Shown: piece after piece, positions 1 through 54,421 of the stretch
Numbering within the stretch: position 1 is the first letter of the stretch
Layout: every line of letters begins with the position of its first letter
Made by a program: the position numbers and the translations under genes
Notes under the pieces: model-generated
What the model was told of the DNA's origin: nothing
The model's database searches: none
The model's input: only the letters and a program-made list of their open reading frames with translations
NCBI GenBank assembly: GCA_937864815.1
Contig: CALMJY010000047.1
Span: forward strand, 1-54,421
DNA length: 54,421 nucleotides
Direction: 5' to 3'
Origin: an uncultured Bacteroidota bacterium
GTDB taxonomy: Bacteria; Bacteroidota; Bacteroidia; Bacteroidales; VadinHA17

Positions 1-1
1 C

Positions 2-181
2 AATTTTGAGAATTTCTGGGGACAGAAACTTGTAAATTCAATGAGGGCAATCCATTGTTTCATTTATTCAGGGGAAGAGATAGGCAGAATTGAGGAAGAA
101 GATGTAAATGATGAGGAGCGAAATACTTCCGGTTGGTTTATAAGCAGGCGACAAAAGGATTTAAGAAACGATGGTAAATAA
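2..181 (+). CDS. DUF5063 family protein, C-terminal end (partial)
   Basis: This is an open frame from the left edge to a TAA at 179-181, giving about 59 residues of a protein whose start lies outside the window. The stretch FWGQKLVNSMRAIHCFIY matches the conserved C-terminal motif of Bacteroidota DUF5063 proteins (WGQ-LVN-MRAIH). It is followed by an acidic, low-complexity tail rich in Glu and Asp. The function of DUF5063 is unknown. The stop overlaps the ATG of the next gene (171) by 11 bases, which implies translational coupling. The order DUF5063, 3'-5' exonuclease, RlmI-type methyltransferase is familiar from Bacteroidales genomes and supports the call. Only the C-terminus is visible, so nothing can be said about the catalytic or N-terminal part. 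Confidence 0.78.
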   Translation, partial: NFENFWGQKLVNSMRAIHCFIYSGEEIGRIEEEDVNDEERNTSGWFISRRQKDLRNDGK

Positions 182-821
182 TAGATACAATCCGAATATT
201 ACTGCAGAGGAAATTGCAGCCCATGAGCTTTCATGGTTTAAAGGTGAAATTGTTCAGGTTGAGGACATGGAGACTTTCAGTAGGGTGCTTCCCAGGCTAA
301 GGGGAAAGGATCTTCTTGGCTTTGATACAGAAACACGTCCTTCATTCAGGAAGGGCAAAAAAAACAAAGTATCTCTGATTCAGCTTTCAACTGATAAGCT
401 TGCCGTTCTCTTCAGGATTAACAGGATCGGCCTTCCTGATGAGCTGATCAGTCTGTTATCTTCTCCTTCAGTAATCAAAGCCGGTGTTGCAATACACGAT
501 GATCTCCGATTTCTTAAGGGCGTTAAAAAGTTTTCTCCTGAGGGATTTGTTGATCTTCAGTCTTTTGTAAAGGATTTCGGGATTGAAAGTTCAGGACTTA
601 AAAAGCTTACAGCGATAGTACTGGGATTCAGGATATCAAAGCGTCAGCAGGTTACCGATTGGGAAGCAGAGCAGCTTTCAGAGGCACAAATGATTTATGC
701 TGCTACAGATGCCTGGGTGTGTCACCAGATTTACAGGAAGCTTACGAACGGAAGTTTGACCCCCAAACCCCCCAGGGGGGGCTTTAGAGGGGAGGAAAGT
801 CCCCCTTGGGGGTCCCGATAG
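171..821 (+). CDS. 3'-5' exonuclease, RNase D/DEDD family
   Basis: This is a DnaQ-like DEDD 3'-5' exonuclease of 216 residues with a single catalytic domain and no HRDC domain. Exo I is GFDTETRPSF (Asp and Glu near residue 50), Exo II is AGVAIHDDLRFL (about 105-115), and Exo III is YAATDAWVCHQIY (about 175-187), which has the Tyr-x3-Asp of the DEDDy subclass. It is probably cytosolic and acts on RNA or DNA 3' ends; the substrate is not evident. The domain should end near YRKLTNG. The last 20 or so residues, rich in Pro, Gly and Arg, are encoded by a GC-rich intergenic repeat (755-840), and the TAG stop at 819-821 lies inside that repeat's palindrome. The ATG overlaps the upstream stop, indicating an operon. 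Confidence 0.88.
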   Translation: MVNNRYNPNITAEEIAAHELSWFKGEIVQVEDMETFSRVLPRLRGKDLLGFDTETRPSFRKGKKNKVSLIQLSTDKLAVLFRINRIGLPDELISLLSSPSVIKAGVAIHDDLRFLKGVKKFSPEGFVDLQSFVKDFGIESSGLKKLTAIVLGFRISKRQQVTDWEAEQLSEAQMIYAATDAWVCHQIYRKLTNGSLTPKPPRGGFRGEESPPWGSR

Positions 822-840
822 CTATCGGGATAGGGGTTAA
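755..840. repeat. GC-rich inverted-pair repeat with nested 18-bp palindrome
   Basis: Two CCCCC/GGGGG hairpin units lie in opposite orientation. The left unit reads ACCCCCAAACCCCCCAGGGG and then CTTT. The right unit, read in reverse complement, begins AACCCCTA and ends CCCCCAAGGGGGACTTT. Between those two parts of the right unit lies a perfect palindrome, TCCCGATAGCTATCGGGA, at 813-830. The element covers the 3' end of the exonuclease gene and ends just before the next ATG (841). Confidence 0.8.
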
Positions 841-2061
841 ATGTTTGTAATAGAGATATTAATTAGTCTGTATAAAATTGTGGATAGAGTAAAGATCGTA
901 CTTAAGTCGGGGAAGGAGCAGTCGGTAAAGAGATTTCATCCCTGGATATTCTCAGGTGCCATTAAAAAAATGTATGGAAATCCTGCTGAGGGTGACCTGG
1001 TGGATGTATTTGACAATAAGGATAACTTTCTTGCAATGGGTCATTATCAGCCAAGTTCAATAGCGGTAAGGGTTTTGTCATTTGAACAGGTTGAACCAGA
1101 CCTGGGCTTTTTCAGGGATAGAATTAAGAAAGCGATAGGTTACAGGAAAGCAATCGGATTGGTCGGACACCCTCATATTAACGTATACAGACTAATACAC
1201 GGAGAAGGTGACGGCTTGCCAGGATTAATAACCGATTTCTACAATGGTGTGGCGGTTATGCAACTGCATTCACTGGGTTTCTACAGGATCAGGAAAGAGA
1301 TTTCATCCATCCTGGTAGAATTGCTTGGTGATCAGCTGTTTGCTGTATATGATAAAAGTGAAGGTACAATTCCTCATATGTCGGGTATAGAAGCGGTGAA
1401 TGAATACCTTTACGGTTCATCTGATCCGGTTATTGTTACAGAGAATGGCTATAAATTCAGAATTGACTGGACCACAGGTCAGAAAACAGGATTTTTTATT
1501 GACCAGAGGGATAACAGAAGTTTGCTGGGAGAATTTTCTGAGGGAAGAACTGTCCTCAATATGTTCGGATACACAGGTGGCTTTTCTGTTTATGCTATGA
1601 AAAATGCAGCTTCAGTTCACACAGTCGACAGCTCTTTTTCAGCTATTGAACTGGCTAAGGAGAACATCAGACTTAATTACGGTGAGGATAAAAGACATGA
1701 AGCTTTCCAGGTAGATGCTTTTGATTATCTGAACGATATAAAGAACAAATACGATCTGATAATCCTGGATCCTCCAGCCTTCGCAAAGCATAATAATGTG
1801 CTGGCAAATGCTCTGCAGGGTTATAAGAGGCTTAACATGAGGGCTATTGAGCAGATAAAACCCGGAGGAATTATTTTTACTTTCTCCTGCTCACAGGTGG
1901 TAACCAAAGAGAATTTCAGAAAATCAGTCTTTGCAGCGGCTGCCAACACTGGAAGAAACGTAAGGATATTATACCAGATGAGCCAGCCTTCTGATCATCC
2001 TGTGAATATTTATCATCCGGAGAGTGAGTATCTGAAGGGACTTGTTATTTATGTAGAATAA
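841..2061 (+). CDS. rlmI: Class I SAM-dependent rRNA methyltransferase, RlmI/RlmK-type
   Basis: This 406-residue protein has the architecture of RlmI, which makes m5C1962 in 23S rRNA. A PUA-like RNA-binding domain (about residues 15-95, with KRFHPWIFSGAI) and a central EEHEE region precede a Rossmann methyltransferase domain. Motif I is NMFGYTGGFSVYAM (about 240), the acidic loop is VDSSFSAIELAKENI, motif IV is LIILDPPAFAK (about 308-318), and the catalytic-loop Cys lies in FSCSQ (about 349). The annotated ATG follows the repeat directly, and a GTG at 880 is a plausible alternative start because homology begins at VKIVLKSGKEQ. E. coli RlmI has 396 residues, so the protein is complete. The methylated base is inferred from family only. 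Confidence 0.87.
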   Translation: MFVIEILISLYKIVDRVKIVLKSGKEQSVKRFHPWIFSGAIKKMYGNPAEGDLVDVFDNKDNFLAMGHYQPSSIAVRVLSFEQVEPDLGFFRDRIKKAIGYRKAIGLVGHPHINVYRLIHGEGDGLPGLITDFYNGVAVMQLHSLGFYRIRKEISSILVELLGDQLFAVYDKSEGTIPHMSGIEAVNEYLYGSSDPVIVTENGYKFRIDWTTGQKTGFFIDQRDNRSLLGEFSEGRTVLNMFGYTGGFSVYAMKNAASVHTVDSSFSAIELAKENIRLNYGEDKRHEAFQVDAFDYLNDIKNKYDLIILDPPAFAKHNNVLANALQGYKRLNMRAIEQIKPGGIIFTFSCSQVVTKENFRKSVFAAAANTGRNVRILYQMSQPSDHPVNIYHPESEYLKGLVIYVE

Positions 2062-2073
2062 TTTTACAATGAG

Positions 2074-2177
2074 AAAACCCACCCCTAACCCCTCCCTGGA
2101 GGGGAACCATCGTATAAGAATCCGCACAGTTCTGACCGTCAAACCGTCATACCGTCATACCGTCGAACCATTGAACC
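2074..2177. repeat. GC-rich hairpin repeat plus ACCGTCAT octamer array
   Basis: Positions 2074-2108 hold a single copy of the ACCCACCCCTAACCCCTCCC/GGAGGGG hairpin unit. Positions 2135-2177 hold five period-8 units (ACCGTCAA, ACCGTCAT twice, ACCGTCGA, ACCATTGA) and a final ACC. The array ends 9 bases before the tex start codon. Confidence 0.85.
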
Positions 2178-2186
2178 AATTATTTT

Positions 2187-4328
2187 ATGACTGCAGATAA
2201 GAATATACTGATAATTGCTAAAAAACTTATCCTTCACGACTGGCAGGTTGAGAACACAATCAGATTGCTTGACGGAGGAGCGACAATACCGTTCATAAGC
2301 CGTTACAGAAAGGAGATGACAGGCAGCCTTGATGAGGTACAGCTGATGCATATCAAGGAAGAATATGACAGGCTCAGGGAGCTGGATGCCCGTAGGGAAG
2401 CTGTAATTAAGTCAATAGAAGAGCAGGATAAAATGACTCCAGAACTCAGAGCCAGGATTGACGCTTCCCTGACAATGTCGGAACTTGAGGATATCTATCT
2501 TCCTTACAGACCTAAGAGACGTACCCGGGCAACTATTGCCAGGGAAAAAGGTCTGGAACCACTTGCTCAGATCATAATTGATCAGAATGAAAATGATCCT
2601 GAAGGTAAAGCAGAAGGATTTCTCAATGACCAGGTGGCAAATGTGGAGGAGGCAATTGCAGGAGCTTCCGATATCATTGCCGAATGGGTTAGCGAAGATG
2701 AAAAGGCACGCAAACAGCTCAGGCACCTGTTTGAAAAGGAAGCTGTCATCTATTCAAAAGTTGTTAAAGGCAAGGAAACAGAAGGTATAAAATACACTGA
2801 CTATTTTGACTGGTCTGAACCACTGCGTAAATGCCCTTCACACAGGCTTCTTGCTATGAGAAGGGGCGAGGAGGAAGGATTCCTCCGGCTTTCGGTGGAG
2901 CCGGTAGAAGAGAATGCTTTTGACTTACTGAATAATATTTTTATAAAAGGGAGAAATGCTTCATCCGATATTGTGGAAGGAGCAATAAAGGACAGCTGGA
3001 AAAGACTTCTTTCTTCATCCATGGAGACAGAGTTCAGGAATATTTCAAAGGAGAAGGCTGACAATGATGCTATTGCTGTTTTTGCCGACAATCTCCGCCA
3101 GCTTCTGCTTGGCTCTCCGCTGGGGGAAAAAAATGTCCTCGCTATTGATCCCGGATTCAGGACAGGGTGTAAAATTGTATGTCTTGACAGGCAGGGAAGC
3201 CTTGTGCATAACGAAACCATTTATCCGCACCCGCCACAGAATGAGACAGCTATGTCAGTTAAAAAGATCCTGTCTCTTGTAAATGCATATAAAATTGAAG
3301 CAATAGCTATTGGTAACGGAACTGCCAGCAGGGAAACTGAGGAATTCATAAAATGGGTAAAATTTGAAAATGATATTCAGGTTTTTGTTGTAAGTGAAGC
3401 GGGAGCATCAATATATTCAGCCTCAAAAGTTGCAAGGGAGGAATTCCCCGATTATGATGTGACGGTAAGGGGTGCAGTATCGATTGGCAGGCGGTTGATG
3501 GATCCTCTGGCAGAGCTTGTAAAGATCGATCCTAAATCCATTGGTGTGGGTCAGTACCAGCATGATGTTGATCAGCAGAAGCTTCAGAAATCCCTTGATG
3601 ATGTTGTTATGAGCTGCGTTAATGCCGTTGGTGTAGAGGTAAACACAGCAAGCAAGCACCTTTTAACATATGTATCAGGCCTCGGTCCCCAGCTTGCCCA
3701 GAATATAGTAGATTACAGAAAAGAGAATGGTCCGTTCAGATCAAGGAAAGAGTTGCTTAAGGTAAAGAGGATGGGAGAGAAGGCTTTCGAACAGAGTGCC
3801 GGATTTCTCAGGATAAGGAATGCTATGAATCCGCTAGATGCCAGTGCCGTGCACCCCGAGAGTTATCATGTCGTGGAGAAAATGTCGAAGGATCTTGGTT
3901 GCGATGTTAAGGATCTTATTATCAATGATAACAAACGAAAAGAGATTAAGCTCGATATATATGTTACACCAGTCACTGGTTTGCCGACACTTAAGGATAT
4001 AATGGATGAACTCGCAAAGCCCGGACGTGACCCCCGTTCTAAAATCAAGGAATTCCGGTTTGCAGATATTCATTCATTGGAGGACTGCAAACCGGGAATG
4101 GTTGTTCCCGGAATTGTAACAAATGTTACAAAATTCGGAGCCTTTGTTGATATCGGTATTAAGCAGGACGGACTTGTGCACATTTCAAATATGAGCAACA
4201 AATATATCTCTGATCCATCAGCAGTTGTAAAGCTTCACCAGCATGTTATGGTTAAGATCATTGCAGTTGACATTGAACGTAAGAGAGTTCAGTTATCTAT
4301 GAAAGATTTAAATAAACAAAAAGAATAA
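2187..4328 (+). CDS. tex: Tex family RNA-binding transcription accessory protein
   Basis: This is a 713-residue Tex protein of normal length. Domains in order: an N-terminal helical Tex_N region (1-190), a central helical region, an RNase H-like YqgF domain starting near residue 318 (VLAIDPGFRTGCKIVCLD), helix-hairpin-helix motifs around 500-570 (GLGPQLAQNIVDYRKENGPF; LKVKRMGEKAFEQSAGFLRI), and a C-terminal S1 domain from about 636 (GMVVPGIVTNVTKFGAFVDI, DGLVHIS). Tex binds nucleic acid and affects transcription and stress or virulence gene expression in several bacteria; its exact job here is unknown. The ATG at 2187 lies just downstream of the octamer array. Confidence 0.95.
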   Translation: MTADKNILIIAKKLILHDWQVENTIRLLDGGATIPFISRYRKEMTGSLDEVQLMHIKEEYDRLRELDARREAVIKSIEEQDKMTPELRARIDASLTMSELEDIYLPYRPKRRTRATIAREKGLEPLAQIIIDQNENDPEGKAEGFLNDQVANVEEAIAGASDIIAEWVSEDEKARKQLRHLFEKEAVIYSKVVKGKETEGIKYTDYFDWSEPLRKCPSHRLLAMRRGEEEGFLRLSVEPVEENAFDLLNNIFIKGRNASSDIVEGAIKDSWKRLLSSSMETEFRNISKEKADNDAIAVFADNLRQLLLGSPLGEKNVLAIDPGFRTGCKIVCLDRQGSLVHNETIYPHPPQNETAMSVKKILSLVNAYKIEAIAIGNGTASRETEEFIKWVKFENDIQVFVVSEAGASIYSASKVAREEFPDYDVTVRGAVSIGRRLMDPLAELVKIDPKSIGVGQYQHDVDQQKLQKSLDDVVMSCVNAVGVEVNTASKHLLTYVSGLGPQLAQNIVDYRKENGPFRSRKELLKVKRMGEKAFEQSAGFLRIRNAMNPLDASAVHPESYHVVEKMSKDLGCDVKDLIINDNKRKEIKLDIYVTPVTGLPTLKDIMDELAKPGRDPRSKIKEFRFADIHSLEDCKPGMVVPGIVTNVTKFGAFVDIGIKQDGLVHISNMSNKYISDPSAVVKLHQHVMVKIIAVDIERKRVQLSMKDLNKQKE

Positions 4329-4330
4329 TA

Positions 4331-4355
4331 GTTCGAACCATCAAACCCTCAAACC
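4331..4355. repeat. Short ACCxTCAA octamer array
   Basis: GTTCGA is followed by ACCATCAA, ACCCTCAA and ACC, with period 8. This is the same unit family as the array at 2135-2177. It lies in the 40-bp gap between tex and the oligopeptidase gene, 13 bases before the latter's ATG. Confidence 0.65.
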
Positions 4356-4368
4356 AAATATTGTAATC

Positions 4369-6504
4369 ATGAAAAGAACCAACTTGATTTTTGCAGTTTT
4401 ATTTGCAGCCTTTTTAATAGCCTGCACTACACGTATATCAGTTAAGCCTCCTATTGCGGAAAAAATTCCACATGAAGTATTTGACAAACGAGTTGACAAC
4501 TACTTCTGGATGAGACTTTCAGATGACCAGAAAAATGATTCTGTGCCTGATGAGCAGACTAAGAATGTACTTAACTACCTGAATGATGAGAACAGCTATA
4601 AGAATGAAGTTCTGAAGTCGACAGAAGTACTTCGGAAAAAGGTTTATGATGAAATTGTGGGAAGGATAAAGAAGGATGATTCTTCAGTTCCCTTCTTTAA
4701 AAACGGATATTATTATTACACAAAGTTCAGCGAAGGCAATGAATACCCTGTCTATTTCAGGAAGAAGGGTTCGCTGGAAGCTCCCGAGGAAATCCTTCTG
4801 GATGTTAACAAACTGGCTGTTGGAAAAGAATATTGCTCGGTCAGTGGTTTGTCGGTCAGCCGTGATAATAAGTTACTTGCCTATGGTACTGATTTTATAA
4901 GCAGGAGACGGTATACAATTAATTTCCTGAATCTCGAAACCAATTCACTTCTTGATGACAGGATTGAAAACACAACAGGACAGGTTGTTTGGGCTTCCGA
5001 TAATAAAACTGTTTTTTATGTGGGTAAGGATATTGAAACGCTCCGGGCAGATAAGATCTACAGTCATAAATTAGGAACTGCTGACAATACACTGATATAC
5101 AATGAAGAAGACGAAACATACAGCGTTTATCTTCAGGAGTCAAAAAGTGAGAAATATTTGTTTATCAATTCATCACAGACACTTGCTACTGAGGTTCGTT
5201 ATCTGGAAATTGCAAAGCCTCAAGGACCATTGAAAGTCTTTGAACCACGCAAAGTAAATCATGAGTACAGTGTTGATCATCTTGGTAACACCTTTTATAT
5301 CAGAACAAATACAGATAGTGCTTCGAATTTTAGACTGATGAAAACACAGGAGGGAAGCACAGCAATTAAAAACTGGACTGATATTATTCCTCACAGGGCG
5401 GATGTGCTTTTCGAAAACTTCGAGCTTTTTGACAATTACCTTGTTGCAGAGGAAAGAATCAAGGGGCTTACCAATCTCAGGATAATAAAGACAAGTGACA
5501 ATACTGAGCATTACCTCGATTTTGGTGAAGAGACATATATGGCCGGAATTAGTATAAATCCGGAACCTGGTACTGAGATATTGCGATATTCATATTCCTC
5601 TCTTACAACACCAAACTCGGTTATCGATTATAATATGAGTTCGAAGGAAAAGAAGATTATGAAAGAAGAAGAGGTCCTTGGTGGTTTCGACAAGAATAAG
5701 TATGAATCCAAGCGTTTATGGGCAAAGGCTGGTGATGGAACAATGGTACCTGTATCACTCGTATACAGGAAAGGATTTGTAAAGGATGGAAAAGCTCCTT
5801 TACTTTTATATTCTTATGGTTCATACGGATCTTCGACTGACGCAGGCTTCAGATCAGCAGCTCTGAGCATTATTGACAGGGGATTTGTATTTGCATTGGC
5901 TCATGTCAGGGGAGGTAGTGAAATGGGACGATACTGGTATGAAGACGGGAAACTTCTGAAGAAAATCAACACCTTTACCGATTTTAATGATTGTGCTCAG
6001 TTTCTTGTAAATGAGAAATATACAAGTCCTGATAAGCTTTTCGCCATGGGCGGAAGTGCCGGCGGACTTCTTATGGGTGCAATAGTAAATATGAAACCCG
6101 AACTGTATAAAGGAGTGATAGCAGTTGTACCTTTTGTGGATGTTGTCTCTACTATGCTTGATGAAACAATTCCTCTTACAACATTTGAATGGGATGAATG
6201 GGGTGACCCCAGGAAAAAGGAGTATTACGATTACATGCTTTCTTATTCACCATACGATCAGGTAAAGGCTATGGATTATCCTAATATCCTGGTAACCACA
6301 GGTTACTGGGACTCACAGGTACAATACTGGGAACCTGCAAAATGGGTGGCAAAGCTTCGCGACATGAAGACAGATGACAATCTTCTTGTTATGGATGTGA
6401 ATATGTCTGCAGGACATGGTGGTGCTTCGGGAAGATTTGAAAGGTACAGGATTACAGCCCTTGAGTATACCTTTATTATTGACCTTGCCGGTATTAAAGA
6501 ATAA
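4369..6504 (+). CDS. ptrB: Oligopeptidase B-type S9 prolyl oligopeptidase, lipoprotein
   Basis: This is a 711-residue S9A serine peptidase. The N-terminus, MKRTNLIFAVLFAAFLIACTT, is a lipoprotein signal peptide with a lipobox Cys at residue 19, so the enzyme is probably membrane-anchored in the envelope rather than cytosolic. A beta-propeller region (about 60-440) precedes an alpha/beta-hydrolase domain. The nucleophile Ser lies in MGGSAGGLLMG (about 562), the Asp in TGYWDSQVQYWEPAKW (about 647) and the His in SAGHGGASGRF (about 682). These motifs are those of oligopeptidase B (protease II), which cleaves short peptides after Arg or Lys. Specificity is inferred from family. It sits between tex and the FAD oxidoreductase with short gaps. 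Confidence 0.9.
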   Translation: MKRTNLIFAVLFAAFLIACTTRISVKPPIAEKIPHEVFDKRVDNYFWMRLSDDQKNDSVPDEQTKNVLNYLNDENSYKNEVLKSTEVLRKKVYDEIVGRIKKDDSSVPFFKNGYYYYTKFSEGNEYPVYFRKKGSLEAPEEILLDVNKLAVGKEYCSVSGLSVSRDNKLLAYGTDFISRRRYTINFLNLETNSLLDDRIENTTGQVVWASDNKTVFYVGKDIETLRADKIYSHKLGTADNTLIYNEEDETYSVYLQESKSEKYLFINSSQTLATEVRYLEIAKPQGPLKVFEPRKVNHEYSVDHLGNTFYIRTNTDSASNFRLMKTQEGSTAIKNWTDIIPHRADVLFENFELFDNYLVAEERIKGLTNLRIIKTSDNTEHYLDFGEETYMAGISINPEPGTEILRYSYSSLTTPNSVIDYNMSSKEKKIMKEEEVLGGFDKNKYESKRLWAKAGDGTMVPVSLVYRKGFVKDGKAPLLLYSYGSYGSSTDAGFRSAALSIIDRGFVFALAHVRGGSEMGRYWYEDGKLLKKINTFTDFNDCAQFLVNEKYTSPDKLFAMGGSAGGLLMGAIVNMKPELYKGVIAVVPFVDVVSTMLDETIPLTTFEWDEWGDPRKKEYYDYMLSYSPYDQVKAMDYPNILVTTGYWDSQVQYWEPAKWVAKLRDMKTDDNLLVMDVNMSAGHGGASGRFERYRITALEYTFIIDLAGIKE

Positions 6505-6515
6505 AATATCCTTAT

Positions 6516-8288
6516 ATGAAAAAATCCTTTATGATTATTATACTTCTTACTGCTATTATCAGTTCATGTAATGTTGAAAAACAGGAAGTTCTTGTTGAGG
6601 CAGAAAGTTTTACACAAAAAGGGGGGTGGGTAGTTGATCCACAATTTGTCTTTCAGATGGGATCTCCCTACCTGCTTGCTCACGGACTTGGGAAACCAGT
6701 GGAAGATGCTTTAACTGAAGTAAACCTACCTGCTCCCAGAAGATACCATATCTGGATCAGAACAATGAACTGGGCTCCTGGAAAGTGGGAAGCACCAGGA
6801 AGATTCAGGATTAATGCCGAAGGTAAAATACTCAAAGGGGATCTCGGAACTACTGAAGGCTGGGGATGGCAGTATGCAGGAAGCGCAAAACTAAAGGATA
6901 CAGTTGTAACGATCGGACTACATGATATTACCGGTTTCGAAGGTCGCTGTGATGCAATCTATATGAGTACCTTAAAAAAAATGCCTCCAAACAAAACCGC
7001 AGAGTTATCCAAATTCAGAAAGTCTCTACTTAAGGAAAGTGATGAACCAGATGTGGAAGAATCATTTGATCTGGTTGTGATTGGTGGCGGAATTGCAGGG
7101 TGTGCTGCCTCGATTGCAGCTGCCGAACAGGGATTAATTGTTGCATTGATCCATGACCGTCCGGTCCTGGGCGGAAATGCCAGCAGTGAAATACGTGTTC
7201 ACACTGAGGGAATTACATGGAAGTCGGGCAGAATACTTAATATGCTTAATACTGTCCATTGGCCTAATGGTTCTCCTGAAGCTGTGCGGGATGACAGGAA
7301 ACGACATAATGCGATGAGTCAATACCCGGATATTCACCAGTTTCTGAATTTCAAGGCTTATGCTGCAAATACATTTTCTGATTCAATAACATCAGTTGAT
7401 GCAAAACACACTTCAACTGGAGAAGTAAAACGTTTCAAAGCACCATTATTTATAGACTGCACAGGAGACGGTTGGATTGGATACTGGGCCGGAGCTGATT
7501 ACATGTACGGCAGGGAAGATTCTTCCAGATTTAACGAGAACTGGGATGAACATAAGGAACTGTGGAGTCCTTCAAAGTCAGATAACAGGGTGATGGGGTC
7601 ATCGGTTCTATGGAGGAGCCGTGAAACAGATGAGCCGGTGAAATTTCCCGAAGTTCCGTGGGCCCTTGAAGTTGCTGACGGACATGCAGCGATACAGGGA
7701 GAATGGCAGTGGGAATATTCAAATGACACTCTTAACCAGATTGATGATGCTGAGAAAATCAGGGATCATATGTTGAAAGCAATCTATGGATCATTCTATA
7801 ACGCAAAAAAACTTCCTGAAAACTCAAAGCGTGAACTTGAATGGGTTTCATATTTGGTAGGGAAAAGGGAATCCCGACGACTGATAGGTGATTATATCTA
7901 TACCTTTCAGGACGAGAAGAATATGGTTGAGTTTCCAGATGCTGTGGTTATGGAGCAAAGAGATATTGATGTCCACTATCAGGTGAATTTAAAAGATTCT
8001 TCAAAATCCGACTTTCTCTCTGAGGCTCTCTTTTATCCTGTGGATCATTACTATATTCCCTACAGATCGCTATATTCAAAGAATATCAAAAACCTGCTGA
8101 TGGCCGGAAGATGCTTCAGTTGTTCACATGTGGGTCTTGGCGGTCCCAGGGTAATGAATACAACCGGACAAATGGGAGTTGCAACAGGTTATGCAGCCTC
8201 ACTATGCAAAAAATACAATACCAGTCCAAGAGGGGTATATCGTGCTCACATAGAGGAGTTGAAAGATTTAATTTCCGGAGGAAAATAA
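6516..8288 (+). CDS. Secreted FAD-dependent oxidoreductase with N-terminal binding domain
   Basis: This is a 590-residue lipoprotein (lipobox IISSC, Cys 18). Residues 25-150 (VEAESFTQKGGWVVDP ... GRCDAIYMS) look like a beta-sandwich carbohydrate-binding-type module. From about residue 183 there is a Rossmann FAD fold, FDLVVIGGGIAGCAASIAAA, with the second conserved segment RPVLGGNASSEIRVH. This is the PF12831 FAD-dependent oxidoreductase family, common in glycan-degrading Bacteroidota and Planctomycetota, whose substrates are mostly unknown. The C-terminal GRCFSCSHVGLGGPRVMNTTGQMG segment is the conserved FAD-binding end. It lies 11 bp after the oligopeptidase gene, so the two are probably co-transcribed. 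An envelope location for a flavoenzyme is unusual. Confidence 0.82.
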   Translation: MKKSFMIIILLTAIISSCNVEKQEVLVEAESFTQKGGWVVDPQFVFQMGSPYLLAHGLGKPVEDALTEVNLPAPRRYHIWIRTMNWAPGKWEAPGRFRINAEGKILKGDLGTTEGWGWQYAGSAKLKDTVVTIGLHDITGFEGRCDAIYMSTLKKMPPNKTAELSKFRKSLLKESDEPDVEESFDLVVIGGGIAGCAASIAAAEQGLIVALIHDRPVLGGNASSEIRVHTEGITWKSGRILNMLNTVHWPNGSPEAVRDDRKRHNAMSQYPDIHQFLNFKAYAANTFSDSITSVDAKHTSTGEVKRFKAPLFIDCTGDGWIGYWAGADYMYGREDSSRFNENWDEHKELWSPSKSDNRVMGSSVLWRSRETDEPVKFPEVPWALEVADGHAAIQGEWQWEYSNDTLNQIDDAEKIRDHMLKAIYGSFYNAKKLPENSKRELEWVSYLVGKRESRRLIGDYIYTFQDEKNMVEFPDAVVMEQRDIDVHYQVNLKDSSKSDFLSEALFYPVDHYYIPYRSLYSKNIKNLLMAGRCFSCSHVGLGGPRVMNTTGQMGVATGYAASLCKKYNTSPRGVYRAHIEELKDLISGGK

Positions 8289-8326
8289 AATAACCACAGA
8301 AGCTCTGTGGCCTCTATGGTTATTTA
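8287..8326. terminator. Bidirectional hairpin between convergent genes
   Basis: Nested inverted repeats: outer arms AAATAACCA (8288-8296) and TGGTTATTT (8317-8325), inner stem CCACAGA-agc-TCTGTGG (8294-8310). The hairpin fills the gap between the convergent oxidoreductase and M28 peptidase genes. T-rich sequence follows on both strands, so termination in both directions is likely. Confidence 0.6.
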
Positions 8327-8330
8327 TTTA

Positions 8331-9893
8331 TCAGAATCTTGGTCTCTGCGAATCTTCAGGATGTGGCTTCATTACCGGTTTGGCAGGAAGCTTGACATTC
8401 CTCATAGCAGCATTGTATGCAAATATTGCAGTAATTACCGCATTATGCTTCAGATCAGGCATAACCAGTCTCTCATAAGTATCCATAACAGTATGATAAC
8501 CACGGCCGTACTCAATCTCATCCTGAATGAACTGGAAACCTGGCAGACCAAGGCTATTGAAAGTCAGGTGGTCAGTTCCTCCGGTATTATTAGGCGATAT
8601 TGTCGTAAAGCCCATATCCTTTAAAGGTACCATCCACTGATCGAATATTGGTCTGACAAGGTCATTCTCCTGGAGATAAATTCCACGGTATTTTCCGGTA
8701 CCGTTATCCATATTGAAATATCCGGCAAATTTCTCAAAATCCGCTTTATGTTCTTTTGTTTCCTTATCTGCAAGGTATTTATCGGAATATCCTCTGGATC
8801 CGATGAATCCTTCTTCCTCACCGCCCCATAATGCTACCCTGATGGTCCTTTTTGGTGAAGCATCAATGGCTTTAAGTATTCTCAGAGCTTCCATCATAAC
8901 AATGCAACCTGAGGCGTTGTCAGCAGCACCTGTGCCGCCATGCCATGAATCGATATGTGCTCCAATCATCACAACCTCGTTTTTCAGGATCTTGTCTGTA
9001 CCGGGAATTTCGCCAATAACATTATAAACAGTCGGACTTTCGAAAAACTTATTCTGAATTTCTATCTCCATTTCAACCGGCAGATTGTGTTTCAGAATAC
9101 GTTCCATTCTTCCGTGAGCTTCAACAGCCAGATTTAACTGTGCCACAGGCTCTTTGTCTCCCTTTTTGTAGTTAGCACTGTTCGACCTGGGGACGTTGAA
9201 TGTTCCCGCACCGTTAAGAATAACTGCAGCTCCCTCATTACTGAGGAATTCGGATATTTTATTCCGGAGAGCTCTCTGGGCTGCATACTGGGCAAAGTCG
9301 AAAGTTGGTCTTCTTCCGGACCTTCCGGCAGATGCCTTTTCCATTTCGGCGAGTTGTGCATCAGTATACCTGCTGGCAAGAGGTTCAAAACTTGCTTCAT
9401 AAGTGGTTGAAGATGGCATCAGTACTATCTTACCGGCCAGTTTTCCCTTATATTTTTCAAGATCAGCCTCTGCTTTGACATCAACATAAACTACTTCCCC
9501 TTTAACAACTCCGTTTGTACTTCCTGTCCATGCAACAGGATTACATGCAAAATTTGAATAATATGGTGCAGTCATTGCCGCATATGTTTTCACATTGTCC
9601 CATCCGGGTTTATCAAATTCGTCGGCAGCTTCAATCCTTACATTCTGGAATCCAAGTTCTTCCATTTTCTTTTTAGCCCATTCATTACCACGAGTCATAC
9701 CGGTCGAACCTGTGAGCCGGGGGCCTGTAAGGTCGGTAAGTCCAAATGCAAGTTCTTCAATCTGAGAATACTTCAAGCCTTCCTGTTTGATCTTGTAGAT
9801 CATTGCAAGGTCGATGTTCTCAGTCTGTGCCAGCAAAAAAGCAGGCAGTACAAACATTACTAATAGTGATGCTGTTAAGTTTCTGATTTTCAT
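8331..9893 (-). CDS. Secreted M28 family zinc aminopeptidase, carboxypeptidase Q-like
   Basis: This is a 520-residue M28 metallopeptidase. A Sec signal peptide (MKIRNLTASLLVMFVLPAFLLAQ) precedes a protease-associated (PA) domain at about 140-280 inserted before the zinc-binding core. The zinc and catalytic residues are visible in AHIDSWHGGTGAADNASG (about 314), GGEEEGFIGS (about 359), YFNMDNGTG (about 396) and GGTDHLTF (about 441). The layout resembles carboxypeptidase Q (PGCP)-type M28 enzymes, which trim N-terminal residues or dipeptides. It probably acts in the periplasm or outside the cell. It is transcribed leftward and convergent with the oxidoreductase; a TAnnTTTG box lies 32 bases upstream of the ATG. 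Confidence 0.9.
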   Translation of the reverse strand: MKIRNLTASLLVMFVLPAFLLAQTENIDLAMIYKIKQEGLKYSQIEELAFGLTDLTGPRLTGSTGMTRGNEWAKKKMEELGFQNVRIEAADEFDKPGWDNVKTYAAMTAPYYSNFACNPVAWTGSTNGVVKGEVVYVDVKAEADLEKYKGKLAGKIVLMPSSTTYEASFEPLASRYTDAQLAEMEKASAGRSGRRPTFDFAQYAAQRALRNKISEFLSNEGAAVILNGAGTFNVPRSNSANYKKGDKEPVAQLNLAVEAHGRMERILKHNLPVEMEIEIQNKFFESPTVYNVIGEIPGTDKILKNEVVMIGAHIDSWHGGTGAADNASGCIVMMEALRILKAIDASPKRTIRVALWGGEEEGFIGSRGYSDKYLADKETKEHKADFEKFAGYFNMDNGTGKYRGIYLQENDLVRPIFDQWMVPLKDMGFTTISPNNTGGTDHLTFNSLGLPGFQFIQDEIEYGRGYHTVMDTYERLVMPDLKHNAVITAIFAYNAAMRNVKLPAKPVMKPHPEDSQRPRF

Positions 9894-9924
9894 ATTTTGA
9901 ATTGTATTTATTTGGATTCTGTAT

Positions 9925-9932
9925 CAAATGTA
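9925..9932 (-). promoter_or_regulatory. -7 promoter box TACATTTG for M28 gene
   Basis: A perfect match to the Bacteroidota -7 consensus TAnnTTTG on the minus strand, 32 bases from the start codon at 9893. No clear TTG lies at the usual distance upstream, so this rests on one box. Confidence 0.4.
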
Positions 9933-10029
9933 TTTAAAAAACAATCCGGGGTTTAATTAAGTGTGAAAATTAACAATAATTAACCTGTAAATATATTTTT
10001 GTCGTCCTGATAGATCTTTCATTCTGGAA

Positions 10030-10111
10030 GCTCCCCTCCCTGGAGGGGTTGGGGGTGGGTTTCATAAGGTATTACCCACCCCTGGCCCCTCCCAGGAGGG
10101 GAACCTGGGTA
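10030..10111. repeat. GC-rich inverted-pair repeat
   Basis: Two copies of the unit seen singly at 2074-2108 lie head to head. The left arm is CTCCCCTCCCTGGAGGGG followed by TTGGGGGTGGGT; the right arm is ACCCACCCCTGGCCCCTCCC followed by AGGAGGGGAA. A large cruciform or RNA hairpin is possible. It lies in the 225-bp gap between the M28 and GH2 genes, next to the GH2 stop codon. Confidence 0.8.
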
Positions 10112-10118
10112 TCCGAAT

Positions 10119-12941
10119 CTATTTCTTCATCACAAAAATCACCGAAGGATCAACCGGATATCTGCCAAAACGTTCACCATAAATGGCGAGGCCTCCGGGA
10201 ACTGACTCATCAACCTCAAATCTGATGGTTAATTTCCTGTCTGCTGCCTTTTTAATCAATTCAACAGGAATGGAAGCCCTGGTCAGGTATCCATATGATC
10301 CGGCCTCATCCAGTTTCCGGTTCTGCGGCTGGGAGAACCATGAGAGAATTCCCCGGTGATCGGCAGGATCATCATCAAGGATAAAAGTACCTATCGACTG
10401 CCCTTCAACAGTGATTCTTACAGCCGAGGTATGTTTCTTTGTATCGGTCATAGGATATGAATTGGGATTCTGTCCCGGATCATTAGTACCTTTTCCCAGC
10501 ATATAATCACCATCAGGCAGCTTAGCATCTTTCCTGTCCTTGCCAAAAAGCTCCTTGGCCGACATTTCTGCAACAAATGAAACTGATTCCGTATTGTCAG
10601 AGGATATCCCTTCAGGGATCGTGATTTCATACTCAAAAAAACCTGACCCTGCTCCGTTTACCTTGAGTCCGTCTAAAACATTCCATTGCTTCTGACTCCA
10701 GCTCTGCTTTGTAAAGGATGATGGAGCAAAACGGACGACATTGATTTTCTGTCCGTCCTTATCAATGGTTTCATTACGTTTTGATGTTTTTTCTCCTATT
10801 GTGAAGGAGGTAAAGTTTCTGTGCAGAATTCTGCCCGAGGCATCCTCAGTAATGACTGTTAATATTGCAAGACCTTGTTTGTCAGGCATATTTAATGTTA
10901 TCTGACCGGCATCTCCTGCACTCCATTTATTATAGCGGATTGGCAATAATGTGCCTGGCTGTGTCCAGTAGTTACCCAGCCTGTCCCATCCAAAGAGAGT
11001 TGTTTTTACGAATAGTTCATTACCCAGATCAGCATCTGTCATAAATGATGCAAACAGAGGGAGCTTAACTGATTCAAGAGGTTTTGCTTCCCTGCATAGA
11101 GGGCCTTCTACTGCAAGATAAACATCGCTGTGGAGATCATTCAGGGTCATTCCCGGTACAAGATCCCCGAGCCCGGTATATTTGTCACTTCTGTCATATT
11201 TGTAGTATCCGTTCCACTCGTTAATTACATCATGATGTTCAGTATACAGCCAGCCACAAATCTTTGGATGGCTGCGGAATTCGTTCATCATAAGATGATA
11301 GTCCCAACTCCAGTCTACATCACCGGTACTGCCGTTATATCCCCATACGTTTCCGCATTCACTGTTGAACAGAGGTTGTTCACCCTGTGTGCGCCCACCA
11401 ATAAAGTTCCATTTCGAACCGGGGCTGGTGTTTGCACATACTTCATCAAGATGTTTTTTCCAGTCATAACCGGGAATATATACATGCCAGCTGTTAACAT
11501 CAGTTGCAACATGATCGTAATTGCAAGGAGAGTTATCTTCCACAAGTCTTGTCGGGTCCAGTGTTTTGGCGAGTTTATATAAACTCTCGACCCACTGCTG
11601 GGTTTCGGGCAGGTAGATCCTTTCCTTTTTTGGTTCTTTTTTCTCTGTAAACAATCCCCATGTTTCATTAAAAAGAACCCACTGAAAGATTGATGGATGA
11701 TTGTAATCCCTTTCTATCATAGCTTTCATTGCCACCAGATGCTCATCCTGAGCCTCTTTACCGGGCTCTCCCCAGAAATTTGGCACATCAGCCATAATCA
11801 GCAGACCTAGTTTATCAGCCCAGTAAAGTTTTCTTGGCACCTCCACTTTAATATGTATCCTGTTTGTATTCAGTCCTATACGTTTTGAGCGAAGTATCTC
11901 ATCCCTCATGAATTCATCTGATGGGAATGTATAAAAGCCTTCAGGATGATAGGACTGATCGAGACACATCTGAAGATAAACAGGCTTATTGTTAAGTGCG
12001 ATATATGGATAGTTCAGGCCGGGAAGCCTTACTATGCTAATCTTTCTCATCCCGAAATAGCTTTGTACCTGGTCTGTTTCTGTGTCTTTTTCCAGGATGG
12101 TAGCTTTTACATCATAAAGGAATGGATTGTTCAGATCCCAAAGGATCATATTTTCAACCGGAACCTGAAAAACCAGTTCATTTGAACCCTTTTTAAATTT
12201 CTGTATTGTTTCAGGTTTTGACTGATTGCCATTCAGTATCGTGAGTTTAAAAGCGGTAGCAGAGCCTGCTGCCTGACTTGTGATAACCTTTACTGTTATA
12301 TTTTGCCGGTCAATATCCGGTGTAAAATGAACTGTTTTGATAAAATTTTCCCCTCGCGCCTCAAGGTAGACAGTCTGCCAAATACCTTTTGCCTGGCCAT
12401 AACCCTGCTTACCTTCAAGCTTATATGGGAATGGAGAATCATCCACTCTAACAACAAGCTGCTGTTTCTGTCCTTTTTTAATATAGGGAGTAATATCAAA
12501 TTCGAAAGGTGTATATCCGCCCTGGAAGGTTCCAAGCTTCTGACCATCGAGCCAGGCTGTCGTGATCCAGTCACTTGCTCCGAAAACAATAAACACTTTT
12601 TTCCCATTCCAGTCCTGAGGCACTTCAATTTTACGGCTGTACCAGCCAATCTCGGCTTCATTGTTCACACCAGAAAGCTTTGATCCCCAGGGAAATGGAA
12701 CAACAATTTTTTTATCGAATTTATCAGTATTGTTAAACCATAGATCTTTTTCCCCTGTATTCAGGGCATCAAATCTGAAATCCCATAAACCATTAAGATT
12801 TTGCCACATTTCTCTCTGAAAATCCGGTCTGGGATGTTCCGGAAGAGGCAAAGCCTCACTGGTTTGTCCGTATATTTCACCCTGAAAAAAAATAAGAAAC
12901 AAAAGAATAATTACAGTAGAAAAAATAAGCGATCTTTTCAT
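10119..12941 (-). CDS. Secreted glycoside hydrolase family 2 enzyme
   Basis: This is a GH2 glycosidase of about 940 residues. The chosen start gives MKRSLIFSTVIILLFLIFFQ, a clean signal peptide; an ATG seven codons upstream (12962) would add MTTNNHN. Domains: an N-terminal jelly-roll (about 30-220, DFQREMWQNLNGLWDFRF), an Ig-like domain (about 220-330), then a TIM barrel. The acid/base Glu lies in QWVLFNETWG (about 424) and the candidate nucleophile Glu in LFNSECGNVWGY (about 526). A further C-terminal region of some 200 residues is probably beta-rich and was not recognised. GH2 includes beta-galactosidases, beta-mannosidases and beta-glucuronidases; the substrate cannot be fixed from sequence. 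No SusC/D pair is visible nearby. Confidence 0.88.
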   Translation of the reverse strand: MKRSLIFSTVIILLFLIFFQGEIYGQTSEALPLPEHPRPDFQREMWQNLNGLWDFRFDALNTGEKDLWFNNTDKFDKKIVVPFPWGSKLSGVNNEAEIGWYSRKIEVPQDWNGKKVFIVFGASDWITTAWLDGQKLGTFQGGYTPFEFDITPYIKKGQKQQLVVRVDDSPFPYKLEGKQGYGQAKGIWQTVYLEARGENFIKTVHFTPDIDRQNITVKVITSQAAGSATAFKLTILNGNQSKPETIQKFKKGSNELVFQVPVENMILWDLNNPFLYDVKATILEKDTETDQVQSYFGMRKISIVRLPGLNYPYIALNNKPVYLQMCLDQSYHPEGFYTFPSDEFMRDEILRSKRIGLNTNRIHIKVEVPRKLYWADKLGLLIMADVPNFWGEPGKEAQDEHLVAMKAMIERDYNHPSIFQWVLFNETWGLFTEKKEPKKERIYLPETQQWVESLYKLAKTLDPTRLVEDNSPCNYDHVATDVNSWHVYIPGYDWKKHLDEVCANTSPGSKWNFIGGRTQGEQPLFNSECGNVWGYNGSTGDVDWSWDYHLMMNEFRSHPKICGWLYTEHHDVINEWNGYYKYDRSDKYTGLGDLVPGMTLNDLHSDVYLAVEGPLCREAKPLESVKLPLFASFMTDADLGNELFVKTTLFGWDRLGNYWTQPGTLLPIRYNKWSAGDAGQITLNMPDKQGLAILTVITEDASGRILHRNFTSFTIGEKTSKRNETIDKDGQKINVVRFAPSSFTKQSWSQKQWNVLDGLKVNGAGSGFFEYEITIPEGISSDNTESVSFVAEMSAKELFGKDRKDAKLPDGDYMLGKGTNDPGQNPNSYPMTDTKKHTSAVRITVEGQSIGTFILDDDPADHRGILSWFSQPQNRKLDEAGSYGYLTRASIPVELIKKAADRKLTIRFEVDESVPGGLAIYGERFGRYPVDPSVIFVMKK

Positions 12942-13071
12942 ATTATGATTATTTGTTGTCATGATGATTTTGATCTAAAAATAGCAATGCATTGTTTAAT
13001 AGAAAAATAATTGGAGCTATTTATCTTTCATCTTTGCTCAATCTACATTTATTTGACATTTCTCCCCAGTT

Positions 13072-13096
13072 GCCTGTCGCCTGTCGCCTGTCGCCT
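13072..13096 (+). repeat. GCCTGTC heptamer array
   Basis: Three exact 7-bp units GCCTGTC plus GCCT. They lie in the 249-bp gap between the divergent GH2 and mutS2 genes. The same heptamer family recurs at 17171, 20392 and 49619. Confidence 0.8.
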
Positions 13097-13133
13097 TTTT
13101 TATTATTTTTGTCTTTAACTAATTTTAAAAAAC

Positions 13134-13165
13134 ATCCCCCTTTCCCGCTTCAAAGGGGGAATTGG
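13134..13165. repeat. CCCCCTTT/AAAGGGGG hairpin repeat
   Basis: A single unit, CATCCCCCTTTCCCGC, is followed by TTCAAAGGGGGAATTGG and forms a CCCCCTTT/AAAGGGGG stem. It is related to the other GC-rich interspersed repeats and lies 26 bases upstream of mutS2. Confidence 0.65.
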
Positions 13166-13190
13166 AAAACATATTACTTTTATCTTTTAA

Positions 13191-15668
13191 ATGATTTATC
13201 CGGAAAATTTCGAAAGCAAGATTGGCTTTGACAGGATCAGAACTCTTCTTAAAGAGAAGTGCCTCAGCCCTATGGGACTTGAAAAGGTTGAGAGTATTCA
13301 GTTTTCAGTTGATTTTGATTACTTGTCAAGAGAGCTGTCAGCTACTTATGAGTTTCAGCAAATTCTAACACTTGAAGACTTTTTCCCTTCAGAACATTAC
13401 TATAAGATATCAGACTCACTTAACAAAATCAGGATAGAGGGTACATTTCCTGAAGTTCAGGAGGTATTTGATCTGAAGCGTTCACTTGAAACTGTTAAAA
13501 CCATACTTAATTTTTTCAGGAGCAAGGATGCTGTAAAGTATCCCGTATTACGCGAGATGTGTAGCTCGGTAAAAACTTATCCATATGTACTGGAAGCTAT
13601 TGACAGGATAATTGATAAGAAGGGAATGATAAAGGATAATGCATCCACCAGGCTAAGGGATATCCGTTCAGAACTTATAAGTAAGAGCATCCAGGTATCA
13701 AAACGACTTCATGCAATACTTAAACAGGCTCAGACAGACGGTATTGTTGATTCAGATACTACTGTTTCAGTCAGAAACGGAAGAGGAGTAATACCTGTAA
13801 GCGCCTACGACAAAAGAAAAATAAAGGGACTGATCCATGACCAGTCTGCTTCGGGCAAGACAGTCTTTATTGAACCTGAGGAGATAGTGGAAATGAATAA
13901 TGATATCGTCGAGCTGGAATACGAGGAGAAGAGAGAAATTGTGAGGATACTTACATCATTTGCAGATAATATCAGGCCATATATAGATGATCTTCTGGAG
14001 GCAAACAGGTTTCTCGGGGATATAGATTTTCTCAGGGCCAAAGCGATACTCGGTAACAGGCTCAGCTCAATAAAACCGGGAATAAACGGCACCCCGGTGG
14101 TAAACTGGAGGAGGGCAGTCCATCCTTTATTATTTCTCGCTTTTGAAAAATCTCCGGGAAGAAAGGTGGTGCCTCTTGATATTCTGCTGGACGAAAAAGA
14201 GAGGATATTGCTTATTTCAGGTCCGAATGCAGGTGGTAAATCTGTATGCCTGAAAACAGTTGGCTTGCTTCAGTATATGATTCAATGCGGACTTACTATA
14301 CCTGTAGCAGAGGGATCGGAAACAGGTATGTTCAGGAAAATACTCATTGATATCGGTGACGAACAGAGCATAGACAACGATTTAAGTACTTACAGTTCGC
14401 ATCTTATCAACATGAAGTACTTTGTAAAGAACGGGGATGAAAAGACACTTATACTGATTGATGAATTCGGAACAGGTACTGAGCCAATGCTGGGCGGATC
14501 AATTGCAGAAGCTATTCTTGGCGAACTTAACCGTAAAAAGGTCTTTGGAGTGATAACCACTCATTATACAAATCTTAAACACTTTGCTTCTTTAACCCCG
14601 GGTATTGTAAATGGTGCCATGGCGTTTGATAATCACCTGATGCAGCCTCTGTTTCAGTTAAATATCGGAAAACCGGGCAGTTCGTTTGCTTTTGAGATTG
14701 CTAGAAAAATAGGATTACCGGAAGAGTTATTGTCGGCAGCATCCGAAAGAGCCGGTGTTAAGAATATTAAGTATGACCGCCATCTAAAAGATATTGCACG
14801 CGATAAGCGTTATTGGGAGATGAAGAGGCAGAATATCAGGCAGCATGAGAAACGTCTTGAGGAACTGATGGCTGAATATGAAAATGAACTTGCAGGGGCA
14901 AAGAGCCTTAGGAAGGAGATAATTACCAAAGCCAAAGATGAAGCCCGGAAGCTTCTGAGTGAATCAAACAGGATGATTGAAAATACAATCCGTCAGATAA
15001 AGGAATCACAGGCAGAAAAAGAAAAGACAAAGGAGATCAGGCAGCAGCTCGAGGAATTTAAGGAGATTGTGGAAGAAGAGATTAAGCCGGTTGTAACACC
15101 GACTGAACAAAAAGTTGCTATACTGAATTCTAAAGCAAAAAGGATCCGGAGGGAAAAAGAACCGGAGCAGGTTCCTGAAAAAGCTCAAGAGGATAATATA
15201 CCATTCAAACCTGGTGATGCAGTAAGGATGATTGATACAATGGCAGCTGGTGAGATTATCTCAATAAAAGGAAAAAAGGCTGAAATTGAAACAGGAACTC
15301 TCAGATTCAAGGTTCCGATTGACAGAATCGAACAGATAACACGATCCGAACTTAAGAAAAGCCTCCGGTCAAACATGCCGGTAAAGGAAAATGACCCTGA
15401 GATTGTACAGCGTAATATCCATTTCAAACCTGAAATTGATATCCGAGGAGTCAGGGGAGAGGAGGCAATTAACCAGGTACGTGACCTTATTGACAATGCT
15501 CTGATCGTTCAGCATCGCTACCTGAGGATCCTGCACGGAAAAGGTAATGGCATACTGCGTCAGCTTGTCAGGGAATATATTGCAACATGCGGAGTTGTAA
15601 AGACCTTTCGTGATGAACATGTTGAGTTTGGAGGTTCCGGTATTACCATTGTGGAAATGGATTTCTGA
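13191..15668 (+). CDS. mutS2: MutS2 family ATPase/endonuclease
   Basis: This is an 825-residue MutS2 of typical length. The core and clamp helices (1-300) precede the ATPase domain, with Walker A GPNAGGKSVCLKT at about 343 and Walker B TLILIDEFGTGTEP at about 420. A long Lys/Glu-rich coiled coil (about 520-660) leads to a KOW-like segment (KPGDAVRMIDTMAAGEI) and a C-terminal Smr nuclease domain (EIDIRGVRGEEA near 747, LHGKGNG near 780). In other bacteria MutS2 suppresses recombination or splits collided ribosomes (RqcU role); which applies here is unknown. It lacks the mismatch-binding domain of MutS1. It stands alone, with the GH2 gene divergent on the left. Confidence 0.96.
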   Translation: MIYPENFESKIGFDRIRTLLKEKCLSPMGLEKVESIQFSVDFDYLSRELSATYEFQQILTLEDFFPSEHYYKISDSLNKIRIEGTFPEVQEVFDLKRSLETVKTILNFFRSKDAVKYPVLREMCSSVKTYPYVLEAIDRIIDKKGMIKDNASTRLRDIRSELISKSIQVSKRLHAILKQAQTDGIVDSDTTVSVRNGRGVIPVSAYDKRKIKGLIHDQSASGKTVFIEPEEIVEMNNDIVELEYEEKREIVRILTSFADNIRPYIDDLLEANRFLGDIDFLRAKAILGNRLSSIKPGINGTPVVNWRRAVHPLLFLAFEKSPGRKVVPLDILLDEKERILLISGPNAGGKSVCLKTVGLLQYMIQCGLTIPVAEGSETGMFRKILIDIGDEQSIDNDLSTYSSHLINMKYFVKNGDEKTLILIDEFGTGTEPMLGGSIAEAILGELNRKKVFGVITTHYTNLKHFASLTPGIVNGAMAFDNHLMQPLFQLNIGKPGSSFAFEIARKIGLPEELLSAASERAGVKNIKYDRHLKDIARDKRYWEMKRQNIRQHEKRLEELMAEYENELAGAKSLRKEIITKAKDEARKLLSESNRMIENTIRQIKESQAEKEKTKEIRQQLEEFKEIVEEEIKPVVTPTEQKVAILNSKAKRIRREKEPEQVPEKAQEDNIPFKPGDAVRMIDTMAAGEIISIKGKKAEIETGTLRFKVPIDRIEQITRSELKKSLRSNMPVKENDPEIVQRNIHFKPEIDIRGVRGEEAINQVRDLIDNALIVQHRYLRILHGKGNGILRQLVREYIATCGVVKTFRDEHVEFGGSGITIVEMDF

Positions 15669-15687
15669 TTAAGTATACAACCATCCT

Positions 15688-15954
15688 CTATCCGAATCTG
15701 TAGTGTTTCTTAACGGGTTTTTTAATATTCCACGTACACTTTAATCCTTCACTGAAAATCACGAGATCTCCCTTTCCGAATTTTACGGTTTTTCCCCCTG
15801 CCGGTGTTACCTCAACCTCTCCTTCAAGGAGATAACATGTCTCTTTCTCATCATATGCCCATGGGAATTCTGAGACCTCTTTCTTCCATACAGGCCATGA
15901 TTCAACGCCCAACTTTTCAAGCTTTTCTGCTGTCGGTTTTTCTACATGTATCAT
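15688..15954 (-). CDS. Small cupin domain protein
   Basis: This is an 88-residue single cupin of the Cupin_3/DUF861 type. WKKEVSEFPWAYDEKETCYLLEGEVEVTP carries the conserved Glu and the first cupin strands, and GKGDLVIFSEGLKCTWNI the second motif. The family is related to (S)-ureidoglycine aminohydrolase cupins, but most small members have no known substrate. There is no signal peptide, so it is probably cytosolic. It is encoded opposite to its neighbours and ends 19 bp from the mutS2 stop. Start choice: the ATG at 15954 gives MIHVEKPTAEKLEKLGV, a usual beginning for this group. Confidence 0.82.
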   Translation of the reverse strand: MIHVEKPTAEKLEKLGVESWPVWKKEVSEFPWAYDEKETCYLLEGEVEVTPAGGKTVKFGKGDLVIFSEGLKCTWNIKKPVKKHYRFG

Positions 15955-16042
15955 ATCTTCAGGTTTTTGATTCCGTATATTTAAACTCAGAAATAATTTA
16001 TATTGTAATTTAGAGAATTAATTATTCAAAGTATTTCAGATT

Positions 16043-17056
16043 ATGAAATTAAGAAATTCATTTTGCACAGGTATAATAATTGCAGGACTTTTTATCATAT
16101 CCTGTCAGAAACAAGGTAAGTTGCAGGATAATAAGCTGATATCAGACTCAATTAAGAAGCAGGAATGGGCTATTGTTATACATGGAGGGGCAGGTGCGAT
16201 GTCAACAGAAAATTTGTCATCTGAACTTGACAAAGAGTACAGGGCTGCTCTTACAGATGCACTGAATGCCGGTAAGAAGATACTTTCTGAGGGTGGAACT
16301 GCACTTGATGCAGTTGAACAGACTGTCAGGGTGATGGAAGATAATCCATTGTTTAATGCCGGAAAGGGAGCTGTTTTTACACATGAGGGAAAAAATGAGC
16401 TTGATGCCTCAATAATGGATGGATCAAATCTTGCAGCAGGAGCGGTTGCCGGAGTAACAGATATAAAAAACCCGATAACAGCTGCAAGAACTGTTATGAC
16501 TAATTCTCAGCATGTTATGCTTACAGGTGCAGGCGCTTCTCAGTTTGCAGGAGAACAGGGACTTGAAATTGTTCCACCATCATATTTTTATACAGACAGG
16601 AGATTTAATGAACTGCAGGAAGTTCTTAAAAAAGATAAGAATGGCACGGTTGGCTGCTGTGCGCTTGACAAAAAGGGTAATCTCGCTGCAGCAACATCAA
16701 CAGGTGGCATGACAAATAAAAGATATAACAGGATTGGTGATGCTCCGATAATAGGTGCCGGTACTTATGCGAACAATAATACATGTGCCGTTTCTGCAAC
16801 AGGTCACGGTGAATTCTTTATAAGATGGACCGTCGCTCATGACATCTCGGCACTTATGGAATACAAGGGACTTTCGCTTAAAGAAGCTTCAGAACTGGTT
16901 GTTAATGATAAGCTTGTAAAGGCAGGGGGCAGTGGTGGAGTAATATGCGTCGACCGGTATGGTAATGTATCCATGCCTTTCAATTCAAAAGGGATGTTCC
17001 GCGGATTTGCCACAGCTGACGGAAAGGAAGGAGTCTTTATTTTCAGGGAGGAGTGA
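16043..17056 (+). CDS. Isoaspartyl peptidase/L-asparaginase, lipoprotein
   Basis: This 337-residue Ntn-hydrolase is of the plant-type asparaginase (IaaA) family. A lipoprotein signal (LFIISC, lipobox Cys near 21) is followed by WAIVIHGGAGAMS, the conserved start of the alpha subunit. The autocleavage and nucleophile Thr lies in KNGTVGCCALDKKGNLAAAT (about 201). Downstream substrate-binding segments include STGGMTNKRYNRIGDAPIIGAGTYA and SATGHGEFFIR. It hydrolyses beta-aspartyl peptides and asparagine after self-cleavage, here probably in the periplasm. It is a single gene, convergent with the sigma-factor operon, from which it is separated by repeat arrays and a terminator. Confidence 0.92.
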   Translation: MKLRNSFCTGIIIAGLFIISCQKQGKLQDNKLISDSIKKQEWAIVIHGGAGAMSTENLSSELDKEYRAALTDALNAGKKILSEGGTALDAVEQTVRVMEDNPLFNAGKGAVFTHEGKNELDASIMDGSNLAAGAVAGVTDIKNPITAARTVMTNSQHVMLTGAGASQFAGEQGLEIVPPSYFYTDRRFNELQEVLKKDKNGTVGCCALDKKGNLAAATSTGGMTNKRYNRIGDAPIIGAGTYANNNTCAVSATGHGEFFIRWTVAHDISALMEYKGLSLKEASELVVNDKLVKAGGSGGVICVDRYGNVSMPFNSKGMFRGFATADGKEGVFIFREE

Positions 17057-17075
17057 TGAGGTATGGAGACTGGGG

Positions 17076-17109
17076 GAGAGGGAGAGAGGGAGAGAGGGAG
17101 AGAGGGAGA
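17076..17109 (+). repeat. GAGAGGGA octamer array
   Basis: Four exact 8-bp units GAGAGGGA lie 19 bases downstream of the asparaginase stop codon. An ORF through it is an artefact of the purine-only repeat. Confidence 0.85.
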
Positions 17110-17130
17110 TGGACTGCAAGACCGCATGAC

Positions 17131-17154
17131 AAAAAAGGCGGAATCCCTTCCGCC
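17131..17154 (-). terminator. Rho-independent terminator of the sigma-factor operon
   Basis: The stem GGCGGAA/TTCCGCC with a four-base loop (17137-17154) is followed on the minus strand by six T residues (17131-17136 read in reverse). It lies downstream of the leftward operon ending at 17204. Confidence 0.75.
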
Positions 17155-17170
17155 CATTAGCTTTTCTTTG

Positions 17171-17205
17171 GCCTGTAGCCTGATGCCGGTTGCCTGCAGC
17201 CTGTT
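17171..17205 (+). repeat. Degenerate GCCTGTx heptamer array
   Basis: Five period-7 units: GCCTGTA, GCCTGAT, GCCGGTT, GCCTGCA, GCCTGTT. This is the same family as 13072, 20392 and 49619. It runs up to, and overlaps by two bases, the stop of the surface-protein gene at 17204. Confidence 0.75.
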
Positions 17206-18286
17206 ATTGATACAATCTTACTGTCCCGTACGATGCCTCAACTTTCACTTTTGCCGATGGATTATCTTCCTTTCCGACAACTCCTGAAACTTCAGTTGAG
17301 TTATTTTCAACAATTCTCCTGTTGAATTTAAAGTTATCTTCGTTGTATTTAAGTCCTCCGTATCTTACATGTCCATCCAGTTCATAGCTGGCATTTTCGT
17401 CTATACCCAGCTTTACCCCCATATACCTTACAGCAATGTCAATGGATTCAAATTCGGCAGGAATATTCTCAATTGAGAACGATCCGTAACTGCCATCATA
17501 TCTGAGTTTTGTAACAAGAGTACCAACATTTACATCAGAATAACCATTATCCAGATCGAGGTTTCTGATTTTTTGAATTTTCAGGTTATCGTATTTGCTT
17601 TCACCTAAAACCGAGCTGGTTTCACCAAGATTCAGTTTTGAATATCTGCTGTCAAGGAGGATTGCAGTGCTCTTGTTTATTTCCAGATTTCCGGTATATC
17701 TAATATTCAGAGTCAACCAGCCGCTTTCTTCAATTGTTCCTTTGCCATAAGCCAGGTTAAGGCTGTTCCATGGCTTTTCATTTCCCCTGGTAAGCTTACC
17801 TGCAGTCAGGTTTCCGTATTTAATATCGAGATTAACCAGACCTGCCAGCTCATTGATTTTTGTATTTCCATAACGGTTTGCCAGTTTCAGAGCTGTTTTT
17901 GATGGCATTTTTACATTGTAGTCGATACTGAACTTTTTTGAATCTCCACCCCAGCCTGTAAAGCTGAATTTATCATCTATAACGGTTCTGGCCAGAATAA
18001 GATCCCCATCCTGTGTGAATTGCACGTCAATATAACCCAGGAGTTTTTCTGCTTTCTCTTTACTCGGCAACTCAACAGTAACCTTGACATCTATCACTAT
18101 CTGGTTATTGTCCCAGCTTGCTATTACCACATCACCATACCTGTTATTTATTTCAAGGTTGGTATTTGGTCCTGTTGTATACTCCTTATGAAACTCCTTA
18201 ATTGCCTCTTCAGCCTGTATAATGGAGGGAAAGAATAGAAGAGCCGCTATAAGGAGCGTTCCAGCATTATAATGTAACTTTTTCAT
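17204..18286 (-). CDS. Secreted beta-repeat protein, DUF4097/GIN-like putative adhesin
   Basis: This 360-residue protein has a signal peptide (MKKLHYNAGTLLIAALLFFPSIIQA). The mature part is built from repeated segments of the type NxxYGxxxI (INNRYGDVVIASW, LANRYGNTKI, DIKYGNLTAG, NLAYGKGTI, NIRYTGNLEI, DNGYSDVNVG), which suggests a right-handed beta-solenoid as in DUF4097/DUF2807 (GIN) domains. The molecular function of such proteins is unknown; they are often encoded with ECF sigma and anti-sigma genes, as here. Its start overlaps the stop of the anti-sigma-like gene by 20 bp, so the two are translationally coupled. It is probably the output or sensor of the operon at the cell envelope. Confidence 0.72.
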   Translation of the reverse strand: MKKLHYNAGTLLIAALLFFPSIIQAEEAIKEFHKEYTTGPNTNLEINNRYGDVVIASWDNNQIVIDVKVTVELPSKEKAEKLLGYIDVQFTQDGDLILARTVIDDKFSFTGWGGDSKKFSIDYNVKMPSKTALKLANRYGNTKINELAGLVNLDIKYGNLTAGKLTRGNEKPWNSLNLAYGKGTIEESGWLTLNIRYTGNLEINKSTAILLDSRYSKLNLGETSSVLGESKYDNLKIQKIRNLDLDNGYSDVNVGTLVTKLRYDGSYGSFSIENIPAEFESIDIAVRYMGVKLGIDENASYELDGHVRYGGLKYNEDNFKFNRRIVENNSTEVSGVVGKEDNPSAKVKVEASYGTVRLYQ

Positions 18287-18830
18287 TTTCCTCAGTATTA
18301 GTGTTGTCTATACTTATTGCCTTAAGTTGATCTACAATGTATGTCATGACCTCAAGTTTCGTCTGATAGTGCTCAATCATAGCACTGATAATGCGTTCGT
18401 CATTCGGGTTCGCCTTAAGCTCTTTCTGCAGAGATACGTATACCGAATCCATGCTTTTTAATTCGCTTATAAGCATTTCCTTTTGCTCAGGACTATTTTG
18501 AATATCAGTATTTACAATCTCCTCCTGCATGAGGCTTACTTGGTGGATATAGTAATTCTCAACCTCTTTGTATTGCGGAGAGATTTGTCCGAGAGTCATC
18601 CTTTTGCTGTCTGGCCTTATAAAATGATCCCATGTCCATAATGATGAAAGTGTAACAAGCAGCGTAACAACTGCTGCTCTAAGCAGGTAGGGAACAATAC
18701 TCCTCTTAGGAGCCATGGACTGCCTTCTCAGTTCAAGCTTTACGCTGAATCTTTCAAAGTGTCCGTTCTCCGGTTCCTGGTCATCCCAGAAATTCCTGCT
18801 GTTTCTGAATGCTTCCTCTATAGTTTTCAT
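18267..18830 (-). CDS. Putative anti-sigma factor, single-pass membrane protein
   Basis: This 187-residue protein has a cytoplasmic N-terminal part of about 47 residues (MKTIEEAFRNSRNFWDDQEP...), one membrane segment (YLLRAAVVTLLVTLSSLWTW, about 48-67) and a helical, coil-prone periplasmic part (about 75-175, rich in Glu, Lys and Gln). No zinc-binding anti-sigma motif is seen. Position decides the call: it starts 16 bp after the ECF sigma stop and overlaps the next gene by 20 bp. The expected role is to hold the sigma factor at the membrane until a signal arrives. It could instead be a membrane protein regulated by, but not binding, the sigma factor. Confidence 0.6.
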   Translation of the reverse strand: MKTIEEAFRNSRNFWDDQEPENGHFERFSVKLELRRQSMAPKRSIVPYLLRAAVVTLLVTLSSLWTWDHFIRPDSKRMTLGQISPQYKEVENYYIHQVSLMQEEIVNTDIQNSPEQKEMLISELKSMDSVYVSLQKELKANPNDERIISAMIEHYQTKLEVMTYIVDQLKAISIDNTNTEENEKVTL

Positions 18831-18846
18831 ACCTGTTAAATTTTCA

Positions 18847-19404
18847 TTACCTCTTCAATTCACTTATGAGTTTTTGTTTTGCCCTCGATAACTGTGATCT
18901 GGATGTACTGCTGTTTATTGATAGAATTTCAGCAATTTCATCATGATCATAGCCTTCGAGGAGATAGAGAGAGAGGATGATCCTGTATCCGTCAGGAAGT
19001 CTTTCAATAGCCCCCTTAACTTCTTCAACTTTAACATCGATCTCTTCGTTCCGGGTTGCTTCATCTCCCGAATCATCTCTTATCCCAATGTGTGAATCAA
19101 TATCTTCAAAGATCGCTTTTCGTCTGCTCAATGCATCCAGGGACCTGTTTACCACTATCTTCTTAAGCCAGGCTCCGAAACTCACTGTACCGGAGTAAGT
19201 ATCAATCTTTTCAAAAGCCGAAAGGAATGATTCCTGCATTATATCTTCAGCTTCCATTGAATCGCTCACAATTCTCAGACTTGTATTATACATTGCCTTG
19301 TAATACAACTTGTAAATCTGAAACTGAGCCTTCTGATCACCGGTTTTACACCCGTCTATTAGGTCCTGGTGTATATTTTTGAATGCGGCTTCTACATTTG
19401 CCAT
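18847..19404 (-). CDS. ECF-family RNA polymerase sigma-70 factor
   Basis: This is an ECF sigma factor of 185 residues from the preferred start. Region 2 covers about residues 10-80 (CKTGDQKAQFQIYKLYYKAMYNTSLRIV, EDIMQESFLSAFEKI), an acidic linker follows, and region 4 (about 125-180) holds IERLPDGYRIILSLYLLEGYDHDEIAEIL with the helix-turn-helix ILSINSSTSRSQLSRAKQKL. An in-frame ATG at 19446 would add 14 residues that do not look like part of the family; MANVEAAFKNIH (19404) is preferred. It heads an operon with the anti-sigma-like protein and the beta-repeat protein. Two direct repeats upstream (19455-19490) may be its promoter or operator. Confidence 0.88.
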   Translation of the reverse strand: MANVEAAFKNIHQDLIDGCKTGDQKAQFQIYKLYYKAMYNTSLRIVSDSMEAEDIMQESFLSAFEKIDTYSGTVSFGAWLKKIVVNRSLDALSRRKAIFEDIDSHIGIRDDSGDEATRNEEIDVKVEEVKGAIERLPDGYRIILSLYLLEGYDHDEIAEILSINSSTSRSQLSRAKQKLISELKR

Positions 19405-19454
19405 CTTTACATAAAGACTTGGTTTTATCTGTGTTGCTGCACCCACTTACTATC

Positions 19455-19490
19455 AATTTTACAATCAATAGACGTGGTAAATTTTACAAT
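19455..19490. promoter_or_regulatory. Direct repeats AATTTTACAAT upstream of ECF sigma gene
   Basis: The 11-bp sequence AATTTTACAAT occurs exactly at 19455-19465 and 19480-19490, 25 bp apart start to start. On the coding (minus) strand it reads ATTGTAAAATT. It lies 51 bases or more upstream of the preferred sigma start and could be an autoregulated promoter or a repressor site. No experimental consensus is known to me. Confidence 0.4.
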
Positions 19491-19522
19491 GCTGCATCTG
19501 CAGCAAAAAAAAATAGAAAAAA

Positions 19523-20347
19523 TCAGAAAAAAATCATGGCCATTCCCTGGGTAACTTTTCCGCTGGCATAATCAAGTTCTGAACCGAACAGGCTGTGAGG
19601 TATTGAGTACACAAGAAGAAGCACAAAGGCAGCAAGAATTGTATACATGGGCTTGTCTGTTTTCCTGTTCATATAAACTGCCAGGATCCAGAATAGAAAT
19701 GCTATTAGTGTTTTGTTATCTGTGAGGTCCCATCCGAACGGAACACCAGTCCATAGTTCTCCAAAGGCATAAAGCTGTACAACCGGACCAAGTATCATGC
19801 CACCTGCGGTAAGCAGAATCAGTGTCCACAGGGCATATAGCTTATAGTCAGGCAGTTTGACCAGCGCCATTAATCCGGCAAGTGTTGAAAAGAGCATGGC
19901 CACAAACATAATCAAAACATGGGGAACAAGTATGAAAGGAGGAACTCCTCCTTTGTACCTTATTACAACCGGGGACTCCCTGAATAATACCTGAGTCCCT
20001 TTTGAATCAGTTATTTCAATGTAATACTGAAGTTTTCCTGCGGCAGGCTGTTGCGGAACTGCAGCAAAATAACCCTCTTTTTCATAAACAAAATCAGAAG
20101 ACTGATAGTCTTCATTGGTATTTAACCGCTTGAAGTAAAGTTTTGCCTGAATTGAAGGATCAGTTATTTTCAGTCTGACTGATGATCTCTCATCAAGGGC
20201 GATACTCCTTACAAGCTTTAATTTATGGATGGTGTCATTTAGAGTAACCGATACCCGTTTCGGATAGGTAGGTCCTGTCATTCTCTGATAATATGCAGCT
20301 GACAGAGTTATAATTACAGTAAGAGTCCAGAGTATTGTCTTTTTCAT
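19523..20347 (-). CDS. Hypothetical integral membrane protein with N-terminal beta domain
   Basis: I do not recognise a named family for this 274-residue protein. Residues 1-22 form an N-terminal membrane segment or signal (MKKTILWTLTVIITLSAAYY). Residues 23-130 look like a fibronectin- or Ig-like beta domain outside the membrane (TDPSIQAKLYFKRLNTNEDY, KLQYYIEITDSKGTQVLFRE). Four hydrophobic segments follow: about 135-157, 168-190, 210-226 and 235-251. The last residues are amphipathic, and QGMAMIFF ends the protein. It lies upstream of the sigma gene on the same strand with a gap of over 100 bp. Similar proteins occur in Bacteroidota as uncharacterised ORFs. Confidence 0.7.
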   Translation of the reverse strand: MKKTILWTLTVIITLSAAYYQRMTGPTYPKRVSVTLNDTIHKLKLVRSIALDERSSVRLKITDPSIQAKLYFKRLNTNEDYQSSDFVYEKEGYFAAVPQQPAAGKLQYYIEITDSKGTQVLFRESPVVIRYKGGVPPFILVPHVLIMFVAMLFSTLAGLMALVKLPDYKLYALWTLILLTAGGMILGPVVQLYAFGELWTGVPFGWDLTDNKTLIAFLFWILAVYMNRKTDKPMYTILAAFVLLLVYSIPHSLFGSELDYASGKVTQGMAMIFF

Positions 20348-20391
20348 TTGTATTGCGGTTTTAACAAAATTTCAAATCAACAGTAACATAA

Positions 20392-20445
20392 GTCGCCTAA
20401 CCCGTCGCCTGTAGCCCGTCGCCTGTCGCCCGTCGCCCGTCGCCT
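20392..20445 (+). repeat. GTCGCCT heptamer array
   Basis: A GTCGCCT unit at 20392-20398, five spacer bases, then six contiguous period-7 units at 20404-20445 (GTCGCCT, GTAGCCC, GTCGCCT, GTCGCCC twice, GTCGCCT). The last unit overlaps the stop codon of the M28 gene (TAG at 20446-20444 on the minus strand). Confidence 0.88.
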
Positions 20446-22243
20446 ATAGTTGTATCAGCAGCACTTCTTTCTTCCCGTCACGTAAAACCTCAACGCTTAT
20501 CGTCTCTCCATGCTTCAGCTGACCCATTCTGAACATATAATCCTGTATGTTATTTACAGGCTTCCCGTTTATAGCTGTAATGATATCGCCTTTTTTCATT
20601 CCGCCAAGAGCAGCTGGTTTGCCCGGGGTTACGAAATCGGCCCTGAGTCCGTTTTTAATATTCCCGGCAAAATCCGGCATAATTCCAAGAGTAACACCTT
20701 TTCTTCTTGCTGGTCTTGCCTGTTCTGCAACCGGACCAGCCTCATTGAATTTCAGCCTTTCAGGTTCTGATGCAAGCTGATGTGCCATGCTGTAAACCAG
20801 TGAAGAAACAGTGATCATTCCATTATAGTTAATGCTGTCGGCAACATCATGAGGGGTATGATAGTCGAGATGAGCACCGGTAGTATAAAAGAGGACAGGA
20901 ATATTCTTGCCATAAAAAGCTGAATGGTCCGAAGGTCCATATCCTTCATCTGATAAAGCCAGTTTTATTACGGATGTGTCGCTTACTGACAGTATTTTGT
21001 CCCTTAATCCTTCAGCAGTTCCGACCCCGCTCACCTGAAGCACATTTGTTTCGCGAAGTCTCCCTAGCATATCAAGGTTGATCATGGCATTGACGCTCTT
21101 CATATCTATACCCGGATTTTCAGTGAAATACTTTGAACCGAGCAATCCCATTTCTTCTCCCGAAAAGCCAATGCAGATTATACTTCGTTTATGGCTGTCT
21201 TTCGTTTTGGCATATTTTTCTGCCAGCTCAAGCATCAATCCAACACCGGAAGCATTATCGTCTGCTCCATGATGAACACCAATTGTATCAACAGCCCTGC
21301 TGGATGAGCCCTGGCCTCCAAGACCGAGATGGTCGAAATGGGCACCTATTATAACATATTCATTCTTAAGTTTCTCGTCAGTTCCAGGCAGAACCATAGC
21401 CACATTTCTGGTGACCGATTCTTCTCTTGCAATCTCAGCAATTCCTTTAAGATAAACCTCTGTGGAAAAACCTAATGGCTTTCGGCTGTTATTAAGCTTT
21501 TTCTCAAGGGCAGCTGTAGTGGCGCGTGCTGGTGAAAGTATCTGATCAGCAACATCGCGTTTGATCCTGAATACAGGTATTCCTACAGAAAAATCATTCT
21601 TATTGAGAGGATCAAATGCATCCTGTTCATCTGAAGCTGGTCCGGCAACAAAAAGTACTCCTGCAGCGCCCATGTCTTTGGCAATAAGCGCTTTATCACG
21701 GTCACCGCTGTATGGTATGTAGAAGCTTTGGGTATTATTTACCTCCGGATCAGCCCGTAGTATCATCACCCATTTGCCTTTTACATCAAGATTCTGATAA
21801 TCGTTCCATTTAATGCTGTCAGTATTGATATTGAATCCATATCCGGCAAAGATAACTTCCGCATCAGCCATTCCGTTAGAACTGAATCCCAGTGGAATAT
21901 AGTCCTTTTCACAGGAGTAATTTTTTCCCTGTACCGAAAGCAGATTATTTTTACCCGGAAAGATCCTTTTTGTGACAGTGAATTTTTGAAATCCGTCTCC
22001 TTCAAGGGGTAAAAAACCATAGGAAGCAAGTTCATTCCTGATATAAACAGCTGCAAGGCTGTCACCTTCAGAACCAGTCAGTCTTCCCTGCAGTTCATCC
22101 GAGGACAGGTATTCTATATGTCCCTTCAATTCCTGTTGTGTTACCTCCGACTGCTTTGTAGCGGCACATGAATTAAGCAGGTATATCAATAGTATAGTGC
22201 CGGAGAATGATCTGAGGCACTTAAGGATGGTATTGATTTTCAT
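20444..22243 (-). CDS. M28 family peptidase with PA and PDZ domains, lipoprotein
   Basis: This 599-residue lipoprotein (LLIYLLNSC lipobox, about residue 26) is an M28 zinc aminopeptidase. A PA domain lies at about 110-260. The metal and catalytic residues are in IIGAHFDHLGLGG (about 303), HHGADDNASG (about 326), FSGEEMGLLG (about 361), INLDMLG (about 391) and GPSDHSAFYG (about 439). A PDZ domain ends the protein (about 520-599, RADFVTPGKPAALGGMKKGD). This architecture is common in Bacteroidota and suits peptide trimming in the envelope. It is encoded 10 bp downstream of rocD on the same strand, which suggests an operon and a role in feeding amino acids to catabolism. Confidence 0.92.
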   Translation of the reverse strand: MKINTILKCLRSFSGTILLIYLLNSCAATKQSEVTQQELKGHIEYLSSDELQGRLTGSEGDSLAAVYIRNELASYGFLPLEGDGFQKFTVTKRIFPGKNNLLSVQGKNYSCEKDYIPLGFSSNGMADAEVIFAGYGFNINTDSIKWNDYQNLDVKGKWVMILRADPEVNNTQSFYIPYSGDRDKALIAKDMGAAGVLFVAGPASDEQDAFDPLNKNDFSVGIPVFRIKRDVADQILSPARATTAALEKKLNNSRKPLGFSTEVYLKGIAEIAREESVTRNVAMVLPGTDEKLKNEYVIIGAHFDHLGLGGQGSSSRAVDTIGVHHGADDNASGVGLMLELAEKYAKTKDSHKRSIICIGFSGEEMGLLGSKYFTENPGIDMKSVNAMINLDMLGRLRETNVLQVSGVGTAEGLRDKILSVSDTSVIKLALSDEGYGPSDHSAFYGKNIPVLFYTTGAHLDYHTPHDVADSINYNGMITVSSLVYSMAHQLASEPERLKFNEAGPVAEQARPARRKGVTLGIMPDFAGNIKNGLRADFVTPGKPAALGGMKKGDIITAINGKPVNNIQDYMFRMGQLKHGETISVEVLRDGKKEVLLIQL

Positions 22244-22253
22244 AATGAGATTA

Positions 22254-23465
22254 CTATTCGAATAATTTGAACGCCTCTTTGATAAGCTTGATAGCTTCCA
22301 TAAGCTGTGCTTCTGTTATAATAAGTGGAGGGGCGAACCTGATTATATGTCCGTGAGTTGGTTTTGCAATAACACCCTTCTCTTTCATGGCAAGGCAGAC
22401 ATCCCAGGCTTCTTTGCCATTTTTGGGTTTAATCACAACTGCATTAAGAAGTCCTTTTCCTCTTACCATCTCGATCATCTCCGATTTGATATTTTTGAAC
22501 TCGTCACGGAATATTTCACCAAGACGTTCAGCGTTTTCAGCAAGTTTTTCATTTTTAATGACTTCAAGAGCTGCTATGGCAACCTTGCATGCAATTGGAT
22601 TACCTCCGAAAGTTGAACCATGTTCTCCCGGCTTTATTGTGAGCATAATTTCATCATCTGCAAGGACAGCTGAAACTGGTAGTACACCACCTGAGAGGGC
22701 TTTTCCAAGTATAAGTATGTCAGGACGCACACCTTCGTGGTCGCATGCAAGAAGTTTACCTGTGCGGGCAATGCCTGTCTGAACTTCATCTGCAATGAAG
22801 AGAACGTTTTTCTCCTTACAGAGATCCCAGGCTTTTTTCAGATATCCTTCATCCGGCACATAAACTCCCGCTTCACCCTGAATTGGTTCAACAAGAAAAC
22901 CTGCCACATCCGGATCCTTAAGTGCATTTTTAAGTGCATTCAGATCATTATAAGGAATTATAATGTAGCCCGGAGTGAATGGTCCGTAATCGTTTCTTGC
23001 GTCGGGATCTGTTGACATGGAAATAATACTGATCGTTCTTCCATGGAAGTTTCCTTCACAGGCAATGATCTTGGCATGGTTCTCCTTAATCCCTTTTTTC
23101 TTGTATGCCCATTTGCGGCATAGTTTCAGGGCAGTTTCATCCGCTTCTGCCCCTGAGTTCATGGGGAGTACCTTATCGTACTTAAAATATTTTGTTATGT
23201 ATTCCTCATATTCGCCAAGAACTGAATTATAGAATGCCCTGGATGTAAGTGTAAGGATTGAAGCCTGATCGGTAAGTGCTTTTATGATTTTGGGATGGCA
23301 ATGTCCCTGGTTTACTGCCGAATACGCTGAAAGAAAATCAAAATATCTTTTTCCTTCAACATCCCATACAAACGGACCTTCACCTCTTTCGAGAACTACA
23401 GGTAGCGGATGATAATTGTGTGCACCGTATTTGTCCTCCCGTTTGATATAATCCTGAGTATTCAT
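22254..23465 (-). CDS. rocD: Ornithine aminotransferase
   Basis: This 403-residue class III, PLP-dependent aminotransferase is of normal length. [34 protein letters not shown] at the N-terminus is characteristic of ornithine-oxo-acid transaminase; [18 protein letters not shown] carries the conserved region, [15 protein letters not shown] holds the PLP-ring Asp (about 226), and [10 protein letters not shown] the Schiff-base Lys (about 255). It transfers the delta-amino group of ornithine to 2-oxoglutarate, giving glutamate semialdehyde. Acetylornithine transaminase is the nearest alternative, but the N-terminal motif favours rocD. It lies first in a two-gene unit with the M28 peptidase. Confidence 0.93.
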
Positions 23466-23587
23466 TTTGTTGATTATTAAATAGTTAATAAACAGATAAT
23501 TGTGAATACAATCTTACGAAAGATTTTTATTATTTCAAATGATTAAATTGTAGGATTGTACCTGTACTTCCAAAGAAACAAAATCCA

Positions 23588-23692
23588 TTAACCACAAAGA
23601 ACGCAAAGAATTAACGCAAAGAACACAAAGTTTTTAAATTCAATGTTTTCACTTTGCGCCCTTTGCTAATACTTTGCGTACTTTGCGGTTAA
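23588..23692. repeat. Large inverted repeat built from CAAAG/CTTTG phrases
   Basis: The left half has TTAACCACAAAG, CGCAAAG, CGCAAAG and CACAAAG. The right half has CTTTGCG, CTTTGC, CTTTGCG and CTTTGCGGTTAA, in inverted order. Outer arms 23588-23599 and 23681-23692 pair with one mismatch; 23602-23608 pairs exactly with 23672-23678. It occupies the 280-bp gap between the rhamnosidase and rocD (both leftward). I see no gene or promoter in the rest of that gap. Confidence 0.75.
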
Positions 23693-23745
23693 AACCGACT
23701 TTTAAGACTGTCTCTACCAGGTTAATTATACCAATGTATGGGCGA

Positions 23746-26700
23746 TTACTCAACCTTGCCTATTTTTCTGATGACAACAGGTCCAATAAGTCCTGACTCG
23801 TAAAGCGGATCATTCTTTTTGTAGAACCTGTGAGTTGTGAAAGTATATCTTTTAGTATGTCTCTCTTTGCCATTGATAAGCCACTCCGGCCATTTTCCAT
23901 CTGAAATGCCATCCCATGGCTCCTTTTCATCACCGATAAGCCTGTTGATCCATAGATTTGCAACCTCTATTTCAAGAATGTTATCACCTGGTTTCAAATG
24001 ACCTGTTATTTCAACCTGCCATGGGGCAGTCCATACAACACCAAGATCCTTTCCATTTAACTTAACCCTGGCCATATTGCATACTTTACCAAGATCCAGG
24101 AAAAGACGTTCGCCATGTTCAGAAACTGATTCTTCCGTTACATTAAATTTCTTTGAATATAGAGCAGTTCCGGAATAAAATTTAATTCCTTCATCAGTAT
24201 TCTGAGACCAGTCGGAAAGTTCTTCAAATACCACATTAGAAGGTCCTCCCCAGATTGTATCAAATGTTACATTCCATGGTCCCTCAAGAGCGGTAAATGT
24301 TTTTTCTTCAGTGAGTTCAGAATCATTCTTTTTGACAGTTTCTGTACCTGGTTTTGTTTTATAGAAAATCACAAAAAAGCTTTGCCATGGTTCCATAGTG
24401 ATTTTCAACTGGTACGATTTATTAAGTCTGGATGGCTTTACACTGGTTATTTCACCTGTTACAGCATCCCATATCTCTGCATTTGAAGTACCATTCCGGA
24501 ATAGGCATGTATCGGATATCAAATTGCCTGTGCGGTTTGATATAAAGTAAATTTCCCTGTCAGTAAGGGAGCGGTGATTATACCTGATATTACCTGATGA
24601 AGAAAAATCCTGAATGATTCCTGATTCATTAAGTAATGCGGCAGCAGCCTGGTAGTCAGGATATATATTGAGTGAGTCTTTCGGCTGAAACCCGGTATTA
24701 TTTTTTTTCAGGATCTTATCGCCCCACCACATCTGACCTTTTCCATACTTCTTTTCCTGAAGGCCGGAAGGCATATTGTCTGTTCCCCATATCTCTGTTG
24801 CCAGCACACTTATCTGTTCATCACATCCGGGATAGTTAACGAGTGAAGGTGATTTCAAAGGAGGATTTCCGATTATAATGGCACCTTCATAAACAAGTGA
24901 CTTTATTTTTGTTAGAAGTTCGGGTGTCATGGTTTCAACCTGTGGAAGTACCATAATTTGGTACGATCCTCCGCCAGGAAACATTATCTTTCCATCACTG
25001 ACATATGCATTTCCAATAAGGTACAGAGGCGAGCAGCCATCAAATGAATATCCTTTTTTATCAGGCATAACAGCTGTACCCTCAAGCGCTGTAGGGGGAG
25101 GAAGAAATACATGAGGTGCTCCCTCGGGCGCAAGATAAAGTATGTCTGACACCGATTTACCCTGCGAAAGTACAAACTGGCAACGTGTAATATATTTATG
25201 ATAGGCATCTGCCATTCCCCACCATGTTTGTCCGCGGTCCCAGTGGACTCCATAAGGACCCATTGTCATTCCCGGCCTGTATTTATCAGGGAGTGGTTTG
25301 TGAGCAAAAGTGTGGTATATAAACCGGTTAATTCCCATGCAGAAAGCCCAGTCACCCTGGTTTTTCATATTAGAAGGATACTTTTTCCAGGCTTCCGGAG
25401 AATCAGCTGTAAATGCCTCGGCTGCCACAACAGGTGATCCCGTGACATGAGCTATAGATGTGGCTTCAATACAACTGAAAGCTGAATTGAATCCAAGACC
25501 ATCCGTCCAGAATTCGCACATCGGTATATCAGCAACAGCTCCCAGATCGAGATCTGATGCCGGATTCATATCATAAGGTTCTACTGAAAGCCTGAAACCC
25601 TCTTTTCTCCCCAGGTTTTTAAACTGTTTTGCATGGTTCTCGATAATCAGCTCATTTGATGTCTGACGTATATCCCAAAGGAATCTTTCACTTTTTTCCC
25701 TGCTTCCGACTATTCTTCCGGTGTAAACAGTCAGATAGGGCAGCAGATCATAACCTCTTCTTTTCCTGAATTCTTCCCTGAATTCAGGACTCCAGTTCTG
25801 TGCACCCATTTCCCAGCTGTCGATATGTATCATTGTCCATCCGCCGCCGGATTTATCCATTTTGGGTTGAACCTTTTCTATGAGCCTGCCGGCATAAGTT
25901 TCATAATGAAAATTAAATGATGTTGTATCAAATTTATCTGCTTCAAACCCCAGTCCGGGTTCGGGTGCCGGTCGTGTCACAGCGCCGTTATTCCTTCTTG
26001 CAAATCTCATTATTGTCCACTTACCCGGAGGCACTACCCATTCCAGTGTTCCGTCCTTGTGCATACGGCCAGGTATTCTTTGCACAGAGTTTGGATCTAT
26101 AGCTGACTCTTCTGATTCACCGGGTGATGCTGATGATATTATATAGGGAAGTACACCTGGTTGTGATGTGTAGGGAGCACGATAGTAAAGTGCTTTTTCA
26201 TCAGTGCCTTCAATTCTTTCAGTATTTCCGTTTTCCGGAAAAGCCAGCACAAATACATCTTCATACCATTCATCCCTTATTTGCTTAAGGCCGGGTGTCA
26301 GACTTTCCTCACCGAAGAATGGCCTTTTGTTTTCAGGAACAGGGAGTTTTCCACTGAATTTAACAGGCCCTGTTACGGTTATTTCGCTTGCTACAAGATG
26401 AGTCATTGACTGGGAAGGTGTTACCCACGGACCTCCGCTGCCAGCCCAACCCGGACCTGATCCGAGAATGATCCTGATTCCGAGCCTTTCAGCTTCTCTG
26501 ACAGCATGTTTATATAACTCCTGCCATTCTTCACTCAGGAAATCGACCTTGCCGCGCGGAATACCAACATTAACCTCGAGGAAGAGGACATAGCCGATAC
26601 CTGCTTTCTTCATCGATTCGAGATCGGCAGTCATGGCTTCACGGTTAAGATTGCCATCCATGAAATACCAGTATACTCCCGGTCGGGCCGAGTCTGGAGG

Positions 26701-26814
26701 ATTAATAAATCCCTCCTTAAGGTAATCTGGTTTATGATTATTTGAACAGGAAAAGATTAATAATAGAAGGGGAAGCATGCATCCCCTGACTGAAAGGTTT
26801 TGGATCTTATTCAT
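23746..26814 (-). CDS. Secreted GH106-type alpha-L-rhamnosidase
   Basis: This is a large lipoprotein glycosidase, 1022 residues from the chosen start ([23 protein letters not shown]; lipobox Cys about 23). Upstream in-frame ATGs up to 27015 lie inside trmD and are unlikely. The segment [18 protein letters not shown], then [19 protein letters not shown], and the region [22 protein letters not shown] are typical of GH106. Candidate catalytic Glu residues lie in RLSVEPYD (about 411) and VAAEAFTAD (about 465). A C-terminal GH2-type sugar-binding jelly-roll is present ([20 protein letters not shown], about 920-1000). GH106 enzymes remove rhamnose from pectin and plant glycosides. Its first 8 bases overlap the end of trmD. 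Confidence 0.85.
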
Positions 26815-27484
26815 TTGAAAGGTCTGGTCTGAGTTTGCGTGTTCTTTCCAGTGATTGTTCATGTCTCCATTTATCGATTTCGGCTGCATGTCCCGAAAGA
26901 AGTATTTCAGGTACTTTCCATCCTCTGAAATCGGCAGGTCTGGTATAGACCGGCGGCGCCAGCAGATCATCCTGGAATGAGTCGGAGAGAGCAGACTGTT
27001 CATCTGAAATTGCACCTGGAATTAGCCTTACTATTGCATCAGTTATGGCAGCAGCAGGTATCTCTCCACCTGAAAGAACATAATCACCAACAGATATCTC
27101 CCTGGTTATAAGGTGTTCGCGAATGCGCTGATCTACACCTTTATAATGACCTGCAAGAATAATAATATTGTGTTTAAGAGAGAGCATGTTTGCCATCTTC
27201 TGAGTGAACTTTTCACCATCGGGTGAAGTATAGATTATTTCATCATACTCTCTTTCACTTTTCAGCTTTTCAATTGCTTTGAACACCGGTTCGATCATCA
27301 TTACCATACCTGCCCCGCCACCGAAAGCATAATCGTCTACAGTTTTGTATTTGTCTGTGGTGAAGTCCCTCAGGTTTATGACGTTTATCTCCACCAGCCC
27401 CTTGTCTCTCGCTCTTTTCACAATTGAAAAATTAAAGGGACTCTCAAGCAGTTCGGGAAGCACAGTTATTATATCAATTCTCAT
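26807..27484 (-). CDS. trmD: tRNA (guanine-N1-)-methyltransferase
   Basis: This 225-residue TrmD methylates G37 at N1 in tRNAs that read codons starting with C or G-rich sets. [30 protein letters not shown] at the start, [16 protein letters not shown], the trefoil-knot SAM pocket [28 protein letters not shown], and [30 protein letters not shown] are all canonical. It is usually found beside rpsP, rimM or rplS; here the downstream gene is instead a glycosidase overlapping it by 8 bp. Its length is normal, so the overlap is not due to truncation. Confidence 0.97.
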
Positions 27485-27524
27485 TGAAAAATTTTTACCA
27501 AAATTACAAAGATATTCGTTTGAT

Positions 27525-27597
27525 GGTTCGATTGTTCATGGTTCGATGGTACGAACAGTTGGTTCCCCTCCTGGGAGGGGCTAGGGGTGGGTTTTCG
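27525..27597. repeat. GGTTCGAT octamer repeats and GC-rich hairpin unit
   Basis: 27525-27562 holds GGTTCGAT, TGTTCAT, GGTTCGAT, GGTACGAA (mostly period 8), the same family as 2135, 4331 and 52494. It runs into a single inverted copy of the GC-rich unit at 27563-27597 (CCCCTCCTGGGAGGGGCTAG followed by GGGTGGGTTTT). Both lie immediately upstream of trmD. Confidence 0.7.
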
Positions 27598-27720
27598 ATC
27601 TTTCAAACTTTTCTAAGCGTTATTCATATAACAATAAGTTTCCAGAATATTGTTTCTTTTACTAAATTTGGTTTAAGCGATGTTCCTGTTGGAAATGAAG
27701 TATTTCAACTCAAATCAGAT

Positions 27721-27870
27721 ATGAAGATAATTGACCTGGCACCTGAGTATGAAGAGTTATATTTCTGTTGTCTTGAAGACTGGTCAGATGAAATATAGGA
27801 AGCCCTAGCCATATCATAAAACCAGAAGAATGTTTGAAAAAAAGTACGGATGCTTAAAGAATAGAGTATT
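27721..27870 (+). pseudogene. Remnant of a YoaP-like GNAT acetyltransferase
   Basis: ATG at 27721 opens MKIIDLAPEYEELYFCCLED followed by WSDEI and a TAG. In my memory this matches the N-terminus of GNAT acetyltransferases with a YoaP-like domain (IDLTPEYEELY..CLEDWSDEMKEAGNHK). After the stop the same frame gives EA, and a +1 shift gives HKTRRMFEKKYGCLKN, which resembles the next part of that family. No acetyl-CoA-binding core follows before the repeat at 27893. A decayed gene fragment is therefore likely. The 518-bp gap from 27485 to 28002 otherwise holds only repeats. The family match is from recall, so confidence is moderate. Confidence 0.45.
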
Positions 27871-27892
27871 AACTCCTAAAAAGGTTTGTTTT

Positions 27893-27987
27893 TTTTACCA
27901 CTAAGGCAAATAAGGTTTGCACAAAGTACCACAAAGGATATCATTTTGTGTGCCTTTGTGATGTACTTAGAGTTCCTTTGTGGTTAA
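27893..27987. repeat. Inverted repeat with ACCACAAAG phrases
   Basis: Left part: TTTTTACCACTAAGG, AAGTACCACAAAGG. Right part: CCTTTGTGATGTACTT, CCTTTGTGGTTAAA. AAGTAC-c-ACAAAGG pairs with CCTTTGT-gat-GTACTT. It shares the ACCACAAAG phrase with the element at 23588-23692 and ends 16 bases before the next ORF. Confidence 0.65.
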
Positions 27988-28002
27988 ATTCTTTTTACTC
28001 AA

Positions 28003-28302
28003 ATGATAATAATAAACAGATTTGGACTGACTTTCGGTCCCTTTGGTTCTTCCACCGGTTTCTTCCTTATTCTGGGAGGTATTGCTACAACCTGGTTTTC
28101 TGTATATGGATTGCTGATTGTATTTGCTGGTCTTTTCGCTTTATTTACAGATTCCAGAACAAAGATCGATACTGAGGGAAAGAAAGTCAGACACTCGGAT
28201 AACCTTTTCGGATTTATACCTGTCGGTAAATGGATTGCAATATTACCCGGCATGAAACCGGGCAAAAAACTCACGGTGAATTTATGGGATAAATACTTCT
28301 GA
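28003..28302 (+). CDS. Hypothetical small membrane protein
   Basis: This 99-residue protein begins MIIINRFGLTFGPFGSSTGF and has two hydrophobic segments (about 18-33 and 35-50: FFLILGGIATTWFSVYGLLIVFAGLFALF) separated by a tight turn. A basic, polar tail follows (DSRTKIDTEGKKVRHSDNLFGFIPVGKWIAILPGMKPGKKLTV), which resembles a small PH-like or bPH tail on a two-helix hairpin. I recall similar unnamed proteins in other Bacteroidota. It is the first of four small rightward genes (28003-30187) encoding membrane or secreted proteins. No function can be assigned. The ATG is the only good start. Confidence 0.7.
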   Translation: MIIINRFGLTFGPFGSSTGFFLILGGIATTWFSVYGLLIVFAGLFALFTDSRTKIDTEGKKVRHSDNLFGFIPVGKWIAILPGMKPGKKLTVNLWDKYF

Positions 28303-28347
28303 TTGGCATATTTCTTGAGGGTCTTCAATATCATCCAGATCTGAATC

Positions 28348-28707
28348 ATGAGGCATCACTTATTGGCTTTTTCAATAATCATTTTTTTTATTTCGTGTGA
28401 AAAATCGTCAGAATATCTTATTCCAGAATCGGAAGTTCCGGAATGGCTTAAGACAAGGATTGCACAGGATATTAAAACTCTCGAATCTGATCCCCGGTCA
28501 AGTCTGAGAATATCTGCCTGGATGAGAACTGAATTTGAAGGTGAATATTATTATGAATTTATCAACCTTTTAAGTTCTGCAGAACCAATGACATATAAAT
28601 CCGATGGCACCAAATTTATTTATACTGATAATGGTTTCATGGATTACCAGTCAGGAAAATGCTGCAAAAAATACGTCTGGAAAGGACCTGATTATCAGGA
28701 TAACTGA
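28348..28707 (+). CDS. Hypothetical small lipoprotein
   Basis: This 119-residue protein begins MRHHLLAFSIIIFFISCEKS, a short lipoprotein signal with the lipobox Cys at residue 17. The mature part (VPEWLKTRIAQDIKTLESDP, then WMRTEFEGEYYYEFINLLSS and a CC pair in SGKCCKKYVWKGPDY) resembles small Bacteroidota lipoproteins in which an acidic N-terminal helix precedes a beta meander. Family unrecognised. It starts 45 bp after the preceding gene. Confidence 0.7.
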   Translation: MRHHLLAFSIIIFFISCEKSSEYLIPESEVPEWLKTRIAQDIKTLESDPRSSLRISAWMRTEFEGEYYYEFINLLSSAEPMTYKSDGTKFIYTDNGFMDYQSGKCCKKYVWKGPDYQDN

Positions 28708-28766
28708 TTCATAGTTATTTTATCATGTGAAAAGTTTAAACTGTAAGACAATTAATAATATATAAT

Positions 28767-29540
28767 ATGATAACTAAAATAAATTCTAGAATCTTGGCGG
28801 TTTTTGTTTTGACTTTGATCGCATTGAATTCAATAGCACAATATGGTATTCAAAATAAGGATAATATTTTGGTTGTCAAAGGTGTCGCTGTTTTGCAACA
28901 GATTCCGGAACTTATAAATGCCAGGATTGTCATAAAAGCAGAAGCGCAGAGTTATAAAGATTGCCACAGCAAATTATTGTCACAAATGGAAAAAGTAAAA
29001 TCAACCTTTTTGAAATACAATATTGATAATGATCTCATAAAATCAGACCAGTTAATGATATCTGAAGAGAAACGATACAAGGATGCCAATAATTGGACAA
29101 CTTTATTTATTGGAAGTGCAGCATTCACAATTGAAACAAATTATTCCATTGATTTTACCCAAAATCTTCTTACAGCACTAAAACAGGATTCTCTTTCCTT
29201 GCATTACAGTGTTAGTTTTAAATTATCCGAAGCTCAGAAAGCCTACCTTAGGGAAAATGCAATTACAGAAGCCATTGCTGATGCGAAAGAAAAGGCCATA
29301 TCAATTGCCAAATCTTCAGGGGTAAATCTGGGGAGGATCAACTCGATAAAATATCTGGACGAATCAGGACCCTGGGGACGGGATTGGGATATTCAGAAGG
29401 AGGAGATTGTAGTCCAGTCTTTTGTAAACGCTTCAGTAAGAGGAGGTGGATATGAACGCCCAACAATTGATTTTAATCCGAAGGAAATCGGAATTATTAA
29501 AACAATTGAAATAGAATGGATCATAAATGATAAAGATTAA
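28767..29540 (+). CDS. SIMPL domain (DUF541) secreted protein
   Basis: This 257-residue protein has a signal peptide (ILAVFVLTLIALNSIAQ, cleaved about residue 25). The mature part reads NILVVKGVAVLQQIPELINARIVI, the typical start of a SIMPL/DUF541 domain, and continues through YNIDNDLIKSDQLMISEEKRYKD and ENAITEAIADAKEKAISIAKSSGVNLGRINSIKYLDE, both conserved in the family. SIMPL proteins are periplasmic or surface oligomers of uncertain role (BP26 of Brucella is one). Likely envelope-located. It is followed 56 bp later by the TonB C-terminal protein. Confidence 0.83.
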   Translation: MITKINSRILAVFVLTLIALNSIAQYGIQNKDNILVVKGVAVLQQIPELINARIVIKAEAQSYKDCHSKLLSQMEKVKSTFLKYNIDNDLIKSDQLMISEEKRYKDANNWTTLFIGSAAFTIETNYSIDFTQNLLTALKQDSLSLHYSVSFKLSEAQKAYLRENAITEAIADAKEKAISIAKSSGVNLGRINSIKYLDESGPWGRDWDIQKEEIVVQSFVNASVRGGGYERPTIDFNPKEIGIIKTIEIEWIINDKD

Positions 29541-29596
29541 ACTCAGGAACATTTTTCTCTTTCAGTCCCAACTCATAATTTTGAAAGTTCTAATAA

Positions 29597-30187
29597 GTGA
29601 AACAACTGAAAAAAATATTATTCTACCTTTTTATTTTATCATTTCATACTCATACTGAGATAGATTCGCAATCGGTTTATTTACCCAGATATAATCCATC
29701 AAAAAAACAGAATGCAGATAGAAATGATTCAGTCAAAATTGATACTTTCTTTTTTGAAATTCCAGATACAGGACTATATAAAGGCGCATTTATTAATTTT
29801 GATGAAATGCCTGTATTTCCCGGAGGTGAAAAGGCTATGGTTAATTATATTTTAAAGAATACAATTTACCCTGAGACTGCTGTGAAAGACAGCGTTGAAG
29901 GAAAAGTAGTTCTACTTTTTTCTATAGATGTTGATGGTACAACAGGTGATTTTAAGGTCTATAAGACTGTCAGGGAAGATATAGACAATGAATGCATAAG
30001 AGTAATAAAGGAAATGCCATTGTGGAAACCCGGCTCAACGGTGCGAAGGGCAGATAAAGGATTATACCGTACAAAAGTAAAATGCTATTATACAATTGGT
30101 ATGAATTTCTCATTATCAAATGAAGATAAAAGTGGTATCATTATTAAACCAAAACCTGATTCCAGCTATTTCCACAGGTGGTATTGA
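29597..30187 (+). CDS. Secreted TonB C-terminal domain protein
   Basis: This 196-residue protein probably starts at GTG (29597), giving MKQLKKILFYLFILSFHTHT, a signal peptide or single anchor. The TonB C-terminal fold is seen from about residue 75: MPVFPGGEKAMVNYILKNTIYPETAVKDSVEGKVVLLFSIDVDG, then VYKTVREDIDNECIRVIKEMPLWKPGS. There is no proline-rich periplasmic linker as in a classical TonB. Such short forms are frequent in Bacteroidota, either as anchored energy transducers or as periplasmic domains of unknown use. No ExbB/ExbD is nearby. An alternative start codon cannot be excluded. Confidence 0.82.
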   Translation: MKQLKKILFYLFILSFHTHTEIDSQSVYLPRYNPSKKQNADRNDSVKIDTFFFEIPDTGLYKGAFINFDEMPVFPGGEKAMVNYILKNTIYPETAVKDSVEGKVVLLFSIDVDGTTGDFKVYKTVREDIDNECIRVIKEMPLWKPGSTVRRADKGLYRTKVKCYYTIGMNFSLSNEDKSGIIIKPKPDSSYFHRWY

Positions 30188-30217
30188 GCCATATTGATTG
30201 ATTGCTTAATCATGGTC

Positions 30218-30290
30218 AATCAGCGAAAATCTGCGAAATCTGCGGGAAATCAAAATATTAGTTCCCGCTGATCCCGCTGATATTCGCAGA
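30218..30290. repeat. Inverted repeat with CTGCGAAATCTGCGGG phrase
   Basis: The left arm CTGCGAAATCTGCGGGA (30231-30247) pairs imperfectly with the right arm TCCCGCTGATATTCGCAG (30272-30289). Internally, short phrases repeat (CAGCGAAAAT/CTGCGAAATC; CCCGCTGAT twice). It lies in the gap after the TonB-domain gene. Confidence 0.7.
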
Positions 30291-30316
30291 GAGTTCTGAC
30301 TCTTCCTTTTTCCTTA

Positions 30317-30408
30317 CGCCTTTCGCCCTCCGCCTTTCGCCTTCATTATTTGCCAATTGCCTTTTATCTTCTTACTTTTACCTTTTTACTTTTCACTTTT
30401 TACTTAAC
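30317..30408 (+). repeat. Drifting period-7 array (CGCCTTT to TACTTTT)
   Basis: The sequence can be cut into consecutive 7-mers for about 90 bp: CGCCTTT, CGCCCTC, CGCCTTT, CGCCTTC, ATTATTT, GCCAATT, GCCTTTT, ATCTTCT, TACTTTT, ACCTTTT, TACTTTT, CACTTTT, TACTTAA. The array abuts the start codon of the cysteine-cluster protein (30411). Confidence 0.7.
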
Positions 30409-30410
30409 CT

Positions 30411-30680
30411 ATGGATTGCCGACCCGACTGCGGAGCCTGCTGTATAGCCATCTCGATATCATCGCCGATACCGGGTATGCCCGATGGAAAACCTTCAGGT
30501 GTTAGATGCATACATCTGATGGATGATTATAAATGTGCTCTCTTCGGAGATCCGTCAAGGCCTCAGGTTTGTTCTGATTACCAGGCAGAGCCCGAGTTTT
30601 GCGGCAGGAACAGGGAAGAGGCTCTTCAGATTCTGTATTCTCTTGAAGGTAAAAGCAATTACTTGTTTCCTGAGGAGTAA
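30411..30680 (+). CDS. YkgJ-type Fe/Zn cysteine-cluster protein
   Basis: This 89-residue protein has the CxxxCxxCC signature (CRPDCGACC, residues 3-11) and further Cys residues in VRCIHL, YKCALF, PQVCSDY and EFCGRN. This is the YkgJ/UPF0153 family, small cytosolic proteins predicted to bind zinc or iron. Function is unproven. Length is somewhat short but matches single-domain Bacteroidota members. The 3' end overlaps the convergent amidohydrolase gene by 22 bp. Confidence 0.85.
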   Translation: MDCRPDCGACCIAISISSPIPGMPDGKPSGVRCIHLMDDYKCALFGDPSRPQVCSDYQAEPEFCGRNREEALQILYSLEGKSNYLFPEE

Positions 30681-32350
30681 ACAACCTTTCCTCCAACGAT
30701 AGTATAATCGACTTTTGTCCTCATTATCTCATTTTCCGGAATTGAGAAAAGATCTTTGTCAGTGATCACGATATCAGCCAGGTATCCTTTTTTGATCATT
30801 CCCTTTCTCTCTTCCATAAACTGTGCATATGCTGCCCCCGTTGTGTAATATTTTATGGCATCAGCCATCGAAATTTTCTGCTCAGGATACCAGCCGTCAC
30901 CCTCTTCACCCAGTCTGTCCTTTCTTGTTACAGAAGCATACAGCCCTTCCATCGGATTAAGTGGTTCCACCTGGTAATCAGAACCGAATGCTATTCTGGC
31001 ACCTGCATCAGCAAGACTTTTCCAGGCATATGCTCCTTTTGCCCTATCTTCACCGATTCGTTTTATAACAAACTTTTTATCTGAGATGCAATGGGTAGGT
31101 TGCATGGAAGCAATAACACCGAGCTGAGCAAACCTCGGAATATCTCCTGGGGCAATAGTCTGGGCATGCTCATTGCGGTGCCTGCTGTCGCGTTCACCAT
31201 TTATCTGCTGTGCCTTCTCGTATGCATTGAGCGTCCAGTTATTACCTTGGTCGCCAATGGAATGAACACCTATCTGGAATCCAAGCTTATCAGCGACAAC
31301 AACCATATTCTCAAATTCTTCATAGGGCATCATGGATAGACCTGAGGTTTTGGGATTGTCTGTGAATGGTTCATACATGAGGGCAGTTCCGGATCCTATC
31401 GTTCCATCAATAAATGCTTTAAGATAACCGAACCTTATCCAGTCGCCATCTGCCGGATACTGTTTTGCGGTTTCAAGATATTTTTTCAGTCTTACAGTGT
31501 CTCCGGTGAGTGGTTCACCAATATCTATCCTGCTCGTCAGATGTCCCTCTGCCTGCAGCTTTTTATAGGCGTCAAAATCTCCCCACCCGGGGATCTGAAT
31601 ACTGGTAACTCCGAGCTCACGGGCCTCTTTAAATGCCAGAAGATATCCCTGCCATATTTTTTCTTCCTTTTCTTTTTCGGTAAATTCTGCAGCAACTTCT
31701 CCGGTCTTTATAAGGTCCATTGCATTCTCCTTGATAATACCCGTTGGTTCGCCGCTTACCGGATCCTTCTGTATTTCTCCTCCGAAAGGAGCCACAGTGG
31801 TCTTCGTAATACCTGAAGCTTTAAGTATATATGAATTCACCAGTACTGAATGACCATCGGCCCTGGTTAGGATAACAGGATTGTCTGGTGAAACCTTGTC
31901 TATAAGATCTTTACCTGGCCAATTCCTGTCAGTGAACATTTCATGTTCCCAGTGACCACCCCTTATTAGCTGACCAGGTTTTGACTTTGCGACCTGTGCC
32001 TTTACCTTTTCTGTGAAAACAGTGGGATCTGTTGTATATCTTAATTCTATATAATCGGGATCAAGAGGCCCGAAGTGAACATGGGCATCATTAAAACCCG
32101 GCAGTACAAGTCTTCCGTTGGCATCTATAACTTTGGTGGTGCCCTCCTTAATCATTTTTTTTGCTTCATTGGATGTCCCTGCAAAAATGATTTTTTCGCC
32201 CTTGATTGCGATCGCTTCAGCTGACGGATTTGTTTCATCAACAGTATAAATTTTACCATTGAGTATTACAAGATCAGCTGTTTCATTTATGCCGCAAGAA
32301 CCTGTTAGGATCATACTTGCTACTGATAATGAGATGATTAGGTTTTTCAT
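30659..32350 (-). CDS. YtcJ-like amidohydrolase family protein, lipoprotein
   Basis: This 563-residue protein has a lipoprotein signal (MKNLIISLSVASMILTGSCG, Cys 19). It is an amidohydrolase of the Amidohydro_3/YtcJ type: the beta-sandwich start VILNGKIYTVDETNPSAEAIAIKGEKI, the metal-binding GFNDAHVHFGP (about 86-96), and late motifs RNEHAQTIAP (about 395) and AFGSDYQVEPLNPMEGLY (about 455). A C-terminal strand GYLADIVITDKDLF completes it. Members hydrolyse amides or imides; the substrate is unknown, and the envelope location differs from most characterised members. Single gene, with dapB divergent on its right. Confidence 0.9.
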   Translation of the reverse strand: MKNLIISLSVASMILTGSCGINETADLVILNGKIYTVDETNPSAEAIAIKGEKIIFAGTSNEAKKMIKEGTTKVIDANGRLVLPGFNDAHVHFGPLDPDYIELRYTTDPTVFTEKVKAQVAKSKPGQLIRGGHWEHEMFTDRNWPGKDLIDKVSPDNPVILTRADGHSVLVNSYILKASGITKTTVAPFGGEIQKDPVSGEPTGIIKENAMDLIKTGEVAAEFTEKEKEEKIWQGYLLAFKEARELGVTSIQIPGWGDFDAYKKLQAEGHLTSRIDIGEPLTGDTVRLKKYLETAKQYPADGDWIRFGYLKAFIDGTIGSGTALMYEPFTDNPKTSGLSMMPYEEFENMVVVADKLGFQIGVHSIGDQGNNWTLNAYEKAQQINGERDSRHRNEHAQTIAPGDIPRFAQLGVIASMQPTHCISDKKFVIKRIGEDRAKGAYAWKSLADAGARIAFGSDYQVEPLNPMEGLYASVTRKDRLGEEGDGWYPEQKISMADAIKYYTTGAAYAQFMEERKGMIKKGYLADIVITDKDLFSIPENEIMRTKVDYTIVGGKVVYSSGNK

Positions 32351-32473
32351 AGAATAGATATTTCGAAGCAGAAATATATAAGTAATATGTATTCAAAACA
32401 ACACTTTGGGAATTTTGTCGTTTTAGCAAAGTACGCATGATGAAAACAAGTAAATTCGCAAAAAATTAAAAAT

Positions 32474-33190
32474 ATGAATATTGCGTTGATTGGTTATGGA
32501 AGAATGGGTCATGAGATTGAGGCTGCAGCTCTCAAACGTGGTCATGTTATTAAGCTGATTATTGATAAGGATAATACATCGGACCTTAACAGCATAAACC
32601 TGAAGGGTATTGATGCTGCAATTGAATTCTCGCTTCCTTCCACAGCATTTCAGAATATTTCTGAATGTCTGAATAACAGGATTCCGGTGGTTTCAGGCAC
32701 AACAGGCTGGCTGGAAAAATATGAGGAAGCAGTTAAGCTTTGCCATAAGAATAACGCTACTTTTCTTCATTCCACCAATTTCAGCATCGGGGTAAACCTG
32801 CTCTTCAGGCTTAATTCGGAGCTGGCAAGACAGATGAACAGGTATAGCAATTATACCGTTTCAATAGAGGAGATCCATCATACAAAAAAACTTGATGCAC
32901 CTAGCGGCACAGCATTGACTATTGTGAAAGGAATAACAGAAGAACATAAGGGATATGAGAAGTGGCATCATGGAACAAACAAAGAAGATAAGTCAGTTCC
33001 CGTTGAAGCTGTAAGGGTAGGGGAAGTACCTGGAACACACACCATATTATGGGATTCGGAAGTTGATGCAATAAGTTTGAAGCATGAATCGAAGAACAGA
33101 AAGGGTCTGGCTCTGGGTGCCGTGATTGCAGCCGAGTATATTTCGACCCGTAAAGGTGTATTCACAATGAATGATGTTATGGGATTCTGA
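32474..33190 (+). CDS. dapB: 4-hydroxy-tetrahydrodipicolinate reductase
   Basis: This 238-residue enzyme of the lysine/diaminopimelate pathway reduces the product of DapA with NAD(P)H. The Rossmann motif is IALIGYGRMGHEIE at the N-terminus; AIEFSLPSTAFQNI and VVSGTTGW follow; the catalytic and substrate-binding segment EEIHHTKKLDAPSGTAL (about 136-152) contains the His-His-x-x-Lys and PSGTA hallmarks. Length is usual for Bacteroidota. lysC, for the first step of the same pathway, lies about 9 kb away. lepB follows 41 bp later on the same strand, with its own -7 box. Confidence 0.96.
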   Translation: MNIALIGYGRMGHEIEAAALKRGHVIKLIIDKDNTSDLNSINLKGIDAAIEFSLPSTAFQNISECLNNRIPVVSGTTGWLEKYEEAVKLCHKNNATFLHSTNFSIGVNLLFRLNSELARQMNRYSNYTVSIEEIHHTKKLDAPSGTALTIVKGITEEHKGYEKWHHGTNKEDKSVPVEAVRVGEVPGTHTILWDSEVDAISLKHESKNRKGLALGAVIAAEYISTRKGVFTMNDVMGF

Positions 33191-33199
33191 TAATTATAT

Positions 33200-33207
33200 T
33201 ACTTTTG
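33200..33207 (+). promoter_or_regulatory. -7 promoter box TACTTTTG for lepB
   Basis: Exact TAnnTTTG match between dapB and lepB, 24 bases before the lepB ATG. No clear TTG at -33. It may allow lepB expression independent of dapB. Confidence 0.45.
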
Positions 33208-33231
33208 TCGATTCTGAAAAACACTTAAATA

Positions 33232-34620
33232 ATGAATGAGATCTTTTCACATAAATATTTCCGCTTTGGAATCAGGGCTCTGATATATATCCTTGTTGTA
33301 ATCTGGATAGGTAATTACTGGCTTCTGCTTGGATTGGGTATAATCTACGATATGTATGTATCTGAAAGAGTTAACTGGACCTTTTGGAAGAAACGTCATG
33401 GAAGGAATAATGCTTTTATTGAATGGCTTGATGCTCTGATATTTGCAGTGATTGCTGTAACACTTATCAATATATTCCTTTTCCAGAACTATCGCATTCC
33501 TACGCCCTCCATGGAGAAATCACTTCTTGTGGGCGATCATCTCTTTGTGAGTAAGCTGGCATATGGTCCGAGGATGCCAAATACACCAATTGCATTTCCA
33601 TTCACACAGCATACAATGCCTATTACAAACGGCAAATCCTGGTCAAATCTTGTGATCTGGCCGTATAAACGTCTTGCAGGGGGAGGCAGGGTGAAGAATA
33701 ATGATCCGATAGTGTTTAATTTTCCTGCCGGAGATACAGTTGTACTTAATGAACAGGCAACAAGCTATTATGAAATTGTGAGAAGGACTGCACGTGATTT
33801 TAAATCAAGGGATGTTTATGCAGGATCGATGATAAAGCCCGAGGAGTTCTACATGCAGATGGCCAGGAGAGAGATATGGGGACAGAATGAAATAATTTAC
33901 CGGCCTGTTGACAGGCGCGATAATTATGTAAAGAGATGCGTGGGGATACCAGGTGACACAGTGACAATTAAAGGAGGAGTTCTTTATGTCAATGGTGCCG
34001 AGGTTCCTGATAATACCACCCAGCAGACAACATATGTTGTTGGTACAAATGGTACTACAATTAATCCCAAGGCATTTGAGAGACTCTCAATTTCAAGAGC
34101 TGATCAGTCAATGCTTTCAGGGTCTGCTTATCTGCTGCCCCTTACAAAAGCAAATGCAGAGACAATATCCAAATTCACAAATGTGTCAGAAGTCTCAGCT
34201 GTCCTTGCCCGTGAAGGTGAATGGGCACCACATATTTTCCCCCATAAATCCACATACAGATGGAATGAGGATAATTACGGTCCTCTGTGGTTACCGGAAA
34301 AGGGTTCAACAGTTAAGCTTGATACTTCAAATCTCTGTATTTATGAGCGTATAATTGATGTGTATGAAGACAATGATCTGAGGGTGGAGGGTGCAACCAT
34401 ATATATTAATGGAGAGACTGCAACAAGCTATACATTCAAAATGGGATATTACTGGATGATGGGAGATAACAGGCATAATTCTGCCGATTCCCGTTACTGG
34501 GGTTTTGTACCTGATGATCATATTGTTGGCAAACCGAAATTTATCTGGTTATCAATTGACAAGGAGGCTCAGGGATTGAAAAAGATCAGGTGGAAGAGGA
34601 TGTTTATGAGAGTCAGGTAA
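33232..34620 (+). CDS. lepB: Signal peptidase I
   Basis: This 462-residue S26A signal peptidase is of the long Bacteroidota type. Two or three hydrophobic segments anchor the N-terminus (IRALIYILVVIWIGNYWLLL; LIFAVIAVTLINIFLF). The catalytic Ser is in RIPTPSMEKSLLVGDH (about residue 93), and the general-base Lys in NYVKRCVGIPGDTV (about 233). Boxes D and E are seen in MMGDNRHNSADSRYWGFVP. A long insertion (about 260-400) separates the Lys box from box E, as in relatives. It cleaves Sec signal peptides at the outer face of the inner membrane. Confidence 0.94.
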   Translation: MNEIFSHKYFRFGIRALIYILVVIWIGNYWLLLGLGIIYDMYVSERVNWTFWKKRHGRNNAFIEWLDALIFAVIAVTLINIFLFQNYRIPTPSMEKSLLVGDHLFVSKLAYGPRMPNTPIAFPFTQHTMPITNGKSWSNLVIWPYKRLAGGGRVKNNDPIVFNFPAGDTVVLNEQATSYYEIVRRTARDFKSRDVYAGSMIKPEEFYMQMARREIWGQNEIIYRPVDRRDNYVKRCVGIPGDTVTIKGGVLYVNGAEVPDNTTQQTTYVVGTNGTTINPKAFERLSISRADQSMLSGSAYLLPLTKANAETISKFTNVSEVSAVLAREGEWAPHIFPHKSTYRWNEDNYGPLWLPEKGSTVKLDTSNLCIYERIIDVYEDNDLRVEGATIYINGETATSYTFKMGYYWMMGDNRHNSADSRYWGFVPDDHIVGKPKFIWLSIDKEAQGLKKIRWKRMFMRVR

Positions 34621-34622
34621 AA

Positions 34623-34721
34623 AACCTCATCCCCCTTCCCCTTCTCCCGGGGGAGAAGAGGTGCAGGAACTTTTTCTTAAAGTCCCTCTCCCCTGGGAGA
34701 GGGATTTAGGGTGAGGTAAAA
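34623..34721. repeat. GC-rich inverted-pair repeat (CTCTCCC type)
   Basis: The left unit is CCTCATCCCCCTTCCCCTTC followed by TCCCGGGGGAGAAGAGG. The right unit, reverse-complemented, reads ACCTCACCCTAAATCCCTCT then CCCAGGGGAGAGGGACTTT. It is an inverted pair with the same layout as 755-840, 10030-10111 and 38929-38999. It starts two bases after the lepB stop codon. Confidence 0.8.
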
Positions 34722-34734
34722 AAAGGTGAGATAT

Positions 34735-34773
34735 AAAAAAAGGGACATGCCTTGGCGTGTCCCTTTTTTTTTT
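34735..34773. terminator. Bidirectional terminator between lepB and rplT
   Basis: GGGACATGCC-tt-GGCGTGTCCC hairpin (with G-T pairing) flanked by A(7) on the left and a run of ten T on the right. It can end both the rightward lepB and the leftward thrS-infC-rpmI-rplT transcripts. Confidence 0.88.
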
Positions 34774-34788
34774 AAAGGTCCGGTATAT

Positions 34789-35133
34789 TTATTTTACCTT
34801 TTCAACTACGGCCTGAAATGCTTCAGGGTGATTCATAGCCAGGTCTGCAAGTGTCTTCCTGTTAAGGGCAATTCCCTTCTTTTCAAGCTTTCCTATGAAC
34901 TCTGAATAGCTCATGTCATACTGCCTTACACCTGCGTTTATCCTCTGGATCCAGAGTGACCTGAACTGGCCTTTCTTTTTTCTCCTGTCGCGGTATGAAT
35001 ACCCTAAACCTTTATCGAGTGTATTCTTTGCAACTGTTATTACATTTCTTCTTGAACCGAAATTTCCTTTTGTCTGCTTAAGAACCTTTTTTCTCCTGGC
35101 TCTTGATGCGACTGAATTTACTGATCTTGGCAT
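34789..35133 (-). CDS. rplT: 50S ribosomal protein L20
   Basis: L20, 114 residues, full length. [20 protein letters not shown] at the N-terminus and [26 protein letters not shown] in the middle are diagnostic. It binds 23S rRNA early in assembly and in some bacteria represses its own operon through the mRNA. It is last in the thrS-infC-rpmI-rplT order and is followed by a strong terminator. Confidence 0.99.
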
Positions 35134-35229
35134 AACTCATTGTTTTTGAAAGTCAGCGTCCCGTTTCAGTGGGAGCTTTAAGCTGAACATTCTGTTAATA
35201 CTGTAATTTAATTCATCAATACGTTGTAT

Positions 35230-35249
35230 AGACGTTGCATGCAACGTCT
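35230..35249. promoter_or_regulatory. Perfect 20-bp palindrome between rpmI and rplT
   Basis: AGACGTTGCATGCAACGTCT is a perfect palindrome lying six bases after the rpmI stop on the transcribed strand. No T tract follows, so it is not a simple terminator. It could be a dispersed repeat, a processing site or part of an L20 autoregulatory leader. Confidence 0.6.
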
Positions 35250-35255
35250 TTACCA

Positions 35256-35453
35256 TTATTTCATAGCCAGCAGCAACTTTACATTTTTGAGGTCAGTCTT
35301 ATTAACCTCGCCGTCATATCCAAGCTGCCTTTTACGCTTGGTTGACTTCTTTGTAAGGATGTGACTTTTGAAAGCATGCTTACGCTTGATCTTACCTGTT
35401 CCGGTCAGCGAAAATCTCTTCTTTGCACCGGGATTTGTTTTCATTTTTGGCAT
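35256..35453 (-). CDS. rpmI: 50S ribosomal protein L35
   Basis: L35, 65 residues. [20 protein letters not shown], the basic [20 protein letters not shown] segment and the [19 protein letters not shown] tail are typical. It lies between infC and rplT as in most bacteria. The gap to rplT (122 bp) is longer than usual and carries the palindrome. Confidence 0.98.
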
Positions 35454-35479
35454 TTTCTCTGAAAATATATTAAAGTAAA

Positions 35480-36028
35480 CTATTTCTTCTTTTTGGGAGA
35501 GAATGACACTATCATTCTCTTTCCTTCAAGTTTCGGAAGCTGATCGGGCTTTCCATACTCCTCGAGATCATTAGCAAAACGCAGTAGAAGTACTTCTCCC
35601 TGTTCTTTAAAGAGTATTGACCTGCCTTTAAAGAACACATAAGCTCTAACCTTTGCGCCCTCCTCGAGGAACCTGATGGCATGCTTGAGCTTGAAGTTGT
35701 AGTCGTGGTCATCGGTGTTTGGTCCAAACCTGATTTCCTTTACAACAACTTTTGATGTTTTGGCCTTGATCTCCTTCTGTTTTTTCTTTTGCTGATACAG
35801 AAATTTCTGATAATCAACAATTTTACAAACAGGTGGATCTGCGTTTGGAGAGATTTCAACAAGATCGAGTTCAAGGTTATCAGCCAGGCGAAGTGCATCC
35901 TGAATGCTCATTACCTGAGCTTCGATTTCTTCACCTACTACTCTGACCACTTTTGCAGTGATCCTTTGATTGATTTTGTGAGCCGGTTGGGTTATCCTTG
36001 CCGGGCTTCGCCTTATTGGTAAAGCTAT
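35480..36028 (-). CDS. infC: Translation initiation factor IF-3, predicted ATA start
   Basis: IF-3 of 182 residues if translation begins at ATA (36028-36026). From the first in-frame ATG (35950) only 156 residues would be made, and the family's N-terminal segment would be lost. The upstream frame gives (M)[19 protein letters not shown], then [20 protein letters not shown], which is the standard IF-3 N-domain start. A GGAGGA sequence (36041-36036) lies seven bases before the ATA, the best Shine-Dalgarno I noticed in this window. [23 protein letters not shown] and FKGR also identify the protein. infC starting at AUU or another rare codon, with autoregulation by IF-3, is well established in E. 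coli. Confidence 0.93.
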
Positions 36029-36041
36029 GACTCTTTCCTCC
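36026..36041 (-). promoter_or_regulatory. Shine-Dalgarno GGAGGA and ATA start of infC
   Basis: On the minus strand GGAGGA (36041-36036) is followed by seven bases (AAGAGTC) and ATA (36028-36026). This decides the infC start. Rare-codon starts let IF-3 level feed back on its own synthesis. Confidence 0.75.
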
Positions 36042-36065
36042 TATATTTCGTTAATACTAAATGCC

Positions 36066-38006
36066 CTAAAAGGCTATTTCTTTTTTAATCTCTTCCTGTA
36101 TAAAACTGACGAATTCTTCTGTTTTCATGCTTCCCTTATCACCTTCACCCTGCTTTCGAACGGCAATTGTTCCGTTTTCAACCTCTTTTTCTCCAATGAT
36201 AAGAAGGTAGGGAATCCTCTTTAATTCATTATCCCTGATCTTTTTACCTATTTTTTCGCTTCTTTCGTCAATAAGAGTGCAAATATCGGAATTATTTAGA
36301 ATTTCCAAAACTTTTCCCGCATAATCATTGAATTTTTCACTTATCGGAAGAATGACTGCTTTTTCGGGAGCAAGCCAGAGAGGGAATTTTCCGGCACTAT
36401 TTTCAATAAGAACAGCAACAAATCTCTCCATCGATCCGAAGATGGTGCGGTGAATCATTACCGGTCTGTGTTTCTGATTGTCACTGCCATTGTATGTGAG
36501 TTCAAATCTTTCCGGAAGGTTATAATCGACCTGTATTGTTCCCAGCTGCCATTTCCTGCCGATTGCATCCTTGACCATAAAATCAAGCTTAGGACCATAG
36601 AACGCTGCTTCACCAAGTGCAACTGTTGTCTTGAGGTTCTTCTCCGCTGCTGCTTCAATTATATCACGCTCAGCCTTTTCCCAGTTCTCATCCGATCCTA
36701 TATATTTCTGTTTATTCTCAGGATCACGCAGCGATACCTGGGCAGTAAAGTCGTTGAAATTTAGAATTTTAAAGATATATAGAATAAGATCAATAATGCT
36801 TTTAAATTCCTCCCGGAGCTGATCCTGTCTGCAGAAATGATGTGCATCATCCTGTGTAAAGCTCCTGACCCTGGTAAGTCCGTGAAGCTCTCCGCTCTGC
36901 TCATACCTGTATACTGTTCCAAACTCCGCCATCCTTAACGGAAGATCCTTATAGGAATGTGGTGTTGCATTATATATTTCACAATGGTGCGGGCAGTTCA
37001 TTGGTTTAAGCATGAACTGTTCTCCTTCCTGTGGTGTTGAAATAGGCTGGAAGGAATCAGCGCCATATTTCTCATAATGACCTGATGTTTTGTAAAGGTT
37101 CACATTCCCGATGTGGGGTGTTGTAACGATCTTGTATCCTCTTTTCCTCAGAACAGATGTAAGATATGATATCAGGTTCTGCCTGATGTCCGAACCTTTA
37201 GGCATCCAGAGCGGCAGACCCATTCCCACCTTCTGTGAAAAGGTAAAAAGCTCAAGTTCTTTTCCGATTCTTCTGTGATCCCTTCTCTTTGCCTCTTCAA
37301 GAAATACAAGGTAGTCATCAAGAAGTTTTTGCTTCGGGAAAGTGATTCCATATATCCTGGTGAGCATTTTTCTGTTCTCATTTCCTCTCCAGTAAGCTCC
37401 TGCAATGCTGAGAAGCTTTATAGCCTTCATCGGTTCTGTTGAAGGAAGGTGAGGTCCCCTGCAGAGATCGGTAAAGTTACCCTGAGAATATATTGTAATG
37501 GTTCCGTCCTCAAGCTCGCTTATCAGTTCGGTCTTATATTCATCTCCCTTATTTGAAAATAATTCAAGAGCCTCTTTTTTACTTATATCCTGGCGTTTAT
37601 AGGTAAGATTTTTTGAGGCAAGCTCTTTCATCCGGTTTTCGATCGTAATCAGATCTGCATCGGTAATTACCTTACCGTCACCAGGATCCACATCATAGTA
37701 AAATCCATTTTCAATTGCCGGACCAATGCCAAATTTAATACCCGGATACAGCGATTCGAGTGCTTCAGCCATAAGGTGAGCCGAAGAATGCCAGAATGCA
37801 TGCTTTCCTTCCTCATCATCCCATTTGTTAAGCTTCAGGGTGGCGTCAGAAATGATAGGTCTGGTCAGATCCCAGGTTTCACCATTAACAGTTGCTGATA
37901 AAACCTCTTTGGCAAGTCTGGGGCTTATCTGTTCAGCTATCTGAAGGCTGTTTATTCCGCTGTTGTATTCCCTTACGGAGCTGTCGGGAAATGTAATTTT
38001 TATCAT
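36066..38006 (-). CDS. thrS: Threonyl-tRNA synthetase
   Basis: Class II synthetase, 646 residues from the preferred start [14 protein letters not shown]; an ATG ten codons upstream (38036) lies in the promoter region and is unlikely. Domains: TGS (1-60), editing domain with [11 protein letters not shown] (about 75-85), catalytic core with motif 2 [26 protein letters not shown] and [10 protein letters not shown], motif 3 [15 protein letters not shown], and the anticodon-binding domain [15 protein letters not shown] to the end. First gene of the thrS-infC-rpmI-rplT operon. A perfect -7 box lies 28 bases upstream. Confidence 0.98.
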
Positions 38007-38033
38007 TCTTAGACAAGACTTAAAATTGGAGTG

Positions 38034-38041
38034 CAAAGATA
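38034..38041 (-). promoter_or_regulatory. -7 promoter box TATCTTTG for thrS operon
   Basis: Exact TAnnTTTG match on the minus strand, 28 bases from the thrS ATG. A CTG (near TTG) lies 19 bases upstream at 38061-38063. It overlaps the region needed by the divergent promoter at 38053-38060. Confidence 0.6.
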
Positions 38042-38052
38042 ATGATAATTTT

Positions 38053-38060
38053 TATATTTG
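38053..38060 (+). promoter_or_regulatory. -7 promoter box TATATTTG for PKD lipoprotein gene
   Basis: Exact TAnnTTTG match, 62 bases before the ATG at 38122. It is separated from the opposing thrS -7 box by only 11 bp, so RNA polymerase probably cannot occupy both at once. Confidence 0.5.
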
Positions 38061-38121
38061 CAGGTTCAACACCAATGGCACGCTATTTGACATTACATTT
38101 TTAACAATTAATAACAAGCAT

Positions 38122-38871
38122 ATGAAAAAGATATTTTACCTGGCACTTATTCTCCCTCTTGTGCTGATTTCATGTACAAAAGACCCTGAGGCAGATTTCT
38201 ACATTGAGATTGATAAAGCCAAAGTCGGGTCAGAGGTATTTTTCCATAACACATCACAAAATGCAGAATCATTTGAATGGGATTTCGGGGATGGTTATAT
38301 ATCAACAGAAAAACATCCTGTTCATGTTTACCAGCTTACCGGAAATTATGAAGTTGTACTGACTGCCTATTCGAAAAAAGGAGAGGAGTCCAAATCAATG
38401 ATGACACTTGATGTTGTTGAACCCAGCCTTCTTGTAGTTGAGGTCCTGGAATATTGGGACGAGTACGCAGTATCAGGTGCAAGCGTTATCCTGTATCCCA
38501 CACTGGCAGACTGGGATGCACAGACCAGAAGCATTATTGAGGGATTTACCGATAATGACGGAATAGTTGTTTTTGCTGATCTTGACCCGATAGTACATTA
38601 CGTTGATGTATGGGAAGAGAATCATGACAATTACCAGCTTCGCGATGAAGATCCGGCTTTTATTACGACGCAGAAGATCATTCCGGATAAGATCCAGTGG
38701 TTTGTGGCTTGGGTTGATTATGTTGATCATGCCAAAGGTTCCGTAAGGGGTGAGAGATCATTGGTTCTCAAAAAGCTTGAACGGAAGGTTGAGGGGAAAA
38801 CCTATCCCGGTATCTATAAAGGCCCGAAGGATTATGATTATCTGCTGAATAAAAGCATAAGAAAGAAATAG
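38122..38871 (+). CDS. PKD domain lipoprotein
   Basis: This 249-residue lipoprotein (MKKIFYLALILPLVLISCTK, Cys 19) has a PKD domain at about 25-100: ADFYIEIDKAKVGSEVFFHN, SFEWDFGDGYISTEKHPVHVYQLTGNYEVVLTA. A second, beta-rich domain of about 110 residues follows (LLVVEVLEYWDEYAVSGASVILYP), similar to carboxypeptidase-regulatory-like or SpaA-type folds. Surface display and a binding role are likely, but the ligand is unknown. Upstream in-frame ATGs (to 37963) overlap thrS and its promoter and are rejected. A clear terminator follows. Confidence 0.82.
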   Translation: MKKIFYLALILPLVLISCTKDPEADFYIEIDKAKVGSEVFFHNTSQNAESFEWDFGDGYISTEKHPVHVYQLTGNYEVVLTAYSKKGEESKSMMTLDVVEPSLLVVEVLEYWDEYAVSGASVILYPTLADWDAQTRSIIEGFTDNDGIVVFADLDPIVHYVDVWEENHDNYQLRDEDPAFITTQKIIPDKIQWFVAWVDYVDHAKGSVRGERSLVLKKLERKVEGKTYPGIYKGPKDYDYLLNKSIRKK

Positions 38872-38891
38872 ATTTTCCTTCTTAAAATATG

Positions 38892-38919
38892 AAAGGGGCT
38901 GGATGAAAAGCCCCTTTTT
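38892..38919 (+). terminator. Rho-independent terminator of PKD lipoprotein gene
   Basis: AAAGGGGCT (38892-38900) pairs with AGCCCCTTT (38909-38917), loop of eight, and ends in five T residues. It lies 21 bases after the stop codon. Confidence 0.88.
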
Positions 38920-38928
38920 CTATTTCCA

Positions 38929-38999
38929 CCCCTAAATCCCCCAGGGGGGACTTATTTAAAATCAGTAAACTTGAAAGCCCCCCTTGGGGGGTTGGGGGT
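38929..38999. repeat. GC-rich inverted-pair repeat
   Basis: CACCCCTAAATCCCCCAGGG then GGGACTT on the left; AAAGCCCCCCTTGGGGGGTT then GGGGGT on the right, which is the inverse of the same unit. Same layout as 755-840. It lies between the convergent PKD and SGNH genes. Confidence 0.85.
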
Positions 39000-39024
39000 A
39001 AAATCGTTTAATAAGAATGTTTCT

Positions 39025-39711
39025 TTACTTCAAAACCCTGTCGAGTTCCTTCTTAATAATTTCCTGCCACACATCATATCCTTTATCATTCAGGTGCAAA
39101 AGATCGTCTCTGAATAACTCATTTTTTGGTTTGCCATCATTTCCGAGGAAGGCAAAATCGGTTGTAATGAAATGAAGGTTTTTATTTTTTTCACTGTACT
39201 CCTTAATGAGCATATTTGCCTTCTGAATCTGAGGCCATGCTTTCCAGCGTGATGTGGTCGGAGTAATAGCAATCCAGAAAACAGGAACGTCCTTGTGGTT
39301 TTTACGAATGGTTTTGACTACACTCTTATATAATGCAAGAACCTCATCCGGGCTTTTATCCTGCTCTGAACCGGTAATATCATTTGCAACAAAGATCACA
39401 GCTGCTCGAAATACATGAGGATCAAAAATCCTTCCGGCATATACAGCTAAATCACTCAATTTGGCTCCGCCGTATCCTCTGTGAATAACAGGGTAGGGAG
39501 CCATATCCTCTTTAAGTGTCGACCAGAGCAATATGCTCGAACTACCTGCGAAAATAACCGATTCATCGGGATAGTTTTCCGATTTGTCAAGCTGTTCAAA
39601 TTTTTGTATAGCAGTCTCCCATGCCTTTACTTCCGGAAGTGACTGGTATTTACTTAAGGGCGAACATGCTGCGAGCAGCAGTGCAAGAAGGAGAACAGAT
39701 ATGCGTCTCAT
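39025..39711 (-). CDS. SGNH/GDSL-type esterase, lipoprotein
   Basis: This 228-residue lipoprotein (MRRISVLLLALLLAACSPLS, Cys 16) is an SGNH hydrolase. Block I is VIFAGSSSILLW (nucleophile Ser about 57), block II has the Gly in IHRGYGGAKLSDL, block III the Asn in VIFVANDITGSEQD, and block V the Asp and His in FRDDLLHLNDKGYDVWQ (about 207-215). It probably deacylates sugars or lipids in the envelope; the substrate is unknown. A long heptamer array precedes its ATG, so its promoter must lie within or beyond the array. Confidence 0.88.
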   Translation of the reverse strand: MRRISVLLLALLLAACSPLSKYQSLPEVKAWETAIQKFEQLDKSENYPDESVIFAGSSSILLWSTLKEDMAPYPVIHRGYGGAKLSDLAVYAGRIFDPHVFRAAVIFVANDITGSEQDKSPDEVLALYKSVVKTIRKNHKDVPVFWIAITPTTSRWKAWPQIQKANMLIKEYSEKNKNLHFITTDFAFLGNDGKPKNELFRDDLLHLNDKGYDVWQEIIKKELDRVLK

Positions 39712-39728
39712 AATAAAATAGAGTAAAT

Positions 39729-39826
39729 GGTAATCAGTAATCGGTAATCGGTAATCGGTAATCGGTAATCGGTAATCGGTAATCGGTAATCAGTAATCGG
39801 TAATCCGAAATCCGAAATCCGAAATC
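39729..39826 (+). repeat. Fourteen-unit GGTAATC/CGAAATC heptamer array
   Basis: Eleven contiguous 7-bp units of GGTAATC (two of them AGTAATC) are followed in the same phase by three units of CGAAATC. The array fills nearly all of the 118-bp gap between the permease stop (39830) and the SGNH start (39711); both genes run leftward. Confidence 0.93.
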
Positions 39827-39829
39827 CCA

Positions 39830-41311
39830 TCAACCATTGGTTGCTTTGTTCAGAGTGCTGTGCCTCATTCCATAGGTGAAATAAACAATCAATCCTATCG
39901 AAAGCCAGATTGCCATAGTGATCCACGCATAAATATTGAGGAACATTGTTACACCCAGGCATGAAATGATCCCGAATAATGGTACCCATGGTGTGAATGG
40001 TGTCCTGAATGGCCTTGGTGTATCAGGTTGCTTTTTGCGAAGTATAAGTATAGCAAGACATACTGAGGCAAATGCGAGGAGTGTACCAAGTGATACAAGT
40101 TTGCTCAAAACGCCTATCGGGAAGAGGCCGGCAAGTACCATAGCCACAATACCAACTATTATGGTTGACATATATGGAGTTTTGAACTTGGGATGGATCT
40201 TTGAGAATATAGGAGGTAGCAGGCCGTCTTTTGACATAGTCATGAATATTCTTGGTTGGCCGAGAAGCATCACAAGTATAACAGAGCTTAGTCCGGCGAC
40301 AGCACCCAGTTTAATAAGAGGTGCTAAAAATGTTCTCGCAAAATTGTTATTCATTGCATCCACACCGACAGCGATAGGGTCAGGAACACCGAGTTGGGTA
40401 TAGGACACTATCCCTGTTAATACCAGTGCCACAAGTATATAGAGTATTGTGCATATCAGAAGTGAACCCAGAATTCCAATTGGCAGGTCGCGCTGAGGAT
40501 TTTTTGACTCCTGTGCGGCTGTTGAAACAGCATCAAAACCTATATATGCAAAGAAAATAACTGCTGCACCGCGCAAAATACCGCTGAATCCAAACTGACC
40601 GAATTTCCCGGTATTCTCAGGTATAAAGGGATGCCAGTTGGCTGTGCTTATAAACCAGACGCCTGCGATAATAAAAATAAGGATAACCGTTACTTTTATA
40701 AAAACTATAATATTGTTGAATCTGGCTGATTCCTTAACACCTACCACCAGAATAATTGTGAGAAGGAAAACTATAAAGATTGCAGGAAGATTTACTATTC
40801 CGCCGACCGACCTTATGAAACCGTTAGAAGCTTCATCATATATTATAGGAGCGGTAGTAAGGGCTGCAGGAAGATGAATTCCATTGGTTCCAACATCTCT
40901 CAGAAGACTTACAACGTATCCTGACCAGCCAACACTTACCGTTGATGCTGCAAACAGATACTCTACAATAAGCAACCATCCGATCATCCAGCCGAAAAGC
41001 TCGCCGAGAGTTGCATATGCATACGTATATGCACTTCCCGATATGGGAATCATAGAAGTAAGCTCTGCATAGCATAATCCTGCACATGCGCATGCAACTG
41101 CTGCCACAAGAAATGAAAGAACTATTGCGGGTCCTGAATAATTTGCGGATACTTCACCTGTAAGGACAAAAATTCCTGCACCGATGATTGCTCCGATTCC
41201 GAGAAATATAAGATTAGTTGCAGAAAGAGCCCGTTTCAGTCCGGCTGAATCGCTCTTTGCTTCCTGCATAAGCTGCGAAAAAGGTTTTACTTTGAATAGT
41301 GAATACTTCAT
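39830..41311 (-). CDS. APC superfamily amino-acid permease, CAT-like
   Basis: This 493-residue transporter has about 12-14 hydrophobic segments. The N-terminus, KRALSATNLIFLGIGAIIGAGIFVLTG, carries the conserved GIGAIIGAGIF substrate-binding loop of APC transporters. YAYATLGELFGWMIGWLLIVEY and FFAYIGFDAVSTAAQESKNPQRDLPIGI are hallmarks of the cationic amino-acid transporter (CAT/YfnA) group. It moves amino acids across the inner membrane. Substrate cannot be fixed; peptidases, asparaginase and rocD in this window make a catabolic uptake role plausible. Confidence 0.92.
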   Translation of the reverse strand: MKYSLFKVKPFSQLMQEAKSDSAGLKRALSATNLIFLGIGAIIGAGIFVLTGEVSANYSGPAIVLSFLVAAVACACAGLCYAELTSMIPISGSAYTYAYATLGELFGWMIGWLLIVEYLFAASTVSVGWSGYVVSLLRDVGTNGIHLPAALTTAPIIYDEASNGFIRSVGGIVNLPAIFIVFLLTIILVVGVKESARFNNIIVFIKVTVILIFIIAGVWFISTANWHPFIPENTGKFGQFGFSGILRGAAVIFFAYIGFDAVSTAAQESKNPQRDLPIGILGSLLICTILYILVALVLTGIVSYTQLGVPDPIAVGVDAMNNNFARTFLAPLIKLGAVAGLSSVILVMLLGQPRIFMTMSKDGLLPPIFSKIHPKFKTPYMSTIIVGIVAMVLAGLFPIGVLSKLVSLGTLLAFASVCLAILILRKKQPDTPRPFRTPFTPWVPLFGIISCLGVTMFLNIYAWITMAIWLSIGLIVYFTYGMRHSTLNKATNG

Positions 41312-41452
41312 CTGATTTTATTTTAAAAGTAGTTCACCAAAGTAATTAATTTTTCTGATCTCAATGAGGTTGTTGATTTAGATTCAGTCTAAATAATACC
41401 GAACTTCAGTTTGAGAAATTATAACAGTATAATTCCGGCATTTTTCAGTATT

Positions 41453-42766
41453 CTATTTGAATAGGTGTTTACTCAACAGTCTGAGTGCATCAACCTTATT
41501 TTTTGTATCAATAAGCAATGACAGGCTGTAAGGACTGCCTCCATATGATATCATTTTAAGAGGAATTGTATTCAGAGCTTCGAAAATCTCAGGTGCTGAT
41601 CCTGTTCTTTCCGGCCTGAAGTCGCCAACTACGCAGATAATTGACAGGTTTTGTTCTATTTCCACAGCTCCGAGTTCTCTTAGTTCCTTCGCAATCTCAT
41701 TAATATAACTTGCATTATCAATTGTAAGTGATACCGATACTTCTGATGTCGATATCATGTCAATAGGTGTCTTGTATGTTTCGAAAATTTCGAATACTTT
41801 CCTGAGGAATCCGTATGCCATCAGCATCCTGTCGGACCTGATCCTCAATACTGATATACCATCCTTGGCTGCCACTGCCTTGTAATCCTCCCACCTGCAG
41901 TTAGCAGTAATAAGAGTGCCTACATCTTCAGGTTCCATTGTATTTTTGAGCCTGACAGGAATATTTTTTTCACGTGCAGGATTAACACTTGAAGGATGAA
42001 GTATTTTAGCTCCGAAATAAGCCAGTTCGGCTGCTTCATCAAATGAAATTTCTCTTATGACTTTTGTATCCTCAACAAACCTGGGATCATTATTATGAAA
42101 TCCGTTTATGTCTGTCCATATCTGTATTTCAGATGATTGTATGGCAGCCCCAATTATTGATGCTGTAAAATCACTTCCGCCTCTTTTAAGATTATCAATC
42201 TCTCCATGAGCATTTCGGCAGATAAATCCCTGTGTAATTATTATATTCTCCTTCGGACATTTTCTGAGTTCTCTTTTCAGGTTCTCCTCTATATAGAAAT
42301 AGTCAGGTTCCCCGTCCTTATCGATCCTCATAAAAGTAAGCGCCGGGAGCAGTGCTGCCCTGATATTTTTCTCTTGCAGCAGCATGTGAAGGAGAGAGGT
42401 TGATATAAGTTCACCCTGTGCAAGAACCTCCTTTTCCTGGAGTTTTGTGAATGCCCCTGGAGTATAGTTTCTGATTTGTTCAAAATGAGTATCAATAAAT
42501 TCATGACCTGATTTTCTGAATTTTTCAGTCTCATATAATTCATCTACTACCTGGTGATATTTAGTCCTCAGCTGCTCATTTTTTTTTGATGCTTCATCTT
42601 TCCTGTCAGCATAAAGCAGATCTGCAATTTCAACAAGGCTGTTGGTAGTCCCGGACATTGCTGAAAGCACAACAATCTTTTGTTCACTATCACTGATTAA
42701 AGGTATCAATGCTCTCATCCTGTCAGGATTTCCAACAGAGGTTCCTCCAAATTTCATTATTTTCAT
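41453..42766 (-). CDS. lysC: Aspartate kinase
   Basis: Monofunctional aspartokinase, 437 residues. MKIMKFGGTSVGNPDRMRAL carries the KFGGTSVG motif; LKRGGSDFTASIIGAAI and WTDINGFHNNDPRFVEDTKVI the nucleotide and Asp sites. Two ACT domains form the C-terminal third (about 300-437; PIDMISTSEVSVSLTID). It phosphorylates aspartate, the first step to lysine, diaminopimelate, threonine and methionine, and it feeds aspartate semialdehyde to the carboxyspermidine genes near 52 kb. The 5' leader looks like a transcription attenuator with a Lys-containing leader ORF, which would be its main control besides ACT feedback. Confidence 0.96.
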   Translation of the reverse strand: MKIMKFGGTSVGNPDRMRALIPLISDSEQKIVVLSAMSGTTNSLVEIADLLYADRKDEASKKNEQLRTKYHQVVDELYETEKFRKSGHEFIDTHFEQIRNYTPGAFTKLQEKEVLAQGELISTSLLHMLLQEKNIRAALLPALTFMRIDKDGEPDYFYIEENLKRELRKCPKENIIITQGFICRNAHGEIDNLKRGGSDFTASIIGAAIQSSEIQIWTDINGFHNNDPRFVEDTKVIREISFDEAAELAYFGAKILHPSSVNPAREKNIPVRLKNTMEPEDVGTLITANCRWEDYKAVAAKDGISVLRIRSDRMLMAYGFLRKVFEIFETYKTPIDMISTSEVSVSLTIDNASYINEIAKELRELGAVEIEQNLSIICVVGDFRPERTGSAPEIFEALNTIPLKMISYGGSPYSLSLLIDTKNKVDALRLLSKHLFK

Positions 42767-42784
42767 AATGTTCTTTTTAATTAT

Positions 42785-42813
42785 AAAAAAACCTGCATTC
42801 TTCTGCAGGCCTT
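42785..42813 (-). terminator. Attenuator terminator hairpin in the lysC leader
   Basis: On the minus strand AAGGCCTGCA-gaagaa-TGCAGG is followed by seven T residues (42791-42785). With G-T pairs and the first T residues the stem reaches 10 bp. It lies 18 bases upstream of the lysC ATG and downstream of the promoter box, so it would stop transcription before lysC. Confidence 0.8.
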
Positions 42814-42860
42814 GTTATCTAATAATATCTGACTAAACATTAAAAAGATAATGCAGGCCT
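42807..42860 (-). promoter_or_regulatory. Putative antiterminator stem of the lysC attenuator
   Basis: The 5' arm AGGCCTGCATTATCT (42860-42846) pairs with the 3' arm AGATAACAAGGCCT (42820-42807): AGGCCT with AGGCCT and TTATCT with AGATAA, 12 pairs around a small internal loop. The 3' arm contains the AAGGCCT half of the terminator stem, so the two structures exclude each other. The 5' arm is codons 18-22 of the leader ORF. Confidence 0.65.
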
Positions 42861-42911
42861 GAAAACCATATGCTTAATACACCACGATATCTCTTTCTTT
42901 CCTTTATTCAT
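42840..42911 (-). CDS. Putative lysC leader peptide
   Basis: A 23-codon ORF between the promoter box and the terminator. The peptide starts MNKGKKEISWCIKHM and has Lys at positions 3, 5, 6 and 13; aspartate-family residues (Asn, Lys, Ile, Met) make up most of its first half. The last codons (18-22) form the 5' arm of the antiterminator, and the stop codon follows at once. This is the geometry of a leader peptide: a ribosome held at the Lys codons leaves the arm free, and one that reaches the stop codon covers it. Translation is inferred, not shown. Confidence 0.5.
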   Translation of the reverse strand: MNKGKKEISWCIKHMVFRPALSF

Positions 42912-42929
42912 AATAAATAAAACTGCCAG

Positions 42930-42937
42930 CAAAAATA
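42930..42937 (-). promoter_or_regulatory. -7 promoter box TATTTTTG for lysC leader
   Basis: Exact TAnnTTTG match on the minus strand, 18 bases upstream of the leader ORF start. It would give a transcript of about 155 bases before lysC. No clear TTG at -33. Confidence 0.5.
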
Positions 42938-43019
42938 AACTTTTAATTAGAAAGATAAATCAGATGTGAATTTTTTTACAAACATTTATTTCAAAGAAGT
43001 GTTTTTTCATTTTTTTATT

Positions 43020-43027
43020 TATTTTTG
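43020..43027 (+). promoter_or_regulatory. -7 promoter box TATTTTTG for tRNA-Leu pair
   Basis: Exact TAnnTTTG match, 21 bases upstream of the first tRNA. It is divergent from the lysC leader promoter about 85 bp away. Confidence 0.5.
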
Positions 43028-43048
43028 CACCCGCTGTCACTCGATAGA

Positions 43049-43132
43049 GCCCAGATGGCGAAATTGGTAGACGCGCTAGTTTCAGGGACTAGTGTCAGCA
43101 ATGATGTGCAGGTTCGAGTCCTGTTCTGGGCA
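43049..43132 (+). tRNA. tRNA-Leu (CAG)
   Basis: 84-nt class II tRNA. The acceptor arms GCCCAGA and TCTGGGC pair fully; the anticodon stem CTAGT/ACTAG encloses loop TTCAGGG with anticodon CAG. The T arm GCAGG-TTCGAGT-CCTGT and a variable arm are present. Discriminator A; CCA is not encoded (ACA follows). It reads CUG codons. Confidence 0.96.
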
Positions 43133-43141
43133 CATCCACCT

Positions 43142-43225
43142 GCCCAGGTGGTGAAATTGGTAGACACGCCAGCTTGAGGGGCTGGTGCTCGCAAGGGTGT
43201 GCAAGTTCGAGTCTTGTCCTGGGCA
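43142..43225 (+). tRNA. tRNA-Leu (GAG)
   Basis: 84-nt class II tRNA nine bases after the first. Acceptor GCCCAGG/CCTGGGC, anticodon stem CCAGC/GCTGG with loop TTGAGGG and anticodon GAG, T arm GCAAG-TTCGAGT-CTTGT. CCA not encoded. It reads CUC and CUU codons. Probably co-transcribed with the CAG isoacceptor. Confidence 0.96.
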
Positions 43226-43227
43226 CG

Positions 43228-43261
43228 AAAAAAGCCAGACTGATTACAGACTGGCTTTTTC
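43228..43261 (+). terminator. Terminator of tRNA-Leu pair
   Basis: AAAAAAGCCAG and CTGGCTTTTT form a stem with a 12-base loop and a T run, just after the second tRNA. Confidence 0.8.
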
Positions 43262-43269
43262 AATTGCAA

Positions 43270-43339
43270 CTGCCAACTGCCATCTGCCAACTGCCAACTG
43301 CCATCTGCCAACTGCCAACTGCCATCTGCCAACTGCCAA
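43270..43339 (+). repeat. CTGCCAA/CTGCCAT heptamer array with 21-bp higher order
   Basis: Ten exact-length 7-bp units alternate in the order A-T-A, A-T-A, A-T-A, A (A = CTGCCAA, T = CTGCCAT), so a 21-bp triplet of units is itself repeated. It ends four bases before the stop codon of the GH3 gene (43344, leftward). Confidence 0.93.
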
Positions 43340-43343
43340 CTTA

Positions 43344-46301
43344 TTACTCTATTATTGAATCATATACAGCCTGTAAAACCGATCCCCTGACACTAAGATC
43401 CGAAATCAGATTATTATTTCTGGTAGGATAGACTCTGTTTGAAAAGAAAATCAGAGTTACTTCCTTTTCCGGATCCACCCAGGCGAAGGTACCTGTATAT
43501 CCTGTGTGCCCGAAGCTTGATGGAGATGCGTCTTTTGCAGGGTAAGCCTTATCAGGTGGTAACTGTGAATTATTTAACATTGGTTTGTCGAAACCAAGAC
43601 CTCTGCGATTATCATTCTCAGGATACTGAACACTTGTATATTCTGCAAGAACATCGTGTCCAATAATTTGCTCACCACCGTAATTTCCCATCCTCCTGTA
43701 TAGTTCCATAAGTTTAATGAGATCATTTGTTGTGGCAAACAGACCGGCATGTCCTGATATACCGCCAAGCATGCCTGCCATCTCGTCGTGTACAGTTCCC
43801 TGCAATTGCTGCTTTCTGAATGTTGAATCATATTCGGTAGGGATAATCCTGCTTAATTGATATTTTTTATAGGGATTGAAAACAAGATCATTTGCACCTA
43901 TTTTTTTATAGATGTTATCTGTTACGAACTCATTCCATTTCTGCCCTGTTATGTTCTCAAGGATTTGTGGCGTTATAATAAATGTAAGATCTGAATAGGT
44001 GTATTTCTTTTCCCGAAGTTTGCTGTTTTTGATCTGTTTCCACATCTTGTTCCTGTAATTCTTATACAGATATACATTATGGGCAACCATAACAGGATAC
44101 TTTTCACTGTAGACCGGACTGCATGTATGTCTCTTATAGCTTCCGTCAGGTTTTGTTGTGTACCTGTAGAATGGAATAAAGGGTGTCAGCCCGGCCTGAT
44201 GAGTTAAAATATCCCTCATTACAAGATTTTCTTTATCCGACTTCCTGAAATAGGGGAGATAGCTGCCAAGGGTATTGTCAGGTGAAAATTTGCCTTCTGT
44301 GTTAAGAAGCATGAATCCCGGGAGCGAAGAGGATATTTTTGTTACAGAGGCCAGATCAAAAAGATCATCATCTTTTACAGGAGTTCTTCCATCATAAGTC
44401 TGGTAACCATATGCCTTATGAAATATCACAGTTCCCTTCCTGGCAACCATTACCACACAACCGGGAAATGCTTTTGCAACCAGGGAAGCATTAACAACAG
44501 AATCTATTTTGTAATTCAACTGAGATGATGAAACACCAGCACTCTCAGGAATTCCGAACTGAAGCCTCAGATTACCCGGAGTAAGTATCCCGTCTTCCGA
44601 TTTCCATTTAGTATTTATTGAAACAGGCAGTGCACCCCTGGCACCAATTCCTCCAAAAATAAGCTGGGCAGAAAGCTCCTCCGTATCCTTGTTTTCCTGG
44701 TAAGCAAGTATAAGACCGTCTGTTTTTTCTAGTGAAGGTATTTTGGCAATACCATAGGGATTTCCGAACCAGGTGAGTATTGTTCTCTTGTTAGCTACAA
44801 GTTTGTCAATGAAATCTGTCATTTCCCCTGTAATTCCAAACCCTTTCTGGGGTCTCTGGTCGAGACCGTATACTCCTGCAAGAACAATATCATAGCCGGC
44901 AAGCCGCCTTAGAAGGCTATCTGCTGTCTTTGCATCAGACAGATCAAAAGTATAATGGTCTCCCTTCAGATATTTATCAATCTGAAGCTGGTACGCAGTA
45001 ATCTTTTTACTGTTGACAGCAATTGTTGCAATCTTGATTTTGTCGAGATTTTTCAGCGGAATAATATTCTGGTTATTATTAAGGACTGTAAGTGCATTTG
45101 CATAAAGGTCTCTGATAAGCGCCTTTGAAGATGCAGGAGATAATTCCTGATCAATATTACCGGTATTGATTTTTTTGCTTCCTGACAGACCTGCCCAGTA
45201 TTTCAATGCCAGTATTTTACGGCATTTAAGTGCAATCTCCTCCTGACTGATTTTTTTTGAATTAATATAATTCCTGGTTTCATCTAAAGCGTCTTTGACC
45301 TGAAGAACAAATTCCACAACATCATTGCCGGCCTGTAATGCTTTTGCATCAGCTTCTCCCGGTTTAAAGTATTTAGTTACTCCCTGCATGTTCATGGCAT
45401 CCGTTATAACCAGTCCCTTAAATCCCAGTTGTTTTCCGAGTAGTTCTTTAATAATCACAGGTGAAAGGGTTGATGGCAATCCTGAAGTCGAATCAAGCGA
45501 TGGAAGGTTTAGATGTGCTGTCATTACCGCTCCCGATCCTTCATCAATGAGTTTCCGGAATGGATAGATTTCGGTACTTTCCAGCCTTTCGCGGGAATGA
45601 GAAATTCTGGGAAGATCTTCATGCGAATCAACATCAGTATCTCCATGTCCGGGAAAATGCTTTGCAGTTGCAAGAATTCCATAGTCCTGCATCCCCTTCA
45701 TATACATTATGGTTTTTGCTGATACATTTTCCCGGTCTTCACCAAAAGATCTGTAATTGATGACCGGATTATTCGGATTATTATTAATATCCGCAACAGG
45801 GGCAAGGTTGACATGCATTCCAAGCCTCTTAAACTGCAAGGCAACAGCTCTGCCAAAATGGTATATCAGAGAATCGTTCCTGATTGCTCCCAGGGTCATC
45901 TGGTAAGGATATTTGTCAACATTTGTCAGCCTCATGCCTATTCCCCATTCTGCATCCATGGCAATAGCCAGAGGGACCTTTGAAATACTCTGATAATAAT
46001 TGGTAAGCTCAGCCTGTTTTGTTGCATTGCCCTGGAAAAATATTAATCCGCCAACGCCATATTGCCTTATCATATCGCTGATTTCCACTTCATGAGCTAT
46101 GTCCTTATCTGACCATGCAGCTATCCATATGCTCTGGGCTATCTGCTGATCGGTTGAAAGTGTTTTCATCACAGAGTCGACCCATGGATGATTCACATAC
46201 TTAATAAAAGGAGGATCCGTGGTCTGTGCGTATGACTGTGTGCGTAAGAAGATTGAAAATGCTGCAAAAAGTACTGCGAATGACCACCTTTTTTTACTCA
46301 T
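43344..46301 (-). CDS. GH3 beta-N-acetylhexosaminidase fused to serine hydrolase (beta-lactamase fold)
   Basis: This 985-residue secreted protein (MSKKRWSFAVLFAAFSIFLR... signal) has two enzymes in one chain. The N-terminal GH3 NagZ-like domain (about 30-380) contains AMDAEWGIGMRL, KHFPGHGDTDVDSHEDLP (about 215) and the nucleophile Asp in LVITDAMNMQG (about 297). A GH3 C-terminal alpha/beta domain follows (about 400-570). The third part (about 590-985) is a class C beta-lactamase/PBP-like domain with SxxK in LASVTKIS (about 653), YSD in TYSDLTFI, and HTGYTG near the end. This fusion is known in Bacteroidota and is taken to act on peptidoglycan or amino sugars. It neighbours AmgK/MurU-like genes. 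Confidence 0.93.
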   Translation of the reverse strand: MSKKRWSFAVLFAAFSIFLRTQSYAQTTDPPFIKYVNHPWVDSVMKTLSTDQQIAQSIWIAAWSDKDIAHEVEISDMIRQYGVGGLIFFQGNATKQAELTNYYQSISKVPLAIAMDAEWGIGMRLTNVDKYPYQMTLGAIRNDSLIYHFGRAVALQFKRLGMHVNLAPVADINNNPNNPVINYRSFGEDRENVSAKTIMYMKGMQDYGILATAKHFPGHGDTDVDSHEDLPRISHSRERLESTEIYPFRKLIDEGSGAVMTAHLNLPSLDSTSGLPSTLSPVIIKELLGKQLGFKGLVITDAMNMQGVTKYFKPGEADAKALQAGNDVVEFVLQVKDALDETRNYINSKKISQEEIALKCRKILALKYWAGLSGSKKINTGNIDQELSPASSKALIRDLYANALTVLNNNQNIIPLKNLDKIKIATIAVNSKKITAYQLQIDKYLKGDHYTFDLSDAKTADSLLRRLAGYDIVLAGVYGLDQRPQKGFGITGEMTDFIDKLVANKRTILTWFGNPYGIAKIPSLEKTDGLILAYQENKDTEELSAQLIFGGIGARGALPVSINTKWKSEDGILTPGNLRLQFGIPESAGVSSSQLNYKIDSVVNASLVAKAFPGCVVMVARKGTVIFHKAYGYQTYDGRTPVKDDDLFDLASVTKISSSLPGFMLLNTEGKFSPDNTLGSYLPYFRKSDKENLVMRDILTHQAGLTPFIPFYRYTTKPDGSYKRHTCSPVYSEKYPVMVAHNVYLYKNYRNKMWKQIKNSKLREKKYTYSDLTFIITPQILENITGQKWNEFVTDNIYKKIGANDLVFNPYKKYQLSRIIPTEYDSTFRKQQLQGTVHDEMAGMLGGISGHAGLFATTNDLIKLMELYRRMGNYGGEQIIGHDVLAEYTSVQYPENDNRRGLGFDKPMLNNSQLPPDKAYPAKDASPSSFGHTGYTGTFAWVDPEKEVTLIFFSNRVYPTRNNNLISDLSVRGSVLQAVYDSIIE

Positions 46302-46348
46302 GGCTTGACTGGTTTTTGGTTAAATATGATTCATATGTTGATTCTCCC

Positions 46349-46356
46349 CAAATGTA
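46349..46356 (-). promoter_or_regulatory. -7 promoter box TACATTTG for GH3 fusion gene
   Basis: Exact TAnnTTTG match on the minus strand, 48 bases upstream of the start codon at 46301. No clear -33 element. Confidence 0.42.
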
Positions 46357-46497
46357 ATTTTTTAAAGTTAAATATTGGAATGTTTCATTCAGTTTGCATT
46401 AACGAACCTGTTAATAAATGGAATCAAAGAGATAATAACTAAATCGGTTTAAATTGACCGGAATTACTATTTTTACCACTCAAATTCTTTGATTCAC

Positions 46498-47607
46498 ATG
46501 GCAAAGGGCAACAACAGGTTAGTTTCACTCGATATTTTCAGGGGGATAACTATTGCATTTATGATAATTGTTAATACACCTGGCAGCTGGGAATATGTAT
46601 ATGCCCCGCTGCGTCATGCCAAATGGCATGGTTGTACTCCGACAGATCTCGTATTCCCTTTCTTTTTGTTTATTGTTGGTGTATCCACATTCTATTCCCT
46701 GAAAAAGTATGGGAATGAATTTAACACAGGATCTGTTTTAAGAATTATCCGACGGATGTTGCTGATTATTGCAGTGGGCCTGTTTCTTGCCATATTCCCT
46801 AAATTTTTGAGGGACTATTCGGCTCTGCGCTTACCGGGAGTTCTTCAGAGAATAGCGATTGCTTATGGAATAGGTGCAATTATTTGTTTAAGTGTAAGAC
46901 GCGATTTTTTATGGATTGCTGTTGCTGTTATACTGCTGGCATACTGGGGATTGCTTGCATTATTCGGCGGTGCTGATCCTTATAGCCTTGAAACCAATTT
47001 CGCTGCAAAGGTCGACCTTGCAATACTTGGTCCTAACCACATATATAAAGGATTCGGTGTGCCATTTGATCCTGAAGGATTATTAAGTACAATACCTTCA
47101 ATCGCCACTGTTTTAATAGGCTATTTTACCGGTGAGATGATCAGTAAAACATCTGAAGGGGGAAGGGCCGTAATCAAGCTTCTTTTATTTGGTGCTGCCT
47201 CTGCAGGTCTTGGTTACCTGTGGGGTATGGTATTTCCGATTAACAAACCACTGTGGACAAGCTCTTATGTTCTGTATACAGCAGGTCTGGCAATGGGATT
47301 TCTTGCGCTTATTTATCTTGTTGCAGATGTTTTTAAATTTCAGAAATGGGGAACCTTCTTCCTGGTATTTGGCACTAATGCCATTTTTGCCTTTTCACTT
47401 GCAGGCATATGGACAAAAACAATGCTGAATATAAAGATTGCTGCAGGGACTGATAAGATAACACTATATTCATGGATCTATCAGAAAATCTTTGCACCCC
47501 TGGCTGGTAATATGAACGGGAGCCTCTTTTTTGCCTTATTTCAGGTGCTTCTTGTCTGGTCAGCAGTTCTGATTCTCTACAGGAAGAAGATATTTATCAA
47601 GTTGTAA
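46498..47607 (+). CDS. NagX-like membrane acyltransferase family protein (DUF5009/HGSNAT-like)
   Basis: A polytopic membrane protein of 369 residues with about 10 segments; the ATG at 46498 (MAKGNNRLVSLDIFRG) is preferred to a TTG three codons upstream. The N-terminus RLVSLDIFRGITIAFMIIVN and the loop AKWHGCTPTDLVFPFFLFIVG, with a conserved His, Asp and Phe-Pro-Phe, are typical of the heparan-alpha-glucosaminide N-acetyltransferase/NagX family. In bacteria members are linked to GlcNAc or MurNAc use, as transporters or transmembrane acyltransferases. It is divergent from the GH3 fusion and precedes the AmgK- and MurU-like genes, supporting an amino-sugar role. Confidence 0.85.
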   Translation: MAKGNNRLVSLDIFRGITIAFMIIVNTPGSWEYVYAPLRHAKWHGCTPTDLVFPFFLFIVGVSTFYSLKKYGNEFNTGSVLRIIRRMLLIIAVGLFLAIFPKFLRDYSALRLPGVLQRIAIAYGIGAIICLSVRRDFLWIAVAVILLAYWGLLALFGGADPYSLETNFAAKVDLAILGPNHIYKGFGVPFDPEGLLSTIPSIATVLIGYFTGEMISKTSEGGRAVIKLLLFGAASAGLGYLWGMVFPINKPLWTSSYVLYTAGLAMGFLALIYLVADVFKFQKWGTFFLVFGTNAIFAFSLAGIWTKTMLNIKIAAGTDKITLYSWIYQKIFAPLAGNMNGSLFFALFQVLLVWSAVLILYRKKIFIKL

Positions 47608-47610
47608 AGG

Positions 47611-47645
47611 ACACAAGACACAAGACACAAGACACAAGACACATG
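47611..47645 (+). repeat. ACACAAG heptamer array
   Basis: Four exact ACACAAG units and one ACACATG, beginning four bases after the NagX-like stop codon. Confidence 0.88.
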
Positions 47646-47689
47646 GTTCAGAGATAATAAAGATATTTGAAATTTAAAAAACAGACTGG

Positions 47690-48718
47690 ATGCAGATTAT
47701 AGATGTTGTTTCTGAAGGATACAAAAAGTATTATGGTGTTAAGGATATCAGGATAGTTGCTCTACCTCAGTCAGGTTCCGACAGAAAGTATTTTCGCATT
47801 TTTGATGGTAGTAAGAGTGTTATCGGAGCATATAATGCCAATGCTGAAGAAAATGAAGCATTTATCGGGTTTACTCATCACTTTATTTCCAAAGGCTTGC
47901 CTGTGCCTGAAATTTATGCAAGTATCCCTGAAAAGTATATCTACTTTTTACGCGACCTTGGAGATACCAATTTGTTTACATGGCTTCAGCAACACGGTTT
48001 TAAATCTGAAGCTGAGAATCTGTATGAAAAAATTCTTGAGAAACTGATCAGGTTTCAGATTGATGGAATAAAGGGACTTGATACAGATCTCTGCTATCCT
48101 CATAAGAGTTTTGACAGGCAATCGATGATGTGGGATATGAATTATTTCAAATATATGCTTCTGAAGCTCCTGGCTGCCCCGTTCAATGAGCGGCGTCTTG
48201 AAAGTGATTTTATTACAATGGCAGACTTCCTTCTCAAAACAGGTCAGGATTATTTTCTTTACCGCGATTTTCAGTCGGCAAATGTGATGATTGTAGAAGG
48301 GGAACCCTGGTTTATTGATTATCAGGGGGGCAGAAAAGGTGCGCCCCAATATGATGTTGCGTCTCTGCTTTTTGATGCTAAGGCTCATATTCCTGAAGAT
48401 TCCAGAACAAGACTGCTAGAAAAGCATATTGACAACTTTTGCAGTGTTTCAGGTGAAAAGAAGGAAGAATTCAGAGGATATTATGCAGGATTCAGCATGA
48501 TCAGGCTGATGCAGGCACTGGGAGCCTTCGGTTTCAGAGGACTATATGAAAAGAAACCAACATTCACCGGAAGTATTGTACCGGCTATAGAATTGTTGAC
48601 CGGTATAATAGACTCAGGTCACCTTCCGGTTGAACTGCCTGAACTTTTTACGGCGGTCCGTAATGTACCCTCAACAGAAATATTTCAGCAGCTTAAATCC
48701 GGAAACGTTATCGCCTGA
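47690..48718 (+). CDS. amgK: AmgK-like sugar kinase (aminoglycoside phosphotransferase fold)
   Basis: This 342-residue cytosolic kinase is of the APH/choline-kinase fold. PQSGSDRKYFRI (about 25-36) is the nucleotide loop, FLRDLGDTNLFTWL the hinge, LYRDFQSANVMI (about 190-201) the catalytic loop with Tyr in place of the usual His, and WFIDYQGGRKGAPQYDVASLLFD (about 206-228) the metal-binding segment. The DYQ-G-R-G-P sequence is typical of AmgK, which phosphorylates N-acetylmuramate or GlcNAc at C1. It is followed by a MurU-like uridylyltransferase, the usual AmgK partner for making UDP-MurNAc without de novo synthesis. The substrate is inferred from family and neighbour. Confidence 0.85.
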   Translation: MQIIDVVSEGYKKYYGVKDIRIVALPQSGSDRKYFRIFDGSKSVIGAYNANAEENEAFIGFTHHFISKGLPVPEIYASIPEKYIYFLRDLGDTNLFTWLQQHGFKSEAENLYEKILEKLIRFQIDGIKGLDTDLCYPHKSFDRQSMMWDMNYFKYMLLKLLAAPFNERRLESDFITMADFLLKTGQDYFLYRDFQSANVMIVEGEPWFIDYQGGRKGAPQYDVASLLFDAKAHIPEDSRTRLLEKHIDNFCSVSGEKKEEFRGYYAGFSMIRLMQALGAFGFRGLYEKKPTFTGSIVPAIELLTGIIDSGHLPVELPELFTAVRNVPSTEIFQQLKSGNVIA

Positions 48719-48720
48719 AA

Positions 48721-48859
48721 GACCAGTAGACCAGAGGACCAGAAGACCAGAAGACCAGAAGACCAGAAGACCAGAAGACCAGTAGACCAGAGGACCAGAA
48801 GACCAGTAGACCAGAGGACCAGAAGACCAGTAGACCAGTAGACCAGTAGACCAGTAGAC
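48721..48859 (+). repeat. Seventeen-unit GACCAGWA octamer array
   Basis: Seventeen contiguous 8-bp units GACCAGTA, GACCAGAA or GACCAGAG, then GAC. It starts two bases after the amgK-like stop and ends one base before the murU-like ATG, filling the gap. All three minus-strand frames are open across it because an 8-bp unit without stops reads the same peptide in every frame. Confidence 0.95.
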
Positions 48860-48860
48860 A

Positions 48861-49577
48861 ATGAAAGCAATGATCTTTGCAGCAGGTCTGGGAACCAGGC
48901 TTGGAAAAATTACTGAAACAACTACCAAAGCTCTGCTTGATATTAACGGGAAAACTGTTATTCACCGAGCTGTAGAAAAATGCTTTTTATCAGGATTTGA
49001 AGACATTATTATTAATGTTCATCATTTTGCCGACCAGGTTGAGATGGAAATAGAAAATCTCAGGAAACTTGGCTACAGGATTTCTGTGTCTGATGAAAGG
49101 GACGGTTTACTTGAAAATGGCGGTGGTCTGTTTAAGGCAAAATGGTTTTTTGGTGATAATCCATTCCTGTTATATAATGCGGATATTATTTCTGATTATG
49201 ATATACCGGCCCTGTTCAGATTTCATCAGAAAAAGGGTTGCATAGCAACACTTGCTACCAGGCACAGACCCGGTAAACGTTTTATCCTTGTTGATGATGA
49301 AGGCAGGTTGAGAGGCTGGAGAAACGTTGAAACAGGGGAAGAGAAGCTCAGAGGTGTTTCTACTTCGGCAGGACTTGATGAAATAGCTTTCTCAAGCATG
49401 CATATTGTTGAGTCTGAGATTTTTAATTATATGCGTCCGGGAAAGTATTCAATGATTGACCTCTATCTGGAGCTTGCGGCAGAGCACCCTGTTTATACTC
49501 TGAAGGATGACGGGGGTTATTGGGTGGATGTGGGTACACCCGAAAGTCTTGATCGAGTAAGAAAACTCCTTGTCTGA
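48861..49577 (+). CDS. murU: MurU-like nucleotidyltransferase
   Basis: This 238-residue sugar-phosphate nucleotidyltransferase begins MKAMIFAAGLGTRLGKITE, with the G-x-G-T-R nucleotide loop. KALLDINGKTVIHRAVEKC, INVHHFADQVE, DGLLENGGGLFKAKWFF and FLLYNADIISDYD (metal-binding Asp about 108) follow, and YWVDVGTPESL ends the fold. These match MurU (MurNAc-1-phosphate uridylyltransferase) and related short GlmU/RmlA-like enzymes. With the AmgK-like kinase upstream it would make UDP-MurNAc from recovered MurNAc. The octamer array touches its start codon, and no Shine-Dalgarno is present. Confidence 0.85.
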   Translation: MKAMIFAAGLGTRLGKITETTTKALLDINGKTVIHRAVEKCFLSGFEDIIINVHHFADQVEMEIENLRKLGYRISVSDERDGLLENGGGLFKAKWFFGDNPFLLYNADIISDYDIPALFRFHQKKGCIATLATRHRPGKRFILVDDEGRLRGWRNVETGEEKLRGVSTSAGLDEIAFSSMHIVESEIFNYMRPGKYSMIDLYLELAAEHPVYTLKDDGGYWVDVGTPESLDRVRKLLV

Positions 49578-49618
49578 TACTCTGGAATCAGTTAATCAGA
49601 AACAGTAACATTCTTTCT

Positions 49619-49656
49619 GTTGCCTGTCGCCTGTCGCCCGTCGCCCGTCGCCAGTC
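49619..49656 (+). repeat. GTCGCCT heptamer array
   Basis: Five period-7 units (GTTGCCT, GTCGCCT, GTCGCCC twice, GTCGCCA) plus GTC, running right up to the trkH stop codon (49657). Same family and strand as 13072, 17171 and 20392. Confidence 0.85.
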
Positions 49657-51102
49657 TTACACTTTCCAGAATGTCCTTGTAAACAACGCGAAAACGGAGA
49701 TAATCTCAAGCCTTCCCAGTATCATAAGCAGACTAAGTATTACCTTTGTCATTTCTGGCAGATGGGCATAATTGTGCATCGGACCGACTGAGCCAAGACC
49801 GGGCCCAATATTACCAAGTGATGCAGCCACTGAACTTGCGGATGTAACAACATCAAGCCCGGTGAATACAACCAGAAGAGTTCCTGCTACAAAAATGAAT
49901 AGATAGAGCACCACAAAGGAAAGTATTGATATATTGATCTTTTCTGCAATAGTCTTGCCATGATATTTAATGCCTGAAAGTGCATTAGGATGATTTATCT
50001 TGACAAATGCACTTTTTATGTTCTTGACAACAATCAGGTGTCTGGCCATTTTAATGTTTCCTGTTGTTGAGCCAGTACTTCCTCCTGTAAACAGAAGCAG
50101 AAACAGAAATAATACTGCAGATCCAGGCCAGAACAGGTAATTAGTTGAAACAAATCCCGTTGTTGTAATCAGTGAAATAACATTGAAAAAACCGTTTCTT
50201 ATCGCTTTCTCAAGGTGATCTGTGGAGTTGGCCAGCAGGATTGAGGAAACAAGAGCTCCTGCAATTACAACAGAACCAACGTAAAACCAGAGTTCTTCAT
50301 TTTGAAAAACCTTTCTGAAATTGAGTTTAACTATATAATAGTAGACCACCTGACTAACCCCGGCAAGGAACATAAATATCATAATTATGTACTGGCTGTA
50401 GGATGAGTATCCTGCGATACTGTCATTTTTTGTAGCGAAACCTCCTGTTGCCATTGTGCCGAATGAATAACATACACTTTCAAATAAATCCATTTCCCCG
50501 ATTGCAAGCAGCAGGATCTCAGCCATTGTTAAGGTCAGGTAAATCATCAGAATCCTGTAACCAATTGATTTGGTTTTTGGATGAATCTTTTCCTGTAAAG
50601 TTGATTCAAGACTGAAAAGCTGATATCCGGTAACCCTGATAGAAGGCAATATAATTATAACAAGGACAATGAATCCGAAACCACCAAGCCAGTGTGTAAG
50701 GCTTCTCCAGAATAGTATCGAATGAGGAAGTATCTCGACATCTGTTATAATTGTCGAACCGGTTGTTGTAAAACCGGAACTTGATTCAAAGAAGGCATCA
50801 ACAAATGAGGGTATTGTCCCGCTCAGTATATAAGGCAGGGTACCAAATCCAAGGAATATTAACCATGACAGTACCACAATAAGATAACCATCCCTGTTAC
50901 TGAATTTCTGATAATCAGCAACATTTGTGACAAATCTGAAAACCACAGCAAAAAGTAAGGTGAATACTGCCGACCACAGAAATGGTTCCGGTGGTTCATT
51001 GTATATGAGAGCAACAGGAATACAAAGAAGAACCGAAACTGTTTCAATTAACAGAATTATACTTAATATCCTGAGAATCAGAAGCGGATTAATAAGTTTC
51101 AT
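49657..51102 (-). CDS. trkH: TrkH family potassium uptake protein
   Basis: This 481-residue membrane protein has about ten transmembrane segments and four pore-loop motifs: SSGFTTTGSTI, GTMATGGFATK, ISLITTTGFVSTN and ASLGNIGPG. These are the selectivity-filter repeats of TrkH/KtrB potassium transporters. LTHWLGGFGFIVLVIIILPS is also characteristic. The partner TrkA is not in the window. Transcription is leftward from a -7 box at 51129-51136. Confidence 0.95.
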   Translation of the reverse strand: MKLINPLLILRILSIILLIETVSVLLCIPVALIYNEPPEPFLWSAVFTLLFAVVFRFVTNVADYQKFSNRDGYLIVVLSWLIFLGFGTLPYILSGTIPSFVDAFFESSSGFTTTGSTIITDVEILPHSILFWRSLTHWLGGFGFIVLVIIILPSIRVTGYQLFSLESTLQEKIHPKTKSIGYRILMIYLTLTMAEILLLAIGEMDLFESVCYSFGTMATGGFATKNDSIAGYSSYSQYIIMIFMFLAGVSQVVYYYIVKLNFRKVFQNEELWFYVGSVVIAGALVSSILLANSTDHLEKAIRNGFFNVISLITTTGFVSTNYLFWPGSAVLFLFLLLFTGGSTGSTTGNIKMARHLIVVKNIKSAFVKINHPNALSGIKYHGKTIAEKINISILSFVVLYLFIFVAGTLLVVFTGLDVVTSASSVAASLGNIGPGLGSVGPMHNYAHLPEMTKVILSLLMILGRLEIISVFALFTRTFWKV

Positions 51103-51128
51103 AGAATTCTACAAGAGAATTAGGGTTA

Positions 51129-51136
51129 CAAATATA
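51129..51136 (-). promoter_or_regulatory. -7 promoter box TATATTTG for trkH
   Basis: Exact TAnnTTTG match on the minus strand, 27 bases upstream of the trkH start. The nearest TTG lies 25 bases further upstream, longer than the usual spacing. Confidence 0.45.
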
Positions 51137-51205
51137 ATCAGAAATAGTTACCCGCATTAAACAATTTGGTATCAGATATTCATTAAACTGAAATGAGTAA
51201 TATCA

Positions 51206-51235
51206 TTGAATGGTCATTTATAAGTTTTATATTTG
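51206..51235 (+). promoter_or_regulatory. Promoter of carboxyspermidine genes: TTG-19 bp-TATATTTG
   Basis: TTG at 51206-51208, 19 bp spacer, TATATTTG at 51228-51235. Both elements and spacing fit the Bacteroidota sigma-ABfr promoter. The start codon is 64 bases further on. The best promoter in the window. Confidence 0.68.
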
Positions 51236-51298
51236 AAATTGTTTTGTACGACAGGATTGCATCGTTCATGTAAGTTATAAAATTTAAAGATCAGAAAA

Positions 51299-52492
51299 AT
51301 GGGAAAAGTATTGGTAATCGGAGCCGGTGGTGTTGGTACTGTTGTTGTTCATAAAATGGCATCTCTGCCTGATGTCTTTCACGAGATTATGCTTGCAAGC
51401 CGCACCAAATCAAAATGTGATGCCATTGCAGAAAAAATAGGAGGAAACCGGGTAAAAACAGCACAGGTTGATGCCGATAATGTACCTCAGCTTGTAAAGC
51501 TTATCAAGTCATTCAAACCTGACCTTGTTGTAAATGTAGCACTGCCTTACCAGGACCTTCATATTATGGATGCATGTCTTGAAACCGGTGTATCATATCT
51601 CGATACAGCCAACTACGAGCCGCTTGAAGAAGCCAAATTTGAATACAGCTGGCAATGGGCCTATCAGGACAGGTATAAAAAGGCAGGATTGACTGCAATA
51701 CTTGGTTGCGGCTTTGATCCGGGTGTTACATCGATATTTACAGCATATGCCGCTAAGCATCATTTTGATGAACTGCACTACCTTGATATAGTTGACTGCA
51801 ACGCAGGTGATCATGGTAAACCTTTTGCCACTAATTTTAATCCTGAGATTAATATCAGGGAAGTGACACAGGATGGAAAGTACTGGGAGAATGGCAAGTG
51901 GGTTATTACAAAACCTCATGCTATACATAAACCTCTGAATTATCCGCATATCGGACCAAAAGAATCATATGTTATCTATCATGAAGAGCTTGAATCACTT
52001 GTTAAAAATTTTCCAACCCTGAAGAGAGCCAGATTCTGGATGACATTCGGACAGGAATACCTCACTCACCTTCGGGTTATTCAGAATATAGGAATGGCAG
52101 GTATTGAACCTATCATGTTTGAAGGCAGGGAAATAATTCCTATTCAGTTCTTAAAGGCTGTCCTTCCCGATCCGGGAGAACTGGGAGAAAATTATAAAGG
52201 ACAGACATCAATCGGATGCAGGATAAAAGGTATAAAGAGCGGGGCAGAAAAGACATACTATATATATAATAACTGCAGTCATGAAGCTGCTTATGCCGAA
52301 ACCGGAACCCAGGGTGTGAGCTACACCACAGGTGTGCCAGCTGCTATCGGTGCAATGATGTACCTCAAAGGGATATGGAAGAAACCCGGAGTATTTAATG
52401 TTGAGGAGTTTGATCCTGATCCTTTCATGACTGAACTTAACCGGCTTGGACTACCATGGGTTGAACTTCACGATGTAGATCTTGAGGTATGA
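51299..52492 (+). CDS. Carboxynorspermidine/carboxyspermidine dehydrogenase (saccharopine dehydrogenase family)
   Basis: This 397-residue enzyme begins MGKVLVIGAGGVGTVVVHKM, an NAD(P)-binding Rossmann motif of the saccharopine dehydrogenase family. ALPYQDLHIMDACLETGVSYLDTANYE and GLTAILGCGFDPGVTSIFTAYAA are hallmarks of carboxynorspermidine synthase. It condenses aspartate semialdehyde with putrescine or diaminopropane and reduces the product. The next gene is the matching decarboxylase, which fixes the call. Human-gut Bacteroidota use this route for spermidine. A clear promoter lies upstream. Confidence 0.9.
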   Translation: MGKVLVIGAGGVGTVVVHKMASLPDVFHEIMLASRTKSKCDAIAEKIGGNRVKTAQVDADNVPQLVKLIKSFKPDLVVNVALPYQDLHIMDACLETGVSYLDTANYEPLEEAKFEYSWQWAYQDRYKKAGLTAILGCGFDPGVTSIFTAYAAKHHFDELHYLDIVDCNAGDHGKPFATNFNPEINIREVTQDGKYWENGKWVITKPHAIHKPLNYPHIGPKESYVIYHEELESLVKNFPTLKRARFWMTFGQEYLTHLRVIQNIGMAGIEPIMFEGREIIPIQFLKAVLPDPGELGENYKGQTSIGCRIKGIKSGAEKTYYIYNNCSHEAAYAETGTQGVSYTTGVPAAIGAMMYLKGIWKKPGVFNVEEFDPDPFMTELNRLGLPWVELHDVDLEV

Positions 52493-52493
52493 T

Positions 52494-52605
52494 GGTGTGG
52501 CGGTACGACGGTACGACGGTGCGACGGTGCGACGGTACGACGGTACGACGGTACGACGGTGCGACGGTGCGACGGTGCGACGGTGCGACGGTTTGGTGGT
52601 TTGTC
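52494..52605 (+). repeat. GGTRCGAC octamer array (forward arm)
   Basis: Fourteen contiguous 8-bp units, mostly GGTACGAC and GGTGCGAC, beginning one base after the dehydrogenase stop codon; the first (GGTGTGGC) and the last two (GGTTTGGT, GGTTTGTC) are diverged. Confidence 0.95.
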
Positions 52606-52677
52606 CTCGTACCCTCGTACCGTAATACCGTAATACCGTAATACCGTAATACCGTAATACCGTAATACCGTAATACC
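52606..52677 (+). repeat. ACCGTAAT octamer array (inverted arm)
   Basis: CTCGT, ACCCTCGT, seven exact ACCGTAAT units and ACC. Read on the other strand the unit is GGTATTAC, so this array is the inverse orientation of the GGTRCGAC array directly before it. It ends 37 bases before nspC. Confidence 0.93.
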
Positions 52678-52714
52678 TTATAATAAACAAATCATACAAT
52701 CATAATTTGTATTT

Positions 52715-53854
52715 ATGTCGGTCAATTATAGTTCTGTTCCATCTCCCTGTTACCTTATTGATGAAGAAAGGTTCCGTAAAAACCTGTCTCTGATTAAACG
52801 TGTTGCGGATGAATCAGGTGCAGAGATCATACTTGCTTTCAAGGGATTTGCCATGTGGGGTGTATTTCCCATTCTCAGGGAATATGTTACCGGTGCGGCT
52901 GCCAGCTCAGCAGACGAAGCAAGACTTTGTTTTGATAAAATCGGATCACCTGCCCATACATATTCCCCGGTCTTTAAAGAGGATGATTTTGATAAAATCC
53001 TGAAATACAGTTCACATATAACTTTTAATTCTGTTTACCAGTTTAATAAATATTCGAATATATTAAATAAATATTCGAAAAAAATTTCTGCTGGAATAAG
53101 AATTAATCCGGAATTCTCTGAAGTGAGTCATGGAATTTATAATCCTTGCAGTCCCGGCTCAAGGCTTGGTGTAACAGCTGAAGCTCTTGGTGACAAATTG
53201 CCTGATGACATTGAAGGATTTCATTTTCATGTCCTTTTTGAATCAGATTCGTACGCTCTTGAAAAGGTACTGGAAATAGTTGAATTTAAATTCGGAAAGC
53301 ACTTCAGGAAGATCAAATGGATCAATATGGGAGGAGGACATCTTATCACCCGTAAGGATTATGATAGTGAACATCTTATAAGGACACTTAAAAAATTCAA
53401 GGAGAAAACGGGACTTCATCTAATCCTGGAACCGGGAAGTGCATTTGCTTGGGAGACTGGTGAACTGGTAGCCACTGTAGAGGATGTGGTTGAAAACCAG
53501 GGTATAAAAACAGCTATTCTTGATGTCTCATTTACTGCTCATATGCCCGATTGCCTTGAAATGCCATATAAACCCAAAGTACTTGGTGCCACTGAACCGG
53601 TTAGCGGAAAATCCACTTACCGTCTTGGAGGAAATTCCTGTCTTTCAGGTGATGTAATGGGCGACTGGTCATTTGACAATGAACTGAACCCCGGTGATAG
53701 AATTGTATTCCTCGACATGATTCATTATACTATGGTGAAAACCACCACTTTCAATGGAGTGCATCATCCCTCAATCGGCATATGGACAAAAGAGAATAAA
53801 TTCAGACTGATAAAAGAGTTCGGTTATGAAGATTATATGAATCGTTTATCCTGA
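52715..53854 (+). CDS. nspC: Carboxynorspermidine decarboxylase
   Basis: PLP-dependent fold-III decarboxylase of 379 residues. The Schiff-base Lys is in LAFKGFAMWGVF (about 43), HFHVLFESDSY and WINMGGGHLITRKDY bind PLP and phosphate, LEPGSAFAWETG follows, and LGGNSCLSGDVMGDW (about 304-318) holds the active-site Cys and Asp from the partner subunit. These identify NspC. It removes CO2 from carboxyspermidine or carboxynorspermidine to give the polyamine. The 222-bp gap to the dehydrogenase is filled by two inverted octamer arrays. Confidence 0.95.
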   Translation: MSVNYSSVPSPCYLIDEERFRKNLSLIKRVADESGAEIILAFKGFAMWGVFPILREYVTGAAASSADEARLCFDKIGSPAHTYSPVFKEDDFDKILKYSSHITFNSVYQFNKYSNILNKYSKKISAGIRINPEFSEVSHGIYNPCSPGSRLGVTAEALGDKLPDDIEGFHFHVLFESDSYALEKVLEIVEFKFGKHFRKIKWINMGGGHLITRKDYDSEHLIRTLKKFKEKTGLHLILEPGSAFAWETGELVATVEDVVENQGIKTAILDVSFTAHMPDCLEMPYKPKVLGATEPVSGKSTYRLGGNSCLSGDVMGDWSFDNELNPGDRIVFLDMIHYTMVKTTTFNGVHHPSIGIWTKENKFRLIKEFGYEDYMNRLS

Positions 53855-53894
53855 TTTCGTAGTCTCCCCTTCACCCAGCCACCAAGTCTCCCCC

Positions 53895-54421
53895 TCATCT
53901 TCTGTTAATAGTTATATCCGTAACAAGCATCTTATCTGAAAGCAGTACGGCATTAACTATCTTTTCAGCAACCAGTTCCGGATCCATAAAAGCTGACAGA
54001 TCACGCACCTGTCCGGGCATGTTCCAGAAATCTGTTCTCATTCCGCCGGGATAAACAGCAATGATATTCCGTTTCTTTCCTTTAAGCTCAACTCGAAGAG
54101 CCTCTGTAAATCCCCTTGCACCCCACTTTGCCGCACAGTATATGGTCTCTTCAGCCCTGCCAATAAGCGCTGAAGTTGACATTATATTTACTATTGTCAG
54201 TTCCTCTGATTCCGGAGTCATTCTCAGGACTTCGGAAGTAAGCAGTATCATACCCTTTACATTAGCCTCGAAAACTTTATCTATCATTGAAGCAGATAGG
54301 GAGTCTGCTTTAACAAATAATCCCATACCCGCATTATTAAAAAGATATTCAACCTGAAGGTTGTTGCGAACCAGGTAGTCTCCAACCTTTTTTACATCAC
54401 ATTCATTACCAATATTGCATT
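53895..54421 (-). CDS. SDR family oxidoreductase (partial, 5' end beyond window)
   Basis: Leftward frame open from the right edge to a stop at 53895, at least 174 residues. The edge region reads CNIGNECDVKKVGDYLVRNN, then EYLFNNAGMGLF with the NNAG motif; IVNIMSTSALIGRAEETIYCAAKWGARGFTEALRVEL contains the catalytic Ser and the Tyr-x3-Lys (YCAAK); VYPGGMRTDFW is the PG motif. Classical short-chain dehydrogenase/reductase; the TGxxxGxG cofactor loop should lie just outside the window. The internal ATG at 54326 is not the true start. Substrate unknown. Confidence 0.9.
   Translation of the reverse strand, partial: CNIGNECDVKKVGDYLVRNNLQVEYLFNNAGMGLFVKADSLSASMIDKVFEANVKGMILLTSEVLRMTPESEELTIVNIMSTSALIGRAEETIYCAAKWGARGFTEALRVELKGKKRNIIAVYPGGMRTDFWNMPGQVRDLSAFMDPELVAEKIVNAVLLSDKMLVTDITINRR

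Follow-up and report, generated by a model that had tools for sequence, protein, structure and literature searches.

The lysC gene of an uncultured Bacteroidales bacterium is probably preceded by a ribosome-mediated transcription attenuator, which would tie the gene to the amount of charged lysine tRNA available. That it is lysine which is sensed is suggested by the codon content of the leader, by the operon partner of lysC and by parallel leaders at other genes of the same genus.

Parts of the lysC leader

The window, i.e. the whole stretch of DNA analysed (54,421 nucleotides), belongs to a genome of 348 contigs; the closest named relatives of its lysC come from metagenome bins of Bacteroidales. 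Its lysC gene lies on the minus strand (41453..42766) and encodes an aspartate kinase of 437 aa (TIGR00657, 298.1 bits against a cut-off of 208.7). The best E-value was obtained with the model of lysine-sensitive aspartokinase 3, yet the score was under the cut-off of that model (399.8 versus 455). In the window lysA does not adjoin lysC, and an amino-acid permease gene comes next on the same strand. Two divergent tRNA genes (43049-43225, plus strand) stand directly upstream of the lysC promoter; two divergent tRNA genes are likewise located upstream of lysC in the locus L011.

All parts of the leader are on the minus strand. The TATTTTTG box (42930..42937), recognised by its sequence, fits the consensus of the -7 type promoter element of Bacteroidota. 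In relatives, 15-25 bases separate the end of the box from the leader start codon; the box was the anchor for extracting the regions, and its conservation is therefore not independent evidence. The leader ORF (42840..42911), identified by its sequence and by frame conservation, has 23 codons and reads MNKGKKEISWCIKHMVFRPALSF, with the ATG at 42911 and the stop codon TAA at 42842-42840. Lys occupies codon 3 (AAA, 42903..42905), codons 5 and 6 (AAG AAA, 42894..42899) and codon 13 (AAG, 42873..42875), which is the final Lys codon ahead of arm 1, with a gap of 12 bases. Arm 1 (AGGCCTGCATTATCT, 42846..42860) is the 5' arm of the antiterminator and coincides with codons 18-22 of the leader ORF. Arm 2 (AGATAACAAGGCCT, 42807..42820), the 3' arm of the antiterminator, is common to antiterminator and terminator. 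The intrinsic terminator (42785..42810) was recognised by its sequence and pairing energy, and consists of a hairpin of 7 pairs (42810-42791, -10.9 kcal/mol) and seven T (42791-42785), with 18 bases between the seven T and the lysC ATG at 42766. These parts had been listed in the preliminary description, which agrees with the minus-strand sequence base for base and position for position. The fold of the window leader was mildly better than that of its shuffles (z = -2.06; 9 of 200 shuffles equal or better), so the case rests on conservation.

To model the ribosome, every base was masked as far as 9 or 12 positions beyond the A-site codon. When it was placed at Lys codon 3, 5, 6 or 13, the window leader folded into the antiterminator, and when it was placed at the stop codon, the terminator was formed. 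Without ribosome, the best equilibrium fold was the terminator form. The earlier claim that the two structures exclude each other is borne out by the shared arm 2 and by these masked folds. The leader combines the features taken to mark an attenuator: an appropriately placed leader ORF, at least two Lys codons ahead of arm 1, an antiterminator that excludes the terminator, and an intrinsic terminator before the gene.

In the proposed mechanism, transcription would start a few bases past the TATTTTTG box and the ribosome would enter the leader ORF at once. Translation initiation in this lineage is as a rule independent of Shine-Dalgarno pairing. When charged Lys-tRNA is scarce, the ribosome would stall at Lys codon 3, 5, 6 or 13, and arm 1 would stay free to pair with arm 2 before the 3' arm of the terminator is made. 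With the antiterminator formed, RNA polymerase would continue into lysC. When lysine is ample, the ribosome would reach the stop codon in or near arm 1 and cover arm 1, and the terminator would form. The transcription start, the translation of the ORF, the lysine signal and the termination in the cell are all predicted.

Conservation of the leader within the genus

The 5' region of lysC was read in 90 genomes (30 loci and 60 further stretches). The same genus contributed 56 regions from 62 genomes, our own included; among the six genomes left out, the sole match in five was weaker and of the thrA type, and one had its lysC cut by the contig end. Across the family, the lysC protein had a match in 113 of the 117 genomes, some of these matches being to the related thrA only. 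The leader element was found in 45 of the 56 same-genus regions. It was absent in the other 11 (L028, L119, L120, L124, L131, L133, L135, L139, L140, L142 and L143). The 45 leaders were picked by the presence of the terminator, which is thus found in all 45 by selection and is absent in the other 11. Whether close relatives keep the leader ORF, the arms and the terminator had been named at the outset as a test of the attenuator, and the outcome was positive in these 45 regions. The promoter box is retained in L119 and L120, but between it and lysC a long inverted repeat, unrelated to the leader and with T's at its end, stands in place of the leader. In L119 this repeat is GAGGCTGTCTCAAAA...TTTTGAGACAGCCTC; the inverted repeat of the two loci is perhaps a mobile repeat.

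A covariance model (R1) was built from those same 45 sequences and searched against the family and the order with strict filters, candidates being scored up to a cap per genome. Within the family, R1 matched one site per genome in 45 of 117 genomes, which are the 45 that supplied the model. Each site lies at lysC and each genome belongs to the one genus; one additional weak match lies on the opposite strand of the same lysC place. In the order, 2 of 295 genomes were matched, both of the same genus, which has three members in that set. As far as a strict-filter sequence model can tell, the element appears to be restricted to one genus. By eye, the same element was not found in 34 regions of other genera. 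Of seven sister-genus lysC regions (reference not counted), six carry such a terminator. An ORF with one Lys in L160 and with three in L168, both from other genera, ends near an arm complementary to the terminator. Different short ORFs, one with KHFKHF, followed by a terminator of the GGCCTGCA type, were seen 5' of lysC in L158, L160 and L168.

The reading frame of the leader is conserved. Over up to 51 bases before arm 1 in the 45 sequences, 7 stop codons fall in the ORF frame versus 69 and 93 in the other frames. In the 28 leaders whose start codon lies 17 codons ahead of arm 1 (the 17-codon class), codon differences are conservative in the ORF frame (mean BLOSUM62 of -0.01 versus -1.07 and -0.86, given without a null). 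A qualifying ORF, defined by an ATG or GTG start and an end between -6 and +45 of arm 1, is present in 38 of 45 leaders versus 369 of 1800 dinucleotide shuffles. The seven leaders without it are L012, L014, L026, L122, L128, L137 and L033; the start position reads CTG in L012 and ACG in L014, and L033 is cut by the contig end. The stop codon lies 2-5 bases ahead of arm 1 in L036, L118 and L136.

The two arms fit each other within a species. Own arms pair at -15.5 kcal/mol versus -13.7 kcal/mol when swapped across species (n = 44, with L024 left out as it was missed by the terminator pattern; 0 of 2000 permutations). Matched sets of arms include ATCTT/AAGAT, CATCATTT/AAATGATG and CTGTT/AACAG. 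On a fixed alignment, column-wise pairing gave 81.8% versus 80.5% paired cells (27 of 500 shuffles), and 99 of 500 shuffles were as good in the column covariation score of the arms. The column-wise signal is perhaps weak because the loop length varies. When the arm partners were slid by 1-3 columns, 31-47% of cells paired. The terminator stem is almost invariant, and covariation was not found in it on the same alignment. The covariation check proposed for both stems came out in favour of the arms when they were swapped between species, was weak column by column, and gave nothing for the terminator.

The frame, arms and spacing kept over 45 species, together with the His and Trp counterparts described below, speak against a plain terminator that is accompanied by chance complementarity and a spurious ORF. 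The modest fold z of the window leader and the one in five shuffled leaders that carry such an ORF would agree with a plain terminator; conservation largely contradicts this explanation, and we consider it extremely unlikely. A translation-independent RNA switch, e.g. a lysine riboswitch or a protein-bound antiterminator, would explain why arms and terminator are present regardless of the ORF, and why the arms of L012 and L014 pair well (-12.4 and -18.9 kcal/mol) despite their CTG and ACG starts. However, frame and stop placement are strongly conserved, and no Rfam family matched the leader at the gathering score or concerned it up to E = 1; such a switch is very improbable.

Lysine codons, predicted switching and the signal

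At least two Lys codons are present in 35 of the 38 ORF-bearing leaders and at least three in 28; the remaining three have one Lys (L121 and L125) or none (L037). Codon counts from start codon to arm 1 in a set of 35 leaders (545 codons) show the strongest enrichment for Lys (101 versus 59.6 in shuffles), followed by His (37 versus 14.8) and Leu (71 versus 44.5), all these scores being inflated by the kinship of the leaders. Among 15 representatives with less than 65% identity, Lys reached 41 versus 24.9 (0 of 2000 shuffles reach it) and His 14 versus 6.8 (7 of 2000 shuffles reach it). Among the 28 leaders of the 17-codon class, 19 have Lys at codon 3, 18 at codon 6, 13 at codon 7 and 17 at codon 13, and AAA and AAG interchange at the Lys positions. 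The Lys codons of the lysC leaders are scattered, with no run like that of His at hisG.

In 22 of 30 loci (L008-L037), lysC is closely followed by a putative lysA on the same strand, and the gap between the lysC and lysA matches is 7-18 bases, lysC stop codon included. The pair is found in 58 of 74 loci once partly redundant loci are added. The lysA gene (diaminopimelate decarboxylase) was named by its sequence in L061 and not via a family search. The lysC-lysA pair points to lysine as the signal and away from threonine and methionine.

Folding was also calculated across the genus. In equilibrium folds of the whole leader, the terminator was below one half in 13 of 37 leaders when the ribosome stood at the last Lys codon and in 14 of 37 when it stood at the first. 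It was above one half in all 38 leaders with the ribosome at the stop codon, and in 29 of 38 without ribosome. For most leaders, the switch is not seen at equilibrium. A co-transcriptional version, in which the leader is folded before the 3' arm of the terminator exists, as in the order of transcription, was adopted after the equilibrium result was known. In this version, arm 1 held the 5' arm of the terminator in 34 of 37 leaders with the ribosome at the last Lys codon and in 34 of 37 at the first. Without ribosome it was held in 33 of 38. With the ribosome at the stop codon it was held in none of the 38, a result that is partly trivial because the ribosome masks arm 1.

In this model, the untranslated leader is predicted to be mostly read through, i.e. 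default-on. In a classical attenuator, a protector (1:2) hairpin makes the polymerase pause and leads to termination if the leader is not translated. The lysC leader has no well-supported hairpin of this type, so its untranslated state is predicted to be on, unlike that of the trp attenuator. A small hairpin just ahead of arm 1 was weak (128 of 5000 permutations equally good). The conserved 5' end (CTCCCTGAT) could pair with arm 1 more strongly than its shuffles (0 of 200 as good), but swapped 5' ends were as good in 3538 of 5000 cases.

The same data bear on the possibility that the leader is a translated attenuator whose signal is not lysine: general translation or another amino acid, for example through the His at codon 14. 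This His is found in 20 of 28 leaders of the 17-codon class and lies 9 bases ahead of arm 1; 17 of 21 hisG leaders have their final His at the same distance from the arm (arm start set by motif). Together with the enrichment of His, the occurrence of some leaders that have His yet no Lys at codon 13 and the predicted read-through of the untranslated leader in 33 of 38 cases, this would suit a non-lysine signal. On the other hand, the 28 leaders with at least three Lys codons compare with a single His in 22 of 38 ORF-bearing leaders, none in 10 and two to four in 6; nine ORF-bearing leaders have Lys but no His. The lysC-lysA arrangement makes lysine the natural signal, and the bases of codon 14 may serve the weak small hairpin with arm 1. 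A signal other than lysine is unlikely. A lysine attenuator that is default-on, with a second input by the conserved His codon or by loss of leader translation generally, has a slim chance of being right. The attenuation mechanism as first proposed for lysC is supported by the conservation in 45 of 56 regions, by the lysA gene behind lysC in 22 of 30 loci, and by the His, Trp and single Thr leaders of the same design in the genus.

Parallel leaders and relation to known attenuators

At hisG, a script found a His leader in 21 of 24 loci (L198-L221; own genome L214), for example MYYKTTSHHHFHFCFQAR followed by the stop codon. These leaders have 3-5 His (mean 4.2) and 0.57 Lys per leader; the last His lies 9-15 bases ahead of a conserved arm, and the terminator lies 43-47 bases past the arm start. 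The hisG arms pair at -14.8 kcal/mol versus -14.3 kcal/mol when swapped (3 of 2000, n = 22). At trpE, a Trp-rich leader before a strong terminator, for example MVNTNKYWWWRILPVKPWR followed by the stop codon, was present in 9 of 9 full-length loci examined, from 12 found (L308-L316; own L315). In the six trpE loci measured, the 5' side of the terminator can pair around the leader stop codon (-12.5 to -21.6 kcal/mol), and this stop codon is 38-49 bases ahead of the terminator. Like the lysC leader, those at hisG and trpE carry codons for the pathway product in a short ORF, ahead of an arm that can pair with the terminator on its 5' side. The codons at hisG and trpE form runs or near-runs (HHHH, WWW), whereas the Lys codons at lysC are scattered, and the arm and terminator sequences differ. 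The codon set of the lysC leader is less concentrated than the hisG or trpE sets. As leader codons follow the pathway (His at hisG, Trp at trpE), lysC fits the series.

At thrA, a Thr leader was found in 1 of 20 regions (L190:714-794, 7 Thr in 26 codons, MRNFGLNTTTSTTGTGTIPVLRGCCV followed by the stop codon), with a terminator behind it and a weak antiterminator (-9.6). None was found in the other 19 regions (19 genomes), two of which have just 64 and 211 upstream bases. A second match of the filter, in the L193 thrA region, was rejected as not Thr-rich. By eye, a short hairpin of the TGCATCCTGAGGATGCATTTT type was seen near the presumed transcription start in 13 of 20 thrA regions (L178, L181-L184, L186, L187 and L192-L197), with no leader ORF recognised. 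A leader was not seen by eye at dapA in 18 of 20 loci (two were not parsed) or at leuA in 16 loci. For dapL, two upstream regions were inspected and no leader was seen; the search matches were mostly other aminotransferases.

The lysC leader was compared with Rfam models. No Rfam family matched the window leader at the gathering score, and up to E = 1 no family concerned the leader in L246 and L011, where weak matches fell outside it. The lysine riboswitch (RF00168) gave no covariance-model match in the window (gathering score) or in L246 and L011 (E = 1). There was no T-box match to the lysC leader in the window, L246 or L011, and the lysC leaders of L246 and L011 were unmatched by His_leader (RF00514). 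Against three hisG loci, RF00514 matched two below its gathering score (32.7 and 28.4 versus 49 bits). Bacteroid-trp RNA (RF01692), which we take to be linked to a trp leader, had no match in the lysC leader.

The attenuators of enterobacteria (trp, his, ilv, phe and others), as described in the relevant part of PMC1183508, share the ORF with end-product codons and the competition of antiterminator and terminator. The lysC leader differs from them in that it would sense lysine, its gene encodes aspartate kinase and its host belongs to Bacteroidales. According to the excerpt of PMC2864571, Bacteroid-trp RNA is an element of Bacteroidetes. A lysine riboswitch precedes lysC in other bacteria (Shewanella; excerpt of PMC2659441); it binds lysine directly and shares with the present leader the placement before lysC. 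For Sinorhizobium, a leader-peptide role is suggested for SEP5, which has six Thr codons and three Lys codons and is encoded in the 5' UTR of a gene of the aspartate pathway (PMC10117765). SEP5 is unlike the lysC leader in being Thr-rich, in belonging to a different gene and in that the passage describing it contains no attenuator structure. In the sections concerned, lysQ of Lactococcus is listed under predicted RNA-triplex regulation (PMC4833913), the lysine operons of Actinobacteria are described as having no conserved RNA structure upstream (PMC1262725), and clues of leader-peptide attenuation before amino-acid operons are reported for a flavobacterium, with 5' elements of pheA and hisG named (PMC9723704). 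In excerpts of the open PubMed Central literature, a lysine attenuator or leader of lysC (aspartate kinase) was not found, and the corresponding passages of PMC7366714, PMC11955535, PMC4833913, PMC1262725 and PMC9723704 contain no lysine leader for aspartate kinase.

The mechanism is classical; what is unusual is that it would sense lysine. In this Bacteroidales genus the ribosome appears to serve as a lysine sensor, and seemingly also as a sensor of histidine, tryptophan and, once, threonine. If this is true, ribosome-mediated attenuation would extend to lysine, and parallel leaders within a single lineage would allow codon spacing and default state to be compared.
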